From contig NZ_FOFV01000009.1 in NCBI RefSeq assembly GCF_900111005.1, positions 1-64,000 of the forward strand: 64,000 nucleotides of DNA. The letters run 5' to 3'. Position 1 is the first letter of the stretch; the number at the start of each line of letters is the position of its first letter. Shown piece after piece: positions 1 to 64,000 of this stretch. The notes under the pieces were generated by a model. It had not been told where the DNA came from. It saw nothing but the letters and a program-made list of their open reading frames with translations, and did no database searches. Source of the stretch: Lentzea albida (GTDB taxonomy: Bacteria > Actinomycetota > Actinomycetes > Mycobacteriales > Pseudonocardiaceae). A program made the position numbers and the translations under genes.

Positions 1-196
1 CATAGCCGCTGCCATGCCCGCGGCGATGCTCGCCGGCCAGCGACAGCTCCGCGATCGACCGCACCGGGCCGTCCCCGCACAACACCGCATCGCTCAGCTC
101 GAACAACGCGTCCGCACGCCGCGTCAGACAGCGGTAGAACTCCTGACGCACTCCGGACAGCTCCCTGGACGCGGCGGCGTCACGGGCATGGTGCAC
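1..196 (-). CDS. Transposase N-terminal fragment, cut by window edge
   Basis: Reading right to left from a GTG at 196, an open frame of about 65 codons runs off the left edge. It reads VHHARDAAASRELSGVRQEF, then a segment with the motif RRADALFELSDAVL and then AGEHRRGHGSGY. This matches my memory of the N-termini of a family of actinobacterial putative DDE transposases (IS701-like), but the catalytic residues lie outside the window. A nested inverted repeat just upstream (208-265) fits an IS end. Family assignment is from memory of the motif and is moderately sure. Whether the element is complete cannot be told here. Confidence 0.6.
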   Translation of the reverse strand, partial: MHHARDAAASRELSGVRQEFYRCLTRRADALFELSDAVLCGDGPVRSIAELSLAGEHRRGHGSGY

Positions 197-207
197 ACTG
201 ATCAACT

Positions 208-265
208 GAAGCCCTTGGTGACGATCTTCTTCCCTAGACAAGAAGAATGATCAACCAAGGGCTTC
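208..265. repeat. Nested inverted repeat at the probable IS end
   Basis: GAAGCCCTTGGT (208-219) is the exact reverse complement of ACCAAGGGCTTC (254-265). Inside it TCTTCTT (225-231) pairs with AAGAAGA (240-246). The octamer TGATCAAC occurs just before, within and just after the structure. It lies immediately upstream of the transposase start, so it is probably the terminal or subterminal part of the insertion sequence, possibly covering its promoter. The exact end and any target duplication are not visible. Confidence 0.6.
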
Positions 266-448
266 ACTCATGATCAACCAGGGTCACGCCCAACCGTTCA
301 GAGGTTAAAACTCAAGCTAGGTCGCGTTCCGCCTCCCGGCGAACGGGCTCCCAGCACGCGGACTGGTCGTTTCGGGTCAGTGTTGTTGCGTCCGCACGCA
401 TTGGCGTACGGTCCCCCGGTGCAAAGCGCTCGTTATGCCGGCCCACCG

Positions 449-940
449 ATGTTCGCCCGTGGAGGGAAGCGCCGCACAGTCGTGGCGCTGGCGGCGATCC
501 CACTCGTCATCGGCATCGGGATCGGCGTGCTCATCGGCGGCGAACTGCGGCCGGAGTCCCCGGAGAACACCGGCGCCGCACCCACGCCCTCCGCTGAGCC
601 CGTTCAGCTCGAATACTCGGACATGCCGTGCGATCCGGGCTCGTCCGTCCTCGTGCTGCACTCGCTGGAGGGTGCGATGCGAGCGGAGGACGTCCAGACG
701 TTGCTGGACTACGAGACGATGTGGGTGCAGCACCGTGAGAGCGTGAACCCGGCGCTGCGCGGGCAGACCGCGTTCCTGAGCCGACGCGACGACGTCTGCT
801 CCGCGATCGTGCCCAACGACACGAGGTTCACGCAGTTCGTGTGGCTCGGGCCGTTCCAGTCGGACATCGCTCCCTCGCTGTGCGAGGCGCTGCTCAAGGT
901 CACGGGCAAGAACTGCATCCCGGCCCAGGTGGTCCGCTGA
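449..940 (+). CDS. Single-pass membrane or secreted protein, unknown function
   Basis: A 163-residue protein. The N-terminus MFARGGKRRT is followed by a strongly hydrophobic stretch (about residues 10-30, AAIPLVIGIGIGVLIGG) and then a Pro/Ala/Ser-rich spacer, so it is probably membrane anchored with an exported C-terminal domain. That domain has cysteines at CDPGSS, DDVCSAI, SLCEAL and GKNCIP, consistent with disulfides outside the cell. I chose ATG 449; an in-frame GTG at 380 would add 23 residues of poor quality. I do not recognise the family. It converges on the minus-strand transglutaminase-like gene four bases further on. Confidence 0.7.
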   Translation: MFARGGKRRTVVALAAIPLVIGIGIGVLIGGELRPESPENTGAAPTPSAEPVQLEYSDMPCDPGSSVLVLHSLEGAMRAEDVQTLLDYETMWVQHRESVNPALRGQTAFLSRRDDVCSAIVPNDTRFTQFVWLGPFQSDIAPSLCEALLKVTGKNCIPAQVVR

Positions 941-951
941 TCCGTCAGCGG
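934..951. terminator. Short hairpin spanning two convergent stop codons
   Basis: CCGCTGA (934-940) pairs perfectly with TCAGCGG (945-951) around a four-base loop. The left arm ends in the stop codon of the plus-strand gene and the right arm contains the stop of the minus-strand gene, so the structure could serve both. It has no T-tract, so its activity as a terminator is only inferred. Confidence 0.4.
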
Positions 952-3221
952 CGGAACAACGGCCTCGGGTCGACCGGCCACACGATCCTGCGCCACCAGG
1001 AAGCCTTGCGCCGCACAGCTTTCTTCACCTGCCGGGCGAGCCGCCAGCTGTTCTCGTCGTGGACGGGCCGCGGCGCGAACGCGGCCTGGTCGACCGCGAC
1101 CGCGAGCCGTGCGCCCGCTTCGCCCCAATCGCGCGCGACGTCCGGCACGGTGCGGCTCGGTTTCGGCTTGAGGCCTGCGAGCTGCAACGAGTCGAGCACC
1201 TCGTTCCACGCCCCGACCGGCCCCGCCGCCCGGAGTCTCACACGCCGTGACGTGCGCGCCACGTAGAGCGCGACGAGCAGCAGCACCGGCGTGAACACCC
1301 AGAAGGGGAAGGACTTCGCGGCCTCGGGCGCGGCGACCGCATCGGGGTCGACCGCCGTCGGCTGCACCAGCGGAGGCACCGAGGCGAGCGAGGTCGGCGT
1401 CGGCTTCGCGGTGGTCGACGCGAGCCGGTTCAGCACCTCGCGCTTCGACGCGGCGCTGGGCCCGCTTCCGTTGCCCGACACGGGATCGAACGCGACCCAG
1501 CCGAACCCGCTGAAGTACACCTCCGGCCACGCGGTGGCGTCCGCGGCCCGCACGATCCGCTCGCCGTTCTCCTCGGGCACCGGCTGGAACCCGACGACCA
1601 CCCGCGTCGGCAACCCGACGGCCCGCGCGAGCACCGCGTACGCCGACGCGAACTGCTCCGCCGTCCCCGCTCCCGCACCCGACTCGCCGGGCGACCCGAA
1701 CAGGAACGTCTCCAGCCGCGCGTACGACGACCCGACCGGCGCCTCGGCGTCCGGCCTGCGGTTGAGCCGCACGACCTGTTCCAGCGCAACGGCCTTCTCG
1801 TACGGCGTGCGCGCGTTCTGCGTCGCCTGCCGCGCGTACTCCGACAACGTGAACGGCAACCGCGGCAACGCCGTGTACTTCGTCGCCGTCGTCGGCACCT
1901 GCGCCTCGACGAGATCGGTGTCCGACGGCGTCTCGAGAACACCCCGGACGGTGTAGCTCAGCCCGGTCCTCAATCCCTCGGCCACCACCAGCGACCCGGT
2001 GTCCGGATCCACCATGGCGTTGCTCAACGACACCGCCTGCGGCCTGCCGACCCCCGGCAGCCACTCCCCCTGCAACCCGGTGATCCGCAGGTCCACACTG
2101 GCGTCCTGGAACTTCCCGCCCGTGGGCAGGTCGGGCGCGTCCACCACGCCGAGCGGCCCGTACGTCGAGGCCGCCTCCCACGACGCTCCCGAGTACCGGC
2201 TCAGCGTCACCAGCCGCAGGGGCACCTCGGGCCCGCGCACCCGGAACAGCTCCGCCTCCCCCTGCGCCGCCCACGAGGCGAGCTGTGGCAGCGGGTTCGA
2301 GATGGCGATGTCGGTCACCGGCGGCGTGACGAGCCTGCGCGGCTCGAACCCGTTGGTGGGCAGCACGAACGTGAGCAACGTCAGCGCCGCCAAGGCCGTC
2401 GCCAGCACCGCGGGCGGCAGCACGGGCCCGCGCCGGTCGAGGACCAGCCAGCCCAGCGCGAGGATCACCACCAGCGTCAGCGCGACCAGCCCGTACCGGT
2501 CGGCGCGGCCCGTGGTGAGCAGCGCCGCCGACACGTACAGCGCCGCCGCCCCGAGCGCCGGCACGAACAGGGCCGTGCCGCGCCGGGCCACCGACAGGAC
2601 CGCGCCCGTGGAGATGCCGATGATCAGCAACAGTCCGGGCACGAGCAGTTCGGGCGTGGCGGGTGCGGGGCGCGCCGCCGTGAGCAGCCTCGGCACGGTG
2701 TCGAGCAGCACCCACGCGGGATCGCGGTTCGGGGAGGCGCCGCGGGCCAGGAGGAAGCCGCCGGCCATCGCGACGACCATGACGCCGAGCGCGGCCAGGC
2801 CGGCCGGGACGAGTTTCTTCAGCAGCAGGGCCAGGAAGCCGGTGAGGGCGGCCAGTCCGAAGTAGAGGATGGCGCCGTCCCAGGCCTGGGCCAGCTGGAG
2901 GGAGGCGACGAGGAGGAGGGCGGTGACCCAGCCGTACTTGAGGAGGGAGTCGGTGGCGGAGTGAGTGCTCGCGCGGTGGGACGTGGTGTTGCCGGGTGCT
3001 CGGTGGGACGCGTGGCCGCTCGGGCGGTGGGGGCTGGCAGCAGGTCTGTTCGCCGCGCTGCCGGCCGCACCGCTCGCGGCGCGGTCAGAGCTGGAAGCAG
3101 GCCTGTTCGCCGCACTGCCCACCGCACCGGATCCGCCGGCAGGTGCGTTCGTCGCACCGCCACCCGAGCCGCGGCCATCGCCCGTGCCCGCTGTGCCGTT
3201 CCCGCCGTCCGCGCGGCTCAT
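945..3221 (-). CDS. DUF3488/TgpA-type membrane protein with degenerate transglutaminase domain
   Basis: A 758-residue last gene of a four-gene operon. It starts with a long Gly/Ala/Ser-rich disordered stretch. A cluster of membrane helices follows (for example SLLKYGWVTALLLVASLQLA), then an exported transglutaminase-like domain (about 480-590), a Pro-rich spacer, one more membrane helix (FPFWVFTPVLLLVALYVA) and a basic cytosolic tail. In active relatives the core reads C-E-Q-F-A and H-A-W. Here they are A521-EQFA and T563-AW, with only Asp579 kept, so the domain should not be catalytic. ATG 3221 overlaps the DUF58 stop as ATGA. This organisation is known from actinobacterial MoxR operons of unclear, probably envelope-related, role. 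Confidence 0.85.
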   Translation of the reverse strand: MSRADGGNGTAGTGDGRGSGGGATNAPAGGSGAVGSAANRPASSSDRAASGAAGSAANRPAASPHRPSGHASHRAPGNTTSHRASTHSATDSLLKYGWVTALLLVASLQLAQAWDGAILYFGLAALTGFLALLLKKLVPAGLAALGVMVVAMAGGFLLARGASPNRDPAWVLLDTVPRLLTAARPAPATPELLVPGLLLIIGISTGAVLSVARRGTALFVPALGAAALYVSAALLTTGRADRYGLVALTLVVILALGWLVLDRRGPVLPPAVLATALAALTLLTFVLPTNGFEPRRLVTPPVTDIAISNPLPQLASWAAQGEAELFRVRGPEVPLRLVTLSRYSGASWEAASTYGPLGVVDAPDLPTGGKFQDASVDLRITGLQGEWLPGVGRPQAVSLSNAMVDPDTGSLVVAEGLRTGLSYTVRGVLETPSDTDLVEAQVPTTATKYTALPRLPFTLSEYARQATQNARTPYEKAVALEQVVRLNRRPDAEAPVGSSYARLETFLFGSPGESGAGAGTAEQFASAYAVLARAVGLPTRVVVGFQPVPEENGERIVRAADATAWPEVYFSGFGWVAFDPVSGNGSGPSAASKREVLNRLASTTAKPTPTSLASVPPLVQPTAVDPDAVAAPEAAKSFPFWVFTPVLLLVALYVARTSRRVRLRAAGPVGAWNEVLDSLQLAGLKPKPSRTVPDVARDWGEAGARLAVAVDQAAFAPRPVHDENSWRLARQVKKAVRRKASWWRRIVWPVDPRPLFRR

Positions 3222-4324
3222 CGCGCCACCACCGCGTTCCACGAGTCGACCAGGTCCTCGGCCCGCCCACCGCTCAGCACCAGCACGCTGCCCGCCGCGC
3301 TCACCGGCCGCGTCTCGTCCACCACCAGCACGGTGCCGAACGCCGCGCGGCCCGCCTCCAGCACCAGCGCCGGCACGGTCGTGCCGCTCACCACGGCCAC
3401 CACGTCGAGGTCGCGCACCGGCACCGTCGGGCGGCCGGCCACGTCCTGCAGTTCGAGGTCGGCCAGGGCCGCGAGGATCGGGGCCGAGTCCTGCTGCTCC
3501 TCGATGTCGGTGCCGCCGGACGACGTCAGCAGCCGCACCGGGTGGCCCTGCTCCAGGGCGGAGGTGATGAGGGACGCCGCCACTTCCACGGCCTCCTCGA
3601 AGCGTTGCGGGTCGGCGTAGGAGGTGGCGCTGTCGTCCAGCAGCACGGCCAGGTGCGGGCGGGCCGGGTCGGCGTCCTCGCGGATCATGAGGGTGCCGGT
3701 GCGGGCCGACGTCGCCCAGTGCAGGCGGCGCAGGTCGTCGCCCGGCACGTACTCGCGCAGGCCCACCAGGTCCGTGCCGCCCCGCTCCACCCGTTCGTCC
3801 GCGCCCACCTGGCCCCGGCGGGCTCCGGACGGGAGGCCGCGGACCGGGAGCACTCGCGGTACCACGCGCACCTGGACGACCTCGCCCAGCACGGTGCGGG
3901 CCTGGGCGAGGCCCGCCAGGCCCTTGCGGCGCAACGTCAGCGGGCCCACGTCGAACACGCCCCGGCGTTCGGTCGGGATGGCGTAGTCGACGGATTCCAC
4001 CGCGGCCGGTGCCAGCAGTGGCACGTCGACCGCCATGGGTGCGCCCGCCACCATGTCGACGGCGTCCAGCGCCACGGGCCAGCGGCCCGTGGACGAGAGC
4101 TCCAGGCGGCCGTTGCAGCGCGCCAGGCGCGGCACGGTGCGCGGGCGGACCGTGCGGGACACGGCCAGCGGTGACGCGACCAGCACGGACACGATCGAGG
4201 CGACGACCAGTGCGGTCAGCGCCAGGCCGAACGCCGCCATGCCCGCGTAGCGCCACCACAGGCCGACGCCGAGCATCAGCAGGCCCAGCACCGCCACGCC
4301 GGTGCCGCGCAGCGTGAGTCTCAT
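3218..4324 (-). CDS. DUF58 domain protein, partner of MoxR ATPase
   Basis: A 368-residue protein. Two N-terminal membrane helices (GVAVLGLLMLGVGLWWRYAG, then a second to about residue 55) lead into a beta-rich segment. The conserved DUF58 core follows, with the motifs LREYVPGDDLRRLHWATSAR and LMIREDADPARP, then a vWA-like fold beginning LAVLLDDSATSY. DUF58 proteins are regularly encoded beside MoxR AAA ATPases, which are thought to act as chaperones for vWA proteins. ATGA overlaps at both ends (4321-4324 and 3218-3221) show translational coupling with the MoxR and transglutaminase-like genes. The precise substrate is unknown. Confidence 0.9.
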   Translation of the reverse strand: MRLTLRGTGVAVLGLLMLGVGLWWRYAGMAAFGLALTALVVASIVSVLVASPLAVSRTVRPRTVPRLARCNGRLELSSTGRWPVALDAVDMVAGAPMAVDVPLLAPAAVESVDYAIPTERRGVFDVGPLTLRRKGLAGLAQARTVLGEVVQVRVVPRVLPVRGLPSGARRGQVGADERVERGGTDLVGLREYVPGDDLRRLHWATSARTGTLMIREDADPARPHLAVLLDDSATSYADPQRFEEAVEVAASLITSALEQGHPVRLLTSSGGTDIEEQQDSAPILAALADLELQDVAGRPTVPVRDLDVVAVVSGTTVPALVLEAGRAAFGTVLVVDETRPVSAAGSVLVLSGGRAEDLVDSWNAVVAR

Positions 4325-5286
4325 TGCGCCGCGGGCTTGGGCACCGGCACGCGCGAGAGCACGTCGGCCAGCACCTCGGACGTCGTCACGCCCGACAGGA
4401 CGCTCTCCCGCGTCAGCACGAGGCGGTGGGCCAGCACCGGGTCGGCGATGTCCTGGACGTCCTGCGGCACCACGAAGTGCCGGCCCTTCGACGCCGCGTA
4501 CACCTGTGCGCAGCGCACGAGCGTGCGCAGGCCGCGGGTCGAAGTGCCCAGGCGCAGCCGTTCGTCGGTACGGGTGCCCGTGCCCAGCGCCGAGATGTAC
4601 TGCAGGATCGGGTCGGCGACGTGCAGCAGCGCCAAGCGGCCGCTGAACGAGCTGACCTCGCGCGGTGACGACACCGTGCGCACGTCGGCGATCCGGCCCG
4701 CGCCGCTGCCGGGGCGCAGCACGTCCAGCTCGTCCTCCACCGACGGGTAGCCGATCGACGTGCGCAGCATGAACCTGTCGAGCTGCGCCTCGGGCAGCCG
4801 GTACGTGCCGTCGAGGTCGATCGGGTTCTGCGTGGCCACCACGAGGAACGGGTCGGGCACCGAGTGCCCGACGCCGTCGATCGTGACGGTCCGCTCCTCC
4901 ATGACCTCCAGCAACGCCGACTGCGTCTTGGCCGCCGCGCGGTTGATCTCGTCCGCCAGCACGATGTTCGCGAACACCGGGCCCGGCCGGAACCGGATCT
5001 GGCCCGTCTGCGGGTCGTAGACCGACGTGCCCGTGACGTCGGACGGCAGCAGGTCGGGCGTGAACTGCACGCGCCGCGACACCCCGCCCAGCGCGCCCGC
5101 GACGGCACGCGCCAGCGTCGTCTTGCCCGTGCCGGGCACGTCCTCCAGCAGCACGTGGCCGCCCGCGAACATCGCCACGAGGACGAGGTCGATCACGTCG
5201 CGCTTGCCGCGCACGGCGCTCTCGACCGCGTCGCCCAGGCGGGTGTGCAGATCGCGGAAGGCGGAGACCTCACCGGTGTCGATCAC
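4321..5286 (-). CDS. MoxR family AAA+ ATPase
   Basis: A 321-residue cytosolic ATPase of normal family length. Walker A is GTGKTTLAR in the segment HVLLEDVPGTGKTTLA and Walker B is VLADEINRAAAKTQ. The MoxR signatures QFTPDLLPSDVTG, ALLEVMEERTVTIDG and ATQNPIDLDGTYRLPEAQLDRF are all present, followed by the small C-terminal lid. The start is GTG 5286, overlapping the upstream stop as GTGA. MoxR proteins act with vWA/DUF58 partners, here encoded directly downstream, probably to mature or regulate a membrane complex. Confidence 0.95.
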   Translation of the reverse strand: MIDTGEVSAFRDLHTRLGDAVESAVRGKRDVIDLVLVAMFAGGHVLLEDVPGTGKTTLARAVAGALGGVSRRVQFTPDLLPSDVTGTSVYDPQTGQIRFRPGPVFANIVLADEINRAAAKTQSALLEVMEERTVTIDGVGHSVPDPFLVVATQNPIDLDGTYRLPEAQLDRFMLRTSIGYPSVEDELDVLRPGSGAGRIADVRTVSSPREVSSFSGRLALLHVADPILQYISALGTGTRTDERLRLGTSTRGLRTLVRCAQVYAASKGRHFVVPQDVQDIADPVLAHRLVLTRESVLSGVTTSEVLADVLSRVPVPKPAAQ

Positions 5287-7451
5287 TTTTCCTCATCTCC
5301 ACGACGAACACCGATGCGCAGCAGGAACGCGACCGCGAGCAGACCCAGGCCACCCGCGCCCATCGGCGCGGTCCCGGTTCCTCCCTCCGCGATCCGCTGG
5401 GGGATGCAGGTCGGTTTGTTCGGCAGGCAGCCGTCGCTCGTGTAGACGACGCTGCGGGCCGCCGAGTCGACCTGCCCGGCGCCGGACGCGGCGTAGGCGC
5501 GCACGACGATCGAGTTGCTGCCCTCCTCCACGTCGATCTGCGCCGTGGTGGCGTTGCAGGCGATGCCGACCGAGTAGCCCTGCGTCCTGTTCACGACCTC
5601 GCAGCGCCCGTTGTGGCTGGCCCAGTCCGCGGGCGGCGCCATGCTCACCGTGCGCCTCGGCAACTGCCGCCCGCCGGAGATGCCGGTGATCACCGCGGCA
5701 CCCGCGGTCGGCAGCGACGGCGGAGGAGGTGGCGGTGGAGGGGTCGTCGTCGTGGTCGTGACGGGCGGGGGTGGCGGCGGAGGCGGTGGGGTGGTCGTCG
5801 TGGTCGTCACGGGAGGCGGAGGCGGCGGGTTGTTCGGCGCGGACACCGTGAACGCGGCCATGCCCGCGGCACCGGCCGTCGTCGCCGTCGACCCGCGCAC
5901 CGTCACGTCGAGGCGGCCGCCCGAGCAGAACGTCGATCCCGTGCACGGCACCGTCAGGTCGGCCGACGTCCCTGCGGTCTGCGCCGACACCGAACCGCCG
6001 GAGAACGAGCCGGAGCCCGACACCGTGTAGCCCACGACCGGTTCGGAGGACGTGGCCGCGTTCCAGCTCACCGTCACGACGAGCGCCGACGAGCTGCGCG
6101 ACTTCTCCCGCACGCTCACCCCCGCGGGCGCGCCGGGAGCGGCGCCACCACCGGTCGACGGCGGCACGGAGGACGTGGTCGGCGGGGACGAGGTCTCCGT
6201 CGTCGGGTTGTTGTTGCCGTTGCCGTTGCCGTTGCCCGGGTTGCGCGGCGGCTTCACCGGCTCGTTCGGGTTCGGCGGCGGAGGCGGCGGCACGGAGGGC
6301 GGCGGCGAGCGGTCCGGGTCCTTCACCGGGAGCTCGGGGCTGCGGATCGTCAGCGTGCGGGTGGCGCCGTCCGGGTCGATCAGCACACCCGTCGACGAGC
6401 CCGGCACGTTCACGAACAACCGGCCGTCGTCGAACACGAGCTCGGGGTCGGCCCCGCCGGACGTGCGGACGTCGTCGCCACCGCGGTTGCCGCCGCGGTC
6501 GAGGACGATGACCTTGCCGGATCCCTTGCAGGGCACGTAGACCTTGTCGCGGAACACCGCGGGACGGCCGGGGTTCGGGCACCCCATCGCGCCCACGTCG
6601 ACGCGCAGCACCTCACGGCCGACGACGAGCACCACGACGGAGGACGACGGCAGGGAGGCGGGAACCAGACCGAGCGGCGACGTCTGGGCGGCGATCACCT
6701 CGGCGTCCGAGCGGTCCGTCAGCGAGTCGACGTCCTCGCCCGTGCCGTCGCGCACGACGACACCGCCGTCGAGCCCGATCAGCGTCACGCCCTGGTCGTG
6801 CGGCACGAGGACGGTGCGCGGCCCGGCTCCGGTGACCTGCCGCTGCGAGCGCTCCTCGAACTTCTCCTGGTCGTCGGACCAGTCCAGCGAGCGCAACGTG
6901 CCACCGTGGTCCACGAGCCACAGCACGCCGCGCTCGTCCACGACGGCGTCGGCGAGCGGCTGGCCCGCCTGCCACGGCTGCCCGATGTCGGCCAGCGTCA
7001 ACGGGTCCGCGGTGTGCACGGTGCCGGAGGCGCGGTCGACGACGAACACCAGGCCGTTCGCCACCAGCACCTTGCTCGTGGCTCCGGGCGGCGCCTGGCG
7101 GCGGCCGGACGCGAGCAGGGTGGCCAGGTCGATGACGGTGATCTCGCCGGTGCGCCGGTTGAGGACGATCAGCCGGCCGTCCTCCTGCGCGATCTCGAGC
7201 TGCGAGTCGGGCCCGCTGATCTGCAGGCGCGTCTGCGGCTTGCCCGACACCGGGTTGACCTGCACGACCTCACCGCGCTGGTCGTCACCGAGCCAGGTGA
7301 GCCCGTCCGACACCGCGACCGACGTCCGGGAGATGCCCTGGCCGAGCGCGGCGCCCGCGAGCACCAGCACCCCCAGCAGTGCCGCGACGAAACTCGCCGA
7401 CTCCCGCCCTCCACCGGAGATAATGCGTCTGATCCGGTGCCACCAAGACAT
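5283..7451 (-). CDS. Membrane-anchored beta-propeller and fibronectin type III protein
   Basis: A 722-residue first gene of the MoxR operon. A short basic N-terminus (MSWWHRIRR) and one membrane helix (SFVAALLGVLVLAGAALGQG) are followed by about 350 residues of short beta repeats that look like a PQQ/NHL-type propeller. A Pro-rich linker and a fibronectin type III domain (SSSALVVTVSWNAATSSEP) come next, then two poly-Pro/Thr tracts (TTTTTPPPPPPPP), another beta domain, and a C-terminal helix with a basic tail. It probably sits on the outer face of the membrane across the wall. I took ATG 7451; extending to 7976 only adds unrelated sequence. Specific function unknown. Confidence 0.85.
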   Translation of the reverse strand: MSWWHRIRRIISGGGRESASFVAALLGVLVLAGAALGQGISRTSVAVSDGLTWLGDDQRGEVVQVNPVSGKPQTRLQISGPDSQLEIAQEDGRLIVLNRRTGEITVIDLATLLASGRRQAPPGATSKVLVANGLVFVVDRASGTVHTADPLTLADIGQPWQAGQPLADAVVDERGVLWLVDHGGTLRSLDWSDDQEKFEERSQRQVTGAGPRTVLVPHDQGVTLIGLDGGVVVRDGTGEDVDSLTDRSDAEVIAAQTSPLGLVPASLPSSSVVVLVVGREVLRVDVGAMGCPNPGRPAVFRDKVYVPCKGSGKVIVLDRGGNRGGDDVRTSGGADPELVFDDGRLFVNVPGSSTGVLIDPDGATRTLTIRSPELPVKDPDRSPPPSVPPPPPPNPNEPVKPPRNPGNGNGNGNNNPTTETSSPPTTSSVPPSTGGGAAPGAPAGVSVREKSRSSSALVVTVSWNAATSSEPVVGYTVSGSGSFSGGSVSAQTAGTSADLTVPCTGSTFCSGGRLDVTVRGSTATTAGAAGMAAFTVSAPNNPPPPPPVTTTTTTPPPPPPPPPVTTTTTTPPPPPPPPSLPTAGAAVITGISGGRQLPRRTVSMAPPADWASHNGRCEVVNRTQGYSVGIACNATTAQIDVEEGSNSIVVRAYAASGAGQVDSAARSVVYTSDGCLPNKPTCIPQRIAEGGTGTAPMGAGGLGLLAVAFLLRIGVRRGDEEK

Positions 7452-7638
7452 AACGCGCCCTCCCTCGCCCGCCGGGGATGCTAGCCCCCGGCTCTGACAA
7501 CTTCGGACGGCGCACGGTTCCCGGTTCGTCCGGTCCACCGACTGGCAGACATCGAAAACGGTAATCCGGAGGTCTGACAGTTTTGAAAACCGAATGGCGT
7601 TACCCCGAACCGACCAACGCGTAAGGCAGAGTGGACGC

Positions 7639-8283
7639 ATGGAGATCCCCGGCATGGGACTTGCCAAGCAGGCGCTCAATACCGCGCTCGACACGACCGC
7701 GGCCGTCGCGGCCGTCCCGAGCCGCGTGCTGGACCTGATCGGCGAGGTCGAGCAGCTCGTCCGCAAGGTGAACGGCACCATCGACGCCGTCGACGGCGTC
7801 GTGCGCAGGGCCGACGAGCTGGTCGACCGCACGGCGAACGTCGTGTCGGACGCGGAGAAGGCGGTCGTCGAGGTCCGCGCGATCACGGCGAGCGCGAGCG
7901 AAGTCGCCGAACGGGCGGGCCTGGTGGTCACGACGGCCGGCCACACCGCGGACACGGCCAACGAGCTGATCGGCATCTACGAACCGATCGCGAAGCAGGC
8001 CCAGCCGCTCGCGAAGCGGTTCGTGGACGAGCTGTCGCCGCACGAGGTCGAGGCCGCGATCAAGCTGGTCGACGAGCTGCCGGTGCTCACGGAGCACCTG
8101 ACCAGCGACATCCTGCCGATCCTCGCGACCCTCGACAAGGTCGGCCCGGAGGTCCACCAGCTGCTCGAGGTTACGAGCGACATGCGCCAGGCGATCCTCG
8201 GCATCCCCGGTTTCGGGTTCATGCGCCGCCGCGGCGAGAAAAAAGAGGAAGAAGAAGGTGTGAGGGAGCTCGAGAACGGGTAA
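7639..8283 (+). CDS. Conserved actinobacterial helical protein
   Basis: A 214-residue, almost wholly helical protein with heptad-like runs of Val, Ala, Leu and charged residues (for example VVRRADELVDRTANVVSDAEKAV), an amphipathic N-terminus (GLAKQALNTALDTTAAVAAVP) and an Arg/Lys/Glu-rich tail (RRRGEKKEEEEG). Similar proteins in actinobacteria often carry the misleading name 'ribulose 1,5-bisphosphate carboxylase large subunit'; nothing here supports that enzyme. The helices resemble structural or membrane-associated coiled-coil proteins such as apolipoprotein-like or methyl-accepting helices. ATG 7639 is chosen because upstream in-frame codons are atypical. Confidence 0.75.
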   Translation: MEIPGMGLAKQALNTALDTTAAVAAVPSRVLDLIGEVEQLVRKVNGTIDAVDGVVRRADELVDRTANVVSDAEKAVVEVRAITASASEVAERAGLVVTTAGHTADTANELIGIYEPIAKQAQPLAKRFVDELSPHEVEAAIKLVDELPVLTEHLTSDILPILATLDKVGPEVHQLLEVTSDMRQAILGIPGFGFMRRRGEKKEEEEGVRELENG

Positions 8284-8293
8284 CCCGGCCGCC

Positions 8294-8560
8294 ATGACGG
8301 CCCGCACGCACGACGACAACCTCACCTGGTGGCTGCTCAGCGGCGTTTTCGGACTCCTGTCCGCGACCAACGTCCTGCTGGCGATCACCGAACGCACGAC
8401 ATGGCCCTACGCGCTCGCGGCGATGCTTTTCGCCGCGAGCGCGTGGTGCGCGAGACAGGCGCTCAGACCTTTCCCGTCGTCTGGTGCGTCAGGTTCGACG
8501 GCGCGCCGAACCGGAACGCCCGCACCCGATAGGTCGCGGTTTTCTCGTCTGGGAGTGTGA
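8294..8560 (+). CDS. Small two-helix membrane protein
   Basis: An 88-residue protein starting 10 bases after the previous gene, so probably co-transcribed. It has two predicted membrane helices (WWLLSGVFGLLSATNVLLAI and WPYALAAMLFAASAWCA) and a Ser/Arg-rich C-terminal tail. The last 98 bases overlap, antisense, the 3' end of the convergent lipoprotein gene; the tail in the overlap is of low quality and may be non-functional. I do not recognise the family. Confidence 0.6.
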   Translation: MTARTHDDNLTWWLLSGVFGLLSATNVLLAITERTTWPYALAAMLFAASAWCARQALRPFPSSGASGSTARRTGTPAPDRSRFSRLGV

Positions 8561-9134
8561 TCACCCCGTACGACGTGGTGTCCGGGTCGAGCTGCACGGC
8601 GACCCGGTAGTCCGCCGCGCCCGCGGGCCGCACCTCGACGAGGTACCCGTCCTCGTCCGACGCCCTGTCCTGCCAGGTGAACAGGATGCCGTTGGCGTGC
8701 TTCACCTCGGCCCGCAGATCCGACGCCGCCGCCTCGGGTGAGGCCACCGGTGTCTTCCCGCCGCCGGCCTTGACCGGCGCGGTCCAGTCGGGCCCCTCGA
8801 TCTCCGGCACGTCGTCGCCAGGGGGCAGCACGACGTCCACCGCGGCCGACGCGGTGCCCGTGAACGGCCGGACCCGGTAGTAGAACCGGGTTTCCGGGAT
8901 CAGGTCCGGGTGCCGGAAGGTGTCCTTCGCCGGTCCGGCGAACTCCAGGATCGTGTACTCGCCGTCCGCCGCGTTCGCGTACTCGACGACCTGCCCGGCC
9001 GACCCCGTCTCCGGACGCCAGTGCAGCGTCACGTCGACGGGCGAGGTCAGCTCGGACGTCAGCACGGGGTCCTGCTGCCCCTGGCCGCAGGCAGCCAGGA
9101 ACAGCAGTCCCACCACAGAAATTCGTCTGATCAC
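8463..9134 (-). CDS. Lipoprotein with fibronectin type III-like domains
   Basis: A 223-residue protein. GTG 9134 overlaps the upstream stop as GTGA and gives MIRRISVVGLLFLAACGQG, a lipoprotein signal with lipobox LAAC. Two beta-sandwich units follow: VDVTLHWRPETGSAGQVVEY...YYRVRPFTG and NGILFTWQDRASDEDGYLVEVR...YRVRAFRFG. Both have the spacing and the Tyr/Arg strand of fibronectin type III domains. An exported, lipid-anchored binding or scaffold role is likely. It is coupled to the secreted protein encoded just upstream (9131-9733), suggesting the two act together. Confidence 0.75.
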   Translation of the reverse strand: MIRRISVVGLLFLAACGQGQQDPVLTSELTSPVDVTLHWRPETGSAGQVVEYANAADGEYTILEFAGPAKDTFRHPDLIPETRFYYRVRPFTGTASAAVDVVLPPGDDVPEIEGPDWTAPVKAGGGKTPVASPEAAASDLRAEVKHANGILFTWQDRASDEDGYLVEVRPAGAADYRVAVQLDPDTTSYGVITLPDEKTATYRVRAFRFGAPSNLTHQTTGKV

Positions 9135-9733
9135 TTGCGCCAGAACTTGATGTTGCTCCACACGACCGTGGCCGGGCCCTGGCCGCTGGACGTCCGGTAC
9201 GCGCCGAACTTGTCGTAGAAGCTCGTACCCGAACTCGCGTAGGTGTGCGCACGCGAGCCGTTGATGTACGTGCGGTGTTCCGTGGCCGTGTTGTGGACGG
9301 TGTTGACGCGCACGGTGGTGCCCACGGTCGCGCCGGTGGCGATGGTGTCGCCCCCGTGCACGGCGTAGAGACGGCCGCCGCGCTCCACGGCGAGCATCCA
9401 GAACGGTCCCGCGCTGGGGGCCTCCCGGAACGTCTGCTTGAGGCTGACGCGGGTGCCGCCGAGACTCGTGATCCGGAAGCTCCCCTCGAACTGGCGCGTG
9501 CCGCCGGTGTAAGTGGCGTAACGCCGCTCGGCACGCTGGTCACCGCTCGCGGTGGAGCAGGTGAGCTGGAACGTCAGGTTGCTGACCGTGCCGCAGCCGC
9601 GTTCCTGGACGGTGAACGACGGTGAGTAGCTGGTCCACGGACCGGTTTCGACCTGGGCCTGTGCCGGGGCGACCGACACGAGCAGACCGGTTGCCAGCGC
9701 GATCCCCGCGGCGATGCGGAGTCGTTTGGACAT
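9131..9733 (-). CDS. Secreted protein, possibly jelly-roll polysaccharide-binding or lyase fold
   Basis: A 200-residue protein with a clear Sec signal (MSKRLRIAAGIALATGLLVS, cleavage after APAQAQ). The mature part is beta-rich with two cysteines near its start (RGCGTVSNLTFQLTCS). Repeated strands such as RQFEGSFRI, SAGPFWMLAVERGGRLYAVHGG and TYINGSRAHTY, and the ending DKFGAYRTSSGQGPATVVWSNI, resemble concanavalin-like jelly rolls of small polysaccharide lyases. The fold suggestion is from the strand pattern only; I cannot point to catalytic residues. It is translationally coupled to the downstream lipoprotein. Confidence 0.65.
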   Translation of the reverse strand: MSKRLRIAAGIALATGLLVSVAPAQAQVETGPWTSYSPSFTVQERGCGTVSNLTFQLTCSTASGDQRAERRYATYTGGTRQFEGSFRITSLGGTRVSLKQTFREAPSAGPFWMLAVERGGRLYAVHGGDTIATGATVGTTVRVNTVHNTATEHRTYINGSRAHTYASSGTSFYDKFGAYRTSSGQGPATVVWSNIKFWRK

Positions 9734-9813
9734 ACCGATACCTCCTCAAAGCGTGCTGAAGGCAGCACGTTTTCTCAGGGGGCGGTAGCGGGAGCGTAGC
9801 CGATAATGATCGG

Positions 9814-10701
9814 ATGTTCGACCTCCACCGTCTGCGTCTGCTCCGCGAACTCTCCCGAAGGGGAACCCTCGCCGCCGTGGCGCAGGCGCTGAACTACAGC
9901 CCGTCGTCGGTGTCGCAACAGCTGTCGTTGCTGGAGACGGAGGTCGGCGTACCCCTGCTGGAACCGGTCGGCCGGCGCGTGAAGCTCACCCCGCAGGCCG
10001 AGATCCTGGTGCGGCACACCGAGGAGGTCCTCACCCGGCTCGACCAGGCCGAGTCCGAGGTCGCCGCCTCGCTGCACGAGATCACCGGCACGCTGCGGGT
10101 GGCGACGTTCCAGACCGCGGCGCTCGCGCTGATCCCGGCGACGTTCGCGCGCATGAGGGACGAGCACCCGTCGCTGCGGATCGAGTTCCAGGTGCTCGAC
10201 CCGGCGGAAGCGCTTTCCGCGTTGAACGCCAGGGACTTCGACCTCGTCTTCGTGGAGGAGTGGCCGGACCAGCCGGAGGCGCGGTTCTCCGGACTGGAGT
10301 ACCGGGAACTGACCCGGGACCCGATCCGGCTGGCCGTCCCGCGCGGACTGCCGGTGGACGAGATCGGCTCCTACCCGTGGATCATGGAGACCGAGGGCTT
10401 CCCGCAGCGGATCTTCAACGTGAACTGGTGCCGCCACAACGGTTTCGAGCCGGACGTGCGCTTCTCCTCGACCGACGTGCTGGTGAAGCTGCGGTTCGTG
10501 GAACGGGGTCTCGCGGTCGCGTTGCTGCCGGACCTGGTCTGGTACGACCGCGAGATCACCGTCGACCTGCACGAGCTGCCGGAACCGAGGTCCCGGCTGC
10601 TGTTCACTGCGGCACGGGCAGGACGAGGTCAGCATCCGGCCGTGCGGGCGTTTCGCGAGGCGCTGGCGCTTTCCGTAGCGCCGCTCCGACCCCGGCCGTG
10701 A
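9814..10701 (+). CDS. LysR family transcriptional regulator
   Basis: A 295-residue full-length LysR protein. The N-terminal winged helix reads MFDLHRLRLLRELSRRGTLA, then ALNYSPSSVSQQLSLLE, the standard recognition helix, followed by the linker helix (ILVRHTEEVLTRLDQAE). The effector-binding domain begins GTLRVATFQTAALALIPA. It converges with the EamA exporter gene and overlaps it by 98 bases at the 3' end, so transcription of the two could interfere. LysR proteins usually control a divergent gene, but the gene upstream here (9131-9733) is a secreted protein, so the target is uncertain. Confidence 0.92.
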   Translation: MFDLHRLRLLRELSRRGTLAAVAQALNYSPSSVSQQLSLLETEVGVPLLEPVGRRVKLTPQAEILVRHTEEVLTRLDQAESEVAASLHEITGTLRVATFQTAALALIPATFARMRDEHPSLRIEFQVLDPAEALSALNARDFDLVFVEEWPDQPEARFSGLEYRELTRDPIRLAVPRGLPVDEIGSYPWIMETEGFPQRIFNVNWCRHNGFEPDVRFSSTDVLVKLRFVERGLAVALLPDLVWYDREITVDLHELPEPRSRLLFTAARAGRGQHPAVRAFREALALSVAPLRPRP

Positions 10702-11467
10702 TCACCAGGGCCATGCCGAGCAGCGAGACCACGCCGAGGTGCTGCCCGAGCAGCAACGCCCCGGCGAGCGCGGCCGCGGCGGGTTCGAGCGCGAGCACGA
10801 CGCCGAACGTGCTGGGCTGCAACGTCTTCAGGGCGCGGATCTCCAGGGTGTACGGGATCGCGGACGCGAGCAGCGCCACCAGCGTGCCGAGCAGCAGCAT
10901 CCTGGGCTCGAACAACGCGGCGCCGGCCGTCGACAGGCCGTACGGCAACGTGAGCGCCGCCGCGATCAGGCTCGCGCCCGCCAGCCCGCCGGTGCCGAGC
11001 CCGGCCGTCGCGACCTTCCGCCCCGCGAGCACGTAGCACGCCCAGAACGCGGCCGCGATCAACGCGAGCAGCACCCCGATCAGGTCGAGCCTCGCGCCGG
11101 TGTACTCCCGCACTCCCAGGACGACCACGCCGACGAGCGCCAGCCCGACCCACACGAAGTCCCGCGGCCTCCTGCTCAGCACGGCCGCGAGCCCGAGCGG
11201 CCCGAGGAACTCGATCGTCACGGCCACGCCGAGCGGGATCCGGTCGAGCGCGAGGTAGAACGTGCCGTTCATGCCGGCCATGGTCATCCCGAGCACGAGC
11301 GTCTCCTGCCGGAACTTCGGCCGCACGACCACAGCCAGCATCAACGCCGCGATGCCCAGCCTCAGCGCCGTGGCGCCGGGCGCGCCGATCTGGCCGAAGA
11401 GCTGGTTCGCGAACGCCGCGCCGAACTGCAGTGAGATGACCGAGCCGAGAACGAGGAAGACCGACAT
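10604..11467 (-). CDS. EamA/RhtA-type metabolite exporter
   Basis: A 287-residue inner-membrane protein with ten hydrophobic segments arranged as two EamA repeats. Family hallmarks are QLFGQIGAPGATALRLGIAA, NGTFYLALDRIPLGVAVTIE with LGPLGLA, and in the second half YTLEIRALKTLQPSTFGVV with LEPAAAAL. This matches the RhtA-like threonine/homoserine efflux branch of the drug/metabolite transporter superfamily. The last about 30 residues (APAPRETPARPD) extend beyond the usual end and overlap the LysR gene antisense. The actual substrate is not known; an amino acid is most likely. Confidence 0.9.
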   Translation of the reverse strand: MSVFLVLGSVISLQFGAAFANQLFGQIGAPGATALRLGIAALMLAVVVRPKFRQETLVLGMTMAGMNGTFYLALDRIPLGVAVTIEFLGPLGLAAVLSRRPRDFVWVGLALVGVVVLGVREYTGARLDLIGVLLALIAAAFWACYVLAGRKVATAGLGTGGLAGASLIAAALTLPYGLSTAGAALFEPRMLLLGTLVALLASAIPYTLEIRALKTLQPSTFGVVLALEPAAAALAGALLLGQHLGVVSLLGMALVITAGVGAALRKAPAPRETPARPDADLVLPVPQ

Positions 11468-11560
11468 GCCGCCAGTCTTCGTCCTGCCCTCCGTTCAGTA
11501 CAGCGAATGTTTCTGAGCGATGTCGTTCGGTTTTCCCGACGATTTAGACTGGCCGGTGCG

Positions 11561-12469
11561 ATGAGACGCAAACCCTCCTCCCCTCTTCCGCAGCGCGCCG
11601 GCCTGGACGCGGCGCGGCTCAAGCTGCCTTCCGAGGGCGCCTGGTCGTCGTTGCGCGACCACCTGGTTGAACGACTGCCACGCGTGGCCGCCGCGCGGAT
11701 CGACGAGATGCTGGCGGAGGAACGGATCTGGGGCGTCTCCGGGCCGTTGGGCCTCGACGCGCCGTTCGTGCCCGACTCCTACATCTGGTTCCACCGCGAC
11801 CTGCCGGTCGAGGTGCCGGTGCCGTTCGAGGTCGGGGTCGTGCACCAGGACGACGACATCGTGGTCGCCGACAAGCCGCACTTCCTCGCGACGATCCCGC
11901 GCGGGCAGCACATCATGCAGACGGCGCTGGTGAAGCTCCGCGACTCGCTGGGCCTGCCCGACCTCTCCCCCGCGCACCGCCTGGACCGCGTCACCGCCGG
12001 TCTGGTGCTGTTCGTCGTGCGCCGCGAGCTGCGCGGCAAGTACCAGACGATGTTCCGCGACCGGGTGGTGCGCAAGGAGTACGAGGCGATCGCGCCGTAC
12101 GACCCGGCGCTGGAGCTGCCGCGCGTGGTGCGGTCCCGGATCGTCAAGGAGCGCGGCATCATCACCGCGTTCGAGGTGGAGGGCGAGCCCAACGCCGAGA
12201 CCCACGTGTCCCTTGTGGAGCATCGCGACGGGTTGGGGCGCTACCGGCTGAAGCCGTTGACCGGGCGCACGCACCAGCTGCGGCTGCACATGTCCGGCCT
12301 CGGGGTGCCGATCGTGAACGACGACTTCTACCCGGTGCTGCACGAACGCCCGCTGGACGACTTCTCGTCACCGCTGCAGCTGCTGGCCCGCGACCTGTCC
12401 TTCGTGGACCCGGTGTCGGGGGTCGAGAGGTCGTTCACGTCGAGGCTCGAACTCTCCGCCTGGTCATGA
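11561..12469 (+). CDS. RluA family pseudouridine synthase
   Basis: A 302-residue enzyme that isomerises uridine to pseudouridine in RNA, probably rRNA. The catalytic motif is HRLDRVTAGLVLF, with Asp as nucleophile, preceded by VVADKPHFLATIPRG and followed by the RluA signature PLTGRTHQLRLHMSGLG. The N-terminal about 80 residues (MRRKPSSPLPQRAG, VERLPRVAAARID) are longer than a simple catalytic domain and fit the actinobacterial subtype. ATG 11561 was preferred over an upstream in-frame start because that extension is not protein-like. It converges with the phosphotransferase gene (6-base overlap). Confidence 0.9.
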   Translation: MRRKPSSPLPQRAGLDAARLKLPSEGAWSSLRDHLVERLPRVAAARIDEMLAEERIWGVSGPLGLDAPFVPDSYIWFHRDLPVEVPVPFEVGVVHQDDDIVVADKPHFLATIPRGQHIMQTALVKLRDSLGLPDLSPAHRLDRVTAGLVLFVVRRELRGKYQTMFRDRVVRKEYEAIAPYDPALELPRVVRSRIVKERGIITAFEVEGEPNAETHVSLVEHRDGLGRYRLKPLTGRTHQLRLHMSGLGVPIVNDDFYPVLHERPLDDFSSPLQLLARDLSFVDPVSGVERSFTSRLELSAWS

Positions 12470-13357
12470 GATGTGGGTGCGGCGGGTGTCGATCGGCTGC
12501 GGCTCCCAGACCTGGTTCATCCGGTCGAGCAGCCGCCGCGCCAGCGCGCTCGTCTCCGGGTGGGTCTCGGTGAACGTCGCCACCACGCGCGCCCGGAACA
12601 TCAGCCGGCCGCGTGCCGTCGTGCTGTACCAGAACCAGTCCTCGCCGACGACCCTGGCGAGGTGGTCGGTGCCGTCCCGCTCCGCGCGCTGCACCAGCGC
12701 GTCGCCGTTCACGAACCAGCGGACGCACGCGTCTTCGAGCGGAGCCGTGAAGCCGCGTTCCTCGAAGTAGGCCTGTTCGGCCGCTTCGCGCAGCTCGCGG
12801 GGCGTCTCGGAGACGGTCGCGCAGGTCGGGAAGCCGATGCGCAGGTAGACGACCTCGGTCACCCCGTCGCCGAGCGTCGCGTTCTCGAAGTCGACGAACC
12901 TCGCGCCGTGCGGCGAGTACATGTCGTTGCCGGGGCAGGGATCGCCGTGCACGAGGTCGAACTTCCCGGTGTCCTCGAACACCAGCTCGTCCTCCGCACG
13001 GCCGATCTCCACCCCCATCGCGCGCACGAACCGCAGGAACGGGACTGGGTCCGGCACCTGCTGGCGCGGCTGCAGTCCGGCGTGCTCCGGTCCGGTGGCC
13101 TGGTGCAGGCGGGCGAGGCCGCGGGCGTAGTCGATCACCCAGTCCTCGCCGAACGGGTCGGAGCGCAGCCGTTCGAGCACCACGGTCCGCTTCCCGTGGT
13201 CCACGTCGAGGATCCGCGGCACCACACCGGTGTGCTCGGCGAGCTCCAGCGCGGTGATCTCGCGCTCGAACGCCGCCGGGTCCCCGACCACCTGCTTGAC
13301 GATCCGGTCGCCGTCCGCCCACACCCGCGACCGCACACCGCTGCTGAGACGCTCCAC
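12464..13357 (-). CDS. Aminoglycoside phosphotransferase-like kinase
   Basis: A 297-residue protein of the APH/choline kinase-like superfamily. The N-lobe has RVWADGDRIVKQV, the catalytic loop is LVHGDPCPGNDM (HGD followed by N three residues later) and the metal-binding segment is ARFVDFENATLGD. Substrates in this family range from antibiotics to sugars and lipids; nothing in the sequence or context fixes the substrate, so resistance should not be assumed. The C-terminal half contains Trp/Tyr-rich helices (DWFWYSTTARGRLMF). It stands alone between a convergent RNA-modification gene and the GH92 gene. Confidence 0.85.
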   Translation of the reverse strand: MERLSSGVRSRVWADGDRIVKQVVGDPAAFEREITALELAEHTGVVPRILDVDHGKRTVVLERLRSDPFGEDWVIDYARGLARLHQATGPEHAGLQPRQQVPDPVPFLRFVRAMGVEIGRAEDELVFEDTGKFDLVHGDPCPGNDMYSPHGARFVDFENATLGDGVTEVVYLRIGFPTCATVSETPRELREAAEQAYFEERGFTAPLEDACVRWFVNGDALVQRAERDGTDHLARVVGEDWFWYSTTARGRLMFRARVVATFTETHPETSALARRLLDRMNQVWEPQPIDTRRTHIS

Positions 13358-13402
13358 GCCACCAGTATCGGGGGTGCCCGCGCACGGGCACCCCCGATCA
13401 CC

Positions 13403-16400
13403 TCAGGCGAGCGTCATCGCGTACAGCTCCACCCGCGGGTCGTCCGGCAACGTCACCGAACGGACCGTCTTGGTGGCGTCGAGCCGCAGCGACTGGCCGA
13501 ACAGCCGGACCGGAGGCCCGTCCACGCCCTGGCCCGCCTTGATGCGGTGCGGCATCTCCAGCACGGCCGAGCCGCCGCCCGCCCAGTCCGGCACCGTGGC
13601 GGCGACCTCGGCCGAGGTGCCGTCGGTGTACCAGACGGTGAAGGCCGCGGTCACCGGTCCGTTGTGCGACGCACCGACGACGTGCAGCCAGGAGTGCTGG
13701 CCGCCGGGGAGCAGGAGCCCCTGCCCACGCGCCTCGACGAAGTTCGGCGCAGTGCCCGTGGGATCGGGCGCCTGGTAGGTGATGCCGCCCCACGTCACGG
13801 GCCCCTTGGCGGGCAGCAGGGCCGCGTCGTAGCTCCAGCCGCCGCCGTCGAAGTTGCCGGACGCCGACTCGGCGACCGTCGCGGTGCCGTCGTGGTTCAG
13901 CTCCGGCGCCAGGTCCACCGAGCACGTCGAGAACGCGCACAGCGCGGCCGGTTTGACCTCGACGACGGCCTTCAGCGCCACCGACTCGACCTGCACCGAG
14001 ACCTCGTACGACCCGGCGGCGATCCCGGCGGGCAGCGTGAGCGTCAGCGGTACCGTCTTCTGCGTCGGCAGGGACCTGGACACGATCGCGAACGGCTTGG
14101 CACCGCTCACCTTCCAGCCCGCGGGAGCCGTGACGACGGGACGCACCGTGGTGGCGCCCGGCGACTGCGCCAGCACGTCCAGCTGGAGCGTCAGCGACGT
14201 CGCGGTGTCCCCGGTCGGCACGACGATCTCGGAGTTGCGCAGCGACGCCGACAACGCGCGGCGCGAGTCCTCGTTGCCCTTGTTCAGCGACGGCGGCTCG
14301 TCCCCGCGCCCGGTGCCCCACGACGACGGCTTGGACGAGACCTCGTGGGTCAGCTTGCCGCCGCGCTGCAACGACGACCACGACAACCAGGTCTTGCGGA
14401 CGTCACGGCCACCGAACGACACGCTCTTGATGTACCGGTTGGTGTCCGACACACCGCGCGCCGAGACGGTCAGCGTCCCGCCCTGCGAGCCGTGCTGTCC
14501 GATTCGGACGGTCGCGGACTCGAACTGCGGCGAGGACAGCGCGAGGAAGTCCGCGCCGTTGAAGGTCGGGTAGATGCCCAGCGACGAGAAGACGTACCAG
14601 GCCGACATGGTGCCCAGGTCGTCGTTGCCGGTCATGCCGTCGGGACCGGTGGTGAACAACGTCATCGCCGCCCGCACGACCGTCGCGGTCTTCGACGGCG
14701 TGCCCGCCCACAGGTACATGTACGGCGCGAGCAGGTCGGGTTCGTTGTTCGGGTTGTAGGTCGGCTTGCCGTAGTAGTCGTACGGCTCGGTGATCCAGTC
14801 GCGCTTCGCGGTGCCGGCCGGGTCGGCGAGCAGCTTGTCGTAGACGAAGAACGAGTCGAGCCGCTTCTCCGTCTCCCGCCTGCCGCCCATCAGCGACACC
14901 AGGCCGGCCGGGTCCTGCGGCACGAGCCACTGGTACTGGTAGGCGCCGCCCTCGTGGAACTGGTGCGAGGCGTCCACCGGGTTGTACGGCGACAGCCACG
15001 TGCCGGCGGTGGTGCGCGGGCGGAACTGGCCGATCGAGGAGTCCCACAGGTTGCGGTACCACTGGCCGCGGTCGGAGAACAGGCGCGCGTCCGCCTTCTT
15101 GCCGAGGCCCTCGGCCATCAGCGCGAGCGAGGCGTCGGCGGCCGAGTACTCGAGGGTCGCGGACGCCGGGTGCACGCAGTCGTTGTCACCGCCCTTGTGC
15201 GCGCAGTCCTCGCCGAGCTCCAGGCCGGACGGGATGTAGCCGCGGTCGGAGTAGAACTGCACACCGGACCGGCCGTTGTACGGCGAGTCGGCGGGAGGAA
15301 GCGAGGTGGCGTTGGCGCGCAAAAGGTTGTACGTCTCCTCCTCGTAGCCCTTCAGCAGCCCCTTGGACCAGGCCTCGACGAGGAACGGGGTGACCGGGTC
15401 GCCGGTCATGATGTTGGTCTCGGACGAAGCCAGAGCCCAGCGCGGCAACCATCCGCCATCGCGTCCGCTGGCCACGACGGACAGTGCGACGTCACGGGCG
15501 ACCTTCGGCTCCAGGATCTGCAGGAGCTGGTTCTGCGGTCTGTAGGTGTCCCACAGCGAGAAGTTCTGGTACGGCGTGTAACCCGACGCCGTGCGCACCT
15601 TCCCGTCGAAGCCCGTGTACTTGCCGTCGACGTCACCGGCGAGGTTCGGGTGCAGCACCGAGTGGTAGAGCGCGGTGTAGAACGCGACCTGGCGATCACG
15701 CGGCCCGCCGGACACCCTCACGGCGTCCAGCTGCTTCTTCCAGACGTCCTTCGCGCCCGCGACGACACCGTCGAAGTCGTAGGAAGGAGCCTCCGCCGCG
15801 AGGTTCTTCCGCGCGCCCTCGATCCCCGTGTACGACAGGCCGAGCTTCAGCACGACATCGCGGTCCGCGGAGGCGTCGAACGTGACCCACGCGCCGTTCC
15901 CTCCCGTACCTGCGGCGTCCCGGACACCCGGCGTGGGCGTGTTCCCGCGCCATGCGCCGAAGGACGCGAACGGGCGGTCGAACGAGGCCGTGAAGTAGAC
16001 GGTGTGTTCGTCCTTGCCCGCGCAGAACCGGCCGTTGCGCACCCGGCCCTCGATGGTCCGGTCGCCGACGACGTGGATCTCGGAGTCGAGCACGGTCTGG
16101 TTGGAGCGGCCGGTGTTGAACAGGACGTTCGCCGCGCCCGTCGAGGGGAACGTGTAGCGCTGCCAACCGGTCCGCTGCGTGGCCGTGAGCTCGGCGTTCA
16201 CCCCGTACCGGGAGAGCCCGACGCGGTAGTAGCCGGGCTGCGCGGCTTCGTCCGAATGGCTGAAGTCGGACTTGTACCCGTTGATGTCAACGTTGTCGAC
16301 GGCCCCGACGGTCGGCATGACGGGCAGCTCGCCCATGACGCCGCACCCGACTCCCGACAGGTGGGTCTGCGAGAAGCCGTAGAGGGAGGTGGCCTTGTAG

Positions 16401-16597
16401 TCGTATCCGCCCTGACCACCCGTGTCAGGGCTGACCTGCACCATCCCGAACGGCACCGAGGCGCCGGGGAAGGTGTTGCCGAAGTTCTGCGTCCCCACGA
16501 AGGGGTTCACCAGGGACGAGGGGTCCTCGTCCGCCTGAGCCGCTTGCGCAGGGACTGTTAACCCTAGTAACAGCCCGACTACAACCAGTGTCCGCAT
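13403..16597 (-). CDS. Secreted GH92 alpha-mannosidase with C-terminal NEW3/NPCBM-like domains
   Basis: A 1064-residue exported glycosidase. The Sec signal (VVVGLLLGLTVPAQAAQA) is followed by the GH92 N-terminal sandwich (SLVNPFVGTQNFGN, TFPGASVPFGMVQVSPDTGG) and the catalytic (alpha/alpha)6 barrel ending GNDDLGTMSAWYVFSSLGIY, the family hallmark. Downstream are a NEW3-type beta domain (about 790-890) and an NPCBM-like module. GH92 enzymes are calcium-dependent exo-alpha-mannosidases acting on mannans or N-glycans. Codons 10 and 13, both in the signal peptide, are TTA, the rare leucine codon read by bldA tRNA, so translation may be developmentally controlled. Confidence 0.93.
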   Translation of the reverse strand: MRTLVVVGLLLGLTVPAQAAQADEDPSSLVNPFVGTQNFGNTFPGASVPFGMVQVSPDTGGQGGYDYKATSLYGFSQTHLSGVGCGVMGELPVMPTVGAVDNVDINGYKSDFSHSDEAAQPGYYRVGLSRYGVNAELTATQRTGWQRYTFPSTGAANVLFNTGRSNQTVLDSEIHVVGDRTIEGRVRNGRFCAGKDEHTVYFTASFDRPFASFGAWRGNTPTPGVRDAAGTGGNGAWVTFDASADRDVVLKLGLSYTGIEGARKNLAAEAPSYDFDGVVAGAKDVWKKQLDAVRVSGGPRDRQVAFYTALYHSVLHPNLAGDVDGKYTGFDGKVRTASGYTPYQNFSLWDTYRPQNQLLQILEPKVARDVALSVVASGRDGGWLPRWALASSETNIMTGDPVTPFLVEAWSKGLLKGYEEETYNLLRANATSLPPADSPYNGRSGVQFYSDRGYIPSGLELGEDCAHKGGDNDCVHPASATLEYSAADASLALMAEGLGKKADARLFSDRGQWYRNLWDSSIGQFRPRTTAGTWLSPYNPVDASHQFHEGGAYQYQWLVPQDPAGLVSLMGGRRETEKRLDSFFVYDKLLADPAGTAKRDWITEPYDYYGKPTYNPNNEPDLLAPYMYLWAGTPSKTATVVRAAMTLFTTGPDGMTGNDDLGTMSAWYVFSSLGIYPTFNGADFLALSSPQFESATVRIGQHGSQGGTLTVSARGVSDTNRYIKSVSFGGRDVRKTWLSWSSLQRGGKLTHEVSSKPSSWGTGRGDEPPSLNKGNEDSRRALSASLRNSEIVVPTGDTATSLTLQLDVLAQSPGATTVRPVVTAPAGWKVSGAKPFAIVSRSLPTQKTVPLTLTLPAGIAAGSYEVSVQVESVALKAVVEVKPAALCAFSTCSVDLAPELNHDGTATVAESASGNFDGGGWSYDAALLPAKGPVTWGGITYQAPDPTGTAPNFVEARGQGLLLPGGQHSWLHVVGASHNGPVTAAFTVWYTDGTSAEVAATVPDWAGGGSAVLEMPHRIKAGQGVDGPPVRLFGQSLRLDATKTVRSVTLPDDPRVELYAMTLA

Positions 16598-16737
16598 GAA
16601 GGGCAGTATTGCCTGCCGGTCGCCGTATCGACACCCGTCGGACGTGGGCGATGCGCGATGTTGCTGATTCCTGTCGCATTTTGTCAGCGGCCACCTGACC
16701 CCAGCACGCGTCCAGCCGCCTGCGGTAAGCAGGTGTC

Positions 16738-17121
16738 ATGCCCGTTCAGCTCAACCACACCATCGTCCACTCGACCGACCAGGAGCGCTCCGCGCGCTTC
16801 CTCACCGGCCTGCTCGGCCTGCCGGAGCCGGTGCGCTTCGGCCCGTTCCTCGTCGTGGAGGTCGCGAACGGCGTCTCCCTCGACTACGCGACCGTCGCCG
16901 GCCCGATCGCCGAGCAGCACTACGCCTTCCTGGTGACCGAGGACGAGTTCGACCAGATCTTCGGCCGCATCCAGGAGCAGCGGATCGAGTACTGGGCCGA
17001 CCCGTTCCACAGCAGGCCCGGCGAGATCAACCGCAACGACGGCGGGCGCGGCGTCTACTGGCAGGACCCCGACGGCCACAACCTCGAGATCATCACCCGC
17101 CCGTACGGCTCCGGAGCCTGA
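16738..17121 (+). CDS. VOC family (glyoxalase/bleomycin resistance fold) protein
   Basis: A 127-residue single-domain VOC protein. It opens with NHTIVHSTDQERSARFLTGL, the paired beta-alpha-beta motif, and ends GRGVYWQDPDGHNLEIITRP, the conserved C-terminal strand. His at HTIVHS, His in QHYAFLV and Glu in NLEIIT are the usual metal ligands and appear present. Members include dioxygenases, lyases and sequestration proteins; the substrate cannot be told. No linked pathway gene is nearby. It ends 19 bases before the operator-like site of the first chitinase gene. Confidence 0.85.
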   Translation: MPVQLNHTIVHSTDQERSARFLTGLLGLPEPVRFGPFLVVEVANGVSLDYATVAGPIAEQHYAFLVTEDEFDQIFGRIQEQRIEYWADPFHSRPGEINRNDGGRGVYWQDPDGHNLEIITRPYGSGA

Positions 17122-17141
17122 CGAACCGGTTCACGTACCTA

Positions 17142-17157
17142 AAAGGTATAGACCACC
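17142..17157. promoter_or_regulatory. DasR-responsive element-like site upstream of chitinase 1
   Basis: The 16 bases AAAGGTATAGACCACC match the Streptomyces dre consensus ACTGGTCTAGACCACT at 12 of 16 positions, including the core half GACCAC. It lies about 85 bases before the GH19 start. In Streptomyces, DasR represses chitin genes through dre and is released by glucosamine-6-phosphate. Matching sites also precede chitinase 2 and the ThuA-ricin gene, which supports this weaker one. Confidence 0.5.
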
Positions 17158-17240
17158 TCTTGTGCTCGGAGCGTCCTGCCTGCCACCGTGAGAGCGGTAA
17201 CACACAGTGGGCGCGCAGATGCTCCGAGGAGTTGGTCCCC

Positions 17241-17930
17241 ATGTTCGGAACACGCGCCGCCGCCCTGATCGTCGCGCTGATCGGCGTCTTCACGCTCGCT
17301 CAGCCGGCGACGGCGGCGCCGTTCATCGTCACCGAAGCGCAGTTCAACCAGATGTTCCCGTCCCGCAACGGCTTCTACACCTACAGCGGCCTGAAGAACG
17401 CGATGAACTCGTTCGGTTCCTTCGCGAACCAGGGCAGCGACACGGTGAAGAAGCAGGAGCTCGCGGCGTTCCTCGCCAACGTCTCCCACGAGACCGGCGG
17501 ACTGGTGTACATCCGTGAGATCAACCAGAGCGGCGACTACTGCGACGAAAGCCAGTCCTACGGCTGTCCCGCGGGCACCAGGGCCTACTACGGCCGCGGC
17601 CCGATCCAGTTGTCGTGGAACTTCAACTACAAGGCCGCGGGCGACTACCTCGGCATCAACCTGCTGAGCAACCCGGACCAGGTGGCCACGAACGCGACGA
17701 CGTCGTGGAAGACGGCGATCTGGTACTGGATGACGCAGAGCGGCCCCGGCACGATGACGCCGCACAACGCGATGGTCAACTCGCGCGGCTTCGGCCAGAC
17801 GATCCGCAGCATCAACGGATCCCTCGAGTGCGACGGCAAGAATCCCGGCACGGTGCAGAGCCGCGTCTCGAAGTACCAGCAGTTCACCGGGATCATCAAG
17901 GTGGCACAGGGTTCGAACCTGTACTGCTGA
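17241..17930 (+). CDS. Secreted GH19 chitinase, catalytic domain only
   Basis: A 229-residue endochitinase that cleaves beta-1,4-N-acetylglucosamine chains by inversion outside the cell. ATG 17241 gives a signal peptide (AAALIVALIGVFTLAQPATAA) directly joined to the GH19 domain. The catalytic Glu pair lies in NVSHETGG and VYIREINQSGDY. Other hallmarks are YYGRGPIQLSWNFNYKAAG and the C-terminal RSINGSLECDGKNP. There is no carbohydrate-binding module, unlike the paralogue 100 bases downstream, with which it shares most of its sequence. The pair probably arose by duplication. A dre-like site precedes it. Confidence 0.95.
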   Translation: MFGTRAAALIVALIGVFTLAQPATAAPFIVTEAQFNQMFPSRNGFYTYSGLKNAMNSFGSFANQGSDTVKKQELAAFLANVSHETGGLVYIREINQSGDYCDESQSYGCPAGTRAYYGRGPIQLSWNFNYKAAGDYLGINLLSNPDQVATNATTSWKTAIWYWMTQSGPGTMTPHNAMVNSRGFGQTIRSINGSLECDGKNPGTVQSRVSKYQQFTGIIKVAQGSNLYC

Positions 17931-17939
17931 CGGAGCAGA

Positions 17940-17955
17940 ACAGGTCTAGACCCTT
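17940..17955. promoter_or_regulatory. DasR-like site 1 upstream of chitinase 2
   Basis: ACAGGTCTAGACCCTT matches the dre consensus ACTGGTCTAGACCACT at 13 of 16 positions, with the central GGTCTAGACC perfect. It is the upstream member of a tandem pair. Confidence 0.65.
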
Positions 17956-17956
17956 G

Positions 17957-17972
17957 ACTGGTCTGGACCACT
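17957..17972. promoter_or_regulatory. DasR-like site 2 upstream of chitinase 2
   Basis: ACTGGTCTGGACCACT matches the dre consensus at 15 of 16 positions. It is offset 17 bases from the first site, close to two helical turns, so two repressor dimers could bind side by side. The gene start is about 65 bases downstream, which suits promoter blocking. Confidence 0.75.
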
Positions 17973-18035
17973 GATGCCAATCTCAGCACTGTTCACATCC
18001 TTGATTCCTCGGATGCAACAAGACTCCAGGAGTGG

Positions 18036-19106
18036 GTGACCTTGCTGAAAAAACGCATCTTGGCGTCTCTCGCGGCGGGTGTGATGGCGGCTTCCCTCGC
18101 CGTCATCGCACCGACCGCGTCCTCGCAAGCTGAAGTGTCCGCGCAGGCCTGCACCTTCACGGACTGGGTTCAGGGACAGTGGTACACCGCCGGGTCGATC
18201 GTGAGATTCGAAGGCAACTACTACGTCGCTGAGCACGACAACCCGGGCTACAGCCCGACGGTCTCCACCTGGTACTGGGAACCGACGGGCTGCGACGGCG
18301 GTGGAGGTGGCGGCGGCGGCACCTGCACCAGCGCCACCGACTGGGTCGCGGGACGGCAGTACTACACCGGCAACATCGTGCGCTACAACGGTTCCTACTA
18401 CATCGCCGAGCACGACAACCCCGGTTACGACCCGACGATCTCGACGTGGTTCTGGGAGCCGCACAACTGCGGCGGTGGCGGCAACCCCGGCACCGGCTTC
18501 CCCATCAGCGAGTCGCAGTTCAACAGCTTGTTCTCCGGTCGCAACAGCTTCTACACCTACCAGGGCTTCGTCGACGCGGCACGCACCATCCCCGCGTTCG
18601 GCACGTCCGGCAGCGACACGGTGAAGAAGCAGGAAGTCGCGGCGTTCCTCGCGAACACCGCGCACGAGACCGGCAACTTCGTCTACATCGAAGAGATCAA
18701 CAAGAACAACGACCTCTGCGACGAGAGCCAGCCCTACGGCTGCCCGGCCGGGACCTACGCCTACTACGGCCGCGGCCCGATCCAGCTGTCGTGGAACTTC
18801 AACTACAAGGCCGCGGGCGACTACCTCGGCCTCAACCTGCTGCAGAACCCGTACCAGGTGGCGCAGAACTCCACGACCGCGTGGCGGACGGCGATCTGGT
18901 ACTGGATGACGCAGCGCGGCCCCGGCTCGATGACCGCGCACGACGCGATGGTCAACAGCGCCGGATTCGGCCAGACGATCCGCAGCATCAACGGTTCCCT
19001 GGAGTGCGACGGCCGCAACCCGGCGCAGGTCCAGAGCCGCGTGTCGAACTACCAGCGGATCACTGGAGTCATCGGTGTGACGCCGGGCGGAAACCTCTAC
19101 TGCTAG
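18036..19106 (+). CDS. Secreted GH19 chitinase with two CBM5/12 chitin-binding modules
   Basis: A 356-residue enzyme. The signal peptide (ILASLAAGVMAASLAVIA) is followed by two near-identical chitin-binding modules (QACTFTDWVQGQWYTAGSIV and CTSATDWVAGRQYYTGNIV, each ending in a W.WEP...C motif). Poly-Gly linkers join them to a GH19 domain with NTAHETGN and VYIEEINKNND carrying the two catalytic Glu residues. GTG 18036 is only three bases after AGGAG, while TTG 18042 is nine bases after it, so the true start may be the TTG. Its TAG stop lies inside the CTAG end of a palindromic element (19103-19269). Tandem DasR-like sites precede it. Confidence 0.95.
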   Translation: MTLLKKRILASLAAGVMAASLAVIAPTASSQAEVSAQACTFTDWVQGQWYTAGSIVRFEGNYYVAEHDNPGYSPTVSTWYWEPTGCDGGGGGGGGTCTSATDWVAGRQYYTGNIVRYNGSYYIAEHDNPGYDPTISTWFWEPHNCGGGGNPGTGFPISESQFNSLFSGRNSFYTYQGFVDAARTIPAFGTSGSDTVKKQEVAAFLANTAHETGNFVYIEEINKNNDLCDESQPYGCPAGTYAYYGRGPIQLSWNFNYKAAGDYLGLNLLQNPYQVAQNSTTAWRTAIWYWMTQRGPGSMTAHDAMVNSAGFGQTIRSINGSLECDGRNPAQVQSRVSNYQRITGVIGVTPGGNLYC

Positions 19107-19269
19107 TGGCGCGCCCCAGGAGGTCGGCGAGGTGATCCACGCTCAGCAGGGCGCCTCGCGGCACCGCCCCCACGCCCCCGTACCACCAGTACGAGGACGT
19201 GGGGGCGGCACCACGATCCACCCGTCTGACCGCGAATCCCCCCGGCAACCTCCTGCGCCACACCACTAG
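19103..19269. repeat. CTAG-bounded palindromic element, copy 1 (167 bp)
   Basis: The segment begins CTAGTGGCGCGCC and ends GCGCCACACCACTAG, and folds as one long imperfect hairpin whose apex is GTACCACCAGTAC. It is homologous to 22981-23145, in the opposite orientation. Inner stem CAGGAGGT/ACCTCCTG replaces CAGAACGT/ACGTTCTG of the other copy, so pairing is kept despite base changes. The first CTAG supplies the TAG stop of the chitinase gene. It may be a small non-autonomous mobile element with CTAG target duplication, or a bidirectional terminator, or both. Confidence 0.85.
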
Positions 19270-19306
19270 GACCCGAGCTGTCCTACTTCGGTCCTAGCTT
19301 CACCCC

Positions 19307-19789
19307 ATGACCGAAGAGCTCGAAGAACTGCTGCACGAACTGAACGACCAGCGCGGGACCTTCCGCATCACGATGCGGGGTCTCACCGCCGCCGACGCGG
19401 CGAAGCGCACCACGGTCAGCGAGCTCACCTTGGGCGGGTTGCTCAACCACCTCGTCCAAGGTGAGCGCGGCTGGACCCACATCATCACCGAGCAACCCCT
19501 GCCCCCGCCCGGAATGCTGGACCAGAGCCAGTACACCTGGGCGGGCAACGACTTCGAGGCGTTGCTCGCCGAATACGACGAGGCGGCGCGCGCGACCGAT
19601 CAGGCCGTGCGCACCGCCTCGTTGCACAAGCTCGTCCCGCTGCCCAGCGCTCCCTGGGATCCCGACCCGCGGCCCATGTCGGTCCGGCGGATCGTGCTGC
19701 ACCTGATGCGGGAGACCGCGCAGCACGCGGGTCACGCCGACATCATCCGGGAAGCGCTCGACGGTCAGTCGACGACGGCGCTGCTCTAG
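19307..19789 (+). CDS. DinB family protein (DUF664)
   Basis: A 160-residue four-helix protein. Family features are LNDQRGTFRITMRGLTAADA, LTLGGLLNHLVQGERGW with the first metal-binding His, and SVRRIVLHLMRETAQHAGHADIIRE with the second and third His. DinB-like proteins bind a divalent metal and many use low-molecular-weight thiols such as mycothiol or bacillithiol, but this member's substrate is unknown. The next gene, on the opposite strand, encodes a mycothiol-linked redoxin; the two share a CTAG at their stop codons (19786-19789). Confidence 0.85.
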   Translation: MTEELEELLHELNDQRGTFRITMRGLTAADAAKRTTVSELTLGGLLNHLVQGERGWTHIITEQPLPPPGMLDQSQYTWAGNDFEALLAEYDEAARATDQAVRTASLHKLVPLPSAPWDPDPRPMSVRRIVLHLMRETAQHAGHADIIREALDGQSTTALL

Positions 19790-20031
19790 GCCGCGAGCTG
19801 TTCCTTCACCTGCGCCAGCGACGGGTTGGTGAGCGCCGCGCCGTTCGGGAAGTGGACGGTCGGCACCGTGCGGTTGCCGCCGTTCACGCTCATCACGAAG
19901 TCGGCCGCACCCGGCGTCTCCTCGATGTTGATCTCGACGTACTCGATGCCTTCGCGGTCGAGCGAGCTCTTGAGGATGCGGCAGTAGCCGCACCACGAGG
20001 TCGAGTAGACGGTCAGCTGGTCGGGAGCCAT
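19786..20031 (-). CDS. Mycoredoxin (glutaredoxin-like)
   Basis: An 81-residue thioredoxin-fold protein with active site TSWCGYC (Cys14 and Cys17) and the mycoredoxin signature SVNGGNRTVPTVHFPNGAALTNPS. Mycoredoxins reduce protein-mycothiol mixed disulfides in actinobacteria, using mycothiol and mycothione reductase. ATG 20031 is chosen for its good ribosome-binding site (GAGGAG nine bases upstream) and the family length of about 80; a longer frame to 20127 is not credible. Confidence 0.92.
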   Translation of the reverse strand: MAPDQLTVYSTSWCGYCRILKSSLDREGIEYVEINIEETPGAADFVMSVNGGNRTVPTVHFPNGAALTNPSLAQVKEQLAA

Positions 20032-20326
20032 CAGGCGCACTCCTCGTCGGGGTCGGACGGTGTCACCCAGGTCAACGCCGTGCGCCGCCCGCTTCTTCCC
20101 GCGGCCCCGGACCCGATCGTCAGACAATCGTCAGGTCAATTCCTCCCACCGCGGGTGAGCATGGTTCGCGCACGTCCGAAGATTTCGGCCGTGCACTTGG
20201 TCGTGCATTCCCCATTTCACCACCTACTAATTCAGTCACCCAATCGGAGGCCCGCCACCACGCAGGGTTTCGGATATCGTCTGAAATCCGCCGCCGCTAC
20301 CGCAGTACTGATGAGAAAGGCTGGCC
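20032..20326. other. Intergenic region, no gene seen
   Basis: About 295 bases of lower GC, divergent upstream region for the mycoredoxin gene and leader for the first DUF4360 gene. The sequence GAGAAAGG just before ATG 20327 is a ribosome-binding site. I see no convincing operator, small gene or terminator. Confidence 0.5.
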
Positions 20327-20950
20327 ATGCTGAAAACAGTGGCGGCTGCTGCCCTCGCGCTGTCCGCGGTGCTCACCGCGCCGGCCGCCCACGCAGCGCC
20401 CGACGTACCCGACTTCGTGACGATCGACGTCGTCACCGTCAACGGTTCCGGTTGTCCCGCCGGCACCGCGGCGGTCGCGGCCGCGGACGACCGCACGGCG
20501 TTCACGGTGACCTACAGCCAGTACCTCGCGCAGGCCGGCCAGGGCTCGGCGCCCACCGACTTCCGCAAGAACTGCCAGCTCAACATCAGGGTGAGCTACC
20601 CGCAGGGCTTCACGTTCGGCATCGCCCAGGCCGACTACCGCGGGTTCGCGAACCTCCAGCAGGGTGCCACCGGCACCGAGAAGGGCAACTACTACTTCCA
20701 GGGCATGTCGCAGGGCGCGAGCCGCAGCCACACGTTCACCGGCCCGAAGAGCGACAACTGGCAGGCGACCGACCGCGCGCAGGTCGCGGAAATCGTCTAC
20801 GCGCCCTGCGGAGAAGTCCGTCACCTGAACATCAACACCGAACTCCGCGTGCACGCCGGAACCGCGTCGAAGGCGAACAGCTTCATGACGATGGATTCCA
20901 CCGACAGCAGCGTGAGCACGAAGTACCAGCTCTCCTGGAAGCGCTGCTGA
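20327..20950 (+). CDS. Secreted DUF4360 protein, copy 1
   Basis: A 207-residue exported protein. The signal is MLKTVAAAALALSAVLTAPA with cleavage near AHAAP. The mature domain shows the DUF4360 pattern: VTVNGSGCPAGTAAVA, DFRKNCQLNIRVSYP, ADYRGFANLQQG, NYYFQGM and INTELRV. The cysteines at GSGC, KNCQL, APCGE and the C-terminal KRC probably form disulfides. The family is beta-rich and widespread in actinobacteria and fungi, with no established function. A second copy follows after 62 bases, so they are very likely co-transcribed tandem duplicates. Confidence 0.88.
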   Translation: MLKTVAAAALALSAVLTAPAAHAAPDVPDFVTIDVVTVNGSGCPAGTAAVAAADDRTAFTVTYSQYLAQAGQGSAPTDFRKNCQLNIRVSYPQGFTFGIAQADYRGFANLQQGATGTEKGNYYFQGMSQGASRSHTFTGPKSDNWQATDRAQVAEIVYAPCGEVRHLNINTELRVHAGTASKANSFMTMDSTDSSVSTKYQLSWKRC

Positions 20951-21012
20951 CAAAGGCACCGATCACCGCCGCCCGTTCATTTCGTTGAACATCCCCGACG
21001 GAAAGGTGCCCC

Positions 21013-21657
21013 ATGCTGAACACACTGGCCGCGGCCGCGCTCGCGATGTCGACGATCGTCTTCCCGCCCGGCGGCGCCCCCGGCGACACCCCGCCGCCGG
21101 ACCACATCACCATCGACGTCGTGACGATCAACGGCTCCGGCTGCCGGGCGGGAACGGCCGCCGTCGCCGTCAGCCCGGACAACAAGGCGTTCACCGTCAC
21201 CTACAGCGAGTTCATGGCGCAGGTCGGCCCCCAGGCCCTGCCCACCGACTTCCGCAAGAACTGCCAGCTGAACCTGCGCGTCAACGTGCCGTCCGGCTTC
21301 ACCTACGGCATCTCCTCCACCGACTACCGCGGCTTCGCGCACCTGGAGCGCGGCGCCACCGCCCTGGAGAAGGCGAACTACTACTTCCAGGGCATGTCGC
21401 AGACGGAGTACAAGCAGCACAACTACAAGGGCCCGTTCAGCGACGACTGGCAGGCGACGGACACGACCGACGTGGCCGCCATCGTCTACCACCCGTGCGG
21501 CGAGAAGCGGAACTTCAACATCAACACGGAGCTGCGGGTCATGGCCGGCACGTCCGACAAGAAGCTCACGAGCTTCATCGCGATGGACTCGACGGACGGG
21601 TCCATCGAGACGACCTACCACTTCGCCTGGAAGACCTGTCCCCCTCCGAGGCCGTAG
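21013..21657 (+). CDS. Secreted DUF4360 protein, copy 2
   Basis: A 214-residue paralogue of the preceding gene with the same motifs (TINGSGCRAGTAAVAV, DFRKNCQLNLRVNVP, TDYRGFAHLERGATA, NYYFQGMSQTEY, FNINTELRVMAG). The hydrophobic signal is short and ends in a Pro/Gly-rich segment (FPPGGAPGDTPPPD), which could reflect a different processing site or a flexible spacer. Divergence between the copies is spread along the whole length, so the duplication is not recent. Function unknown. Confidence 0.87.
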   Translation: MLNTLAAAALAMSTIVFPPGGAPGDTPPPDHITIDVVTINGSGCRAGTAAVAVSPDNKAFTVTYSEFMAQVGPQALPTDFRKNCQLNLRVNVPSGFTYGISSTDYRGFAHLERGATALEKANYYFQGMSQTEYKQHNYKGPFSDDWQATDTTDVAAIVYHPCGEKRNFNINTELRVMAGTSDKKLTSFIAMDSTDGSIETTYHFAWKTCPPPRP

Positions 21658-21748
21658 TACCGCGCCAGGTGCCGGGCATCCCGCGAACGGGGTGCCCGGC
21701 ACGCCCCGTTCTGGGAAGATCGTCCCCTGCCGACCGTCTGGGGGGACG

Positions 21749-22984
21749 ATGAAGCTGCACGCGCTGTCCGGAGTGGACCTGGGACCGGCGTTCCACGCGG
21801 TGGTGGACGCGATAGCAGCGGTGGTGCCGGCACCGCGGTACCCGCACCTGCCGGTGTTCCTCGACGACCTGCCCGACTCGTCGGCACGGGTGGACCTGAT
21901 GCGGCTGGCCGTGCTCGTCGCGCTGGAACGGGTGGGCGGAACCGTCCACCCCGTGCCGGTCACGAACCCCTTCGGGTACCTGCCCGACCACGGCTGGCTG
22001 GTGTCCCGGGAGGAGTCGCCTCCCGCCCTCACCTTCCTCGACGACGAGACGATGCCCCGCGAGCGCACCGCAACCGTGGTCGGCGGCCCCGACGGAGCCG
22101 TCCGCATCACCGTCGGCGAGGCGCGGTTCGAGTTCGAGCCCCCGGCCGAAGAGGAATGCCGGCGACTGCTGGGCGCCGGGGCACGCGGGGCGGCGCTGAG
22201 CTTCCCCGTCTTCCCCGCCGCCGGACCGTCCCTGCTCGCACGCGGGAACGCGCCGGACGAGATCGTGCTGTGGCGGCTGGGCCTGCCTACCGCCTGGTTC
22301 CGGCTGCCCGGCCCGGTGCTGGCCGCCACCTACGTGTCCCAGTCACACCTGGACGCCCTGATCACGCTGGTCGAGGTCGACGGCGAGCTGCTCGTGCACG
22401 TCACCGGCGACGGCGACACCGGCCTGGTCAAGCTGCGCACCCCGATCGACTTCGAGGTGGCCGAGCACGACCTGTCCCCGCTCTACCTGCACTGCGTCGA
22501 GTCCTGGGACATCGGTGTCTACTTCCTCCGCGCCGGCGAGTGGTGGCACCTGCGTTGGTCACCCGGCCACGTGCTGCTCGAACCGTCGAACTCGAAGCTC
22601 CACCAGCCAGACACGTTCCCGTTCCACACCAAGCTCGACGGCGCCGGCATCGGACTGCGCGGGACGAGCATCAGCTACGCGTGGGACCGCGGCACGGCCT
22701 GGGAGGTGACGGGCACGGACTGGGAGGACACGCTCATCCCCGTTCCGCCCGAGGAGGAGGCGCTGCACCTGACGAAGGCCGGTGGCGGACCGGTGCTGCT
22801 CACCCGCGAAGGCTCCGTCGTCCGAGCCCGGACGCGGGACACCGTGCACACCGTCGTCGAGTTCGACGGCCCCGTGCTCCTGCACCACGGACTGCCGTGG
22901 GTGGCGGTGCAACGGTCACCGCACCTGGTCGAGATCATCGACGTCGCGACCGGCGCGGTGCTGCACCGCCTCGACACCGCCTAG
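21749..22984 (+). CDS. Conserved hypothetical protein, 411 residues
   Basis: A cytosolic protein with no signal or membrane segment. It is rich in Trp, Asp and Pro and has repeating beta-strand pairs (YAWDRGTAWEVTGTDWED, HHGLPWVAVQRSPHLVE, LVEIIDVATGAVLHRLD), suggesting a beta-propeller-like C-terminal half. I do not recognise the family. ATG 21749 follows a G-rich stretch. The stop TAG (22982-22984) is the left CTAG of the second palindromic element, so the last codon context depends on that insertion. Confidence 0.7.
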   Translation: MKLHALSGVDLGPAFHAVVDAIAAVVPAPRYPHLPVFLDDLPDSSARVDLMRLAVLVALERVGGTVHPVPVTNPFGYLPDHGWLVSREESPPALTFLDDETMPRERTATVVGGPDGAVRITVGEARFEFEPPAEEECRRLLGAGARGAALSFPVFPAAGPSLLARGNAPDEIVLWRLGLPTAWFRLPGPVLAATYVSQSHLDALITLVEVDGELLVHVTGDGDTGLVKLRTPIDFEVAEHDLSPLYLHCVESWDIGVYFLRAGEWWHLRWSPGHVLLEPSNSKLHQPDTFPFHTKLDGAGIGLRGTSISYAWDRGTAWEVTGTDWEDTLIPVPPEEEALHLTKAGGGPVLLTREGSVVRARTRDTVHTVVEFDGPVLLHHGLPWVAVQRSPHLVEIIDVATGAVLHRLDTA

Positions 22985-23145
22985 TGGTGTGGCTCAGAAC
23001 GTTGCCGGTGTATTCGTGGTCAGACGGGTGTGTCGGGGTGTCGCCCCCACGGCCTCGTACTGGTTGTACGGGGGCGTGGGGGCGGTGCCGCGACGGATCC
23101 TGCTGAGCGCGGATGCGCCGCCAACGTTCTGTGCCACGCCACTAG
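22981..23145. repeat. CTAG-bounded palindromic element, copy 2 (165 bp)
   Basis: The outer 24 bases (22981-23004) pair with the last 24 (23122-23145) at 22 Watson-Crick positions, with one G-T and one T-T. Inner arms CGCCCCCACG and CGTGGGGGCG pair perfectly around a GTACTGGTTGTAC apex. The left CTAG gives the stop of the plus-strand gene and the right CTAG gives the stop (on the minus strand) of ilvA. It is the inverted homologue of 19103-19269. The arrangement looks like insertion into a CTAG shared by two convergent stop codons, with CTAG duplicated. Confidence 0.88.
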
Positions 23146-24377
23146 ATCAGGAACCGGTACGCCGTGGACCCCGGCTCCACCGGCTGGATCCGCAGCGGTG
23201 ACTCCTTCATCCGCCCCCACAGCAGGTCGTAGTCCTCGCGCCGCCCCAGCTCGATGCACACCAGCGCGGCCCCGGTCTCCCGGTTGTCCCGCTTGACGTA
23301 CTCGAACCGCACGATGTCGTCGTCCTTGCCCAGCACGTCGTCGAGGAACCGCCGCAGCGCGCCGGGCTCCTGCGGGAACTCCACCAGGAACCAGTGCTTC
23401 AGGCCGCGGTGGACCATCGAGCGTTCGACGATCTCGGCGTAGCGGGACACGTCGTTGTTGCCACCGGACAACAAGCACACCACGGTCGAGTCGGGGGCGA
23501 CGGAGATCTCCTCCAGCAGCGCGGCCGAGGCCAGGGCGCCGGCGGGCTCCGCGATGATGCCGTCGATCTGGTACAGCTCCAGCATCTCCGTGCACACCGC
23601 GCCCTCGGCCACGGTCAGCAGCTCGGCCCCGGAGTCGCGAACGAGCGGGAACGTCACCTCGCCCGCGCGGCGCACGGCGGCGCCGTCGACGAACGAGTCC
23701 ACCTCGGGCAGGGTGACCGGGCCGCCCGCCTGGAGCGCGGCGATCATGCTGGCGGCGCCTGCGGGCTCCACGCCGATGATGCGGGTGCGCGGGAAGCGCT
23801 CCTTGAACCACGTGCCGACGCCGGAGAGCAGGCCGCCGCCGCCCACGGGCACGACGACCACGTCGGGGGCGCCGCCGAGCTGCTGGACGATCTCGAGGCC
23901 CACGGTGCCCTGGCCCGCGACCGTGCGGGCGTCGTCGAAGGCCGGGACGAGCGTGGCGCCCGTGGCCTCCGCGTACTCCTTCGCGAGGGCGGCCGCGTCG
24001 TCGTAGGTGTCGCCGTCGACGACCAGCTGGACCATGCCCTGGCCGAGCGCGGAGATGCGGTCGCGCTTCTGGCGCGGGGTGGTCCGCGGCACGTGCACGC
24101 GGCCCTCGATGCCCAGGCGGCGGCACGCGTAGGCGACGCCCTGGCCGTGGTTGCCCGCCGACGCGCAGACGGCGCCGCCGAACGCGAACTCGGTCTGGCA
24201 GAGCAGGTTGAACGCGCCCCGCAGCTTGTAGGAGCGGCCGACCTGGAGGTCCTCGCGCTTGAACCACACGCGGGCGCCGGTCCGTTCGGACAGCCGCTGG
24301 TTCACCTCGAGCGGCGTGGTGCGTGCGACTCCGCCGAGCCGGGCTGCGGCGGCGGACACCTCATCAGCGAAGGACAT
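23142..24377 (-). CDS. ilvA: Threonine ammonia-lyase (threonine dehydratase)
   Basis: A 411-residue PLP enzyme converting threonine to 2-oxobutanoate, the first step of isoleucine synthesis. The PLP lysine is K51 in GRSYKLRGAF. The serine/threonine-binding loop is CASAGNHGQGVAYA and the Gly-rich phosphate loop is VPVGGGGLLSG. The C-terminal about 80 residues (KHWFLVEFPQEPGALRRFLDDVLG) form a single ACT-like domain, as in the short actinobacterial enzyme; isoleucine feedback is likely through it. It is not in an operon with other branched-chain genes. Its stop codon is the right CTAG of the palindromic element. Confidence 0.95.
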   Translation of the reverse strand: MSFADEVSAAAARLGGVARTTPLEVNQRLSERTGARVWFKREDLQVGRSYKLRGAFNLLCQTEFAFGGAVCASAGNHGQGVAYACRRLGIEGRVHVPRTTPRQKRDRISALGQGMVQLVVDGDTYDDAAALAKEYAEATGATLVPAFDDARTVAGQGTVGLEIVQQLGGAPDVVVVPVGGGGLLSGVGTWFKERFPRTRIIGVEPAGAASMIAALQAGGPVTLPEVDSFVDGAAVRRAGEVTFPLVRDSGAELLTVAEGAVCTEMLELYQIDGIIAEPAGALASAALLEEISVAPDSTVVCLLSGGNNDVSRYAEIVERSMVHRGLKHWFLVEFPQEPGALRRFLDDVLGKDDDIVRFEYVKRDNRETGAALVCIELGRREDYDLLWGRMKESPLRIQPVEPGSTAYRFLI

Positions 24378-24444
24378 GTCAGTACATCTTCCGTGAACGA
24401 CTCGGGTCTGGCACGCGTACCCCTAGAAGGAAGGGGGCGGTGCC

Positions 24445-25299
24445 GTGTTCCGTCTGCTGGGCGTGCTGACGCTGCTCATGGTGCTGTCCGCGGGTCACGC
24501 GCACGCCCACGGAGCGCCCACCGACCCCGCGAGCAGGGCTTTCCTCTGCTCGCCAGGTCAACCCACAGCATCATCCTCGCCCTGCCGCAGCGCCATCGCG
24601 GCGGGGTTGCCGTCCAAGGAGTGGGACAACATCCGGCTGGCGAACGTGCGCGGCCAGGACGCGGCCAGGGTCCCGGACGGCAGGCTGTGCAGCGCGGGGC
24701 TCCCGGCGTACGCCGGGCTGGACCTGCCGTCGGCCGCCTGGCCGGTGACGAAGCTCAAGGGCACCGCCTTCACCTACAGGGCCACGATCCCGCACCAGGG
24801 CTCGTTCCGGTTCTACGTGACGCGGGACGGCTACACGCCGGACAGGCCGTTGCGGTGGGCGGACCTGGACCAGTTCCTGAACGTGCCGTCGCCCCCGCTC
24901 GTCAACGGCTCCTACGAGTTCAAGGTGCAGCTGCCGCAGAACCGGACCGGGCGCCACCTGATCTACACGGTCTGGCAGAACACGGACACGCCCGACACCT
25001 ACTACTCGTGCACCGACGTGGAGATCGCGGCGGCCGTGAAGCCGGCACCGCAGGCCCAGCCCGCACCCGTCGCCGCCCCGCCGGTGAAGACGGTGCCACC
25101 GACCGCACTCCCGGCCACGACGCCCTCCACCAAGCCGTCCGCGCCGAAGTCGAGCGTTCCCCGGCCGGTTCCCGTTGCGTCGAGTGCCGAACAACCTCCT
25201 TCCGACGCGACGAGGTTCGGCATGGCGGCCGTGGTCGCGGCCCTGGGCGGTCTCGCCGTGCTCGGCGGGTTCCTGTTGTGGCGCAGAAGAATTCTGTGA
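24445..25299 (+). CDS. AA10 lytic polysaccharide monooxygenase, membrane anchored
   Basis: A 284-residue copper enzyme that oxidatively cleaves crystalline chitin or cellulose. The signal peptide ends AHA with the mature N-terminus at His22 (HGAPTDPASRAF), the first ligand of the copper histidine brace. The second is His117 in ATIPHQGSF. The axial aromatic lies in DTYYSCTDVEI. The catalytic domain is followed by a Pro/Ala/Lys-rich wall-spanning linker and a C-terminal membrane helix with a basic tail (GGFLLWRRRIL), so the enzyme is probably held at the cell surface. There is no sortase motif. GTG 24445 follows AAGGAAGGGGG. Confidence 0.92.
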   Translation: MFRLLGVLTLLMVLSAGHAHAHGAPTDPASRAFLCSPGQPTASSSPCRSAIAAGLPSKEWDNIRLANVRGQDAARVPDGRLCSAGLPAYAGLDLPSAAWPVTKLKGTAFTYRATIPHQGSFRFYVTRDGYTPDRPLRWADLDQFLNVPSPPLVNGSYEFKVQLPQNRTGRHLIYTVWQNTDTPDTYYSCTDVEIAAAVKPAPQAQPAPVAAPPVKTVPPTALPATTPSTKPSAPKSSVPRPVPVASSAEQPPSDATRFGMAAVVAALGGLAVLGGFLLWRRRIL

Positions 25300-25314
25300 A
25301 CGTACCGGTCCCCA

Positions 25315-25330
25315 ACAGGTCTATACCACC
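25315..25330. promoter_or_regulatory. DasR-like site upstream of ThuA-ricin gene
   Basis: ACAGGTCTATACCACC matches the dre consensus ACTGGTCTAGACCACT at 13 of 16 positions, about 55 bases before ATG 25383. It resembles the chitinase sites closely, so the gene is a plausible member of the same regulon. Confidence 0.6.
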
Positions 25331-25382
25331 TCTATCGTGATCTTCGGGCGCGCAACCCCTGCTACACGAAGGTGTGTACCCG

Positions 25383-26624
25383 ATGGCACGAAAACTGTTG
25401 GCGTCACTGGCATTGCTCGTCGCCACCCTCGTCCCGGTCTCCTTCTCGGCAACCGTCACAGCACAAGCGGCACCGTTCAAGGTGCTCGCCTTCTACAACG
25501 GCACCTGGGACGCGGCGCACATCGCGTTCGTCAAGGAGGCGAACCCCTGGCTGACCCGCGCGGGTCAGGAGAACGGCTTCACCTACGAGTCCACGACGGA
25601 CTGGAACCGGCTCAACAACCTGACCCCGGCCCAGGCGCAGGTCGTGGTGTTCCTCGACGACGCGCCCACCGGGTCGGCCGCACGCGCCGGGTTCCAGCGC
25701 TACGTCGAGGCCGGAGGCGGGTTCTTCGGCTTCCACGTCAGCGCGTTCACGCAGAACGCGAACGAGTGGTCGTGGTACCACAACACGTTCCTGGCCAAGG
25801 GGAACTTCGTCAGCAACACGTGGGGCCCGACCACCGCGGTGCTGAAGGTCGAGACCCGCACCCACCCCTCGACGCTGCGCCTGCCGGAGAGGTTCACCTC
25901 GGCGGTCAGCGAGTGGTATAGCTGGGACCGCGACCTGCGGCAGAACCCGAACGTCCAGGTCCTGGCGAGCGTCGACCCGTCGAGCTTCCCGCTCGGCACC
26001 GACCCGAACCAGCAGTGGCGCAGCGGCTACTACCCGATCATGTGGACGAACAAGAACTACAAGATGATCTACGCGAACTTCGGCCACGACGCCATGGACT
26101 ACGCGGCCAACAAGCCGCTGTCGTCCACGTTCGCGAGCCAGACGCAGAACAACTTCCTCATCGACAGTCTGCTGTGGCTCGGCGGGGGCGGCACCCCGCC
26201 GCCGCAGGGTGAGTGGAAGACGGTCGTCAACCGCGGCAACGGCAAGTGCGTGGACGCCGCCGCGGCGGGTGTGAGCAACGGCACCGTCATCCAGCAGTAC
26301 ACGTGCAACGGCACCACGGCGCAGAACTTCCGCGCGGTGGCGACCACCGACGGCTACTCGCGCGTCGAGTACCGCAACGACCCGCTCAAGGTGCTCGACG
26401 TGAGCAACGTGTCGAACGCGGACAACGCCGGCATCCACCTGTGGGACTTCGGCGGCGGCACCAACCAGCAGTGGCGCGTCACGACCGGCGCCGACGGCTA
26501 CTCGACGCTGACCGCCCGGCACTCGGGCAAGTGCCTCAGCGCCCCCGCCGGGAACTCCGACGGCGTGCAACTGGTCCAGGCGACGTGCAACGGGTCGGCG
26601 GCGCAGAGCTTCAAGATCGGTTAG
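25383..26624 (+). CDS. Secreted ThuA-like protein with ricin B lectin domain
   Basis: A 413-residue exported protein. The signal (LLASLALLVATLVPVSFSA, then VTAQAA) precedes a ThuA-like domain (FKVLAFYNGTWDAAHIAFV, EAGGGFFGFHVSAF, WGPTTAVLKVETRTHPSTLRLP, NFGHDAMDY). ThuA folds are class I amidotransferase-like and are linked to trehalose or other glycoside use. After a Gly/Pro linker comes a beta-trefoil (about 285-413) with the QxW-type signature TNQQWRV and disulfide cysteines in NGKCVDAAA and YTCNGT. A dre-like operator and nearby chitin genes suggest action on aminosugar polymers, but the reaction is unknown. Confidence 0.9.
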   Translation: MARKLLASLALLVATLVPVSFSATVTAQAAPFKVLAFYNGTWDAAHIAFVKEANPWLTRAGQENGFTYESTTDWNRLNNLTPAQAQVVVFLDDAPTGSAARAGFQRYVEAGGGFFGFHVSAFTQNANEWSWYHNTFLAKGNFVSNTWGPTTAVLKVETRTHPSTLRLPERFTSAVSEWYSWDRDLRQNPNVQVLASVDPSSFPLGTDPNQQWRSGYYPIMWTNKNYKMIYANFGHDAMDYAANKPLSSTFASQTQNNFLIDSLLWLGGGGTPPPQGEWKTVVNRGNGKCVDAAAAGVSNGTVIQQYTCNGTTAQNFRAVATTDGYSRVEYRNDPLKVLDVSNVSNADNAGIHLWDFGGGTNQQWRVTTGADGYSTLTARHSGKCLSAPAGNSDGVQLVQATCNGSAAQSFKIG

Positions 26625-27009
26625 CAGGGCGTTCGGGAGCGGTTCCGGTCAGGCGGCCGGAACCGCTCACGACCACCCGCTCCCCCGGCACCGGCACGCT
26701 CTGGTGCGGCGCGCCCAAGAACCCGTACATGTCGTTGAGCTGGTGCAACGCCTGCACCGCGTCCCGCCACACCGGGCAGGGCCACGCCCGGTGCTGCCCG
26801 TACCAGGTGCGGCACGACTTGCACCGGTGCCGCTCGTTCGGCTCGTGCATCCGCAGCAGCCCCCGCCACCACGGCAGGGCGTCGCGGAGCTGTTCGCGCA
26901 GTTCGAAGGCCTCGTGAGGCGATTCCGACCGCGCGAGCCGGTCCATGGTCTTGTAGACGACGTCGATCACCGACCGGTGGAACGAGTCCTGTCGTTCAGC
27001 AAGCGCCAT
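26611..27009 (-). CDS. Small conserved protein with a putative zinc-binding motif
   Basis: A 132-residue soluble protein. The middle contains HRCKSCRTWYGQHRAWPCPVW, with a CxxC and a third Cys plus His that could bind zinc. The N-terminal half is helical (VIDVVYKTMDRLARSESPHE). I know of no function for it. It is divergent from the EspR-like regulator gene (27156), a common arrangement for targets of such regulators. The C-terminal end overlaps the ThuA-ricin stop by 14 bases. Confidence 0.7.
   Translation of the reverse strand: MALAERQDSFHRSVIDVVYKTMDRLARSESPHEAFELREQLRDALPWWRGLLRMHEPNERHRCKSCRTWYGQHRAWPCPVWRDAVQALHQLNDMYGFLGAPHQSVPVPGERVVVSGSGRLTGTAPERPANRS
26637..26668. terminator. Strong hairpin downstream of the ThuA-ricin gene
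   Basis: GAGCGGTTCCGG (26637-26648) and CCGGAACCGCTC (26657-26668) are exact complements around an 8-base loop, 12 bases after the ThuA-ricin stop. It lies within the last codons of the convergent small gene. It probably ends plus-strand transcription; no T-tract follows, which is usual for this group. Confidence 0.6.
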
Positions 27010-27155
27010 GTCCGGATGTCCTCCGCGAAGTTGAGACAGGCACGGCGTGAGTCTATGTTGGCCAGTGGAGGGCTTTCAACTGGTGAAAATCCACTCACCC
27101 GCTCGGCCCTTTCCACGAGTGGAGACGCTCACCGCGCAACCGGGGGGATCAGGCG

Positions 27156-27593
27156 ATGGCGGGGGAACGCTCCCTGGCGGACAGGCTCAACCACCTCTTC
27201 GCCAGGTACACGTCCCGTTCCGGCCACGAGTTCAGCAACGAACAGGTGGCCGCGGCGATCGCCGAGACCGGCGTGACGATCTCCCAGAGCTACATCTGGC
27301 AGCTGCGCAAGGGCAAGAAGGACAACCCGACGTTCAAGCACCTGCAGGCCCTGGCAGGCTTCTTCGGTGTGCCCGTGAGCTACTTCTTCGACGACGAGGT
27401 CACCGACCGCGTCGACGAGCAGCTGAAATCGTTGCAGGACGAGCAGTCGCGCCTCAACGAGATCGCCGCGGGCAGTGACGCGCAGCTCATGGCGATGCGC
27501 GCGGGGGAGCTGTCACCGGACCGCCGCCGCCTGGTCATGGAACTGCTCGACGTGGTCTACCGACAGGAACAGGCCGAGCGCGGTGAAGGATGA
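27156..27593 (+). CDS. EspR-like XRE transcriptional regulator
   Basis: A 145-residue DNA-binding protein like mycobacterial EspR. The N-terminal helix-turn-helix is RSLADRLNHLFARYTSRSGH through VTISQSYIWQLRKGKKDNPTFKHLQALAGFFGVPVSYFFDD. A C-terminal helical dimerisation domain follows (LDVVYRQEQAERGE). EspR-type proteins act as nucleoid-like regulators of cell-wall and secretion genes. Three bases separate it from the ImmA/IrrE-type gene, and a membrane protein gene follows, so the three form an operon that may be a protease-regulator switch. Confidence 0.88.
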   Translation: MAGERSLADRLNHLFARYTSRSGHEFSNEQVAAAIAETGVTISQSYIWQLRKGKKDNPTFKHLQALAGFFGVPVSYFFDDEVTDRVDEQLKSLQDEQSRLNEIAAGSDAQLMAMRAGELSPDRRRLVMELLDVVYRQEQAERGEG

Positions 27594-27596
27594 CTC

Positions 27597-28109
27597 GTGG
27601 CCGAACGGGATTTGCGCAAGCGGTGCCGCCGCCTGCTGAACGAGCTGGACATCCAGCCTCCGCTCGACGTCTCGGAGCTCTGCCGCCGGGTCGGTGACCA
27701 GCGCGGCAAGCCGATCCGGCTGATCGCGCACCCGATCCCGGTGCCCGGCCCGTACGGCGTGTGGATCGCGACCGCGAAGGCCGACTACATCCTGTACCAG
27801 CAGGAGACGTCGAAGGCGCACCAGAACCACATCATCCTGCACGAGCTCGGTCACCTGCTGGCCGGTCACACGAGCGACGAGCAGGACGACGGCCTGCTCA
27901 CGGGCCTGTACCCGGACCTCGAGCCGGACGCGGTGCGGCGGGCGCTGCGGCGCACCTCCTACGACTCGGAGCACGAGCGCGAGGCCGAGACGGTCGCGAC
28001 GATCATCCTCGAGTGGGCGTCGGTGCTCGACAAGGTCGCGCCACGGGCCTCGGAGGGCCCCGCGCGCCGCATGTCCTCGTCACTCGCGGACCGCCTGGGG
28101 TGGTTGTAG
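27597..28109 (+). CDS. ImmA/IrrE family metallopeptidase
   Basis: A 170-residue zinc peptidase-like protein. The catalytic motif is ILHELGHLLAGH (His82, Glu83, His86), and a downstream Glu in SEHEREAETVATIILEWA is the likely third ligand. Family members cleave XRE repressors, as ImmA does with ImmR and IrrE with DdrO. The adjacent XRE gene, three bases upstream, is the natural substrate candidate. GTG 27597 is the start. The TAG stop overlaps the GTG of the next gene by one base. Confidence 0.9.
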   Translation: MAERDLRKRCRRLLNELDIQPPLDVSELCRRVGDQRGKPIRLIAHPIPVPGPYGVWIATAKADYILYQQETSKAHQNHIILHELGHLLAGHTSDEQDDGLLTGLYPDLEPDAVRRALRRTSYDSEHEREAETVATIILEWASVLDKVAPRASEGPARRMSSSLADRLGWL

Positions 28110-29218
28110 TGGAGTACCTCAAGGAGACCCAGGGCATCGTCGCGTTCTCGGCGCTGGCGGTCGTGCTGTACCTGCTGGTGCGCCGGCCCCGCGACCCGCG
28201 CCTGCGATCGGTGACCGCGCTGGTGGCGGGCTGGGCGATCGGCTACCCGTTCGGCCGGGCGGCCTCGGCCGGCCGGTGGTTGTTCGGACTCGACCCGATG
28301 GTCTGCCAGCTCATCCAGCACTCGATGCTGCAGGTCGGCGTGTACGGGCTGATCTGCTTCTTCATCTTCTCCGCCCTGGACGACGCCCGCGCGAAACGGC
28401 AGGCGTTGCTCCAGCTCGCGCCCCTGGTGCTGTGCATCAGCATCATGACGTGGGCGGTGCTCGCGATCCCCGACGAGCTGCGCGTGGCGGCGGCCCGCGT
28501 GCCGAACTCGCTCGGCGGCGGCCCGACCGGGATCCTCGCGATCACGGTGTTCTACGCGCTGGGCAACGGCTACCTGCTCTACGGCTTCGCGACGATGTTC
28601 GTCTGGGCCCGCCGCTACGCCCGCGAGGCCGAGCCCCGCCTGCGCCGCGGCCTGCTGATCACCTCGACGGGCCTCGCGCTGCTGGTGCCCGCCGACGCGA
28701 TCTTCGTGTCGTCGAACATCTCCCGCTACTTCGGCGAGCCGCTCCCCCGCTGGCTGCTGACCACCGCCGTGTGGTTCCTGCTGCCGGGCGTGCTGCTGGC
28801 CGTCATCGGCGTGATCTACCCGATCGCGGCGATGCGGTTCGCGGCGAGCCGCCTGTGGCTGCGGCACCTGCGCGCGTACCACCGCCTGGCTCCACTGTGG
28901 ACGTTGCTGCACCAGTCGTTCCCGGAGGACGCGCTGCACCGCGTGCCGTCGCGCCGGGACGCGTTCTCGTTGCGGGGCGTGCACCGGCGCTACTACCGGC
29001 GGGTGATCGAGTGCCGCGACGGGCTCGTGCGGATCAGCCCGTACGTCGCGGAGACGCCCGAGGAGCTGCCGCTGTCCGAACGGCTGCGGACCGGGCTGGA
29101 GACGCGCAGGTCGGGAGCGGTCACGATGAGGCTGCCGATCGCACTGGCCATCCCCGAGGACGACGGGATGGACGCCGACGTGCGCGAACTCGAAAAGCTC
29201 GCGGTGTCCCTGCGCTGA
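28109..29218 (+). CDS. MAB_1171c-type seven-helix membrane protein
   Basis: A 369-residue protein with about seven N-terminal membrane helices (from IVAFSALAVVLYLLV to LLPGVLLAVIGVIYPIAA) and a cytosolic C-terminal domain of about 120 residues (LHQSFPEDALHRVPSRRDAF, YRRVIECRDGLVRISPYVAE) like that of the MAB_1171c family (DUF6545). Family members are called putative transporters, but the layout, receptor-like helices with a cytosolic output domain, would equally suit a sensor. GTG 28109 overlaps the peptidase stop by one base, so the three-gene cassette is translationally coupled. Confidence 0.85.
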   Translation: MEYLKETQGIVAFSALAVVLYLLVRRPRDPRLRSVTALVAGWAIGYPFGRAASAGRWLFGLDPMVCQLIQHSMLQVGVYGLICFFIFSALDDARAKRQALLQLAPLVLCISIMTWAVLAIPDELRVAAARVPNSLGGGPTGILAITVFYALGNGYLLYGFATMFVWARRYAREAEPRLRRGLLITSTGLALLVPADAIFVSSNISRYFGEPLPRWLLTTAVWFLLPGVLLAVIGVIYPIAAMRFAASRLWLRHLRAYHRLAPLWTLLHQSFPEDALHRVPSRRDAFSLRGVHRRYYRRVIECRDGLVRISPYVAETPEELPLSERLRTGLETRRSGAVTMRLPIALAIPEDDGMDADVRELEKLAVSLR

Positions 29219-29233
29219 GCTTATGGTCGCCCA

Positions 29234-30298
29234 GTGGACCTGCCCGTGATGCCGCCGGTGAAGCCGATGCTCGCGAAGTCCGTCCCCGAGCTGCCGCGCG
29301 GGGACGGACTGGCGTACGAGCCGAAGTGGGACGGCTTCCGCTGCATCGTGTTCCGCGACGGCGACGAGGTCGAGCTCGGCTCGCGCAACGACAAGCCGCT
29401 CACCCGGTACTTCCCCGAGGTCGTGGAGCTGCTGAAGCGGGCGCTGCCGCCGCGGTGCGTCGTGGACGGCGAGATCGTGCTGGTCACGCCGGACGGGCTG
29501 AGCTTCGACACCCTCCAGCTGCGGCTGCACCCGGCCGCGTCGCGCGTCCGCAAGCTCTCGGTCGAGACACCGGCGAGCTTCGTGGCGTTCGACCTGCTGG
29601 CGCTGGGCGACTCCGACCTCACCAGCCTGACGCTGGCCGAGCGGCGGTCCCTGCTGGAGAAGGCCGTCACCGAGGTGCCGGGCATCTACCTGACACCGTC
29701 CACGACGGATCCCGAGGTCGCGCAGGACTGGTTCACCCGGTTCGAGGGCGCGGGCTTCGACGGCGTGGTCGTGAAGGCCCTGGACGGCGTCTACGAGCCC
29801 GACAAGCGCGTGATGTTCAAGGTGAAGCACGAGCGGACGGCCGACTGCGTGGTCGCGGGCTACCGGCTGCACAAGGACGGCGAGACGGTCGGGTCGCTGG
29901 TGCTGGGGCTCTACCAGGACGGCGAGCTGCACAACGTGGGCGTGGCCAGCAGCTTCACGGCGGCGCGGCGGCGGGAGCTGGTCGACGAGCTCGCGCCGTT
30001 GCTCGACCCCGCCGAGCACCCGTGGGCCGCGTGGGCGACGTACGAGGGTCCCGGCATGAACAGCCGGTGGAACCCCGGCAAGCAGCTCCAGGTCGTGCTG
30101 CTGGAGCCCAGCCGGGTGGCGGAGGTGCGGTACGAGCACGTCCAGGGCGGGCGGTTCCGGCACACGGCCCGGCTGGTGCGGTTCCGCCCCGACAGGGAGC
30201 CCCTGGACTGCACGTACGAGCAGCTCGAGGAGGTGCCGCCCGCCGAGCTGGACGCCCTGTTCGGCGAGGCCGAGCGCAGGCGCACAATCGAACCGTGA
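29234..30298 (+). CDS. ligC: ATP-dependent DNA ligase, LigC-like
   Basis: A 354-residue enzyme sealing DNA nicks with ATP. The adenylated lysine is K31 in EPKWDGFRC; the other nucleotidyltransferase motifs are VVDGEIVLVT, FVAFDLLALG, FDGVVVKAL and MFKVKHERTADCV. The C-terminal OB domain extends to the end. Length and order fit LigC, the non-Ku-fused ATP ligase of actinobacteria, linked to base-excision or alternative end joining. It overlaps the YigZ gene by GTGA. Two LigD-type polymerase-domain genes lie 20 kb away. Confidence 0.93.
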   Translation: MDLPVMPPVKPMLAKSVPELPRGDGLAYEPKWDGFRCIVFRDGDEVELGSRNDKPLTRYFPEVVELLKRALPPRCVVDGEIVLVTPDGLSFDTLQLRLHPAASRVRKLSVETPASFVAFDLLALGDSDLTSLTLAERRSLLEKAVTEVPGIYLTPSTTDPEVAQDWFTRFEGAGFDGVVVKALDGVYEPDKRVMFKVKHERTADCVVAGYRLHKDGETVGSLVLGLYQDGELHNVGVASSFTAARRRELVDELAPLLDPAEHPWAAWATYEGPGMNSRWNPGKQLQVVLLEPSRVAEVRYEHVQGGRFRHTARLVRFRPDREPLDCTYEQLEEVPPAELDALFGEAERRRTIEP

Positions 30299-30900
30299 AG
30301 GTGATCAGGCGGGACGGCACGCACGAGATCGAGATCCAGCGGTCGCGGTTCCTGTGCCACGTCGCTCGCGTCATCACCGACGCCGAGGCCTCGGAGTTCT
30401 TCACCCGGATCCGCAAGGAGCACTGGCAGGCCTCGCACAACTGCACGGCGTTCCGGACCGCGGACACCCAGCGCTCGTCCGACGACGGCGAACCCGCCGG
30501 GACGGCCGGCGTGCCCATGCTGGAGGTCCTGACCAGGCGTGACCTGGTCGACACGGCCGTCGTCGTCACCCGCTACTACGGCGGGATCAAGCTCGGGGCC
30601 GGTGGCCTGGTCCGCGCGTACGGACGGGCCGTGTCCGAGGCCGTCGACGCGCTGGGGACCTTGAGTCGTGAACGGCACGAGAGCGTGCTGCTGGCGGTGG
30701 ACCACGATCAGGCGGGGAAGCTGGAGAACGCGTTGCGCGCGGCCGGGCACCACGTCGCGGACACCGACTACGGTCATGACGTCACCTTCACCGTTCTGAC
30801 GAAGGACCCGGAGGCGTTCGAGGTCTGGCTCGCCGCTCAGACCGGCGGTGCGGTCACCGCGATCAGGGGCGAGCCGGTCGACCTGGACGTTGCCGACTAG
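30295..30900 (+). CDS. YigZ/IMPACT family protein
   Basis: A 201-residue protein of the YigZ/IMPACT family. Signatures are HEIEIQRSRFLCHV, HWQASHNCTAFRT, SSDDGEPAGTAGVPML and VVVTRYYGGIKLGAGGLVRAYG, followed by the C-terminal ferredoxin-like domain. Human and yeast relatives modulate Gcn2 signalling; bacterial roles are uncertain. GTG 30295 overlaps the ligase stop, so it is translated with it. It converges on the hydrolase gene with a shared CTAG (30897-30900). Confidence 0.93.
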   Translation: MKVIRRDGTHEIEIQRSRFLCHVARVITDAEASEFFTRIRKEHWQASHNCTAFRTADTQRSSDDGEPAGTAGVPMLEVLTRRDLVDTAVVVTRYYGGIKLGAGGLVRAYGRAVSEAVDALGTLSRERHESVLLAVDHDQAGKLENALRAAGHHVADTDYGHDVTFTVLTKDPEAFEVWLAAQTGGAVTAIRGEPVDLDVAD

Positions 30901-31676
30901 AACTTCTCGGCCCAGTCGAGGGCGTAGTCGGCGACCTCTTCCCAGCCCTGCGTGCCCATCACGAAGTGCGGGCGGTTCGGGAACTCCTTGATCTCCGTGA
31001 CGGTGGGCGTCTTGTACCGACGGGCGTTCTCCCGGTTCATCGAGGCGGGCACGACGTTGTCGCTCTCACTCGCGATGAACAGCAGCGGCGCGCGGTTCGG
31101 GTTCTTGTAGTCGACCTTCGTGGCGTTGTGGGTGGTGAAGTTCGCGGTCGCGGCCTGCCACAGCGGACGTCCCGGCGCGGTGATGGCCCACTTCTCGCGC
31201 AGCGCCTCGGCTTCGTCCTCCGGGAGCGTGTTCGTGAAGGCGTAATGCCATTCCTCGGCCGTCAGGGCGACGTTGCGCTTGACGTTGGCCGGGTTCTTGA
31301 GCACCGGGAACGCGGCCTTGAGCGACGAGAACGGCAGGCCCAGCGTGCCCTTGGCGGGCGCGGAGTGGATCGCGACGCCGGCCTTGCCGAGGCCCCGGTC
31401 GAGCAGCTTTTGCGTGATCAGGCCGCCGAACGAGTGGCCCATGATGATCGCGTCCTCGGCGTGGTGGTCGCGGATGAACTTCTCCACGTGGTCGGTGATC
31501 TCGACGACGCCCAGGCCGTTCGCGACCTCCGGGTGGGCCCGCATCTGCGCGACCTCGCCGTAGCCGGGCCAGGTCGGCGTGAGCACCTCGTGGCCGGCGG
31601 CCTCGAAGCGTTCGGCGACGTTCTTCCAGCTCGCCGCGGTGAGCCACAGTCCGTGAACCAGCACGATCTTCGACAT
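30897..31676 (-). CDS. Alpha/beta hydrolase
   Basis: A 259-residue serine hydrolase. The nucleophile is Ser82 in MGHSFGGLIT, the acid is probably Asp in ASESDNVVPA and the base His in RPHFVMG. The oxyanion-hole segment is VLVHGLWLTAASW. The short lid (about residues 110-170) contains an AFTNTLPEDEAE segment. Substrate unknown; esterase or lactonase activity is possible. It is divergent from the TetR gene at 31767, with two operator palindromes in between, so TetR very likely represses it until a ligand appears. Confidence 0.9.
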   Translation of the reverse strand: MSKIVLVHGLWLTAASWKNVAERFEAAGHEVLTPTWPGYGEVAQMRAHPEVANGLGVVEITDHVEKFIRDHHAEDAIIMGHSFGGLITQKLLDRGLGKAGVAIHSAPAKGTLGLPFSSLKAAFPVLKNPANVKRNVALTAEEWHYAFTNTLPEDEAEALREKWAITAPGRPLWQAATANFTTHNATKVDYKNPNRAPLLFIASESDNVVPASMNRENARRYKTPTVTEIKEFPNRPHFVMGTQGWEEVADYALDWAEKF

Positions 31677-31694
31677 TTCGTCTCCTCCAGCTGC

Positions 31695-31712
31695 GGAGAA
31701 CGATCGTTCTCC
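31695..31712. promoter_or_regulatory. TetR operator O1, perfect 18-bp palindrome
   Basis: GGAGAACGATCGTTCTCC is a perfect palindrome between the hydrolase and TetR genes. Half-site GGAGAACG is repeated in O2 (31731-31746), 35 bases away centre to centre. The palindrome is 18 bases upstream of the hydrolase start, so it can block that promoter. Confidence 0.8.
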
Positions 31713-31730
31713 GGTGTGTTTGCTACAGTA

Positions 31731-31746
31731 GAGAACGAGCGTTCTC
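31731..31746. promoter_or_regulatory. TetR operator O2, imperfect palindrome
   Basis: GAGAACGAGCGTTCTC pairs at all but the two central bases. It sits 20 bases before the TetR GTG, so it would autoregulate the regulator. It carries the same half-site as O1. Confidence 0.75.
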
Positions 31747-31766
31747 CACGGCAAGGGGTAATTGAA

Positions 31767-32336
31767 GTGACCACGACCACACAAGGTGATGCCGAGGCCC
31801 GGGAAAGGGTCCTGGAAGCCGCTGACCGGCTCTTTTACGCGAAGAGCGCGCACGCGGTCGGCATGGACGAGCTGCGCGCGGAGGCCGGCGTCTCCCTGAA
31901 GAAGCTCTACTCGCTCTTCGACGGCAAGGAGGCGCTGGTCGAGGAGGTGCTGCGGCGGCGCGAGGAGGCCATCACCGCCGCGACGATGAAGTACGTGCTG
32001 CGCGCGTCGACGCCGGAGGACCAGATCCTCGCGGTCTTCGACTGGATGGCGGACTCGTCCGGGACGACGGACTTCCGCGGGTGCGCGTTCATCAACTCCT
32101 ACGCGGAGCTGGGGCCGTCCTCGGAGCGCGTGACGGCGGTGGTGCGCCACCAGAAGTCCGGCGTGCGGGGCGCGATCGCGGCGATGGTCGCGGCGACCGG
32201 GCGGCCGGAGTGGGTGGCGGACTCGATCTTCCTGCTGTTCGAGGGGGCGATGACGAACACGGCGATCACGGTGTCGTCCGAACCCGCCCGGCAGGCACAG
32301 GTGGCGGCGCGCTTCCTGCTGGAGAAGACAGCCTGA
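31767..32336 (+). CDS. TetR family transcriptional regulator
   Basis: A 189-residue repressor. The N-terminal helix-turn-helix is RERVLEAADRLFYAKSAHAVGMDEL with the recognition part EAGVSLKKLYSLFDGKEALVEE. The helical ligand domain follows (SSGTTDFRGCAFINSYAELG). The GTG at 31767 is preceded by AAGGGG and lies 20 bases after O2. With the divergent hydrolase and the two palindromes it forms a simple ligand-induced switch. Confidence 0.9.
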   Translation: MTTTTQGDAEARERVLEAADRLFYAKSAHAVGMDELRAEAGVSLKKLYSLFDGKEALVEEVLRRREEAITAATMKYVLRASTPEDQILAVFDWMADSSGTTDFRGCAFINSYAELGPSSERVTAVVRHQKSGVRGAIAAMVAATGRPEWVADSIFLLFEGAMTNTAITVSSEPARQAQVAARFLLEKTA

Positions 32337-32379
32337 AGCGCGCCGCGGTTCACCCGTTGGTGCTCACGTACAAGGGCGG

Positions 32380-34992
32380 TTACGTGCAGGGGATGACATC
32401 GGGATCGGCGCCCGCCTTGGGCACCCACCGGATGTTCGCGAACGAGGCCTGGAACGCGCCGTCGGTGTAGACGAGGAACGGCGTGTTGACGCTCTCCAGG
32501 TCCAGTCCCTTGTCGGAGAAGCAGGAGACGGGCACCTTGACCGTCGCCTTCTGCCCGACCGGGAGGTTGCGGAACGCTTGCGTGGCATCGATCTCGGCCA
32601 TGCACGGGTACTGGCAGTGCGCGCTGATGACCGTGCGGTTGGCCGGGGCCTGGTGCACGATCACGTCGAACTGGATGGCCGCGTTGGCGTTGCCGTAACC
32701 GCGGAGGTCGCTGACCGCCGGGCTCTGCAGGTACACCTGCGCGGGGCCGGTGCCGGTCCACGTGGTCTTGAGCGCGTCCTGCTGGACGTTGACGTCGGAC
32801 TGCACGACGTTGATCTCGGCGTGCGAGGCCTGGCCGTCGGGCCCGATGACCGTGCCGCCCCAGTTCTCCGCCGAGCCGATCATCGACTGGTACGGCGCGA
32901 TGTCGGTGCGGTTGAAGATCTCGAGGTCGTCGGTCGCGGTGCCGCCGCCACCACCGGAGCACAGCGCGCCGGGGCTCGTCTCGTCGAGCTTGCCGACGCG
33001 GCCGGTCTCCCAGTCGCGCAGGCCGTAGCCGAGCTTGAACAGCGGCTTCTTCGCGGGCTCACCGGGCAGCGCCGGGCAGGCCTCGCCGGGCCACGAGTAG
33101 GACAGCTTGCCGCTGAACCCGTTGTGCTTGCCGCGGATCAGCAGGTCGGCGATGCCGCCGCCCTCGGAGCCGGGCAGCCAGGCCGCCACGAACGCGTCGG
33201 AGCGGTTGATCTCCTTGTTCATGTAGAGCGCACGGCCGCCGACGTAGACGGTGATGACCGGCTTGCCCTTGCCCGAGACCTTGTCGAGCACGGCGATGTC
33301 CTGCGGGTGCAGGCGAGCGGCCTCGAAGGAGCGCTTGCCGAGGTCGCCGACGCCCTCCGCGTACGGCGTCTCACCGATGACGGCGATGACGGCGTCGAAC
33401 TGACTCGGGTCGACGCCCTCCGCGGTCTCGGCGAACGTGACGTTCGAGGTGCCCAGGGTGTCCTGGATGCCCTTGAGGATGCTGGTGGCGTTGGGGAAGT
33501 CGGCGTTGGTGTTGCCGGTGCCCTGCCAGGACAGCGTCCAGCCACCGGTCTGGTTGCCGATGTTGTCGGCGCTCTTGCCGACCACCAGCACCTTGCTGCG
33601 CTTGGAAAGCGGCAGCACGCGCTTCTCGTTCTTGAGCAGCACGGCGGACTCGCGCACGGCCTCGCGTGCCAGTTCCTTGTGCTGCAACGCCTTCGCGTCA
33701 CCGGCGTGCTCGCGCAGCGACGGCTTCTCGGCCTCGAACACACCGGCGCGCAGCTTGACGCGCAGGATGCGGGTCACCGCGTCGTCGATGCGCGCCATCG
33801 GGATCTCGCCCTTTTCGACGGACGCGATCGTGTTGGTGATGAAGGCCTTCCAGTCGTTCGGCACCATGATGATGTCGAGACCGGCGTTGATCGCCTGCGG
33901 GCAGCTCGCGTTGGTGCAGCCGGTGACCTGGCCGTGGCCGTTCCAGTCGGAGACGAGCAGGCCGTCGAAGCCCATCTTCTCCTTGAGGATGCCGGTCTGC
34001 ACGTACTTGGAGCCGTGCACCTTGCCCTCGTTGATGACGTCGTTCGTCCAGCTGTTGAACGAGATCATCACCGTCTGCGCACCCGCGGCGAGGGCACCGT
34101 AGTAGCCCTGGCCGTGGATGTTGATCATGTCCTTCTCGGACGAGGCGTTGACGCCCTGGTCCTTGCCGCCGGTCGTGCCGCCGTCACCGAGGAAGTGCTT
34201 GGCGGTGGCGATCACGCCGTCCTCGCCGATGCGCTTCTTCGCGTTGTCCTGCAAGCCCTTCACGGCCTCGTAGCCGTAGGCGCGGGTGATGCGCGGATCC
34301 TCGGAGAAGCCCTCGTACGTGCGGCCCCACCGGTCGTCCTGCACGACGGCGAGCGTCGGCGCGAACGCCCAGTCCTGGCCGGTCGCGCGGATCTGCTCGG
34401 CCGTGGCCTCGTTGATGTCGCGGATGAGGCACGGGTCCTGCGTCGCACCGAGACCGATGTTGTGCGGGAAGACCGTCGCACCGTAGACGTTGTTGTTGCC
34501 GTGCACCGCGTCGATGCCCCAGATGACGGGGATCTTGGTGCGCGACTGCTTCGAGGCCTCGAAGTACGCGTCGGCGAGCGCGAGCCACTCCTGCGGCGTC
34601 GCGTTCTTCTTCGCGCCGGGCCAGCTGCCACCACCGTTGAGGACGGACCCGAACCCGTAGTTCTTGACGTCCTCCGCCGTGATCGCGGCGATCTCGGGCT
34701 GCGTCATCTGGCCGACCTTCTCGGCCAGCGTCATGTCCTTGAGGATCGCCTTGATCCGGGCCTCGTCCTTGCGGTCACCCGTGAGCTGGCTCTCGACCTT
34801 CGGCCAGCCCTTGAGCTCCGGCAAGGACTTCTCGATGCGAGCGCAGCCGTTCTGCGTCTTCGGCTGCCCGATGACCGTCTGCTTGGGCGGCTTCGGCGGC
34901 CAGTGCTGCGCGTCCTGCGCCACGGCCGCCGAGGTCGTGCCGGCGGCGAGCGTCAGCCCCAGCACTGCGGCGAGAGTGCTTCTCCATTGCAT
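32380..34992 (-). CDS. Secreted GH3 beta-glucosidase (ExoP-like)
   Basis: An 870-residue exported beta-glucosidase. The signal (MQWRSTLAAVLGLTLAAG, then TTSAAVAQ) precedes the GH3 barrel (IKAILKDMTLAEKVGQMTQPE, TAKHFLGDGGT) with the nucleophile Asp in GLLVSDWNG. The second alpha/beta sandwich (LLKNEKRVLPLSKRSKVLVVG) and a C-terminal ExoP-type beta domain (about 680-870) complete it. It probably releases glucose from cello-oligosaccharides or beta-glucans. ATG 34992 has GAGGA eight bases upstream; an in-frame TTG at 35007 is weaker. A CebR-like box (35030-35043) suggests induction by cellobiose. Confidence 0.93.
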   Translation of the reverse strand: MQWRSTLAAVLGLTLAAGTTSAAVAQDAQHWPPKPPKQTVIGQPKTQNGCARIEKSLPELKGWPKVESQLTGDRKDEARIKAILKDMTLAEKVGQMTQPEIAAITAEDVKNYGFGSVLNGGGSWPGAKKNATPQEWLALADAYFEASKQSRTKIPVIWGIDAVHGNNNVYGATVFPHNIGLGATQDPCLIRDINEATAEQIRATGQDWAFAPTLAVVQDDRWGRTYEGFSEDPRITRAYGYEAVKGLQDNAKKRIGEDGVIATAKHFLGDGGTTGGKDQGVNASSEKDMINIHGQGYYGALAAGAQTVMISFNSWTNDVINEGKVHGSKYVQTGILKEKMGFDGLLVSDWNGHGQVTGCTNASCPQAINAGLDIIMVPNDWKAFITNTIASVEKGEIPMARIDDAVTRILRVKLRAGVFEAEKPSLREHAGDAKALQHKELAREAVRESAVLLKNEKRVLPLSKRSKVLVVGKSADNIGNQTGGWTLSWQGTGNTNADFPNATSILKGIQDTLGTSNVTFAETAEGVDPSQFDAVIAVIGETPYAEGVGDLGKRSFEAARLHPQDIAVLDKVSGKGKPVITVYVGGRALYMNKEINRSDAFVAAWLPGSEGGGIADLLIRGKHNGFSGKLSYSWPGEACPALPGEPAKKPLFKLGYGLRDWETGRVGKLDETSPGALCSGGGGGTATDDLEIFNRTDIAPYQSMIGSAENWGGTVIGPDGQASHAEINVVQSDVNVQQDALKTTWTGTGPAQVYLQSPAVSDLRGYGNANAAIQFDVIVHQAPANRTVISAHCQYPCMAEIDATQAFRNLPVGQKATVKVPVSCFSDKGLDLESVNTPFLVYTDGAFQASFANIRWVPKAGADPDVIPCT

Positions 34993-35029
34993 GCCGCCGA
35001 TCCTCAACGGCGTGTTACGTCCGCGTCAA

Positions 35030-35043
35030 TGGGAACGCTCTCA
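35030..35043. promoter_or_regulatory. CebR-like operator upstream of GH3 gene
   Basis: TGGGAACGCTCTCA matches the Streptomyces CebR box TGGGAGCGCTCCCA at 12 of 14 positions. It lies 38 bases upstream of the GH3 ATG. CebR is a LacI-type repressor released by cellobiose/cellotriose. The match is partial, so another LacI-family repressor is possible. Confidence 0.6.
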
Positions 35044-35310
35044 CGACTTTGTTCCGGAAACTTTCGGGACGAAAGTCCCATAGCGGGCTTGTTCGGTGCT
35101 GTGCGGTTTTGAGGGAGATTTGGCGGGTGGGTGGGGTGGAGGCGTGTGGCGGGTGCTGGTGGCCGAGTCCTCGGCGTATCGGCGGGTCAGCTTGTGTGGG
35201 CTGTGCCGGTTCCAGCGGAGGGGTCGCCTTCTGCGGTCGCGTCACCTTGGGTGCGTGGTCGGCTTGGGTCGTGTCGAGCCGGTGCCGGTCATCGCCGCTT
35301 CGCGACGATC

Positions 35311-35432
35311 GCGATTGGGGCTTGACTTCGGGGCCCTTGCGAGGCCTTCCTCGGCCTGGAAAAGCCGGGGTTGTGAAGCCCGGCCGAGTGGTCAAGTTCA
35401 AGGCCTCGCACCCGAAGTCAAGCCCCAATCGC
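35311..35432. repeat. Perfect 22-bp inverted repeat with structured interior
   Basis: The outer arms run 35311-35332 and 35411-35432 and contain GATTGGGGCTTGACTTCG; they are exact complements. Inside, TTGCGAGGCCTT (35337-35348) pairs imperfectly with AAGGCCTCGCA (35400-35410), and CCGGG/CCCGG form the apex region. The whole is a stable cruciform-type structure. Confidence 0.75.
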
Positions 35433-35473
35433 CGTCGGGGTTGAGTCACCACCGCTTGCCCGGGCCGGTAGAA

Positions 35474-35572
35474 GGAGGGACGCCTCGCCTTCGGCATTGC
35501 CGTTAGCGGCAGGTGCCTCGGCTTCGCCGTTGGCCGTTGGGTCGTGGAGGGACGCCTCGGCTTCGCCATTGC
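35474..35572. repeat. Degenerate direct repeats
   Basis: A 27-base unit beginning GGAGGGACGCCTCG and ending CATTGC occurs at 35474-35500 and 35546-35572 with two differences. A shorter version with TGCCTCGGCTTCGCCGTTGG lies between at about 35514-35533. No reading frame is supported across it. Confidence 0.55.
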
Positions 35573-35625
35573 GTCGACGGCGGGTGACTCGGCATCGCTT
35601 TCGCCCGTGCCGTCGGACAGCAGAA

Positions 35626-35655
35626 GGCCCCCGGCTCACGTAGGAGCCAGGGGCC
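35626..35655. terminator. Terminator-like hairpin downstream of gltX
   Basis: GGCCCCCGGCTC (35626-35637) pairs with GAGCCAGGGGCC (35644-35655) at 11 of 12 positions around a six-base loop, 14 bases after the stop of the minus-strand gltX gene. Confidence 0.65.
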
Positions 35656-35669
35656 GTCGTGCGGAGGTG

Positions 35670-37316
35670 TCAGCCTGCCAGCGCGCGCACCCGGCGCAGC
35701 ACCTCGTCCGCCCCCAGGGTGCGGGCCACCGCGTGCAGGTCCGGGCTCGCCTTGGAGCCGGTCAGCGCCACCCGGATGAGCTGCGCCGCCTCACGGATCG
35801 AGCCGGGGTACGCGTCCGGGTTCTTCTTGTACTCCTTGGGGTTCGGCGCGAAGCCGTGCTTGGTGGCGAGCTCGCGGATCTGGCCGAACCACTCCTGGCC
35901 GTCCTCCAGGTCGGCGTAGCCGTCGGCGAAGTCCGCGGCGAACGCGGAGATCAGCTCCGGCGGCAGGCCGCCGAGGCGCTCGTCGGTCCTGTCGGAGACG
36001 AGCGGGAAGAGCGACGGGAAGAAGAAGCCGTAGGCGGTGCGGAAGTCCGACCACTTGCGGAGGTCCTTGCGCGGGTTCGCGACCTCCGGGCCCCGCTCCA
36101 CCCGCAGGGCGGCCAGGGCCGCGTCGCGCTCCGCGGCCAGCACCTCGACCAGCTCGGGGTCGTACTTGGTGGCCCACTCCGAGACGCGGGCGATGATCTC
36201 CTCGCCGGAGAGGGTGGCCACGTAGTCGGCGCAGATGTCGTCCAGCTTGACGAGGTCGACGAGGGGGCCCGCCACGCCGCACTCGGCGAGGGAGATCGGC
36301 GACGCCAGTGCCTCGTCCAGCGGCAGTTCGGCCAGGCGGGCGTTCACCAGGCCGCGCAGGTAGTACTGGACGGCCTCGGCCGGGAAGCCCGCCTCGATGA
36401 AGAACTCGACGGAGGCCTCGGGGTCCTTGCGCTTCGAGAGCTTGCGGCGGGAGCCGCCCTGCTGCTTCATCAGCGGCGCGATGTGGGCGTACTCGACGCG
36501 CTCGAAGCCCAGGGCGTCGAACAGCTGCAGGTGGGTCGGGACGGAGGAGATCCACTCCTCGCCGCGGATCACCAGGTTCACGCGCATCAGGTGGTCGTCG
36601 ACGGCGTGCGCGAAGTGGTACGTGGGCAGGCGCGGGGACTGGTCGGACGCCTTGAGGATCACCACGTCGTTGCGGTTGGCCTCGTGCTCCAGCGGGCCGC
36701 GGATGGCGTCGACGAACGACGTGCGCTCCCCCGCCTTGCCCGGTGAGCGGAAGCGGACGACGTACGGGCGGCCCTCGTCCAAAGCGGCCTGGACGTCCTC
36801 GGCGGTCTTGTCGCGCCAGATCGCCCAGCGGCCGTAGTAGCCGGTGGGGAGCTTCGTGGCCTGCTGGCGCGCGGTGATGTCCGCGAGCTCTTCCTTCGTC
36901 GCGAAGCAGAGGTACGCCTTGTCGGCGCGCAGCAGCTCGCGCACGTACGTCAGGTAGATCTGCTCGCGCTGCGACTGGTGGTACGGGCCGTACGCGCCCA
37001 CCTCGTCGGCCTCGTCGGGCTGGATGCCGAAGTACTCGAACGCCTGGTTGAACTGCTCGACGGCGCCGGCGACCTCACGGGCCTGGTCGGTGTCCTCGAC
37101 GCGCACGATGTACGAGCCACCGGAGTGGGTCGCGATGTCGCGGTCGATCGAGCCGACGTACAGGCCGCCGATGTGCAGGAACCCGGTCGGCGACGGCCCC
37201 AGGCGGGTGACCTTCGCGCCTTCGCCCAGCCCGCGGGGCGGGTACTGCTCCTCCCAGAAGGACGGCTCAGGCAGGTCCGAGGGGAACAGGGCGTCGACGA
37301 CGGCACGGTCGAGCAT
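35670..37316 (-). CDS. gltX: Glutamyl-tRNA synthetase, atypical subtype
   Basis: A 548-residue class I synthetase charging tRNA-Glu. The HIGH motif is GPSPTGFLHIGGL (about 41-52) and KMSKS is the variant KLSKRKD near residue 290. Other signatures are IVRVEDTDQAREV, FATKEELADI, LVIRGEEWISSVPTHLQLFDALG and DLVKLDDICADY. It is longer than the usual actinobacterial GltX (about 490) and the N-terminus MLDRAVVDALFPSDLPEPSF precedes the Rossmann fold. This type is familiar from Firmicutes-like enzymes, so it may be a second, transferred or specialised copy. Long palindromes flank it on both sides. Confidence 0.88.
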   Translation of the reverse strand: MLDRAVVDALFPSDLPEPSFWEEQYPPRGLGEGAKVTRLGPSPTGFLHIGGLYVGSIDRDIATHSGGSYIVRVEDTDQAREVAGAVEQFNQAFEYFGIQPDEADEVGAYGPYHQSQREQIYLTYVRELLRADKAYLCFATKEELADITARQQATKLPTGYYGRWAIWRDKTAEDVQAALDEGRPYVVRFRSPGKAGERTSFVDAIRGPLEHEANRNDVVILKASDQSPRLPTYHFAHAVDDHLMRVNLVIRGEEWISSVPTHLQLFDALGFERVEYAHIAPLMKQQGGSRRKLSKRKDPEASVEFFIEAGFPAEAVQYYLRGLVNARLAELPLDEALASPISLAECGVAGPLVDLVKLDDICADYVATLSGEEIIARVSEWATKYDPELVEVLAAERDAALAALRVERGPEVANPRKDLRKWSDFRTAYGFFFPSLFPLVSDRTDERLGGLPPELISAFAADFADGYADLEDGQEWFGQIRELATKHGFAPNPKEYKKNPDAYPGSIREAAQLIRVALTGSKASPDLHAVARTLGADEVLRRVRALAG

Positions 37317-37405
37317 CGCTAGGGGTCTCCAAAACGGGGTGGAAGAAGTCTCCCCAGGTTAGCAACGCGGGCCAGCCGAAATGCCGGGCCCCGGATGATC
37401 GGCCC

Positions 37406-37570
37406 AGAGCCTGTCTGCCCGGTCCCGTCCCCGAGAGGTGCGCCTGAGGTGGCTCCTGGCGGTGCGGGCGGCCGACCCGCATACCGGTGTTGTATTCGGG
37501 TCGGCCGCCCGTGCCCCCAGGAGCCACCTCAGGCCCGGGTCTCGCGGGCGGGACTGGGCAGACAGGCTCT
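37406..37570. repeat. 165-bp near-perfect palindrome between gltX and the TsaC-type gene
   Basis: AGAGCCTGTCTGCCC (37406-37420) pairs exactly with 37556-37570. The interior continues as a stem: GGTCCCGTCCCCGAGA with CTCGCGGGCGGGACT, then CCTGAGGTGGCTCCTGG with its exact complement, then GGGCGGCCGACCCG with CGGGTCGGCCGCCC. The apex is around GTGTTGT. The terminal repeat resembles those of actinobacterial IS5-type elements, so a MITE is a good guess. It sits in the divergent promoter region. Confidence 0.85.
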
Positions 37571-37583
37571 AGGCTCACACGCC

Positions 37584-38204
37584 ATGGCCAAGTACCTCGA
37601 CGTCCACCCGGTCAACCCGCAGAAGCGCGCCATCGACCAGGCCGTGCGGATCCTGCAGGAGGACGGCCTGATCGCGTACCCGACCGACTCCTGCTACGCG
37701 CTCGGCTGCCGCCTGGGCAACAAGGACGGCATCGACCGCATCCGGGAGATCCGCAAGCTCGACGACAAGCACCACTTCACGCTGATGTGCGAGAACTTCG
37801 CCCAGCTCGGCCAGTTCGTCGTGGTGGACAACGCGGTGTTCCGCGCGGTGAAGGCCTCGACGCCGGGCAACTACACGTTCATCCTGCCCGCGACGAAGGA
37901 GGTGCCGCGCCGCATGATGCACCCGAAGAAGAAGACGGTGGGCGCGCGCATCCCGGACCACGTCGTCACGCAGGCGCTGCTCCAGGCGATGGGCGAGCCG
38001 CTGCTCACGAGCACGCTGTTGCTCCCCGACGAGGCCGAGCCGCTGATCGACGGGTGGGAGATCAAGGAACGCCTCGACCACGTGGTGGACGCGGTGATCG
38101 ACTCCGGGGAGTGCGGCACCACGCCCACCACGGTGGTGGACTTCTCGAGCGGCGAGGCCGAGATCATCCGCTACGGCGCGGGCGACCCCGAGCGCTTCGA
38201 ATAG
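37584..38204 (+). CDS. L-threonylcarbamoyladenylate synthase (YrdC/Sua5 type)
   Basis: A 206-residue single-domain YrdC-fold protein making threonylcarbamoyl-AMP for the t6A37 modification of tRNAs. Signatures are KRAIDQAVRILQEDGLIAYPTDS then CYALGCRLGNKDGI, the substrate pocket HHFTLMCENFAQL, PGNYTFILPATKEVPRRM and VGARIPDHVV, with the ending PTTVVDFSSGEAEIIRYGAGD. It lacks the extra Sua5 domain. ATG 37584 starts 13 bases after the palindrome ends, so its promoter must be inside the palindrome or the element is transcribed through. Confidence 0.9.
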   Translation: MAKYLDVHPVNPQKRAIDQAVRILQEDGLIAYPTDSCYALGCRLGNKDGIDRIREIRKLDDKHHFTLMCENFAQLGQFVVVDNAVFRAVKASTPGNYTFILPATKEVPRRMMHPKKKTVGARIPDHVVTQALLQAMGEPLLTSTLLLPDEAEPLIDGWEIKERLDHVVDAVIDSGECGTTPTTVVDFSSGEAEIIRYGAGDPERFE

Positions 38205-38214
38205 CCCCGAGGGC

Positions 38215-40038
38215 CTAGGAGACGACCAGCGCGTAGTCGGCGTCGGTCGCGGCGGTCTCGGTGTGGCCGTCCACGTTGACGGCGGTCGCGACCACCTCGA
38301 CCGTCCAGGTGCCCGCGGCCGCGGTCTGGAGCAGCACGTTCTCCACGGTGTCGACGGTGTTCGCGCTGCCGCCGGAGGTGGAGAAGTTGCCGGCCAGCAG
38401 GCCGTTGTTGCCCCAGTAGACGGTGCCGTTGGGGGCGGTGACCTTCAGCGACAGGTCGTTCACCGTGGCCTTGGCCGCGGTGGGCGAGCCGGCCGGGTCG
38501 GTGTAGGCCAGGGTCGCGCGCAGCGGCTGCTGGCCGTTGGACGTGAACGTGTACTTGCGCGACTGACCGGTCGTGAGCAGGTCGGTCTCGTTCACCAGCA
38601 CCGGCAGCTTCCAGCCGCCCGCCTTCGCGCGGTCGTACAGGTTGCGCACGGACGCCGTGCCCCAGCCCTGATGGGTGCGGGTCTGGTCGTGCGTGGTGCC
38701 GCTGAACGTGAACTGGTTCGCGGTGTTGATCAGCAGCGCCTTCGCGGTCGCGGCGTGCGGGCGCGAGGCGAACACGTCACGGCCCTTGCCGGGGCCGCCG
38801 TCGAACACGCCGTCCGCCCACATCTGGAACATCAGGCCGGCGTTGCCGCAGGTGATCGGCGTGGCGCCGGACGTGCCGCCGAACGACGTGGTGTACGCGG
38901 TGTCGTTGGTGGACGTCGTGGTGTCGATGCGGTCGTAGTAGTTCGAGATCTCGGGCTTGATGCGGCCGTCGGCGGCGGGGCCGATCGACGCCCCGCCGTT
39001 CCACTTGTCGTCGGCGCGGTCGAGGGTGTTGTAGTGGTAGTGGCCGCCGACCGAGAGCACGTTCTTCGCCCACGCCTGCGGGCGCGAGCTGCGGGTGCCC
39101 GCGTTGCTCTGCGACTGGCAGATCAGGATGTCGTGGTCGAACACGATCCTGTCCATCTGCTGCGAGATCGAGTTGTACGCCGTGGTGAGCGAGTCGCCCC
39201 AGCTGTTGCTCTGGAACACCGCCCGGTACTGGCCGGACGGGTCGACGAGCTGCTGGGTGTGCGCGTAGCGGTCGCCGGAGCCGTAGATCGCGAAGATGCC
39301 CTGCGCCTCGGGCAGCAGGCCGCGGTGCGCGGACGAGACGCCGGACGCGAAGATCTGCCCGTACGTCGACGTGCCGTGCGAGGTGCTCGACGAGTTGCCG
39401 GTGTGCATCAGCGGCGGGCGAGCGCGGAACTCCTGGTGCGTGGTGCGCAGGCCGCCGTCCATCACCTCGCCCCGCACGCCCTGGCCCTTGTAGCCGCCGA
39501 CGCTCTCGATGTAGTTGGCGCCGGAAGACTCGCGGGAGATCGCCATGTCGGTCTCGGGTGCCGACACCGGGTCGATCGCGATCACGGCGGGCAGTTTCGC
39601 GAGCTGCGCGACCTGGCCCGCGTCCAGGGTGGCCATGATGTGCTCACGGCTCGCGGAGACCTCGTTCACCTTGCCGCCCAAGGACTTCACCTTGGCGGCG
39701 ACGGTGCGCTGGTCGCGTTCGTCCTGCTCGACCAGCGTGATCAGGTAGTTCGACGAACCGCCCAGGGCCATGACCCGCGGCTGGGCCTGGAACGGCGTCA
39801 CCTGCCGCACGTAGCCCAGCTTCGAGACGCGCGCGGTGTCCGTCATGCGGGCGAGGTAGGTGCCGTCCTGGACGAACGCGCCGAGCCGAACGCCGAGACC
39901 CTCGAGCTGGTCGCGCTGGCTGTCGGACAGGGTGGCGCGGAACTGCAGCAGGTACGCGCCCTCGGCCGGGGCCGCGACGGCGGGCACGCCGCTGAGCAGC
40001 GAGAACACCGCGGCGACGCTCAATATTGTGCGCAGCAC
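38215..40038 (-). CDS. Secreted subtilisin-like serine protease (S8)
   Basis: A 607-residue exported protease. The GTG at 40038 has GGAGG about nine bases upstream. Signal (VLRTILSVAAVFSLLSGVPAVAA), propeptide-like region (about 25-165) and S8 domain follow, with catalytic Asp194 in GEVMDGGLRTT, His221 in TSHGTSTYG and Ser390 in GGTSGATP. The oxyanion-hole region is CQSQSNAG. The C-terminal beta domain (about 500-607, TLAYTDPAGSP, DTVENVLLQTAAAGTWTVEV) resembles P/Homo B domains. It likely degrades extracellular proteins. It ends 11 bases from the convergent TsaC-type gene. Confidence 0.92.
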   Translation of the reverse strand: MLRTILSVAAVFSLLSGVPAVAAPAEGAYLLQFRATLSDSQRDQLEGLGVRLGAFVQDGTYLARMTDTARVSKLGYVRQVTPFQAQPRVMALGGSSNYLITLVEQDERDQRTVAAKVKSLGGKVNEVSASREHIMATLDAGQVAQLAKLPAVIAIDPVSAPETDMAISRESSGANYIESVGGYKGQGVRGEVMDGGLRTTHQEFRARPPLMHTGNSSSTSHGTSTYGQIFASGVSSAHRGLLPEAQGIFAIYGSGDRYAHTQQLVDPSGQYRAVFQSNSWGDSLTTAYNSISQQMDRIVFDHDILICQSQSNAGTRSSRPQAWAKNVLSVGGHYHYNTLDRADDKWNGGASIGPAADGRIKPEISNYYDRIDTTTSTNDTAYTTSFGGTSGATPITCGNAGLMFQMWADGVFDGGPGKGRDVFASRPHAATAKALLINTANQFTFSGTTHDQTRTHQGWGTASVRNLYDRAKAGGWKLPVLVNETDLLTTGQSRKYTFTSNGQQPLRATLAYTDPAGSPTAAKATVNDLSLKVTAPNGTVYWGNNGLLAGNFSTSGGSANTVDTVENVLLQTAAAGTWTVEVVATAVNVDGHTETAATDADYALVVS

Positions 40039-40278
40039 TGAGAAAACCTCCAACGGCAGGGGTGGCGGCGACCGGAGGGAGTCACTGCCCGTGACCAGCA
40101 CGTTACCGGTTTCGAGGTGGCCGGGACATCAGTCGTTCGGCGGTGATCATCTTGCGGGACGGTGTAGAAGAATCCCCTCGCCCGCCGACATTCGCGTTCA
40201 CCCGGATGGTGCATCCGGAGTAACGTCCGATCAGGTAAGCCCGACATGCCCGGCAAAGCATTTCCGCGCGGAGGACGG

Positions 40279-41238
40279 ATGCCTGTCTCACCTGAGCAGC
40301 TGATGGAAGAGCTGCGCACCCTGTGCCGCGGGCGCGGTGTGCAGACTCCCGGTATCGACTTGCACGTCGGACCGGCGCTGCGCCAGGTGTGCGGCATCGT
40401 GGAGACGGACGGCGCGGAAGCGGTGCGCACGAAACTGCGCGACTGGGTGGCGAACGCGACGCGCGGATTCCCCGTCGAGGTCCGCAACGCCGTTCTGGCG
40501 CCGCTCGGCCTGCACGACGACGCCCAGTTCCGCTTCCTCAACGAACGCATCGAGTGGCTCGCGAAACAGCAGGACCGGGGCGCGCGCACGGTGCGCAGGA
40601 GGATGGACGCCGGGCTGCAGCGCCTGGTGGAAGTGGCGCTGCAGCCGGCTCCTTCGACGACGCACGTGGCGCCGTCGGAACTGTGGCACGTCAAGGAGTT
40701 CGACGCGCTGCTGAAGCTGGACGGTCCGACGCCCGCGTGCACGGAACGCCGGACCGTGGTGGCCGACACCGACGGTGTCAACGAGATCGCGTGGTCGATC
40801 ACGATCCCCTCACCCACGCCCGACGGTGCTCCAGGTGACCTGGACGTGGAGGTGCTGCACGGGGTCGAGCTCATCGGCCACGAACGTCCGTCCCCTCGAC
40901 GTTTCCTGATGAAGCTGCGGTTGCCGCGACCCCTCAACGCGGGACAAACGCACCAGTTCGCGCTCGAAGTGCGCGTGCCACGAGGACAGTCGATGCGTCC
41001 GACCTACGTGTTCTGGCCGGAGCGGATGTGCGAGTCGTTCCGGTTGCGCGTGCGGTTCGACCAGGACGACCTGCCGGCATCGGTGTGGCGCGTCGAGGAA
41101 GCCCTCGCGCGCGACACCGATGACCTGACGCCTTGGCCGCAGACGCTGCCGCTGGACGAGATCGGTGAGATCGACGTGCAGTTCCCACACCCTCGTCAGG
41201 GCCGCGGCTACGGCGTGCAGTGGACGCCACGCGGATAG
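40279..41238 (+). CDS. Conserved hypothetical protein, 319 residues
   Basis: A soluble protein with a helical N-terminal half (EQLMEELRTLCRGRGVQTPG, ETDGAEAVRTKLRDWVANATR, VLAPLGLHDDAQFRFLNERI) and a beta-rich second half (RLPRPLNAGQTHQFALEVRVP, YVFWPERMCESFRLRVRFDQ). I do not recognise it. ATG 40279 has GGAGGA three bases upstream; the in-frame ATG at 40246 would give 11 more residues. The helical part is reminiscent of small regulatory DNA- or peptide-interacting modules, but I cannot support that further. Confidence 0.7.
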   Translation: MPVSPEQLMEELRTLCRGRGVQTPGIDLHVGPALRQVCGIVETDGAEAVRTKLRDWVANATRGFPVEVRNAVLAPLGLHDDAQFRFLNERIEWLAKQQDRGARTVRRRMDAGLQRLVEVALQPAPSTTHVAPSELWHVKEFDALLKLDGPTPACTERRTVVADTDGVNEIAWSITIPSPTPDGAPGDLDVEVLHGVELIGHERPSPRRFLMKLRLPRPLNAGQTHQFALEVRVPRGQSMRPTYVFWPERMCESFRLRVRFDQDDLPASVWRVEEALARDTDDLTPWPQTLPLDEIGEIDVQFPHPRQGRGYGVQWTPRG

Positions 41239-41248
41239 CCGGAGACGT

Positions 41249-41281
41249 TCAGATCATCTCGATGCAGAAGTGCGGTTCCAC
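41249..41281 (-). CDS. Possible 10-residue peptide gene (MEPHFCIEMI)
   Basis: GTG 41281 is preceded by GGGAGG with eight bases between, an ideal ribosome-binding site. The frame is GTG GAA CCG CAC TTC TGC ATC GAG ATG ATC TGA. It is far too short to recognise by sequence. The strong ribosome-binding site and its position 51 bases after another short frame suggest translation. It may be a leader or signal peptide, or chance. Confidence 0.35.
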   Translation of the reverse strand: MEPHFCIEMI

Positions 41282-41332
41282 GGCTGACACCTCCCTTTGA
41301 CGGTCAGGGAGAACCGCAGCCCGAAAGACGGG

Positions 41333-41434
41333 TCAGATCACCGTCGCGATGAAGACGCTGCCGGCCATGAATCCCACGAAAAGGCAGATCGCGGCAACTT
41401 TCACAACGGTGGCGAGTGAGCAGATCATTCTCAT
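41333..41434 (-). CDS. Possible 33-residue single-helix membrane peptide
   Basis: ATG 41434 is preceded by AAGGTG and encodes MRMICSLATVVKVAAICLFV followed by GFMAGSVFIATVI, one hydrophobic helix of about 25 residues with two Cys. The frame ends TGA at 41333. No known family; small membrane peptides of this size include toxins, regulators and export partners. It is immediately upstream of the 10-residue frame on the same strand. Confidence 0.45.
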   Translation of the reverse strand: MRMICSLATVVKVAAICLFVGFMAGSVFIATVI

Positions 41435-41566
41435 CGAGAAATTCACCTTCTCATCTGACTGACTTTCGGCCTGTTGTTCTCGCCGATGCACCAAGAATGG
41501 CTTCCAGTCAGCCGGATGAGAATGGGTTTCCTGTTGCGTGCAGAATGAGGAAACCCTGAGCCAGCG

Positions 41567-42148
41567 TTATTTCTGGGTCGTGCGGCGCAACGCCATGACG
41601 AGCAGCGCGTGCGAACTGCCGGCGTGCGGGAGCATGCCCTGGCGGACCAGGTCGAGCGCGCGGCAGAACGGCATGGTCCGCACGCGCAGGTCGGCCTCAC
41701 CGGGCTCGAGCGCCGGCTCGCCCTGGGTGAGGTCGGTGGCGAGGAAGATGTGGTCGACGTGGTTGCTCAGGCTGTCCGCGCCGTGGATCTGGCCGAGCCG
41801 CTCCCACCGGCCCGCCCGCAGCCCGGTCTCCTCCGCGAGCTCACGACGTGCCGCTGCCAGCGGATCGGCGTCCGCCTCGTCGACGGCGCCACCGGGCAAC
41901 CGCCACTCCGTGCCGCCGTGCGTGTAGATCCACTGGCGGGTGAGGACGACCTCGTCGTCGTCCTGGATCGCGAGGACCGTGACGGACCCCGGCGCCACCA
42001 CGTGGGTGTAGGTGCCGTGCCCGCCGTCGGGTCTGACGACGCTGTCGGAGCGCACCTCGAACCAACGCGACCGGTGCACCACGTTGGTCGCCAAGCGCTG
42101 CCAGACCATCACCACACCAGCCGCCTCGTCGGAGCGCGTCATCACCAT
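41567..42148 (-). CDS. Nudix hydrolase
   Basis: A 193-residue protein hydrolysing a nucleoside diphosphate derivative. The Nudix box core RRELAEETGL is intact, preceded by LPGGAVDEADADPLAAA; the spacing between the Gly and the RE has a small insertion and the first Glu of the motif is not clear. ADP-ribose-type features are EVRSDSVVRPDGGHGTYTHV and VVLTRQWIYTHGGTEWRLPGG. The substrate remains open. ATG 42148 is the first of several possible starts. Confidence 0.85.
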   Translation of the reverse strand: MVMTRSDEAAGVVMVWQRLATNVVHRSRWFEVRSDSVVRPDGGHGTYTHVVAPGSVTVLAIQDDDEVVLTRQWIYTHGGTEWRLPGGAVDEADADPLAAARRELAEETGLRAGRWERLGQIHGADSLSNHVDHIFLATDLTQGEPALEPGEADLRVRTMPFCRALDLVRQGMLPHAGSSHALLVMALRRTTQK

Positions 42149-42276
42149 GACTCACATGGAACCATCGCCGACCGCTCCAGTTGATCCCAGTTGATCGTCA
42201 ATCACAGGCCAATTAATGGACATTCGGCTGGAGGCTCTTCCTCGGCGTCCACACTTCCGGGGGAGGGGGTGAAGCC

Positions 42277-43371
42277 GTGCCGCCCACGTTCGCCCAGGAG
42301 GTTCGCCGCCTGCGCAACGAGCGCGGGCTCTCGCTCAGCAAGATGACCGATCTCGTACCGTACAGCAAGGGACACCTCAGCAAGATCGAGAACGGTCAGG
42401 TTCACCCGAACCCCGAAATGGCGAGGCTCTTCGACAACGTCCTGAAGGCCGGCGGTCACCTGATCGAGCTGGCCGACGCGCCGGCCCGCCCGATCCCGAG
42501 CGACCACACGACGCTCCACACGTTCGACGCGATGTTCGACCACCACCGGGCACTCGGCCACCGCCTGAGCTCCGAGGTGGTGCTGCCGAGCCTGCGCCCC
42601 CAGGTCGACGTCCTCAGCTCCATGGCGCGCTCCGCCGACGACCCGGGTCTCGGCCGCGGCCTGTGGCTGCTCGCGGCCCGCTACGCCGAGTACGCGGGCT
42701 GGATGGAACAGGAACGGGGCGACGACGCCTCGGCCGCCGAGCTCACCAAACGCGCCGTGCAGTACGCCGCGAAGGGCGGTGACCCGGAACTGGGGTCCTG
42801 GGCGCATGTCCGCATGGCCGAGTTCGCCCTGTACCGCGGCGACGCCCACGCCACCGTCAGCTACGCGCGCCAGGCGGGCAAGTCCCGTTCGATCGCGGTG
42901 CAGGCGGCGGCCGCCCTGCGCGAGGCCCAGGGCTACGCCCTCGCCGGAGCCGCCGACCGCTGCCAGAACGCACTGGACCGCGCCGCGGAACTCCAGCGCG
43001 CCGCCAGCGAAACCCGTTACGGCACAACGAGTCTCATCGACCAGGTCGCCGTCGCCCGCGCCTGGTCGTTCCACGACCTGGGCCGCCACGCCGAGGCCGC
43101 CGCGATCCTCGACGCCCAGATGCCGCTGATCGCCCCGACCGCCCTGCGCGCCCGCACCCGCTTCGGCCTGCGCCGGGCCCTGGCCCACGCCGAGGCCGGG
43201 GAGGTGGACCACGCCTGCGAACTGGTCGCCGACCTGCTCGACGACATCCGTCAGGTGCGGTCGGCGACCGTCCACATTGACCTGACGGCGTTCAGCAGGT
43301 TGTTGTCGCGCCTGCGTCCCGCGGCGGGGCGGGAGGTCGCGCGCGAGATCGGCGAGATCCTGTTCGCCTAG
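42277..43371 (+). CDS. XRE family regulator with TPR-like domain
   Basis: A 364-residue regulator. The N-terminal helix-turn-helix is VRRLRNERGLSLSKMTDLVPYSKGHLSKIENG; the rest is TPR-like helical repeats (AAELTKRAVQYAAKGGDPELGS, MAEFALYRGDAHATVSYARQA, AEAAAILDAQMPLIAPT). This layout resembles regulators that bind peptides in Firmicutes, and many actinomycete homologues exist without known ligand. GTG 42277 is the start. Two very short peptide frames lie about 850 bases away on the other strand. It shares a CTAG with the convergent 43368-43865 gene. Confidence 0.85.
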   Translation: MPPTFAQEVRRLRNERGLSLSKMTDLVPYSKGHLSKIENGQVHPNPEMARLFDNVLKAGGHLIELADAPARPIPSDHTTLHTFDAMFDHHRALGHRLSSEVVLPSLRPQVDVLSSMARSADDPGLGRGLWLLAARYAEYAGWMEQERGDDASAAELTKRAVQYAAKGGDPELGSWAHVRMAEFALYRGDAHATVSYARQAGKSRSIAVQAAAALREAQGYALAGAADRCQNALDRAAELQRAASETRYGTTSLIDQVAVARAWSFHDLGRHAEAAAILDAQMPLIAPTALRARTRFGLRRALAHAEAGEVDHACELVADLLDDIRQVRSATVHIDLTAFSRLLSRLRPAAGREVAREIGEILFA

Positions 43372-43865
43372 ACGGGCGGCTGGGCGTCCGTGCGATCGGG
43401 GGCATGCGGTGGCTCGGGCTGCTCAGGCGTCTTCAGATACCTGCTCGGGAAAGCAGGGGCAGCGATCTTTGCCCACACGAACAGGAACAGGATCGCGAAG
43501 ACGAACGTGCACAGCCAGCCGAGGAAGACCTGGGGCCGTTCGTCCGGCTGCGCCTGCGAACGTCTTGGAATGTTGGCGGCGTACTCCTTGCCGATGTCAG
43601 ACGGGTCGAGCCAGCCGGTCACGGTCGAAGTGTTGACGGTTCCGCTCTTGAACCGCCGTTCGATCGTGCACTCGTGGTAATAGCCGAAACCCCGCAGGGC
43701 CACGGGCCCCTTGCGTTCGCAGGACTTCGCCACCGCCACCATGTCTGCCTTGGCCAGGTCGCCGGGTTCGGCCTTGTCCCAGAAGAAGTTGAAGATCGTG
43801 GCGCCCAGCAGGTAGCCGAGGAGGGGAATGAGCAAGAAGGCGAAGACGCGGTGCAAGACCTTCAT
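43368..43865 (-). CDS. Two-helix membrane protein of the type VII substrate cassette
   Basis: A 165-residue protein with two helices (VFAFLLIPLLGYLLGATIFN at 7-26 and VFLGWLCTFVFAILFLFVWA at about 112-131). The extracytoplasmic loop between them has two Cys (SCERKGP, HECTIER). It is the last gene of the four-gene type VII substrate operon and overlaps the effector-like gene by ATGA. A position just after a possible effector suggests an immunity or accessory role, but I do not recognise the family with confidence. Confidence 0.75.
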   Translation of the reverse strand: MKVLHRVFAFLLIPLLGYLLGATIFNFFWDKAEPGDLAKADMVAVAKSCERKGPVALRGFGYYHECTIERRFKSGTVNTSTVTGWLDPSDIGKEYAANIPRRSQAQPDERPQVFLGWLCTFVFAILFLFVWAKIAAPAFPSRYLKTPEQPEPPHAPDRTDAQPPV

Positions 43866-44914
43866 GAGTTCTTCTCGTCCTCTTCCTGCTTCTGCTTGAG
43901 CTGGCGCCAGTCGAGCCAGCCGCCGTTGTCCCAGACCTTGGCGACCTCCTTGCGGAACTCCTCACCCATGGCGGGGCCGATGTCTCTCGGCAGGCCGGTG
44001 ACGCCGTCGACGACGACCTTCTTGGCGGCCTGGCCAGCCTCCGACATCATCTCACCGAAGTTGAACGCCCTCGTCTGGCGGGCGACATCCGCTGCCTGGC
44101 CCGCGCGCAACACCGTGACGAAGTCGTCCCCGCTCTTGGCCAGGTTCTTGCTCGCGTTGGCGAGGATGTCGTCGAGCTTCTTGAACAGACCGCCCGCCTT
44201 GCCGAACGCACTGGTCAGCTTGCGGCACCACTCGATGCACTTGTTCGCGTAGCGGACCGCAGTGGGCACGCATTCGGCGATGGCGCCGGCAACACCTGCG
44301 CCGAACGCCGCCATCGCAGGGGCCCAACGCAGGCAGATGCTGATCAGCTTGCCGACCGCCTCGGAGATGAGATCGCGCACGATGTCGCGGACGACCTTGA
44401 GGATCGTCCTGCAGATCGTGATCAAAATGCCCATGCCGCTGGCTGCGGTGCCGACGGCGCCGTAGGTGTCCGCGCGGTCGTGGCCGAACGTGCGGTAGGC
44501 GACCGAGTCGTCGCCGAGCCACTGCCCGGCGTCCTTGTCGACCACGCTCTTGAGGTCGGTGGATATCTCATCCATGTAGCTGCCGACGGACTGCCACGTC
44601 TGTGCCATGCCGTCCAGCGTCTGCTGGTCACCGGTCAGCCAGTCGAGCGGTTCCTTGAGGAAGCTGACGTGCTCGAACAACCAGCCGATACCCGCGCTCG
44701 CGAGGTACGCGAGCGGATCGGTGGCGAGTTTGGCGAAGTCGCCGGCAGCGCTCGCCACGTTCAGCAGACCCTCGGCCCAGTTGCCGTCGGCGAAGCCGTT
44801 GACGGCTTCGGTGGCATCGTGGAACATTCCCGCGCCTTCGGTGGCCGGGGTCTCAGAACCCTTGCGGATCAACGGGTTCGGGGCCGGTGCGGGCCCCACG
44901 CTCGGCGTGGTCAT
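43862..44914 (-). CDS. Type VII secretion effector-like protein with WXG100-type N-terminus
   Basis: A 350-residue protein. A Pro/Ala-rich start leads to a helical LXG/WXG-like region with DGMAQTWQSVGSYMDEISTDLKSVV. A long hydrophobic stretch follows (ASGMGILITICRTILKVVRDIV, then AAFGAGVAGAIAECV), and then a charged C-terminal region (about 260-350: GGLFKKLDDILANASKNLAK). This is the layout of type VII substrates in which the N-terminal part targets secretion and the C-terminal part is the effector. I cannot identify the C-terminal domain. ATG 44914 overlaps the upstream stop by one base. Confidence 0.75.
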   Translation of the reverse strand: MTTPSVGPAPAPNPLIRKGSETPATEGAGMFHDATEAVNGFADGNWAEGLLNVASAAGDFAKLATDPLAYLASAGIGWLFEHVSFLKEPLDWLTGDQQTLDGMAQTWQSVGSYMDEISTDLKSVVDKDAGQWLGDDSVAYRTFGHDRADTYGAVGTAASGMGILITICRTILKVVRDIVRDLISEAVGKLISICLRWAPAMAAFGAGVAGAIAECVPTAVRYANKCIEWCRKLTSAFGKAGGLFKKLDDILANASKNLAKSGDDFVTVLRAGQAADVARQTRAFNFGEMMSEAGQAAKKVVVDGVTGLPRDIGPAMGEEFRKEVAKVWDNGGWLDWRQLKQKQEEDEKNS

Positions 44915-45210
44915 CAGTCCTCGACCTTGAAGCGATCGCGCTGCATCTCTTCGTTGTTCCTGACGTCCTCGCGCCACGCGAGCACACGCTTGTGGTGGTC
45001 GGTGGCGGCCTGAGCCGCCTCCTTCAGCACGTTCATGGCCATGTGCTGCGCGCCGAAGCAGATGGCCGCGAGCGGAATGCCGAGCAGTCCGAAAGCCTCG
45101 GAGTTCTCTGCCGAGTTGCCCGCGCCGAGGGCGGTGTTGATGCGCCCTCCGATCTCGCTGACCCGTCCGGCATGGCTTTCCATCTCGCCGAGGTCGATGC
45201 GGTAGTTCAT
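44914..45210 (-). CDS. EspC-type type VII secretion target
   Basis: A 98-residue helical protein beginning MNYRIDLGEMESHAGRVSEI, with helices like those of EspC/type VII secretion target proteins (LGIPLAAICFGAQHMAMNVL, ATDHHKRVLAWREDVRN). It likely pairs with the downstream WXG100-like protein for export. The ATG overlaps the YbaB-like stop by ATGA. Confidence 0.8.
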   Translation of the reverse strand: MNYRIDLGEMESHAGRVSEIGGRINTALGAGNSAENSEAFGLLGIPLAAICFGAQHMAMNVLKEAAQAATDHHKRVLAWREDVRNNEEMQRDRFKVED

Positions 45211-45746
45211 CGGAGGAACCCTCCGTTGCTGAAGTCGTCGTCATCGTCGACCGGCCGGCGACGAGGTGGCTGAGGAGGCTGCTGCGGGCGAGCCGGAGGC
45301 GCTGGTGGTACGCCGTCGTCTTCAATGGCGCCAAGACGTCGCTCGGTCGGCGCCCATCCGCCACCGCCACCCGGCACGTACTGCTCGGCAGGGGGCGGTG
45401 GCTGGGCGCTGCGCAGCTTGTCCATCATCATGTGCATGGCCTCGGAGTCCGCGCCCATCAAGGGAGCCATGGCCTCTTGAACCGTGGCCGCAACCTTGCT
45501 CTGTGCGGCCTGCAAGGTGCGCAGGATGTCCTGCGCGACCGCCGTGCCGTCCTTGCGCTGGAGCGCCTGCCCGAGCTGTAGACCCACCAGGTTGCCGGCG
45601 TCGTTCACGGTCACCGTGATCTGCCCGTCCGGGCTGCGCTCGGTGATCTGCAGATGCGCGAGGTTCTCGCGGATGGCGTCGCTCTTGGCCTGAGCCTCCG
45701 CGAGCTTGCCCTCGTACTGGCTGAGCAGTTGGTCAGGGTCGATCAC
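45207..45746 (-). CDS. YbaB/EbfC-like nucleoid protein with Pro-rich tail
   Basis: A 179-residue protein. The N-terminal YbaB/EbfC fold (LLSQYEGKLAEAQAKSDAIRE, SPDGQITVTVNDAGNLVGLQ) is followed by a long Pro-rich tail (PPAPPARPQQPPQPP) and an acidic end (DDDDDFSNGG). YbaB-family proteins are common first genes of actinobacterial type VII substrate operons and may act as export chaperones there rather than DNA binders. It starts the cassette. Confidence 0.82.
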   Translation of the reverse strand: MIDPDQLLSQYEGKLAEAQAKSDAIRENLAHLQITERSPDGQITVTVNDAGNLVGLQLGQALQRKDGTAVAQDILRTLQAAQSKVAATVQEAMAPLMGADSEAMHMMMDKLRSAQPPPPAEQYVPGGGGGWAPTERRLGAIEDDGVPPAPPARPQQPPQPPRRRPVDDDDDFSNGGFLR

Positions 45747-45822
45747 GCGTCCCCCAGGATCGCCTCGAACATCATGCGACCAGACGGTAGCGGAACAGGA
45801 TGGACCACACGGGCTAATCGGC

Positions 45823-46719
45823 CTAGACCGCGGTCCGCCGCCCTTCCCGCTCCAGCGCCTCCGCCATCTCCACCCAGGCCTCCGCGACCCCGCGGGCCAT
45901 GTCCGCCACCAGCTCCCGGCAGTGCGACGGCACCCCGGACACGACGCCCGCCCACTCCCCCGACGACACGGCGTGCGCCTCGAGCCACCGCAGCACCAGC
46001 CGCCCGTGCTCGTTGAACCTCAGCGACGGGTCGCGCCGCAGGATGGGCAGGGTGGCGTCGGGGTCGCGGGCCTCGGTGCGCCCGGAGGGCAGCACGGCCT
46101 CCGCGCGTTCGGCGGCGCGCATGCGCTCGGGTACCGGGTCGAGGCCCGCGCTCAGGCGCCGGCGCACGTCGCGGACCGTTCCCGGGGACACGCCGGCGGC
46201 GCGGGCGACGTCGCGCAGCGAGGCGTCCGGGCGTTCCTCGACGATCCTGCCCGCGAGTCTGCGGCCCGCGGCGGAGTTGACCGGCCTGACCTTGCCGTCG
46301 CGGCCGACCCTGATCGGGGCCTGGCCGCCCACGGCGCGCCTGAGCACGCCGACGGACTTGGCGGCGAGGCCCGTCGAGGCGGCGATGGCGCGGTCGGACC
46401 ACTGCGGGTGCGACCGGAGCAGGCGGCGGGCGGCGGCCTCGCGGTCGGCGGTCGACAGGGTGGAGAGGTTCAGCGACACCGACAGGCCGAACAGGTCCTC
46501 CGCGGGTCCGTCGACGTACTCGACCTCGACGGACCGGCAGCCGCGCAGCGCCGCGGCCTTCAGGCGGTGGGTGCCGTCGACGACCTTCATCGTCGGGCGG
46601 TGCACCACGATCGGTGGCAGCTGGGCGCCGGACGACGCCAGTGAACGGATGAAGTCGTCGCTGCAGCCGCGCAGCCGCGGCGACTCGGCGGACCGCAGCG
46701 CGGTGATGTCTACGAGCAT
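45823..46719 (-). CDS. StrR-like ParB-domain transcriptional regulator
   Basis: A 298-residue protein. The N-terminal ParB/Srx-like domain reads ADSPRL-like SAESPRLRGCSDDFIRSLAS, then LPPIVVHRPTMKVVDGTHRLKAA. A helix-turn-helix follows (HPQWSDRAIAASTGLAAKSVGVL and SLRDVARAAGVSPGTVRDVRR). This is the architecture of StrR, the pathway activator of streptomycin and glycopeptide clusters. No biosynthetic cluster is nearby, so the targets are unknown or distant. Confidence 0.85.
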   Translation of the reverse strand: MLVDITALRSAESPRLRGCSDDFIRSLASSGAQLPPIVVHRPTMKVVDGTHRLKAAALRGCRSVEVEYVDGPAEDLFGLSVSLNLSTLSTADREAAARRLLRSHPQWSDRAIAASTGLAAKSVGVLRRAVGGQAPIRVGRDGKVRPVNSAAGRRLAGRIVEERPDASLRDVARAAGVSPGTVRDVRRRLSAGLDPVPERMRAAERAEAVLPSGRTEARDPDATLPILRRDPSLRFNEHGRLVLRWLEAHAVSSGEWAGVVSGVPSHCRELVADMARGVAEAWVEMAEALEREGRRTAV

Positions 46720-46795
46720 GCGAAATCAAGCCCCCCAGGCTGATGTCTCCGGAACCCCCAGGTGTCCGGACGACCACGCCAGGTTAGCTACTCGT

Positions 46796-47188
46796 TCAAC
46801 GGGAGCGCCACTCGATCGCGGGACAGACGTCCATCACCATGCGCAGGCCGGCGTCCTTCGCGCGGGCGTACGCGGCGTCGTCCACCACGCCGAGCTGGAA
46901 CCAGACGGCCTTCGCGCCGATGGCCACCGCCTCGTCGGCGAACTGACCGGCGTCCTCCGAGCGGCGGAACACGTCCACGACGTCGACTTCGAACGGGATG
47001 TCCGCGAGCGACGCGTAGCCCTGCTCGCCGTGCACGGTCTCGGCGGACGGGTGCACCGGCACGATCTTCTTGCCGCGCTGCTGCAGGAACCGGGCCACGC
47101 CGTGGGCCGCGCGGGACGGGTTGTCCGAGAGGCCCACGATGGCCCAGACCTGGCAGTTCCCGAGGATCCAGTCGACGTCTTCGCGCAT
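46796..47188 (-). CDS. CoA-binding domain protein
   Basis: A 130-residue single Rossmann-like CoA-binding domain. Signatures are QVWAIVGLSDNPSRAAHGVARFL, KIVPVHPSAETVHGE, VDVVDVFRRSEDA and AIGAKAVWFQLGVVDD, with ending VMDVCPAIEWRSR. Similar stand-alone domains occur widely, with unknown roles. ATG 47188. Confidence 0.9.
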   Translation of the reverse strand: MREDVDWILGNCQVWAIVGLSDNPSRAAHGVARFLQQRGKKIVPVHPSAETVHGEQGYASLADIPFEVDVVDVFRRSEDAGQFADEAVAIGAKAVWFQLGVVDDAAYARAKDAGLRMVMDVCPAIEWRSR

Positions 47189-47305
47189 GCCTTCAACACT
47201 AATCCTGTGACCCCGGTCACAATTGCCGCGCGCCGGTCGAAAGGCGGGGGTGCCCGATCGACGCCCCGGTAGAAACGCACCGGACACGAGCCAGAGGAGA
47301 TCGAC

Positions 47306-47728
47306 ATGCGGTTCATGGTCATCGTCAAGGCCAACGAGGACACCGAGAACGGCGTGATGCCCACGACCGAGGAACTCGCCGCCATGGGCGACTACAACGA
47401 GGAGCTCGTCAAGGCCGGCGTGATGCTCGCGGGTGACGGCCTCTACCCGAGCGAGAAGGGCGCGCGCGTCCGGTTCGACGGCAAGGGCGCGACCACGGTC
47501 ATCGACGGCCCGTTCACCGAGACCAAGGAACTGATCGCGGGCTTCTGGATCTGGGAGCTGCCGTCGCTGCAGGACGCCGTCGAGTGGCTGAAGAAGGCGC
47601 CGTTCGCCGAGGGCGAGGTCGAGATCCGGCAGGTCCACGGCCCCGAGGCGTTCGGTGACGCGCTGACGCCCGAGATCCAGGCGCAGGAGGACCGCATGCG
47701 CGAGCAGATCGCCGCGCAGCGGTCCTGA
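47306..47728 (+). CDS. YciI family (DGPF) protein
   Basis: A 140-residue ferredoxin-like fold protein. YciI features are MRFMVIVKANEDTENG, GDYNEELVKAGVMLAGDGLY, ATTVIDGPFTETKELIAGFW and the His in RQVHGPEAFGD. Related proteins are often encoded with ECF sigma factors, but none is here. Reaction unknown. Confidence 0.88.
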   Translation: MRFMVIVKANEDTENGVMPTTEELAAMGDYNEELVKAGVMLAGDGLYPSEKGARVRFDGKGATTVIDGPFTETKELIAGFWIWELPSLQDAVEWLKKAPFAEGEVEIRQVHGPEAFGDALTPEIQAQEDRMREQIAAQRS

Positions 47729-47736
47729 GTGGACGG

Positions 47737-48447
47737 TCAGCGACCGCGACGGGTCTTCCCGCGCTTGGCGGGCTGCTTCTTCTGGGCAGGCGCGGGACCC
47801 CGTCGCTGCTGGTGCTGCCGCGGCGCCTGCTTCTTCGCCGGTTCCGGCGCGGGGCCGCGGGTGCTGTTGACCGTGCGGCCGCGGACGATGCCGATGAGGT
47901 GCTCGACGAGTTCGGGGTTCTCGTCGCGGATCGGGAACGACAGCGCCACGCGGGACTGCGGTGCGTCGGTCAGCGGCACGTACTTCACGTCCTTGCGGTG
48001 GTGCAGCCGCGCGAGGGACTGCGGCACGACCAGCAGGCCGACACCCGCCGCCACGATCTGGACGGCGTCCACCGTGGTCTCCGGGCGCTCCACCGGCGGC
48101 TGACCGGGAACGGACTCCCACTCCAGCGCGTCGTCGAGCGGCTGCCACAGCACGTGCTCCGCCAGGTCCTCGAGGGACAGTTCGTCGGCCGCGGCGAACT
48201 CGTGGTCCTTGGGGAACACGACGACGCTCGTCTCGGTGTAGAGCGGGATCGCGTGCAGGTCCTCCCGGTCGCCGGGCAGGCGCAGCAGCGCCACGTCGGC
48301 CTCGCCGGAGCGCACCTTGGCGGCGGCTTCGGCGGCGGGTACCTGCACGAGGGTCAGCTCGGTCTCCGGCAGGCGGTCCTGCCAGACCCGCGCCCACTTG
48401 CCCGGCGTCACGCCTGGGACGTACGCGAGCGTGAACGATCCGGTCAC
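47737..48447 (-). CDS. LysR substrate-binding domain protein lacking the DNA-binding domain
   Basis: A 236-residue protein that contains only the effector-binding half of a LysR regulator (GSFTLAYVPGVTPGKWARVWQDR, SGEADVALLRLPGDREDLHAI, QPLDDALEWESVPGQ). It lacks the N-terminal helix-turn-helix. The C-terminal about 45 residues are Lys/Arg/Gln/Pro-rich (KKQAPRQHQQRRGPAPAQKKQ, KRGKTRRGR) and could bind nucleic acid or a partner. It is divergent from the DUF5997 gene (39 bases), a conserved actinobacterial pairing. GTG 48447. Confidence 0.85.
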   Translation of the reverse strand: MTGSFTLAYVPGVTPGKWARVWQDRLPETELTLVQVPAAEAAAKVRSGEADVALLRLPGDREDLHAIPLYTETSVVVFPKDHEFAAADELSLEDLAEHVLWQPLDDALEWESVPGQPPVERPETTVDAVQIVAAGVGLLVVPQSLARLHHRKDVKYVPLTDAPQSRVALSFPIRDENPELVEHLIGIVRGRTVNSTRGPAPEPAKKQAPRQHQQRRGPAPAQKKQPAKRGKTRRGR

Positions 48448-48485
48448 GTGCTGAGGCTACCGGACGAGCCCGTTACCCTTTTCGC

Positions 48486-48866
48486 ATGAAGTCGCAGCAG
48501 ACCATGAAGCCCGCCACCGCCGCCAAGAAGCTCGGCGTGTACCTCGAGGCCACGCCCGAGGAGTTCCAGGCCGGCGTCGTGTCGCGCGACGAGCTGAACG
48601 AGCTGCAGGCCAACCCGCCGCAGTGGCTGGCGGACCTGCGCCGCAACGGCCCGCACCCCAAGCAGCTCATCGCGCAGAAGCTCGGCATCTCCTCGTCGGG
48701 CCTGGTGCGCGCCGGCATCACCGAGGCGCTCACCACCGAGCAGATCAACGCGCTCAAGGAGGAGAACCCCGAGTGGCTGGTGCGCGAGCGCGCCACCTAC
48801 CAGGAGTTCAAGGCCGAGGAGGCACGCCTCGCGGAGAAGGCCCGCCTCGAGGAGCAGGAGAGCTAA
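48486..48866 (+). CDS. DUF5997 family protein
   Basis: A 126-residue helical protein (MKPATAAKKLGVYLEATPEE, RDELNELQANPPQWLADLRR, AQKLGISSSGLVRAGITEAL), matching the conserved actinobacterial DUF5997. The helix-turn-helix-like segment (PHPKQLIAQKLGISSSGLVR) suggests DNA binding, possibly acting with the divergent LysR-like effector domain. Function not established. Confidence 0.85.
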   Translation: MKSQQTMKPATAAKKLGVYLEATPEEFQAGVVSRDELNELQANPPQWLADLRRNGPHPKQLIAQKLGISSSGLVRAGITEALTTEQINALKEENPEWLVRERATYQEFKAEEARLAEKARLEEQES

Positions 48867-49507
48867 CCGAGCACGAACGGGATCTCGATCCCACCCAGTG
48901 CGGCGCGTTCCGGCCCGGTCGGGGCGCGCCGTCCTGTTCCCACGAGCAGCACGTCCACGTCGGACCACGTGGCGGGGAACGCTCCGGCGATCCGTTCGAG
49001 CGTCCTCCGGCACCGCGCGAGCGCTTGCGGCGGCGGTCCCTCCAGGTGCGGGAGGTGCGCGACCAGGTCCAGGTGGTGCAGCGTCCACTCCCACACGTAC
49101 GCGCCCAGGTAGCCGGACGTGCACAGCACCATGTCCTGGGTGGTCACCTTGAGCGTCGGGTCGGCGAGCTGCGCCGCGCGCAATGCCGCCTGGCCGACGT
49201 CGTCGACGTGGTGCTTCAACATCCAGGGCTCGCCGTAGGCGGCGGCCAGCCGGACGGTCAGCGCGGCCAGCGGGTCGTCCTCCGCGGGCTCGTGCGAGAC
49301 CTCCCAGTACGTCACCTCGTCGTGCGTGACGGCGTCGGCGGTGGGCGTCACCAGCGTGATCAGCACGTCCTGCGCGTCGATCACGAAGTGGCACACCAGG
49401 TCCCGCACCAGCCAGCCCTCGCACCCGGAAGGCCGGGCGAAGTCGTCGTCGGTGAGCTCGCCGACCGCTCTCAGGAGCGCCCCCAGCGCCTGCGAAAAAA
49501 GGTCCAC
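48863..49507 (-). CDS. Maleylpyruvate isomerase-like (mycothiol-dependent) family protein
   Basis: A 214-residue DinB-like fold protein: MDLFSQALGALLRAVGELTD, DDFARPSGCEGWLVRDLVCHF with the first metal His, and WEWTLHHLDLVAHLPHLEGP. Family members use mycothiol; the reaction here is not known. GTG 49507 starts it; the stop overlaps the DUF5997 stop. Confidence 0.82.
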   Translation of the reverse strand: MDLFSQALGALLRAVGELTDDDFARPSGCEGWLVRDLVCHFVIDAQDVLITLVTPTADAVTHDEVTYWEVSHEPAEDDPLAALTVRLAAAYGEPWMLKHHVDDVGQAALRAAQLADPTLKVTTQDMVLCTSGYLGAYVWEWTLHHLDLVAHLPHLEGPPPQALARCRRTLERIAGAFPATWSDVDVLLVGTGRRAPTGPERAALGGIEIPFVLG

Positions 49508-49557
49508 AGCCGCAAACTACAAGGATCGAGGGCGGACTACCGGTTAGGTTGGTGGGC

Positions 49558-50502
49558 ATGGGCAAGTCCCCGGCTGTGGAGCTCGAGGTGCGGGACCGCG
49601 TCGTGCGGATCTCCAACCCCGACCGCGTCTACTTCCCCGCGCGCGGGGAGACGAAGCTGGACCTCGCGCAGTACTACCTGTCCGTCGGCGACGGCATCGT
49701 CCGCGCGCTGCGGGAACGGCCGTGCATGCTGCACCGCTTCCCCGAGGGCGTCACGGGCGAGAAGGTGCACCAGAAACGACTGCCGAACGGCGCGCCGCCG
49801 TGGGTGCGGACCGTGCGCGTGCACTTCCCCCGCTACAACCGCCACGCGGACGAACTGTGCGTCACGCACGTCGCCGACGTGATCTGGGCGGTGCAGATGT
49901 CCACTGTGGAGTTCCACCCGTGGAACTCGCGCGCCGCCGACACCGAGAAGCCCGACGAGTGGCGCATCGACCTCGACCCCGGGCCGGACTGCACGTTCGA
50001 CCGGGTGCGGCGGGTCGCGCTGGTGGTGCAGGAGGTGCTCGCCGAACTGGGCGCGACGGGGTTCCCGAAGACGTCCGGCTCGAAGGGACTGCACGTCTAC
50101 GTGCGGATCAGGCCGGACCACGGTTTCGCCGACGTGCGCAAGGCCGCGCTGGCGTTCGCGCGCGAGGTCGAGCGCCGGGCGCCCGACGACGTCGAGACCA
50201 CGTGGTGGCGCAAGGACCGCGACCCGAAGCTCGTCTTCGTGGACTACAACCAGAACGCGCGCGACCACACGATCGCCAGCGCCTACTCGGTGCGCGGCTT
50301 CCCCGAGGCGACGGTGTCGACGCCGATCCGCTGGGACGAGGTCCCGGACGTCGACCCGCGGGACTTCACCATCGCCACCGTGCCGAAGCGCTACGCCGAA
50401 CTGGGCGACCTGCACGCCGGCATCGACGACGCGGTGTGGTCGATCGAGCCGCTGCTGGAGTGGGCCGCCCGCGACGAACTCGAGGTCCCGGATGAGCAGT
50501 AG
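49558..50502 (+). CDS. LigD-type polymerase/primase domain protein 1
   Basis: A 314-residue PolDom protein of the LigD family (primase-polymerase). Signatures are VRISNPDRVYFPARGETKLDL, CMLHRFPEGVTGEKVHQKRLP, STVEFHPWNSRAADTEKPDEW with metal-binding DLDPGPDC, and PKTSGSKGLHVYVRI. It lacks the ligase and nuclease domains. It fills ends during non-homologous joining. The start ATG 49558 was chosen over upstream in-frame GTG/TTG. It overlaps the next gene by 11 bases. Confidence 0.9.
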   Translation: MGKSPAVELEVRDRVVRISNPDRVYFPARGETKLDLAQYYLSVGDGIVRALRERPCMLHRFPEGVTGEKVHQKRLPNGAPPWVRTVRVHFPRYNRHADELCVTHVADVIWAVQMSTVEFHPWNSRAADTEKPDEWRIDLDPGPDCTFDRVRRVALVVQEVLAELGATGFPKTSGSKGLHVYVRIRPDHGFADVRKAALAFAREVERRAPDDVETTWWRKDRDPKLVFVDYNQNARDHTIASAYSVRGFPEATVSTPIRWDEVPDVDPRDFTIATVPKRYAELGDLHAGIDDAVWSIEPLLEWAARDELEVPDEQ

Positions 50503-51424
50503 CCCGATCAAGTTCTCCTCGCTCGACCAGCCGCTGTTCGGTGGTGCGCTGAAGGGCGACCTGGTGGAGTACCTGGAGTTCGTGGCGGACAGGTTCGTGC
50601 CGGTGCTCGCCGGACGGCAACTCTCGGTGTGGCGCGTCCTGCGCGGCCAGGACCCGTTCATGCAGAAGAACGTCCCGAAGTACACGCCGTCGTTCGTCCG
50701 CACGGTCGAGGTGTGGGCGGAGGCGTCGCACCGCAAGATCAGGTACGCGGTCTGCGACGACGAGCGGACGCTGATGTGGTTCGCGAACCAGCGCGCCGTC
50801 GAGTACCACGTGCCGCTCTACCTCGGCGACCACTTCGGCGAGGACCACGTGCAGACCCACATGGTGCTCGACGTCGACCCGCCCGAGGGCGCCGGCTTCG
50901 ACGTCGTGGTCGGCTCCGCGCTGCTGATCAGGCAGGCGCTGGCCGACGCGGGCCTGGAGGGTCTGGTGAAGACCAGCGGCGCCAAGGGGGTGCACATCTT
51001 CGTGCCGCTGCGGGAGCACTCCCCCGACGACGTGGCCGCGGCGACGCGCGCGGTGGCCGCACGGGCCGAGAAGCTCGACCCGTCGCTGGCCACCACCGCC
51101 TACATCAAGGACGAGCGCGAGGGGAAGGTCTTCCTCGACTCGACGCGCGCCTGGGGCGCCACGGTCGTCGCCGCCTACAGCCCCCGCCTGCGCGAGGGCC
51201 TGCCGATCTCGTTCCCCGTCCCGTGGGAGTCGCTGGAGGACGTGCAGCCTTCCGACTTCACCATCAGGACGCGCTTCGACGGCGACCCGTGGACCTCGCT
51301 GATGCCCGCGCCGCAACGCCTGCCCGACGACCTCGTCGCCGAGGGCCACACCATCCCCGTCGCCCGCGTGGCCGCGATGCACGAGGGCAAGCGCCGCAAG
51401 GCTCAGCGCGAGCGCGAGAAGTAG
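50492..51424 (+). CDS. LigD-type polymerase/primase domain protein 2
   Basis: A 310-residue second PolDom-like protein with diverged motifs (KYTPSFVRTVEVWAEASHRK, RTLMWFANQRAVEYHVPLYL, HMVLDVDPPEGAGFDVVV and VKTSGAKGVHIFVPL). The metal pair DVDP is present. Its start overlaps the first PolDom gene by 11 bases, so both are translated together; they may work as a pair at DNA ends. Its stop overlaps the convergent caspase gene by 22 bases. Confidence 0.88.
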   Translation: MSSSPIKFSSLDQPLFGGALKGDLVEYLEFVADRFVPVLAGRQLSVWRVLRGQDPFMQKNVPKYTPSFVRTVEVWAEASHRKIRYAVCDDERTLMWFANQRAVEYHVPLYLGDHFGEDHVQTHMVLDVDPPEGAGFDVVVGSALLIRQALADAGLEGLVKTSGAKGVHIFVPLREHSPDDVAAATRAVAARAEKLDPSLATTAYIKDEREGKVFLDSTRAWGATVVAAYSPRLREGLPISFPVPWESLEDVQPSDFTIRTRFDGDPWTSLMPAPQRLPDDLVAEGHTIPVARVAAMHEGKRRKAQREREK

Positions 51425-53787
51425 GCGACGAGCGCGGCCACCAACGGCAACGTCACGTGCGCGACGCCGGTGAACGACGGGTCGTGCCCGGTCACGTAGT
51501 CGCTCGCCCGGACCAGCAGTCCGGCCGCGACGGCGGCGTACGCGGCGAACGCGGCCGTGCCGGTGGTGAGCACCGCGATCAGCGGGACCACGACCAGGCC
51601 GGCCAGGCTCGCGTGCGTGACGAACGGCGGGACCTCCGCGTTCAGGGTGAGGACCACGTCCAGCAGGAGCAGGGCCGGGGCGATCGCGGCGGGCCAGTGC
51701 CGGTCGCGCCAGACGCGGTAGCCGGCGAGGGCGACCAGCGCGGCCGCGGTGGCGAAGTAGGTGAACTCCTCGCCGTCGTCGTCGATCGGCGTCAGGTCGG
51801 TGGCCATCGCCGCGACCACGAAGACGCCCAGCGCGCCGAGCCCGCCGCCGGCGAGCGCCAGCCACGACGGGGTCGTGGTGGCGGCGACGGCCAGCACGAC
51901 GGCGGCCAGCGCGTACGGGATCCAGCTGTAGATCTCACCGCCGCTGAGCAGTCCGGTGGTGCCGGCGAGCAGGCCGAGCGCGGCGCCCGGGACCCACGGG
52001 TGGTCGCGGCAGGTGATCACGAACAGGGCCGCCGCCAGGGCCCACGGCCAGATCGCGATGAAGACGGACGTGGTGAGGCTGGCCTCGCCCAGGGCCCGGA
52101 GGTTGCTGCCGGGGATCGTCATCAGGGCGATGACGAGGAGGACGAGGGCGAGGCCCCCGGCGAGGCGGGGCAGGACGGCGAGCGCTTGCGCTGGGGTGGA
52201 CGCGTGGTCCGGGGTGGACGCGCGGTCCGAGGTGGACGCGCGGTCCGAAGTGGACGCGCGGTCCGAGGTGGACGCGCGGTCTGCGGCGGAGGATGGTGGC
52301 GCGGGTTTCGCGACCAACGGCTTCGGCGCGGCGCGGTCGACGGCCGGCCGCTGGGGTTCCGGGGGTTTCGGTTCCTCCGGCTTCCGCCTGATCTGCGAGG
52401 TGGGCGCGGGTGCCGTGACCGCCTTCGGTTTCTCCCCGGCCGGCACGGACCCCGTCGTCACCTTGGCCGCCGGGGCGGGCTTCTCCCCCAGCGCCTCCCT
52501 CGCCGCCGCGGCCACCATCCGGCTGTCGTCGTCCACCAGCCGCCGCAACGCGAGCCGGGCCGCCAGCACCCGCCCCTCGTGCGCCACCGACAGCATCCGC
52601 CGCAGCTCCGGAACCGCCCCCGCGCGCACCCCCGGCAGCGAGTGGTCGATGGCGTCCTGCAGTTCCGACGGCAGCGCGGCCGGCACCGACACCGGACGGG
52701 CGCGGCGGGCTATGCGCAGGTCTCCCCGCACGTCCAGCATCCACTTGCCGGGCGTCTGGTGCGGCGTCACGCGGCGCACGCGGTCGTAGACGTACTCGTA
52801 GAGCTCGTCGAGACCCACGTGGCCGTCCTGGTCGCGGTCGGCGTCGCCCGACTCGAGGCCCTCGACCAGGGCCGAGGTGAAGACGGACGGTTCCGCCTCG
52901 GAGGTGTCCGCGACCGACGCGCCCTCGAAGGCGTACTCCATGGCCGACGAGGCCGTGATGACGGCGCGGCCGCTGCCGCCGAACTGTTCTTCCAGGTCCA
53001 CCGCACCGCCCGCGCGGGCGACCATGCCGCGGCCGAAGGCGCCGGAGTAGCAGCAGTCCAGGAGCAGCACGACGCGGCGGGAGCGGGAGCGGTTCATGCG
53101 GCGGGCGACGAAGTCCGCGGACACGGCGGTGCCCGCCAGGCGGGCGAGCTTGGTGCTGGAGGTGGCGAAGTGCAGCTCGCCGGCCTCGTCCTTCACGCCG
53201 TGGCCCGAGAAGTGCAGGACGAGGAGGTCGTCCGGTTCCCGGTCGGCGAAGAAGTCCTCGACGGCCTCGTTCACCTCGGCGGCCGGGGTGTTGATCAGAG
53301 TGCGCACGTGGAACCCGCCGATGCGCGGGTCCGCGAGCACCTCGCCCAGGCGGGCGGCGTCGTGGGCCGGGGCGCGCAACGACGACAGGCCCGGGTCGGT
53401 GAACTCGTGGCTCGCGATGATCAGGGCGTAGCGGTGCAGGTGCCGGCCGAGCCACTCGGAGCGGTGCGCGAGCTCCGCTTCCGTGGGGGCGCCGGTGAGC
53501 TCCAGGGGCTCGCCGTCCGCCTCGACCGTCACGGACCGGTCGCGGCGCTGGCCCAGCCACGCCGACACGGCGTTGATGACCGCGGCCAGGACCGTGGACG
53601 ACGAGATCGTGGTCAGCAGGGTGCCGAGCTCGGCGATGTCGACGCTCTTGGCGCCCGCGGGCACCTCACCGGGAACGGCGGCGACCGCGACGAGTTCCCG
53701 CAGCTCGGTTTCCAGGAACGCGGTGAGCTGCTCGATGCGCTCGTCGTCCGCGCCGTCCTCGTGCACGCGCAGTGTGACCTCGGTCAT
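51403..53787 (-). CDS. EACC1-caspase with EF-hand loop and C-terminal membrane domain
   Basis: A 794-residue multidomain protein. Residues 1-110 match EACC1, the effector-associated constant component of actinobacterial conflict systems (PPGAK-like VPAGAKSVDIAELGTLLTTI, RSVTVEADGEPLELTGAP). A caspase domain follows (about 115-350) with catalytic His196 in HFSGHG and Cys246 in LLDCCYSGAF. An EF-hand loop (317-328, DRDQDGHVGLDE) suggests calcium control. Next come a helical repeat segment (about 375-435), a Pro/Lys-rich linker with an RASTSD repeat, and about eight membrane helices. It may be a membrane-tethered death or defence protease. Confidence 0.85.
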   Translation of the reverse strand: MTEVTLRVHEDGADDERIEQLTAFLETELRELVAVAAVPGEVPAGAKSVDIAELGTLLTTISSSTVLAAVINAVSAWLGQRRDRSVTVEADGEPLELTGAPTEAELAHRSEWLGRHLHRYALIIASHEFTDPGLSSLRAPAHDAARLGEVLADPRIGGFHVRTLINTPAAEVNEAVEDFFADREPDDLLVLHFSGHGVKDEAGELHFATSSTKLARLAGTAVSADFVARRMNRSRSRRVVLLLDCCYSGAFGRGMVARAGGAVDLEEQFGGSGRAVITASSAMEYAFEGASVADTSEAEPSVFTSALVEGLESGDADRDQDGHVGLDELYEYVYDRVRRVTPHQTPGKWMLDVRGDLRIARRARPVSVPAALPSELQDAIDHSLPGVRAGAVPELRRMLSVAHEGRVLAARLALRRLVDDDSRMVAAAAREALGEKPAPAAKVTTGSVPAGEKPKAVTAPAPTSQIRRKPEEPKPPEPQRPAVDRAAPKPLVAKPAPPSSAADRASTSDRASTSDRASTSDRASTPDHASTPAQALAVLPRLAGGLALVLLVIALMTIPGSNLRALGEASLTTSVFIAIWPWALAAALFVITCRDHPWVPGAALGLLAGTTGLLSGGEIYSWIPYALAAVVLAVAATTTPSWLALAGGGLGALGVFVVAAMATDLTPIDDDGEEFTYFATAAALVALAGYRVWRDRHWPAAIAPALLLLDVVLTLNAEVPPFVTHASLAGLVVVPLIAVLTTGTAAFAAYAAVAAGLLVRASDYVTGHDPSFTGVAHVTLPLVAALVAYFSRSR
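52196..52285. repeat. 18-bp tandem repeat in caspase linker
   Basis: Five units of 18 bases with consensus GTGGACGCGCGGTCCGAG cover 52196-52285. They encode repeated ASTSDR on the minus strand, and unit loss or gain would keep frame and alter only linker length. The first and last units are slightly diverged. Confidence 0.85.
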
Positions 53788-53829
53788 AGCGGCCTCCTAC
53801 CGAGGGAGGTCGCTCGCCGCGCGAAAACA

Positions 53830-54720
53830 TTACGAGGGATCTGACCCGCGGAACGCGCCCCACCACAGACCCAGCACCGCGGCGACCACGGTGGCCGTGA
53901 TCCAGCCGGTGAACCCGCTGCCGTCGAGGTAGGCCCAGAACAGGCCGACGATCGGCGCGGGCACCAGGAACACCGCGTCGACCCGCAGCTGGGCGCCGAG
54001 GCCACGCGGGGCGCGCGTCTCCGGGTCGGGCCGCACGGGGTTGTCGAGACGGCGGCCGCGCGGGTGCTTCGTCACCGCCCGGCCGGACGGGTACACGGTC
54101 ACGCCGTCGACCACCGCGACACGGCCCCCGCGCAGCTCGACGTCCACGGGCGACGGCAGCGTCACGAGCACGGGGTCGTAGTAGACGGGCAGCCAGCGCT
54201 CGACCGGTCCGTCGATCTCGAGCCACGACCGGACCATCAGGCCGGACTGCAACCGGATCCGCCGCACCGAGACCGTCACGGCAGGAGCGCGTGCCGAGCG
54301 CACCGCGAGCAGCACCCGCACCGCACCGGCGAGCAGCACCAGCACCGCCACGGCGATGGAGAACGTCACGCCGCCCAGCGCCCGGTCGGTCTCGAGGAAC
54401 AGGTCCGAGCCCGGAATCACGGCACGCGACGGGTCGGCGGGGTCGAACGCGATCTGCGTCTGCTTGCCCACGACCCGGTCGCCGTTCTCGTACGCCACGC
54501 GGGCGCTCCCGGTCGGCCAGCGCACCTCGACCGCACCGTCCGCGAAGGACACGACCTCACCCGTGGCGCGGGCGGTGAGCGATGTCAGCGTCGCACGCGA
54601 GTCCGAATAGGACAGCCACGAGAACAACGCGACCACGAAGCACACGACCAGCACGACCGCCGTGGCGAGCAGACCGTGGCGCAACGCACGAACCCGGGAA
54701 CGCAGCAAGACGAGCTCCAA
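53830..54720 (-). CDS. DUF3592 membrane protein
   Basis: A 296-residue protein with four membrane helices: LLATAVVLVVCFVVALFSWL, VTFSIAVAVLVLLAGAVRVLL, VDAVFLVPAPIVGLFWAY and WITATVVAAVLGLWW. The DUF3592-like loop reads ATGEVVSFADGAVEVRWPTGSA. Function unknown. It lies 42 bases upstream of the caspase gene on the same strand and may be co-transcribed. Confidence 0.8.
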   Translation of the reverse strand: MELVLLRSRVRALRHGLLATAVVLVVCFVVALFSWLSYSDSRATLTSLTARATGEVVSFADGAVEVRWPTGSARVAYENGDRVVGKQTQIAFDPADPSRAVIPGSDLFLETDRALGGVTFSIAVAVLVLLAGAVRVLLAVRSARAPAVTVSVRRIRLQSGLMVRSWLEIDGPVERWLPVYYDPVLVTLPSPVDVELRGGRVAVVDGVTVYPSGRAVTKHPRGRRLDNPVRPDPETRAPRGLGAQLRVDAVFLVPAPIVGLFWAYLDGSGFTGWITATVVAAVLGLWWGAFRGSDPS

Positions 54721-54729
54721 ACAGAAGGA

Positions 54730-54761
54730 AACGGCCCGGCGGAGAGACCCGCCGGGCCGTT
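54730..54761. terminator. Strong hairpin ending the oligopeptide ABC operon
   Basis: AACGGCCCGGCGG (54730-54742) pairs exactly with CCGCCGGGCCGTT (54749-54761). It lies 17 bases after the substrate-binding protein stop and before the DUF3592 start. Confidence 0.8.
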
Positions 54762-54777
54762 CACGACACTGGCTACA

Positions 54778-56472
54778 TCAGGAGGTGAAGCCCATGTTGA
54801 TGTAGTCGTACGGACGGTTCGCGAACGCCACGGCGCCCATGTTGGCGACGTTGCTCTTGATCGCGACCGCGCCCGGGATCTGGTACAGCGGCAGCTGCGC
54901 GCCGAGCTCCCAGATCTTCTTGTCGGCCTCGTTCGCGATCTCGAGGCGCTTGGTGTCGTCGAGCTCGCCGTTGGCCTGCTCCAGGAGCTTGTTGACCTCG
55001 TCCGAACCGATGCGACCGTAGTTCTGGTTGGTGCTGTTCGGGTCGTACCCGTAGATGCCCTTGCTGTCCGAGATCGGCAGGGCGGAGGCCAGCCAGCGGA
55101 ACGTGGTGATGTCGAAGTTGCCGACGTTCACGTACTGCTTGAAGAAGTCGGCGGACGGCACGGCCTGGATGTCGACCTTGACGCCGACCTCCTTGAGCTG
55201 CGACTGCACGAGCTTCGAGATCTGGTCCGAGGTCGGGTTCGGGGTCGGGATCACGTAGCGGATCACGAGCTCCTTGCCGTCCTTCTTGCGGGTCTCGCCC
55301 TCGAGCTTCCAGCCGGCCGCGTCGAGCTCCTTCTTCGCGGCTTCCTTGTCGTACGACGCCACGGACGAGTTGTCCTTGTAGCCGGCCGAGCCGAGCAGGA
55401 AGAAGTGGTTACCGGTGACCTGGGCGTCGCCCTTGATCATCTGGCCGAGGAGGGCCTTGGCGATCGTCTTGGTGTCGACACCGCGCTGCAGCGCGACGCG
55501 GACCTTCGGGTCCTCGAGGATCGCGCCCTTCGCACCGTTGAACGTGATGTGCGAGTAGTCCGGCGTGATCGCCTGGCGGATCGTCACGCCCTGCATCGAC
55601 TGCGCACGCGTGAACAGGTCGATGCTGGAGCCGATCTCGAAGAAGTCGATCTGGCCGTTGGCGAGCGCGTCCGCGAGCGCGGGGCGGTCGACCTGGCGGA
55701 ACGTGATCTTCTCGAGCTTCGGCTTCGGGCCCCACCACGCCGGGTCCTGGACCACGGTCACGAGCTTGGCGGTGCGGTCGATCGTGCCGATCTTGAACGG
55801 ACCGGCGGTGATCTTCGGGGCGTCGGCCCAGCCCTTGTTGAACTCGTCGGCCGTGGCGGTCAGCGCGGCCGGGTAGAGGGGCGTGAAGAGGCCCTTCCAC
55901 TCGGCGAACTTCTTCTTGAACGTGACCTTCACGTCCTGGTCGGTCGCGCCCTTCTCGACCTTCTCGATGTCCTCGTACCCGGTGGTGCTCGCGACCTCGA
56001 ACGCCTTGTCGGTCCCGTTCAGGGCCTTCCACATGCCCTCGAAGTCCTTGTAGGACAGCGCGGTGCCGTCCGACCACTTGGCCTTCGGGTTGATCTTGAA
56101 CTCGAGAACCTGCGGGTCGTTCGAAGCGAGCTTCGCGTCGTCGAGGACGTCCTTGTTGACCTCGATCGTCGCGTCGGCCTTCTGCTTGAACAGGTTCGGC
56201 ATCACCGTGTCGATCATGCGGCGGCCGTCGGCGTTGGTGCCGTCGAGCTGGTTGTAGTTCCAGTTGTCCGGCAACTGGTCGACCGGCCAGCGGAACTCGC
56301 CGCCGTCCTTGACCTTCGACGCGTCCTGCGGGTTGACGTCCGCCTGGCCGATCGTGTTGTCCGCGCCCTTGAGGCCGGAGTTGCCGCCGTTGTTGCTGGG
56401 CCCCCCACACGCGGTAAGCGTGAGGACGACCGCGGCCAGCGCGGACACTCCCACCGTGGTACGTCGACTCAC
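54778..56472 (-). CDS. Oligopeptide ABC transporter substrate-binding lipoprotein
   Basis: A 564-residue lipoprotein. The GTG at 56472 has GGGAGG nine bases upstream; the signal (VSALAAVVLTLTACGG) carries lipobox LTAC. The SBP_bac_5 fold shows GGEFRWPVDQLPDNWNYNQL, KWSDGTALSYKDFEGMWKAL and VRVALQRGVDTKTIAKALLG. It would deliver peptides to the permease pair encoded upstream. It is the last gene of the operon, and the hairpin follows. Confidence 0.93.
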   Translation of the reverse strand: MSRRTTVGVSALAAVVLTLTACGGPSNNGGNSGLKGADNTIGQADVNPQDASKVKDGGEFRWPVDQLPDNWNYNQLDGTNADGRRMIDTVMPNLFKQKADATIEVNKDVLDDAKLASNDPQVLEFKINPKAKWSDGTALSYKDFEGMWKALNGTDKAFEVASTTGYEDIEKVEKGATDQDVKVTFKKKFAEWKGLFTPLYPAALTATADEFNKGWADAPKITAGPFKIGTIDRTAKLVTVVQDPAWWGPKPKLEKITFRQVDRPALADALANGQIDFFEIGSSIDLFTRAQSMQGVTIRQAITPDYSHITFNGAKGAILEDPKVRVALQRGVDTKTIAKALLGQMIKGDAQVTGNHFFLLGSAGYKDNSSVASYDKEAAKKELDAAGWKLEGETRKKDGKELVIRYVIPTPNPTSDQISKLVQSQLKEVGVKVDIQAVPSADFFKQYVNVGNFDITTFRWLASALPISDSKGIYGYDPNSTNQNYGRIGSDEVNKLLEQANGELDDTKRLEIANEADKKIWELGAQLPLYQIPGAVAIKSNVANMGAVAFANRPYDYINMGFTS

Positions 56473-56552
56473 TGTCGTGAACCTCCCTCGTGCCCGGACA
56501 CCAGTTGCCGGGGACACTGTTCCTTCGTAGGTCTTCTGAGGCGACGGATGCA

Positions 56553-58676
56553 TCAGAGGACCTGACGGATCTGGGCGAAGTGGCAGGCGGCCTCGTGGTC
56601 GGGGGCCTGGACCTCGCGCGGCGGTTCCACCTCGATGCACTGGCGCTGCTTCTCGGGCGGCAGCTGCGCGTGCAGGAAGCAGCGCGTGCGGAAGCGGCAG
56701 CCGGACGGCGGGTTCGCCGGGCTCGGCAGGTCGCCGGTGAGGATGATCCTCTCCCGCTGGCGCTCCTTGACGGGGTCGGGGATCGGGATCGCCGACAGCA
56801 GGGCCTGCGTGTACGGGTGGCGCGGCGCCTCGAAGACCGAGTCCACCTCGCCGATCTCGATGATCTTCCCGAGGTACATCACGGCCACCCTGTCCGCGAT
56901 GTGGCGCACCACCGACAGGTCGTGGGCCACGAACAGGTAGGCCAGGCCCAGCTTGGACTTGAGCTCCTCCAGGAGGTTGATGACACCCGCCTGGATGGAG
57001 ACGTCCAGCGCCGACACCGGCTCGTCGAGCACGACGAGCTTCGGTTCGAGCGCGAGCGCCCGCGCGATGCCGATGCGCTGGCGCTGACCGCCGGAGAACT
57101 CGCCGGGGTAGCGCGACAGCTGCTCGGGACGCAGGCCGACGAGCCGCATCAGCTCCGGCACGCGCCGGTTGATCTCGTCCTTCGAGTAGCCGTGCACCTG
57201 CATCGGCTCGGCGATGCAGTCGTTGATCGTGAGCCGCGGGTCGAGCGACGCCATCGGGTCCTGGAACACGACGGACATGTCGCGGCGGATCTCGAAGCGG
57301 CGCTTGTTGTCCACATCGGACACGTTCGTGCCCAGCACGGAGATCTCGCCGCCCATGGGCTTCTGCAGGCCGAGGATCTCCATCAGCGTCGTGGTCTTGC
57401 CGCAGCCCGACTCGCCGACGAGGCCCAGGGTCTCGCCCTCGCGGACGTCGAACGAGATGCCCGCGACCGCGTGCACGGTGCCGACGCGGCGCTTGAACAC
57501 CACGCCCTTGTTGACCGGGTACTCCTTGACGAGCTGGTCGAGCTCCAGCACGACCTCGCGCTGCTCGCGCGGGATCTTCGCGACCTCGGGCTCGTCCGCG
57601 ACCTCGGCGCCGAAGATCTCGACGGCGGCCTCGGCGCCCTCGCCGTCCGCCGCCGCGATCTCGTTGGTGCGGATGCAGGCGGCGGCGTGCTCGAGCGATC
57701 CGTCGACGTCCACCAGCGGCGGCTCGGCGGTGTGGCAGGCGTCGACGACCATCGGGCAGCGCGGCGCGAACGGGCAGCCCGGGGGCAGGTCCGTGAGCGA
57801 CGGCGGGTTGCCCTTGATCGGCACGAGCGCCTGCTTCTCGCTCACGTCGAGACGCGGGATCGAGCCGAGCAGACCGAGCGTGTACGGCATGCGCGGCTGC
57901 TGGTAGATGTCGTCGACCTTGCCCTTTTCCACGGCACGGCCCGCGTACATGACCATCAGGCGGTCCGCGAACCCGGCGACGACGCCGAGGTCGTGGGTGA
58001 TGATCACGATGCCCGCGCCGGTGACCTCCTGCGCGGTCTCCAGCAACTGGAGCACCTGCGCCTGCACCGTCACGTCGAGCGCGGTGGTCGGCTCGTCGGC
58101 GATGATCAGGTCGGGGTCGTTGGCGATCGCCATCGCGATCACCGCGCGCTGCCGCATGCCGCCGGAGAACTCGTGCGGGAACGCCTTGGCGCGCTCGGCG
58201 GCGTTCGGGATGCCGACGAGGTCGAGGAGTTCGACCGCGCGCTTGGCCGCAGCGGACTTGGACACCTTGCGGTGCACCAGGATCGCCTCGGCGATCTGGT
58301 CGCCGACGGTGTAGACCGGCGTCAGCGCGGACAGCGGGTCCTGGAACACCATCGAGATGCGGCGGCCGCGGATCCGCGACAGCTCGGTGTCGCTCTGGCC
58401 GATCAGCTCACGGCCCTGGAACTTGATGGAACCGGTGATGCGCGCCGAGTTCGGCAGCAGGCCCATGACCGCGAGCGACGAGACGGACTTGCCGGAACCG
58501 GACTCGCCGACGATGCCGAGGACCTCACCGGGCGAGACGTGGTAGCTCAGGCCGCGCACGGCCCGCACGCGGCCCGCCTCGCTCGGGAAGGACACGTGGA
58601 GGTCGTCGACCTGCAGGACCGGACCCTCGACGACGCGGTCGGCCGGAGTGTCGAACTGGAGCTCCGAGGTGGTCAT
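56553..58676 (-). CDS. Fused ATPase subunit (DppD-DppF type) of oligopeptide transporter
   Basis: A 707-residue protein with two ABC ATPase domains in one chain. The first has Walker [14 protein letters not shown], signature EFSGGMRQR and DEPTTALDV; the second has [22 protein letters not shown] and DEPVSALDV. Each ends with the oligopeptide-type C-terminal extension ([15 protein letters not shown] and [13 protein letters not shown]). One polypeptide thus replaces the separate DppD and DppF. Its ATG overlaps the upstream permease stop by one base. Confidence 0.95.
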
Positions 58677-59653
58677 CAGGCGGCCTTCTCCTTGGTGTCC
58701 TTCTTCTCCTTGCGGCGCACGCGCGTGGAGGTGGGGTCGAGCGCGTCGCGGAGCCCGTCGCCGACCCAGTTCACCGCCAGCACGAACACGACGAGGAAGC
58801 CCGCCGGGAACAGGAACAGCCACGGGAAGGTCGTCGCGGACTCGGCGTTGAGGCCGATCAGGGTGCCGAGCGAGACGTCGGGCGACTGCACGCCGAACCC
58901 GAAGTAGCTCAGGCCCGTCTCGGCGAGCACGGCCGAACCGACGTTGATGGTCGCGTCGATGATGAGCAGCGACGCCATGTTCGGCACGATGTGCTTGGCG
59001 ATGATCTTGCGCGCCGGCTGGCCCATGAACTTGGCCGCCTTGACGAACTCGCGCTCCTTCAGCGTCAGCGTCATGCCGCGGACGATGCGGGCGGTGATCA
59101 TCCATTGGAACGCCGCGAGCATCAGCACCAGCAGGAACCACGACTTGCCGCGGAACCACGGGCTCAGGATCGCGATGATCAGGAACGACGGCAGCACCAG
59201 CAGCAGGTCGACGACCCACATGAGCGCCTTGTCGGCCACGCCGAGGAAGTAGCCCGCCGCCGCGCCGACGATCGCGGCCACGGTGGTCGAGATCAGCGCC
59301 ACGAGCAGGCCGATGATCAGCGACTTCTGCAGGCCGCGCATGGTCAGCGCGAACATGTCGGTACCGATCTTGTCGGTGCCGAAGATGTGCTCGGAGTACG
59401 GGGGCTCCAGGAACGCGGTGTAGTCCTGCTGGTCGTAGCTCCACTTCGTCAGGAAGGGGCCCACGAACGCCATCAGGTACATCGCGACGATCAGCACGAG
59501 GCCGACCAGCGCCAGCTTGTTGCGGGCGAAGCGGATCAGCACGAGCCTGCCGCGCGTCATCGCCTTGCCCGGTTCGGGCGCCGCGTCCACGGGGCTGCCG
59601 GAGGCGGCGCCGGTGGTTCCCGCGGAGTCGCCCTCGTTGAGGATCACGGTCAC
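58676..59653 (-). CDS. Oligopeptide ABC transporter permease (DppC-like)
   Basis: A 325-residue protein with six membrane helices. The N-terminal region has [21 protein letters not shown], and the EAA-type cytosolic loop is [25 protein letters not shown]. It pairs with the DppB-like permease. A Lys-rich C-terminus ([13 protein letters not shown]) follows. GTG start. Confidence 0.93.
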
Positions 59654-59669
59654 GTCGTCGTCACCTTGC

Positions 59670-60647
59670 CTAGTTCACGCGGATTCGGGGGTCGAGCGCG
59701 GCGTACAGCACGTCGGCGAGCCAGCCGGAGAACAGCACGCACACCGCGACGAAGAGCGTCACCGTGGCGGTGATGTTCGTGTCCTGCGCCGAGATGCCGG
59801 TGACGAGCCAGTCACCCATGCCGAACCAGCCGAAGATCCGCTCGGTGAACGTGCCACCGACGACGAGCAGGCCGAAACCGAACGCGAACAGGGTCGCCAT
59901 CGGGATGAGCGCGGTGCGCAGGCCGTGCTTGAACAGCGCCTTGCGGCGCGTCAGCCCCTTGGCCTGGGCGGTGCGCAGGAAGTCGCTGCCGAGCACGTCG
60001 AGCATCGACGAGCGCTGGTAGCGGCTGTAGTAGGCGATCTGGCCGAGGGCGATCGCGAGCGTCGGCACGATGAGGTGCTGCAGCCGGTCGCCGAGGTGCT
60101 CGAACCAGTTGCCCTGGAAACCGGGGGTGGTCTCACCGACGAAGATCAGCACGTTCGTGCCGATGGAGTCGTTGATCCCCTGCGCGCCCATCTTGAGCAG
60201 CGTGCCCAGCACGAACACGGGTGTGGACAGCAACACGAAGCTGAACAAAGTCGCGAAGTAGTCGCTGAACTTGTACTGCCTGATCGCGCTCACCACGCCG
60301 AGCAGCACGCCGAACAGGATGCCGATCGTGATGCCGAGCAGGAACAGCCTCAGACTCACGCCGACGCGCCTGCCGAGTTCGTCGGTGATCGGGCGGTCGG
60401 TGATCGTGCGGCCGAAGTCGCCCTGGACCACTCCCCCCATCCACGTCACGAACCGCTGCGGGATCGGCTGGTCGAGGTGCAGGTCTCGTTTCTTCGCCTC
60501 GATCGAGGCCGCCGGCGGCGGTGGGTTGCGTTGTTGCAACACCCCGATCGGGTCAAAGGTGGCGGAGGCCAACGTGAACGCGAGGAACGTCGCCACGAGG
60601 GCGAGCACCACGTAGTTGACCAACCGCCGCAACAGAAATCCGGCCAC
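59670..60647 (-). CDS. Oligopeptide ABC transporter permease (DppB-like)
   Basis: A 325-residue first gene of the transporter operon. Features are MAGFLLRRLVNYVVLALVAT, the EAA-type loop DFLRTAQAKGLTRRKALFKHGLRTALIPM, and six helices, ending VLYAALDPRIRVN. It is followed by the permease and fused ATPase genes. GTG start. Confidence 0.93.
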   Translation of the reverse strand: MAGFLLRRLVNYVVLALVATFLAFTLASATFDPIGVLQQRNPPPPAASIEAKKRDLHLDQPIPQRFVTWMGGVVQGDFGRTITDRPITDELGRRVGVSLRLFLLGITIGILFGVLLGVVSAIRQYKFSDYFATLFSFVLLSTPVFVLGTLLKMGAQGINDSIGTNVLIFVGETTPGFQGNWFEHLGDRLQHLIVPTLAIALGQIAYYSRYQRSSMLDVLGSDFLRTAQAKGLTRRKALFKHGLRTALIPMATLFAFGFGLLVVGGTFTERIFGWFGMGDWLVTGISAQDTNITATVTLFVAVCVLFSGWLADVLYAALDPRIRVN

Positions 60648-61134
60648 CCGTGTTCAGTCCTCTCCCCGGTGGTTGCGACGTCGGCTCACTGGATTGCAGT
60701 GGACGAGTTGCAAGAGGTTAACCGCCGATCCGGCGGACCGCTGCCCACCCCCACCAATGCGGCGGAGGCCCACTGACCGGGCCATAGTCACCCATGCGTG
60801 AAGGATTGGCCGGTGGAACAGCCGCATCAACAGTTGACTCTCGTGAATTGTGTGTTCAAGCGTGACCATTGTGCGGCCGGATCGCTGTTTTCCGCGTGAA
60901 GTTCTGTCTCACCACGGATGCATGTGACGCATCTGGGTGAATGCATTGACCAGAAGATGTGAGACAAGCAGCGCAATGTGATCGGAAACCGGACATCACG
61001 CTGTGAAGCGCTTCAGGTGTGCACCGTTACTGCACCGACGCGGAGCAGGGCGGACGTCCGAGCAGCTCACGGGCGACTAGGCCGAACGGCGTGAACCGCG
61101 TCACATCTGACATGGCCAGATGGCTTAGGTGAGC
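60648..61134. other. Intergenic region upstream of the ABC transporter operon
   Basis: About 490 bases with no credible gene. It holds the operon promoter and a 12-base palindrome (61004-61015). The sequence is less GC-rich. I see no small RNA gene that I can support. Confidence 0.5.
61004..61015. promoter_or_regulatory. LacI-type palindrome TGAAGCGCTTCA
   Basis: A perfect 12-base palindrome with a CG centre, 357 bases upstream of the DppB-like gene. LacI-family repressors bind such sites. The distance is long for a repressor of the operon, so the link is tentative. Confidence 0.4.
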
Positions 61135-62157
61135 CTAAGAAAGGCGCCACAAACGGCCGCCGGCGATCACGAACACCTGATCTCCCGCCCTCTCCACCGC
61201 GACCACCGCGCCGGACGGCCCGTCCGCGGGGCGCTCCCCCTTCTCCGACACCAGCTTCACGCCGCCGTGGTCGACGAACAGCGTCGGTGTGCCGTCGACG
61301 GGCACCGGGGCGGTGAGGGTCTGGTCGTCGCCGACCGGGACGTCCGGCGTCGTCACCTTCTTCCAGTCCGGACCGGTCCACCAGGCCAGCCGGCCCCCGG
61401 CGCGGCCCACGACGTGGCAGGTGCCGTCCCAGCAGCGGGCGGCCAGCGCGGCGTCGCCGTCCGGGAGGACGGCGGTGGTCCAGGTGCTGCCGTCGAACCG
61501 CCAGACCGCGGCGCTCACCACGCCCTTCGCGATCTGCCAGCCCACGACGAGGGCGCCGTCGCCGTCCGGAGTGACGGCGAGCGGGAAGCGCAGGAGCTCC
61601 TGCGAGCTCTCCAGCACGGTGCCGGCGGACGGCCGGCGGGTCCACGTGCCGGCCGCGTAGGTCCAGGCGGCGATGTCGAGGCCGGCCTTGTCGCTCTGCC
61701 ACGTGCCGATGATCAGCGGGCCGTTCTTCGTCCGCACCGGCCCGATCAGCTCGCCCGCGCCGTAACCGCCGAACGTGCTGAAGGCCTGCGGCTGCTCGGT
61801 GATCGCACGCGTGTCGCCGGTCCAGGCGCTCCAGCGGACGTTGCCGTGCGCGCCACCCCGTTCACCGCCGACACCGGTGATGGTGGTGCCGTCGGAGGTG
61901 AGGCCGTACCAGTGCGCCTCCTTGCCGTACGGCGTCGCCGGGGTCAGCCGGGAGTTGGTGGTCGTGCCGTCCTTCGCCCGCGTCACGAGCTCCGGGTGGT
62001 CGGACGGACGCGTGCCGATCACCAGCGTCTCCCCGTGCGTCGCCAACGCTTCCGGCGTCGCCGTCAGGTCGACCGCGGTGAATCCGGCCGTGTTGTCCGC
62101 ACCGCCTGAGGAGCAGCCGGTGAGGACCAGCAAAACCGCGAGCGTCAGCCTCCGCAT
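61135..62157 (-). CDS. Lipoprotein, beta-propeller-like
   Basis: A 340-residue protein. ATG 62157 yields MRRLTLAVLLVLTGCSSGG with lipobox LTGC. The mature part has seven or so short strand repeats with Trp motifs (VRWSAWTGDTR, IAAWTYAAGTWTRR, SAAVWRFDGSTWTTAVL, LAWWTGPDWKKV), typical of Kelch-type propellers. Function unknown. Its stop codon lies in a palindrome CTTAGGTGAGCCTAAG (61124-61139). Confidence 0.8.
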   Translation of the reverse strand: MRRLTLAVLLVLTGCSSGGADNTAGFTAVDLTATPEALATHGETLVIGTRPSDHPELVTRAKDGTTTNSRLTPATPYGKEAHWYGLTSDGTTITGVGGERGGAHGNVRWSAWTGDTRAITEQPQAFSTFGGYGAGELIGPVRTKNGPLIIGTWQSDKAGLDIAAWTYAAGTWTRRPSAGTVLESSQELLRFPLAVTPDGDGALVVGWQIAKGVVSAAVWRFDGSTWTTAVLPDGDAALAARCWDGTCHVVGRAGGRLAWWTGPDWKKVTTPDVPVGDDQTLTAPVPVDGTPTLFVDHGGVKLVSEKGERPADGPSGAVVAVERAGDQVFVIAGGRLWRLS

Positions 62158-62176
62158 GCGGGCCAGTATCGACCAC

Positions 62177-62671
62177 ATGCGCCCCGAACCCGGTCAGGTC
62201 ATGCACTTCTCCGAGGACCCGCCGCTCACGCGGTTCGTCCCGCACGTGGCGGCGACGGCGCGGCAGCCCGATGCGTACGTGTGGGCGGTGGACGCGCACC
62301 GCGCGCCGGACTACTGGTTCCCGCGGCAGTGCCCGCGAGTCCTGGTGATCTCCCCGACGGCCAGGGTGCACGCGATCGAGCACGGGTGGCTCGAGCGGAT
62401 GCGGACAGCGGAGCTGTACGCGTACCGGTTCGACGCGGCACCGTTCCGGCCGTTCGGCGAGGAAGGTGAGGGCGGCGGCCACGCGCACGTCGCCACCGAG
62501 CCGGTCACGCCGCTGGGGCCTGCCGAACCCGTCGGCGACCTGCTCGCGTTGCACGACGCCGCCGGCATCGAACTGCGGCTGCTGCCGAGCCTGTGGCCGT
62601 TCTGGGACGAGGTCGTGACCGGTCCGCACACCTTCAGCGGCATCCGCCTGCGCAACGCCCTCCCGCGCTGA
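62177..62671 (+). CDS. DUF6886 family protein
   Basis: A 164-residue protein: MHFSEDPPLTRFVPHVAATA, YVWAVDAHRAPDYWFPRQCPRV and RLLPSLWPFWDEVVTGPHTF match my memory of DUF6886. ATG 62177 leaves only 19 bases to the divergent lipoprotein; ATG 62201 (MHFSEDP) is an alternative. Function unknown. Confidence 0.8.
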   Translation: MRPEPGQVMHFSEDPPLTRFVPHVAATARQPDAYVWAVDAHRAPDYWFPRQCPRVLVISPTARVHAIEHGWLERMRTAELYAYRFDAAPFRPFGEEGEGGGHAHVATEPVTPLGPAEPVGDLLALHDAAGIELRLLPSLWPFWDEVVTGPHTFSGIRLRNALPR

Positions 62672-62717
62672 CCAGGAGGCGGCCCGGAAGCGGGGAAAGC
62701 CTGGTAAACGTGGACGT

Positions 62718-63092
62718 ATGGGACTTCTCAGCGGGATGATGGGGAACGCGTCGAAGCTCGACCCGCGGGACGCCGCGAAGGAGTTCGGGCGCCTGCTGTC
62801 GCACGGGGAGCAGATCCACGCGGCGTACCAGCTGCTGCGCGACTCGTTCCTGTTCACCGACCGGCGGCTGATCCTGGTCGACAAGCAGGGCATGACGGGC
62901 AAGAAGGTCGAGTACCACTCGATCCCCTACAAGGCGATCACGCAGTTCTCGGTCGAGACGGCCGGGCACTTCGACCTCGACGCCGAGCTCAAGATCTGGG
63001 TCTCTAGCCACGACGTGCCGATCTCCAAGCAGTTCGGCAAGGGCGTCGACGTCTACGAGGTGCAGGCGCTGCTCGCCGCCTTCGTCCGGTAG
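62718..63092 (+). CDS. Bacterial PH domain protein
   Basis: A 124-residue bacterial pleckstrin-homology domain: EQIHAAYQLLRDSFLFTDRRLILVDKQGM, GKKVEYHSIPYKAITQFSVE and AELKIWVSSHD match the family. Usually forms oligomeric rings; role unclear. A hairpin follows. Confidence 0.9.
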   Translation: MGLLSGMMGNASKLDPRDAAKEFGRLLSHGEQIHAAYQLLRDSFLFTDRRLILVDKQGMTGKKVEYHSIPYKAITQFSVETAGHFDLDAELKIWVSSHDVPISKQFGKGVDVYEVQALLAAFVR

Positions 63093-63107
63093 GAACGCCG
63101 TAGCGCC

Positions 63108-63152
63108 AAGGGAAATCCCCCGCCGGCGGCGCGCCCGCGGGGGATTTCCCTT
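63108..63152. terminator. Bidirectional terminator hairpin
   Basis: AAGGGAAATCCCCCGC (63108-63123) pairs exactly with GCGGGGGATTTCCCTT (63137-63152), a 16-bp stem, between the convergent PH-domain and DoxX-like genes. Confidence 0.88.
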
Positions 63153-63159
63153 GTGGGGT

Positions 63160-63600
63160 CTAGCGGGCCTGCAGCATCGGGCGGAACCTGTCGCGGTACG
63201 CCCACGCCAGGCCGATCTCGGCGGCGGTCACGAGCAGTCCCGTCACCAGTCCGCTCGGCTCCAGGAAGACGTGGAACAGGAGGATGTTCACCACCATCGG
63301 GGCCAGCAGCGCGAGCGCCAGCGGCACGAACCGCCCGGCGAGGAGCAGCACACCGGCGACGACCTGGACGCCGGACGCGAGCTGCAGCATGTAGCCGGTG
63401 GCGTGGAGAGCCGCGCTGAACGCCACTCCGGCGGGCGCCATCGTGCTCGGATCGGGTGCGGGCATGAAGTTCAGGAACCCGTTCAAGCCGGTCGCGGTGA
63501 ACAGCAGGCCGGTCAGCACGCGGGTCACGAGCGTCGCGTGGCGGGCGGCGGCGGACTTGCGGACGGTGGTGGCGGCGGGGGTGGTGGTCGTGGCGGTCAT
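63160..63600 (-). CDS. DoxX-like membrane protein
   Basis: A 146-residue protein with four helices (LVTRVLTGLLFTATGLNGFL, YMLQLASGVQVVAGVLLLAG, FVPLALALLAPMVVNILLFH, GLVTGLLVTAAEIGLAWAY). DoxX/DUF-type small membrane family. ATG 63600 has AGGAGG-like GGAGGAA upstream. Confidence 0.85.
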   Translation of the reverse strand: MTATTTTPAATTVRKSAAARHATLVTRVLTGLLFTATGLNGFLNFMPAPDPSTMAPAGVAFSAALHATGYMLQLASGVQVVAGVLLLAGRFVPLALALLAPMVVNILLFHVFLEPSGLVTGLLVTAAEIGLAWAYRDRFRPMLQAR

Positions 63601-63707
63601 CTCGGGTTCCTCCTGGGCTGTCGTGTCCTTCCACCGAGGAGTCGAACGGGCACCACCCCGGATCGACACGACCACCGAAAAATCTTGAGAAACCTCGAAA
63701 CAGCTGG

Positions 63708-64000
63708 TCAGACGCGTGCCGCGCGCACGTACTCCGCGACGGGGCTGAGCCTGAGCCAGTCCGGCAGGCCGCGCACCACCCAGCGCTGACCGGTCAGTTC
63801 GATCGTGCCCGCGCGGACCGCGTCGAGCAGTTCGAACTCGCCCTCCCACATGCGGTAGAGCGTGGCGAGGTCGGACGCCAGCACGGCGTCGACCTCCAGG
63901 CCGGGGTCGGTGTAGCAGATCGAGGCGTCACCGGGTTCGACGACGAGCCAGAACGTGCGTTGCCGGTCGCTGATGCGGACCTCGATGTTCGCGCGCTTGT
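63708..64000 (-). CDS. C-terminal part of HxlR-type regulator with SCP2-like domain, cut by window edge
   Basis: About 97 residues visible: IEVRISDRQRTFWLVVEPGD, ASICYTDPGLEVDAVLASDL and TIELTGQRWVVRGLPDWLRL, ending VAEYVRAARV. This matches the SCP2-like ligand domain fused to HxlR-type winged-helix regulators in actinobacteria. The DNA-binding part is beyond the edge. The divergent or downstream DoxX-like gene may be its target. Confidence 0.65.
   Translation of the reverse strand, partial: KRANIEVRISDRQRTFWLVVEPGDASICYTDPGLEVDAVLASDLATLYRMWEGEFELLDAVRAGTIELTGQRWVVRGLPDWLRLSPVAEYVRAARV

Follow-up and report, generated by a model that had tools for sequence, protein, structure and literature searches.

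A mobile CTAG-bounded palindrome of Lentzea and Actinokineospora that often lies at stop codons and tolerates wobble pairs on one strand

Two inverted hairpin elements at gene ends

The window, i.e., the whole stretch of 64,000 nucleotides analysed here (positions 1 to 64,000 of contig NZ_FOFV01000009.1 of Lentzea albida), contains two homologous elements of opposite orientation, each with CTAG at both ends (Table 1). One of them follows a chitinase gene and the other separates the convergent ilvA gene from that of a hypothetical protein, which has no Pfam match at E 0.001. The coordinates, homology and inverted arrangement given for the two elements by an earlier, sequence-only reading are correct, the copies being 87% complementary over 108 nt. 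Its proposal that each copy forms one long hairpin also holds, as the plus strand reaches -138.3 kcal/mol in copy 2 (z = -16.5) and -93.7 kcal/mol in copy 1 (z = -6.5), with 0 of 200 shuffles being as good in either case. The minus strand is much more stable than the plus strand in copy 1 (-144.9) and much less stable in copy 2 (-96.3), so that the stronger-folding strands, minus in copy 1 and plus in copy 2, agree once the copies are oriented by homology. The inner stems as first described, CAGAACGT/ACGTTCTG and CAGGAGGT/ACCTCCTG, were confirmed with their changes on both sides, and covariation was found along the stem. An Rfam scan of window positions 18000-24500 returned only two miRNA matches, far under the gathering score, and no curated family. 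Two tandem duplications are found in the same part of the window, namely a chitinase-like gene pair at 17160-19106 (300 nt, 85%) and paralogues of ~210 aa at 20327-21657 (163 nt, 80%).

Table 1. Coordinates of the elements and their neighbours in the window
Feature	Position	Strand	Remarks
GH19 chitinase (PF00182), left of copy 1	18036..19106	+	
Element copy 1 (167 bp)	19103..19269	-	Strand given is that of the conserved hairpin; one sister genome (L106) has the site empty
Left CTAG of copy 1	19103..19106		TAG is the stop codon of the GH19 chitinase
Right CTAG of copy 1	19266..19269		No called gene stops here; the following one begins at 19307
Hypothetical protein, left of copy 2	21692..22984	+	430 aa from GTG at 21692, 411 aa from 21749
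Element copy 2 (165 bp)	22981..23145	+	Strand given is that of the conserved RNA-like hairpin; empty site in four sister genomes
Left CTAG of copy 2	22981..22984		TAG is the stop codon of the hypothetical protein (411/430 aa)
Right CTAG of copy 2	23142..23145		TAG of the minus strand is the ilvA stop codon
Threonine dehydratase ilvA (PF00291 + PF00585), right of copy 2 and convergent	23142..24377	-	
Near-perfect palindrome of 169 bp, CCAG...CTAG	37404..37572	+	Arm AGCCTGTCTGCCC; size and layout as in the element

Copy number, forms and host range

The genome of Lentzea albida (9.44 Mb in 40 contigs) holds 18 near full-length copies by BLAST, together with partial ones. Among 40 genomes searched in the same way, matches are present in all 24 of Lentzea (its own included) and in 0 of the 16 that represent other genera of this order, the weakest match within the genus being that of genome G010 (E = 2.4e-6 only). 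A GTDB scan with an exact 23-base end pattern gave 86 stretches, all of them from Lentzea or Actinokineospora, while plasmids and phages showed no element match by BLAST and viral contigs none with the exact pattern.

For the comparison of copies, 172 extracted candidates were reduced to 158 by requiring one or more CTAGs and no more than six end mismatches, and to 150 distinct elements after the removal of overlapping pairings. Their lengths cluster tightly, with 120 elements at 158-172 bp, 13 at 100-130, 12 under 100 and 5 at other values; in the short forms the middle is missing and the hairpin still forms. An element of 165 bp has at most 55 codons, too few for a transposase gene. Both ends are CTAG in 114 of the 150 elements, a share inflated by the 86 loci that were obtained with a CTAG-starting pattern. 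Those deviating at one end (n = 36) have CCAG (12), TTAG (8), CTGG (3), CTAA (0) or other tetramers (13), i.e., the outer side has changed more than expected if a doubled CTAG had simply decayed. The deviant bases are balanced between the two sides (4 and 4 for the pair 1-167, 8 and 7 for 2-166). Regarding shared insertions, five real pairs of loci are alike in both flanks and seven clusters are overlapping pairings only; these pairs give no rate, the sample consisting of element-bearing loci only.

Empty sites and the doubling of CTAG

All 24 genomes of the genus have an ilvA match, and the left neighbour is kept in nine of the loci examined. The element occupies two of these nine, in Lentzea albida and in genome G011, whose copy (83% identical, with a different arm type) is likely, judging from these differences, to stem from an independent insertion. 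Four of them (L082, L084, L085 and L087) read GCCTAGATCAGG, in which a single CTAG is the stop of both convergent genes, and the other three (L086, L088 and L100) have no CTAG. At the chitinase site the right flank was matched in 18 genomes, and six loci, that of the window being one, were inspected: L106 is empty and has one CTAG, and the 3' end of the chitinase gene in L108, L109 and L111 carries the 20-bp CTAGTGGTTCGCCTCACTAG, of which L110 has a diverged form. To judge by its sequence, CTAGTGGTTCGCCTCACTAG may be the remaining foot of a copy that was deleted long ago.

Given that the empty sites have one CTAG with the stops in place, insertion doubles the CTAG and the stop codons are older than the insertion. 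The sequence-only reading, which had suggested a small mobile element with CTAG as its target and had proposed looking for empty sites in sister strains, is supported by the many copies and by the empty CTAG sites found in sister species at both window loci, and none of the three observations that it had named as refuting was made. It was also right in placing gene ends at 19106, 22984 and 23142, but not in regarding the element as the supplier of the stop codons, as these TAGs predate it. The empty sites do not tell a true duplication of CTAG from a unit that brings its own CTAG beside a resident one.

Insertion contexts

Gene calls were made with a simple codon-usage caller trained on the window, by which 119 of the 150 copies could be placed and 31 could not. 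The placed copies lie between convergent (55), tandem (58) or divergent (6) genes, compared with 136 convergent, 511 tandem and 163 divergent background junctions in the loci examined (p = 1.4e-11 for the convergent excess). Furthermore, the TAG stop of a neighbour falls within an element CTAG in 92 of the 119 copies, against 48 of the 120 CTAGs that lie outside coding sequence (p = 5e-9), and in 27 of the 55 convergent copies both stops do so. At tandem sites the conserved strand is sense to the neighbours in 30 cases and antisense in 28, that is, at random. The count of copies inside genes was zero, a figure given no weight here because a gene hit by the element would no longer be called intact.

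The tetranucleotide is scarce in these genomes: 464 kb, made up of the window and evenly spaced sequence of genome G002 (L274-L293), contain 147 CTAGs where 1269 are expected, about 8.6-fold fewer than base composition predicts. Of these 147, a few of which are element ends, 48 coincide with stops, 10 of these being double, while 27 fall within genes and 72 elsewhere. CTAG being so often at stops, its availability accounts for part of the stop preference, but not for all of it, and the remainder may reflect selection against harmful insertions.

Covariation of the stem and subfamilies

In 22 diverse copies, 26 of the 61 pairs are changed on both sides and 95.6% of the cells are paired; 0 of 500 shuffles scored as high, and slid versions of the alignment gave 2-9 such pairs. 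Pairing is kept across copies, so that the stem-breaking differences named as a test in the earlier reading are not what is seen. The terminal inverted repeats take part in this, columns 3-24 pairing with 148-169 in 94.6% of the cells. The ends of the element read TGGYGYGNCNCAGAANGTYG or TGCCGCGGCAGTCGGCC, the latter belonging to a second subfamily in which the ends are quite different and the length, the CTAG and the central hairpin are unchanged. With both end types taken together, 32 of the 61 pairs are changed on both sides (11-15 in slid versions). Copies from Actinokineospora pair less well by this structure, with 58% Watson-Crick, 18% G.U, 4% A.C and 21% other combinations.

Asymmetry between the strands

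The orientation of the copies was set by aligning them to copy 2 and not by their stability, and 6 of 126 rows scored near-equal both ways. In the strand so oriented, G.U-type combinations make up 14% of the pair cells and A.C-type ones 1.3%, a ratio near 11 that falls to 1.9 to 3.7 when the partners are slid by 1-6 columns; likewise, the RNA folding energy is -140.8 for the sense and -101.8 for the antisense strand and lower for the sense strand in 118 of 120 rows, although these last counts and the 14% and 1.3% include two rows that are not element-like, which were dropped from the substitution counts. Without them, the sense strand is the better folded one in every copy from Lentzea (83 of 83) and from Actinokineospora (35 of 35), and also in 9 of 9 members of the second subfamily (L059 having been oriented by the model instead of by BLAST). 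DNA parameters favour the sense strand too (-73.0 vs -55.5 in Lentzea), so that energy cannot separate RNA from single-stranded DNA.

The same asymmetry appears in the substitutions, counted by parsimony with the same result under first, last and random tie-breaking. About 147 transitions from Watson-Crick pairs form a wobble, against about 39 that form A.C, and among unambiguous terminal changes the figures are 81 and 26 (p = 9e-8). This bias is found in tandem copies lying antisense to their neighbours (25 wobble-forming vs 2 A.C-forming), in same-sense tandem (11 vs 4) and convergent copies (18 vs 6) and in those of unknown context (19 vs 5), and is absent from two small classes, divergent (3 vs 3) and unassigned (5 vs 6). 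Expressed per 1000, G>A (1.8) and T>C (5.8) are rare at Watson-Crick pairs, where A>G reaches 19.2, and are common at wobble pairs (25 and 35, respectively), where they restore pairing. Where columns are unpaired, A>G and T>C are equally frequent (15.2 and 15.5 per 1000) but C>T (14) is above G>A (2), from which it follows that plain deamination is not the whole cause, even though it could contribute; a mutational strand bias may thus exist to some extent.

Several of these counts support a single-stranded stage of one strand. Due to the random orientation at tandem sites, we infer that the selected form is the element's own and not that of host transcription, and the wobble-tolerant pattern suggests that the life cycle of the element itself includes a folded single strand, perhaps of RNA. 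Host termination alone is insufficient to account for the asymmetry.

Search for the mobilizing enzyme

Several IS701-family elements of Lentzea, as well as one in A. enzanensis, are flanked by CTAG on both sides, other copies of the family having variant flanks (e.g., L118 and L131). Their inverted repeats CTTGAGTTTTAACC, TAGTGCTTTGTTAGGTG and TACTACAGCCGCAGG differ from the ends of the element. In four places (L011, L078, L112 and L115), the end of an IS701-family copy exactly abuts the outer CTAG of an element. Profiles of DDE transposases were searched for in the genome of Lentzea albida (PF01609, PF13546 and PF13340) and in the 24 genomes of the genus and two of Actinokineospora (PF13546); the subsequent inverted-repeat scan covered 32 of the 47 PF13546 matches in the genus and six of the seven Actinokineospora loci (all except L300). 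Neither the IS701 loci scanned nor the 86 pattern loci yielded an autonomous element whose ends match, and the A. enzanensis genome, when scanned with the end pattern, gave no autonomous partner. Two long end-to-end spans (L174 and L216) were discarded as autonomous elements, containing ordinary genes, with a separate short copy in L174; a third one (L204) has an end with 4 mismatches. A tyrosine transposase was also rejected as the mover, PF01797 (Y1_Tnp) being present in only 4 of 13 genomes and absent from the element's own (G000) and from both Actinokineospora genomes tested (G040 and G041). The best guess for the mover is an enzyme of the IS701 type, on the basis of the shared four-base target. 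The contig of the window itself starts within an IS701 copy (L079), so the assembly probably broke at this repeat.

Relation to known elements

The element has the short dispersed copies, the terminal inverted repeats and, by comparison with empty sites, the doubled target (CTAG) of a miniature inverted-repeat transposable element (MITE). According to the excerpts considered of a review on MITEs such as QMITE2, RUP and BOX (PMC10969869), these are short, lack a transposase, have terminal inverted repeats and direct end repeats, and are mostly intergenic, all of which is shared with the element; they are also predicted to give stable folded transcripts, again like the element, and are described as possible terminators. 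What distinguishes the element from them is the fixed CTAG target, the contact with stop codons, the GC-richness, and a hairpin that covaries over its whole length with one strand favoured.

The nearest precedent, which makes the element less novel, is that of the GTAG-REPs and REPtrons. In the part of the source drawn on here (PMC3733652), these are palindromic, their termini often give TAG stops, they occupy mostly convergent or unidirectional sites, and the G-T pairs in their stems are taken to suggest a function as RNA; the element is alike in all these features. However, GTAG-REPs have 20-40 bp, a tag at one end and a link to tyrosine transposases (PMC3733652), whereas the element is ~165 bp long and bounded by CTAG on either side, its empty sites show one CTAG, and its own genome is without a Y1 transposase. 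IS701 elements, for their part, share the four-base target, here CTAG, and the host genera, but encode a transposase and have different inverted repeats. One excerpted source puts their duplication at precisely four bp for nearly all members (PMC2266710) and another at 4-9 bp for two from Geobacillus (PMC8024623). A derivation from this family agrees with the 4-bp duplication found but not with the inverted repeats, none of which were shared in the loci scanned. Among the matches listed from the open-licence literature, this repeat was not found for Lentzea or Actinokineospora. New here is the strand asymmetry of the element, with G.U tolerated and A.C rare.

A proposed life cycle and its rivals

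That the element is mobile, doubles CTAG and comes to lie at stop codons is well supported, and it probably represents, taking all the observations jointly, a protein-less transposable element that inserts at CTAG and passes, as one of its strands, through a folded single-stranded form. In this proposal, a short non-autonomous element of Lentzea and Actinokineospora would be inserted at CTAG, with doubling of the tetramer, by a transposase acting in trans, most likely a DDE enzyme of the IS701 type. CTAGs at stop codons, above all at overlapping convergent ends, would be landing places harmless to both genes, since the tetramer is rare within coding sequence yet holds TAG on both strands, so that each flank keeps its stop after the doubling. 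The element would be a clear example of how a target sequence can render insertion at gene ends nearly harmless. One strand, folded and single-stranded, probably as RNA, would be required for the spread of the element, and pairing that is strand-specific and independent of orientation does call for this small bacterial transposable element to be single-stranded at some stage. In addition, the inserted element might terminate transcription, a role that is possible.

An alternative, in line with the terminator role that the sequence-only reading had considered, is that the host keeps the element as a bidirectional terminator, with the hairpin being selected at each locus to end the flanking transcripts. 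The enrichment at convergent genes in contact with stop codons and the strong hairpin on either strand would fit, as would, by eye, an unrelated classical hairpin in genome G004 (L100) between the 3' ends of the same gene pair. Nevertheless, the element is missing from the ilvA site in 22 of 24 genomes, the four bare-CTAG sites leave no space for a hairpin between both stops, and both the random tandem orientation and the wobble bias, strongest in the antisense-lying copies, speak for something other than host transcripts, for which reasons we consider this unlikely. A little below it we place transposition as single-stranded DNA (HUH/IS200-IS605- or RAYT-like), in which the conserved strand would be the substrate, inserted beside CTAG with no true duplication. 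The strand-specific hairpin, the DNA energies favouring sense and the link of GTAG-type REPs, with their TAG-stop termini and G-T stem pairs, to tyrosine transposases (excerpted in PMC3733652) speak in its favour; against it are the distribution of PF01797 described above and the equality of the deviant end bases on both sides. As for the replicating strand, 14 long matches counted by hand in genome G002 are co-directional in 4 cases and head-on in 10 if the origin is at base 1, as assumed, the GC skew of this genome having revealed no origin.

Least probable among the rivals is, in our opinion, an explanation with no selection on a single strand, where sense-biased deamination (C>T and A>G) would act together with hairpin-templated repair of the palindrome. 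Both changes yield G.T at Watson-Crick pairs, and the excess of C>T over G>A in unpaired columns is as expected from it; yet A>G and T>C are equal where unpaired and differ at Watson-Crick pairs, and a strand bias fixed to the element in any orientation would itself require a single-stranded state specific to the element. Returning to the transposable element with a single-stranded stage, a bolder version, which we hold to be doubtful though less so than any of the rivals, has it spread via a folded copy of one of its strands, made of RNA (or single-stranded DNA), by analogy with the logic of SINEs, as a protein-less mobile RNA hairpin inserted at CTAG and thereby lodged in the stop codons of convergent genes. 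If this were true, the swapping of ends between subfamilies, with length, CTAG and pairing kept, would mean that the machinery reads the structure and not the end sequence.

A third palindrome in the window

A further palindrome (last row of Table 1) scores 68.7 bits (E = 2.9e-11) with the covariance model of the element, a model in which any long hairpin scores. It folds about equally on both strands (-159.6 and -156.1), the genes flanking it are divergent, and its arm has no exact 13-base match in the 300 loci examined. It is possibly a distant subfamily of the element.
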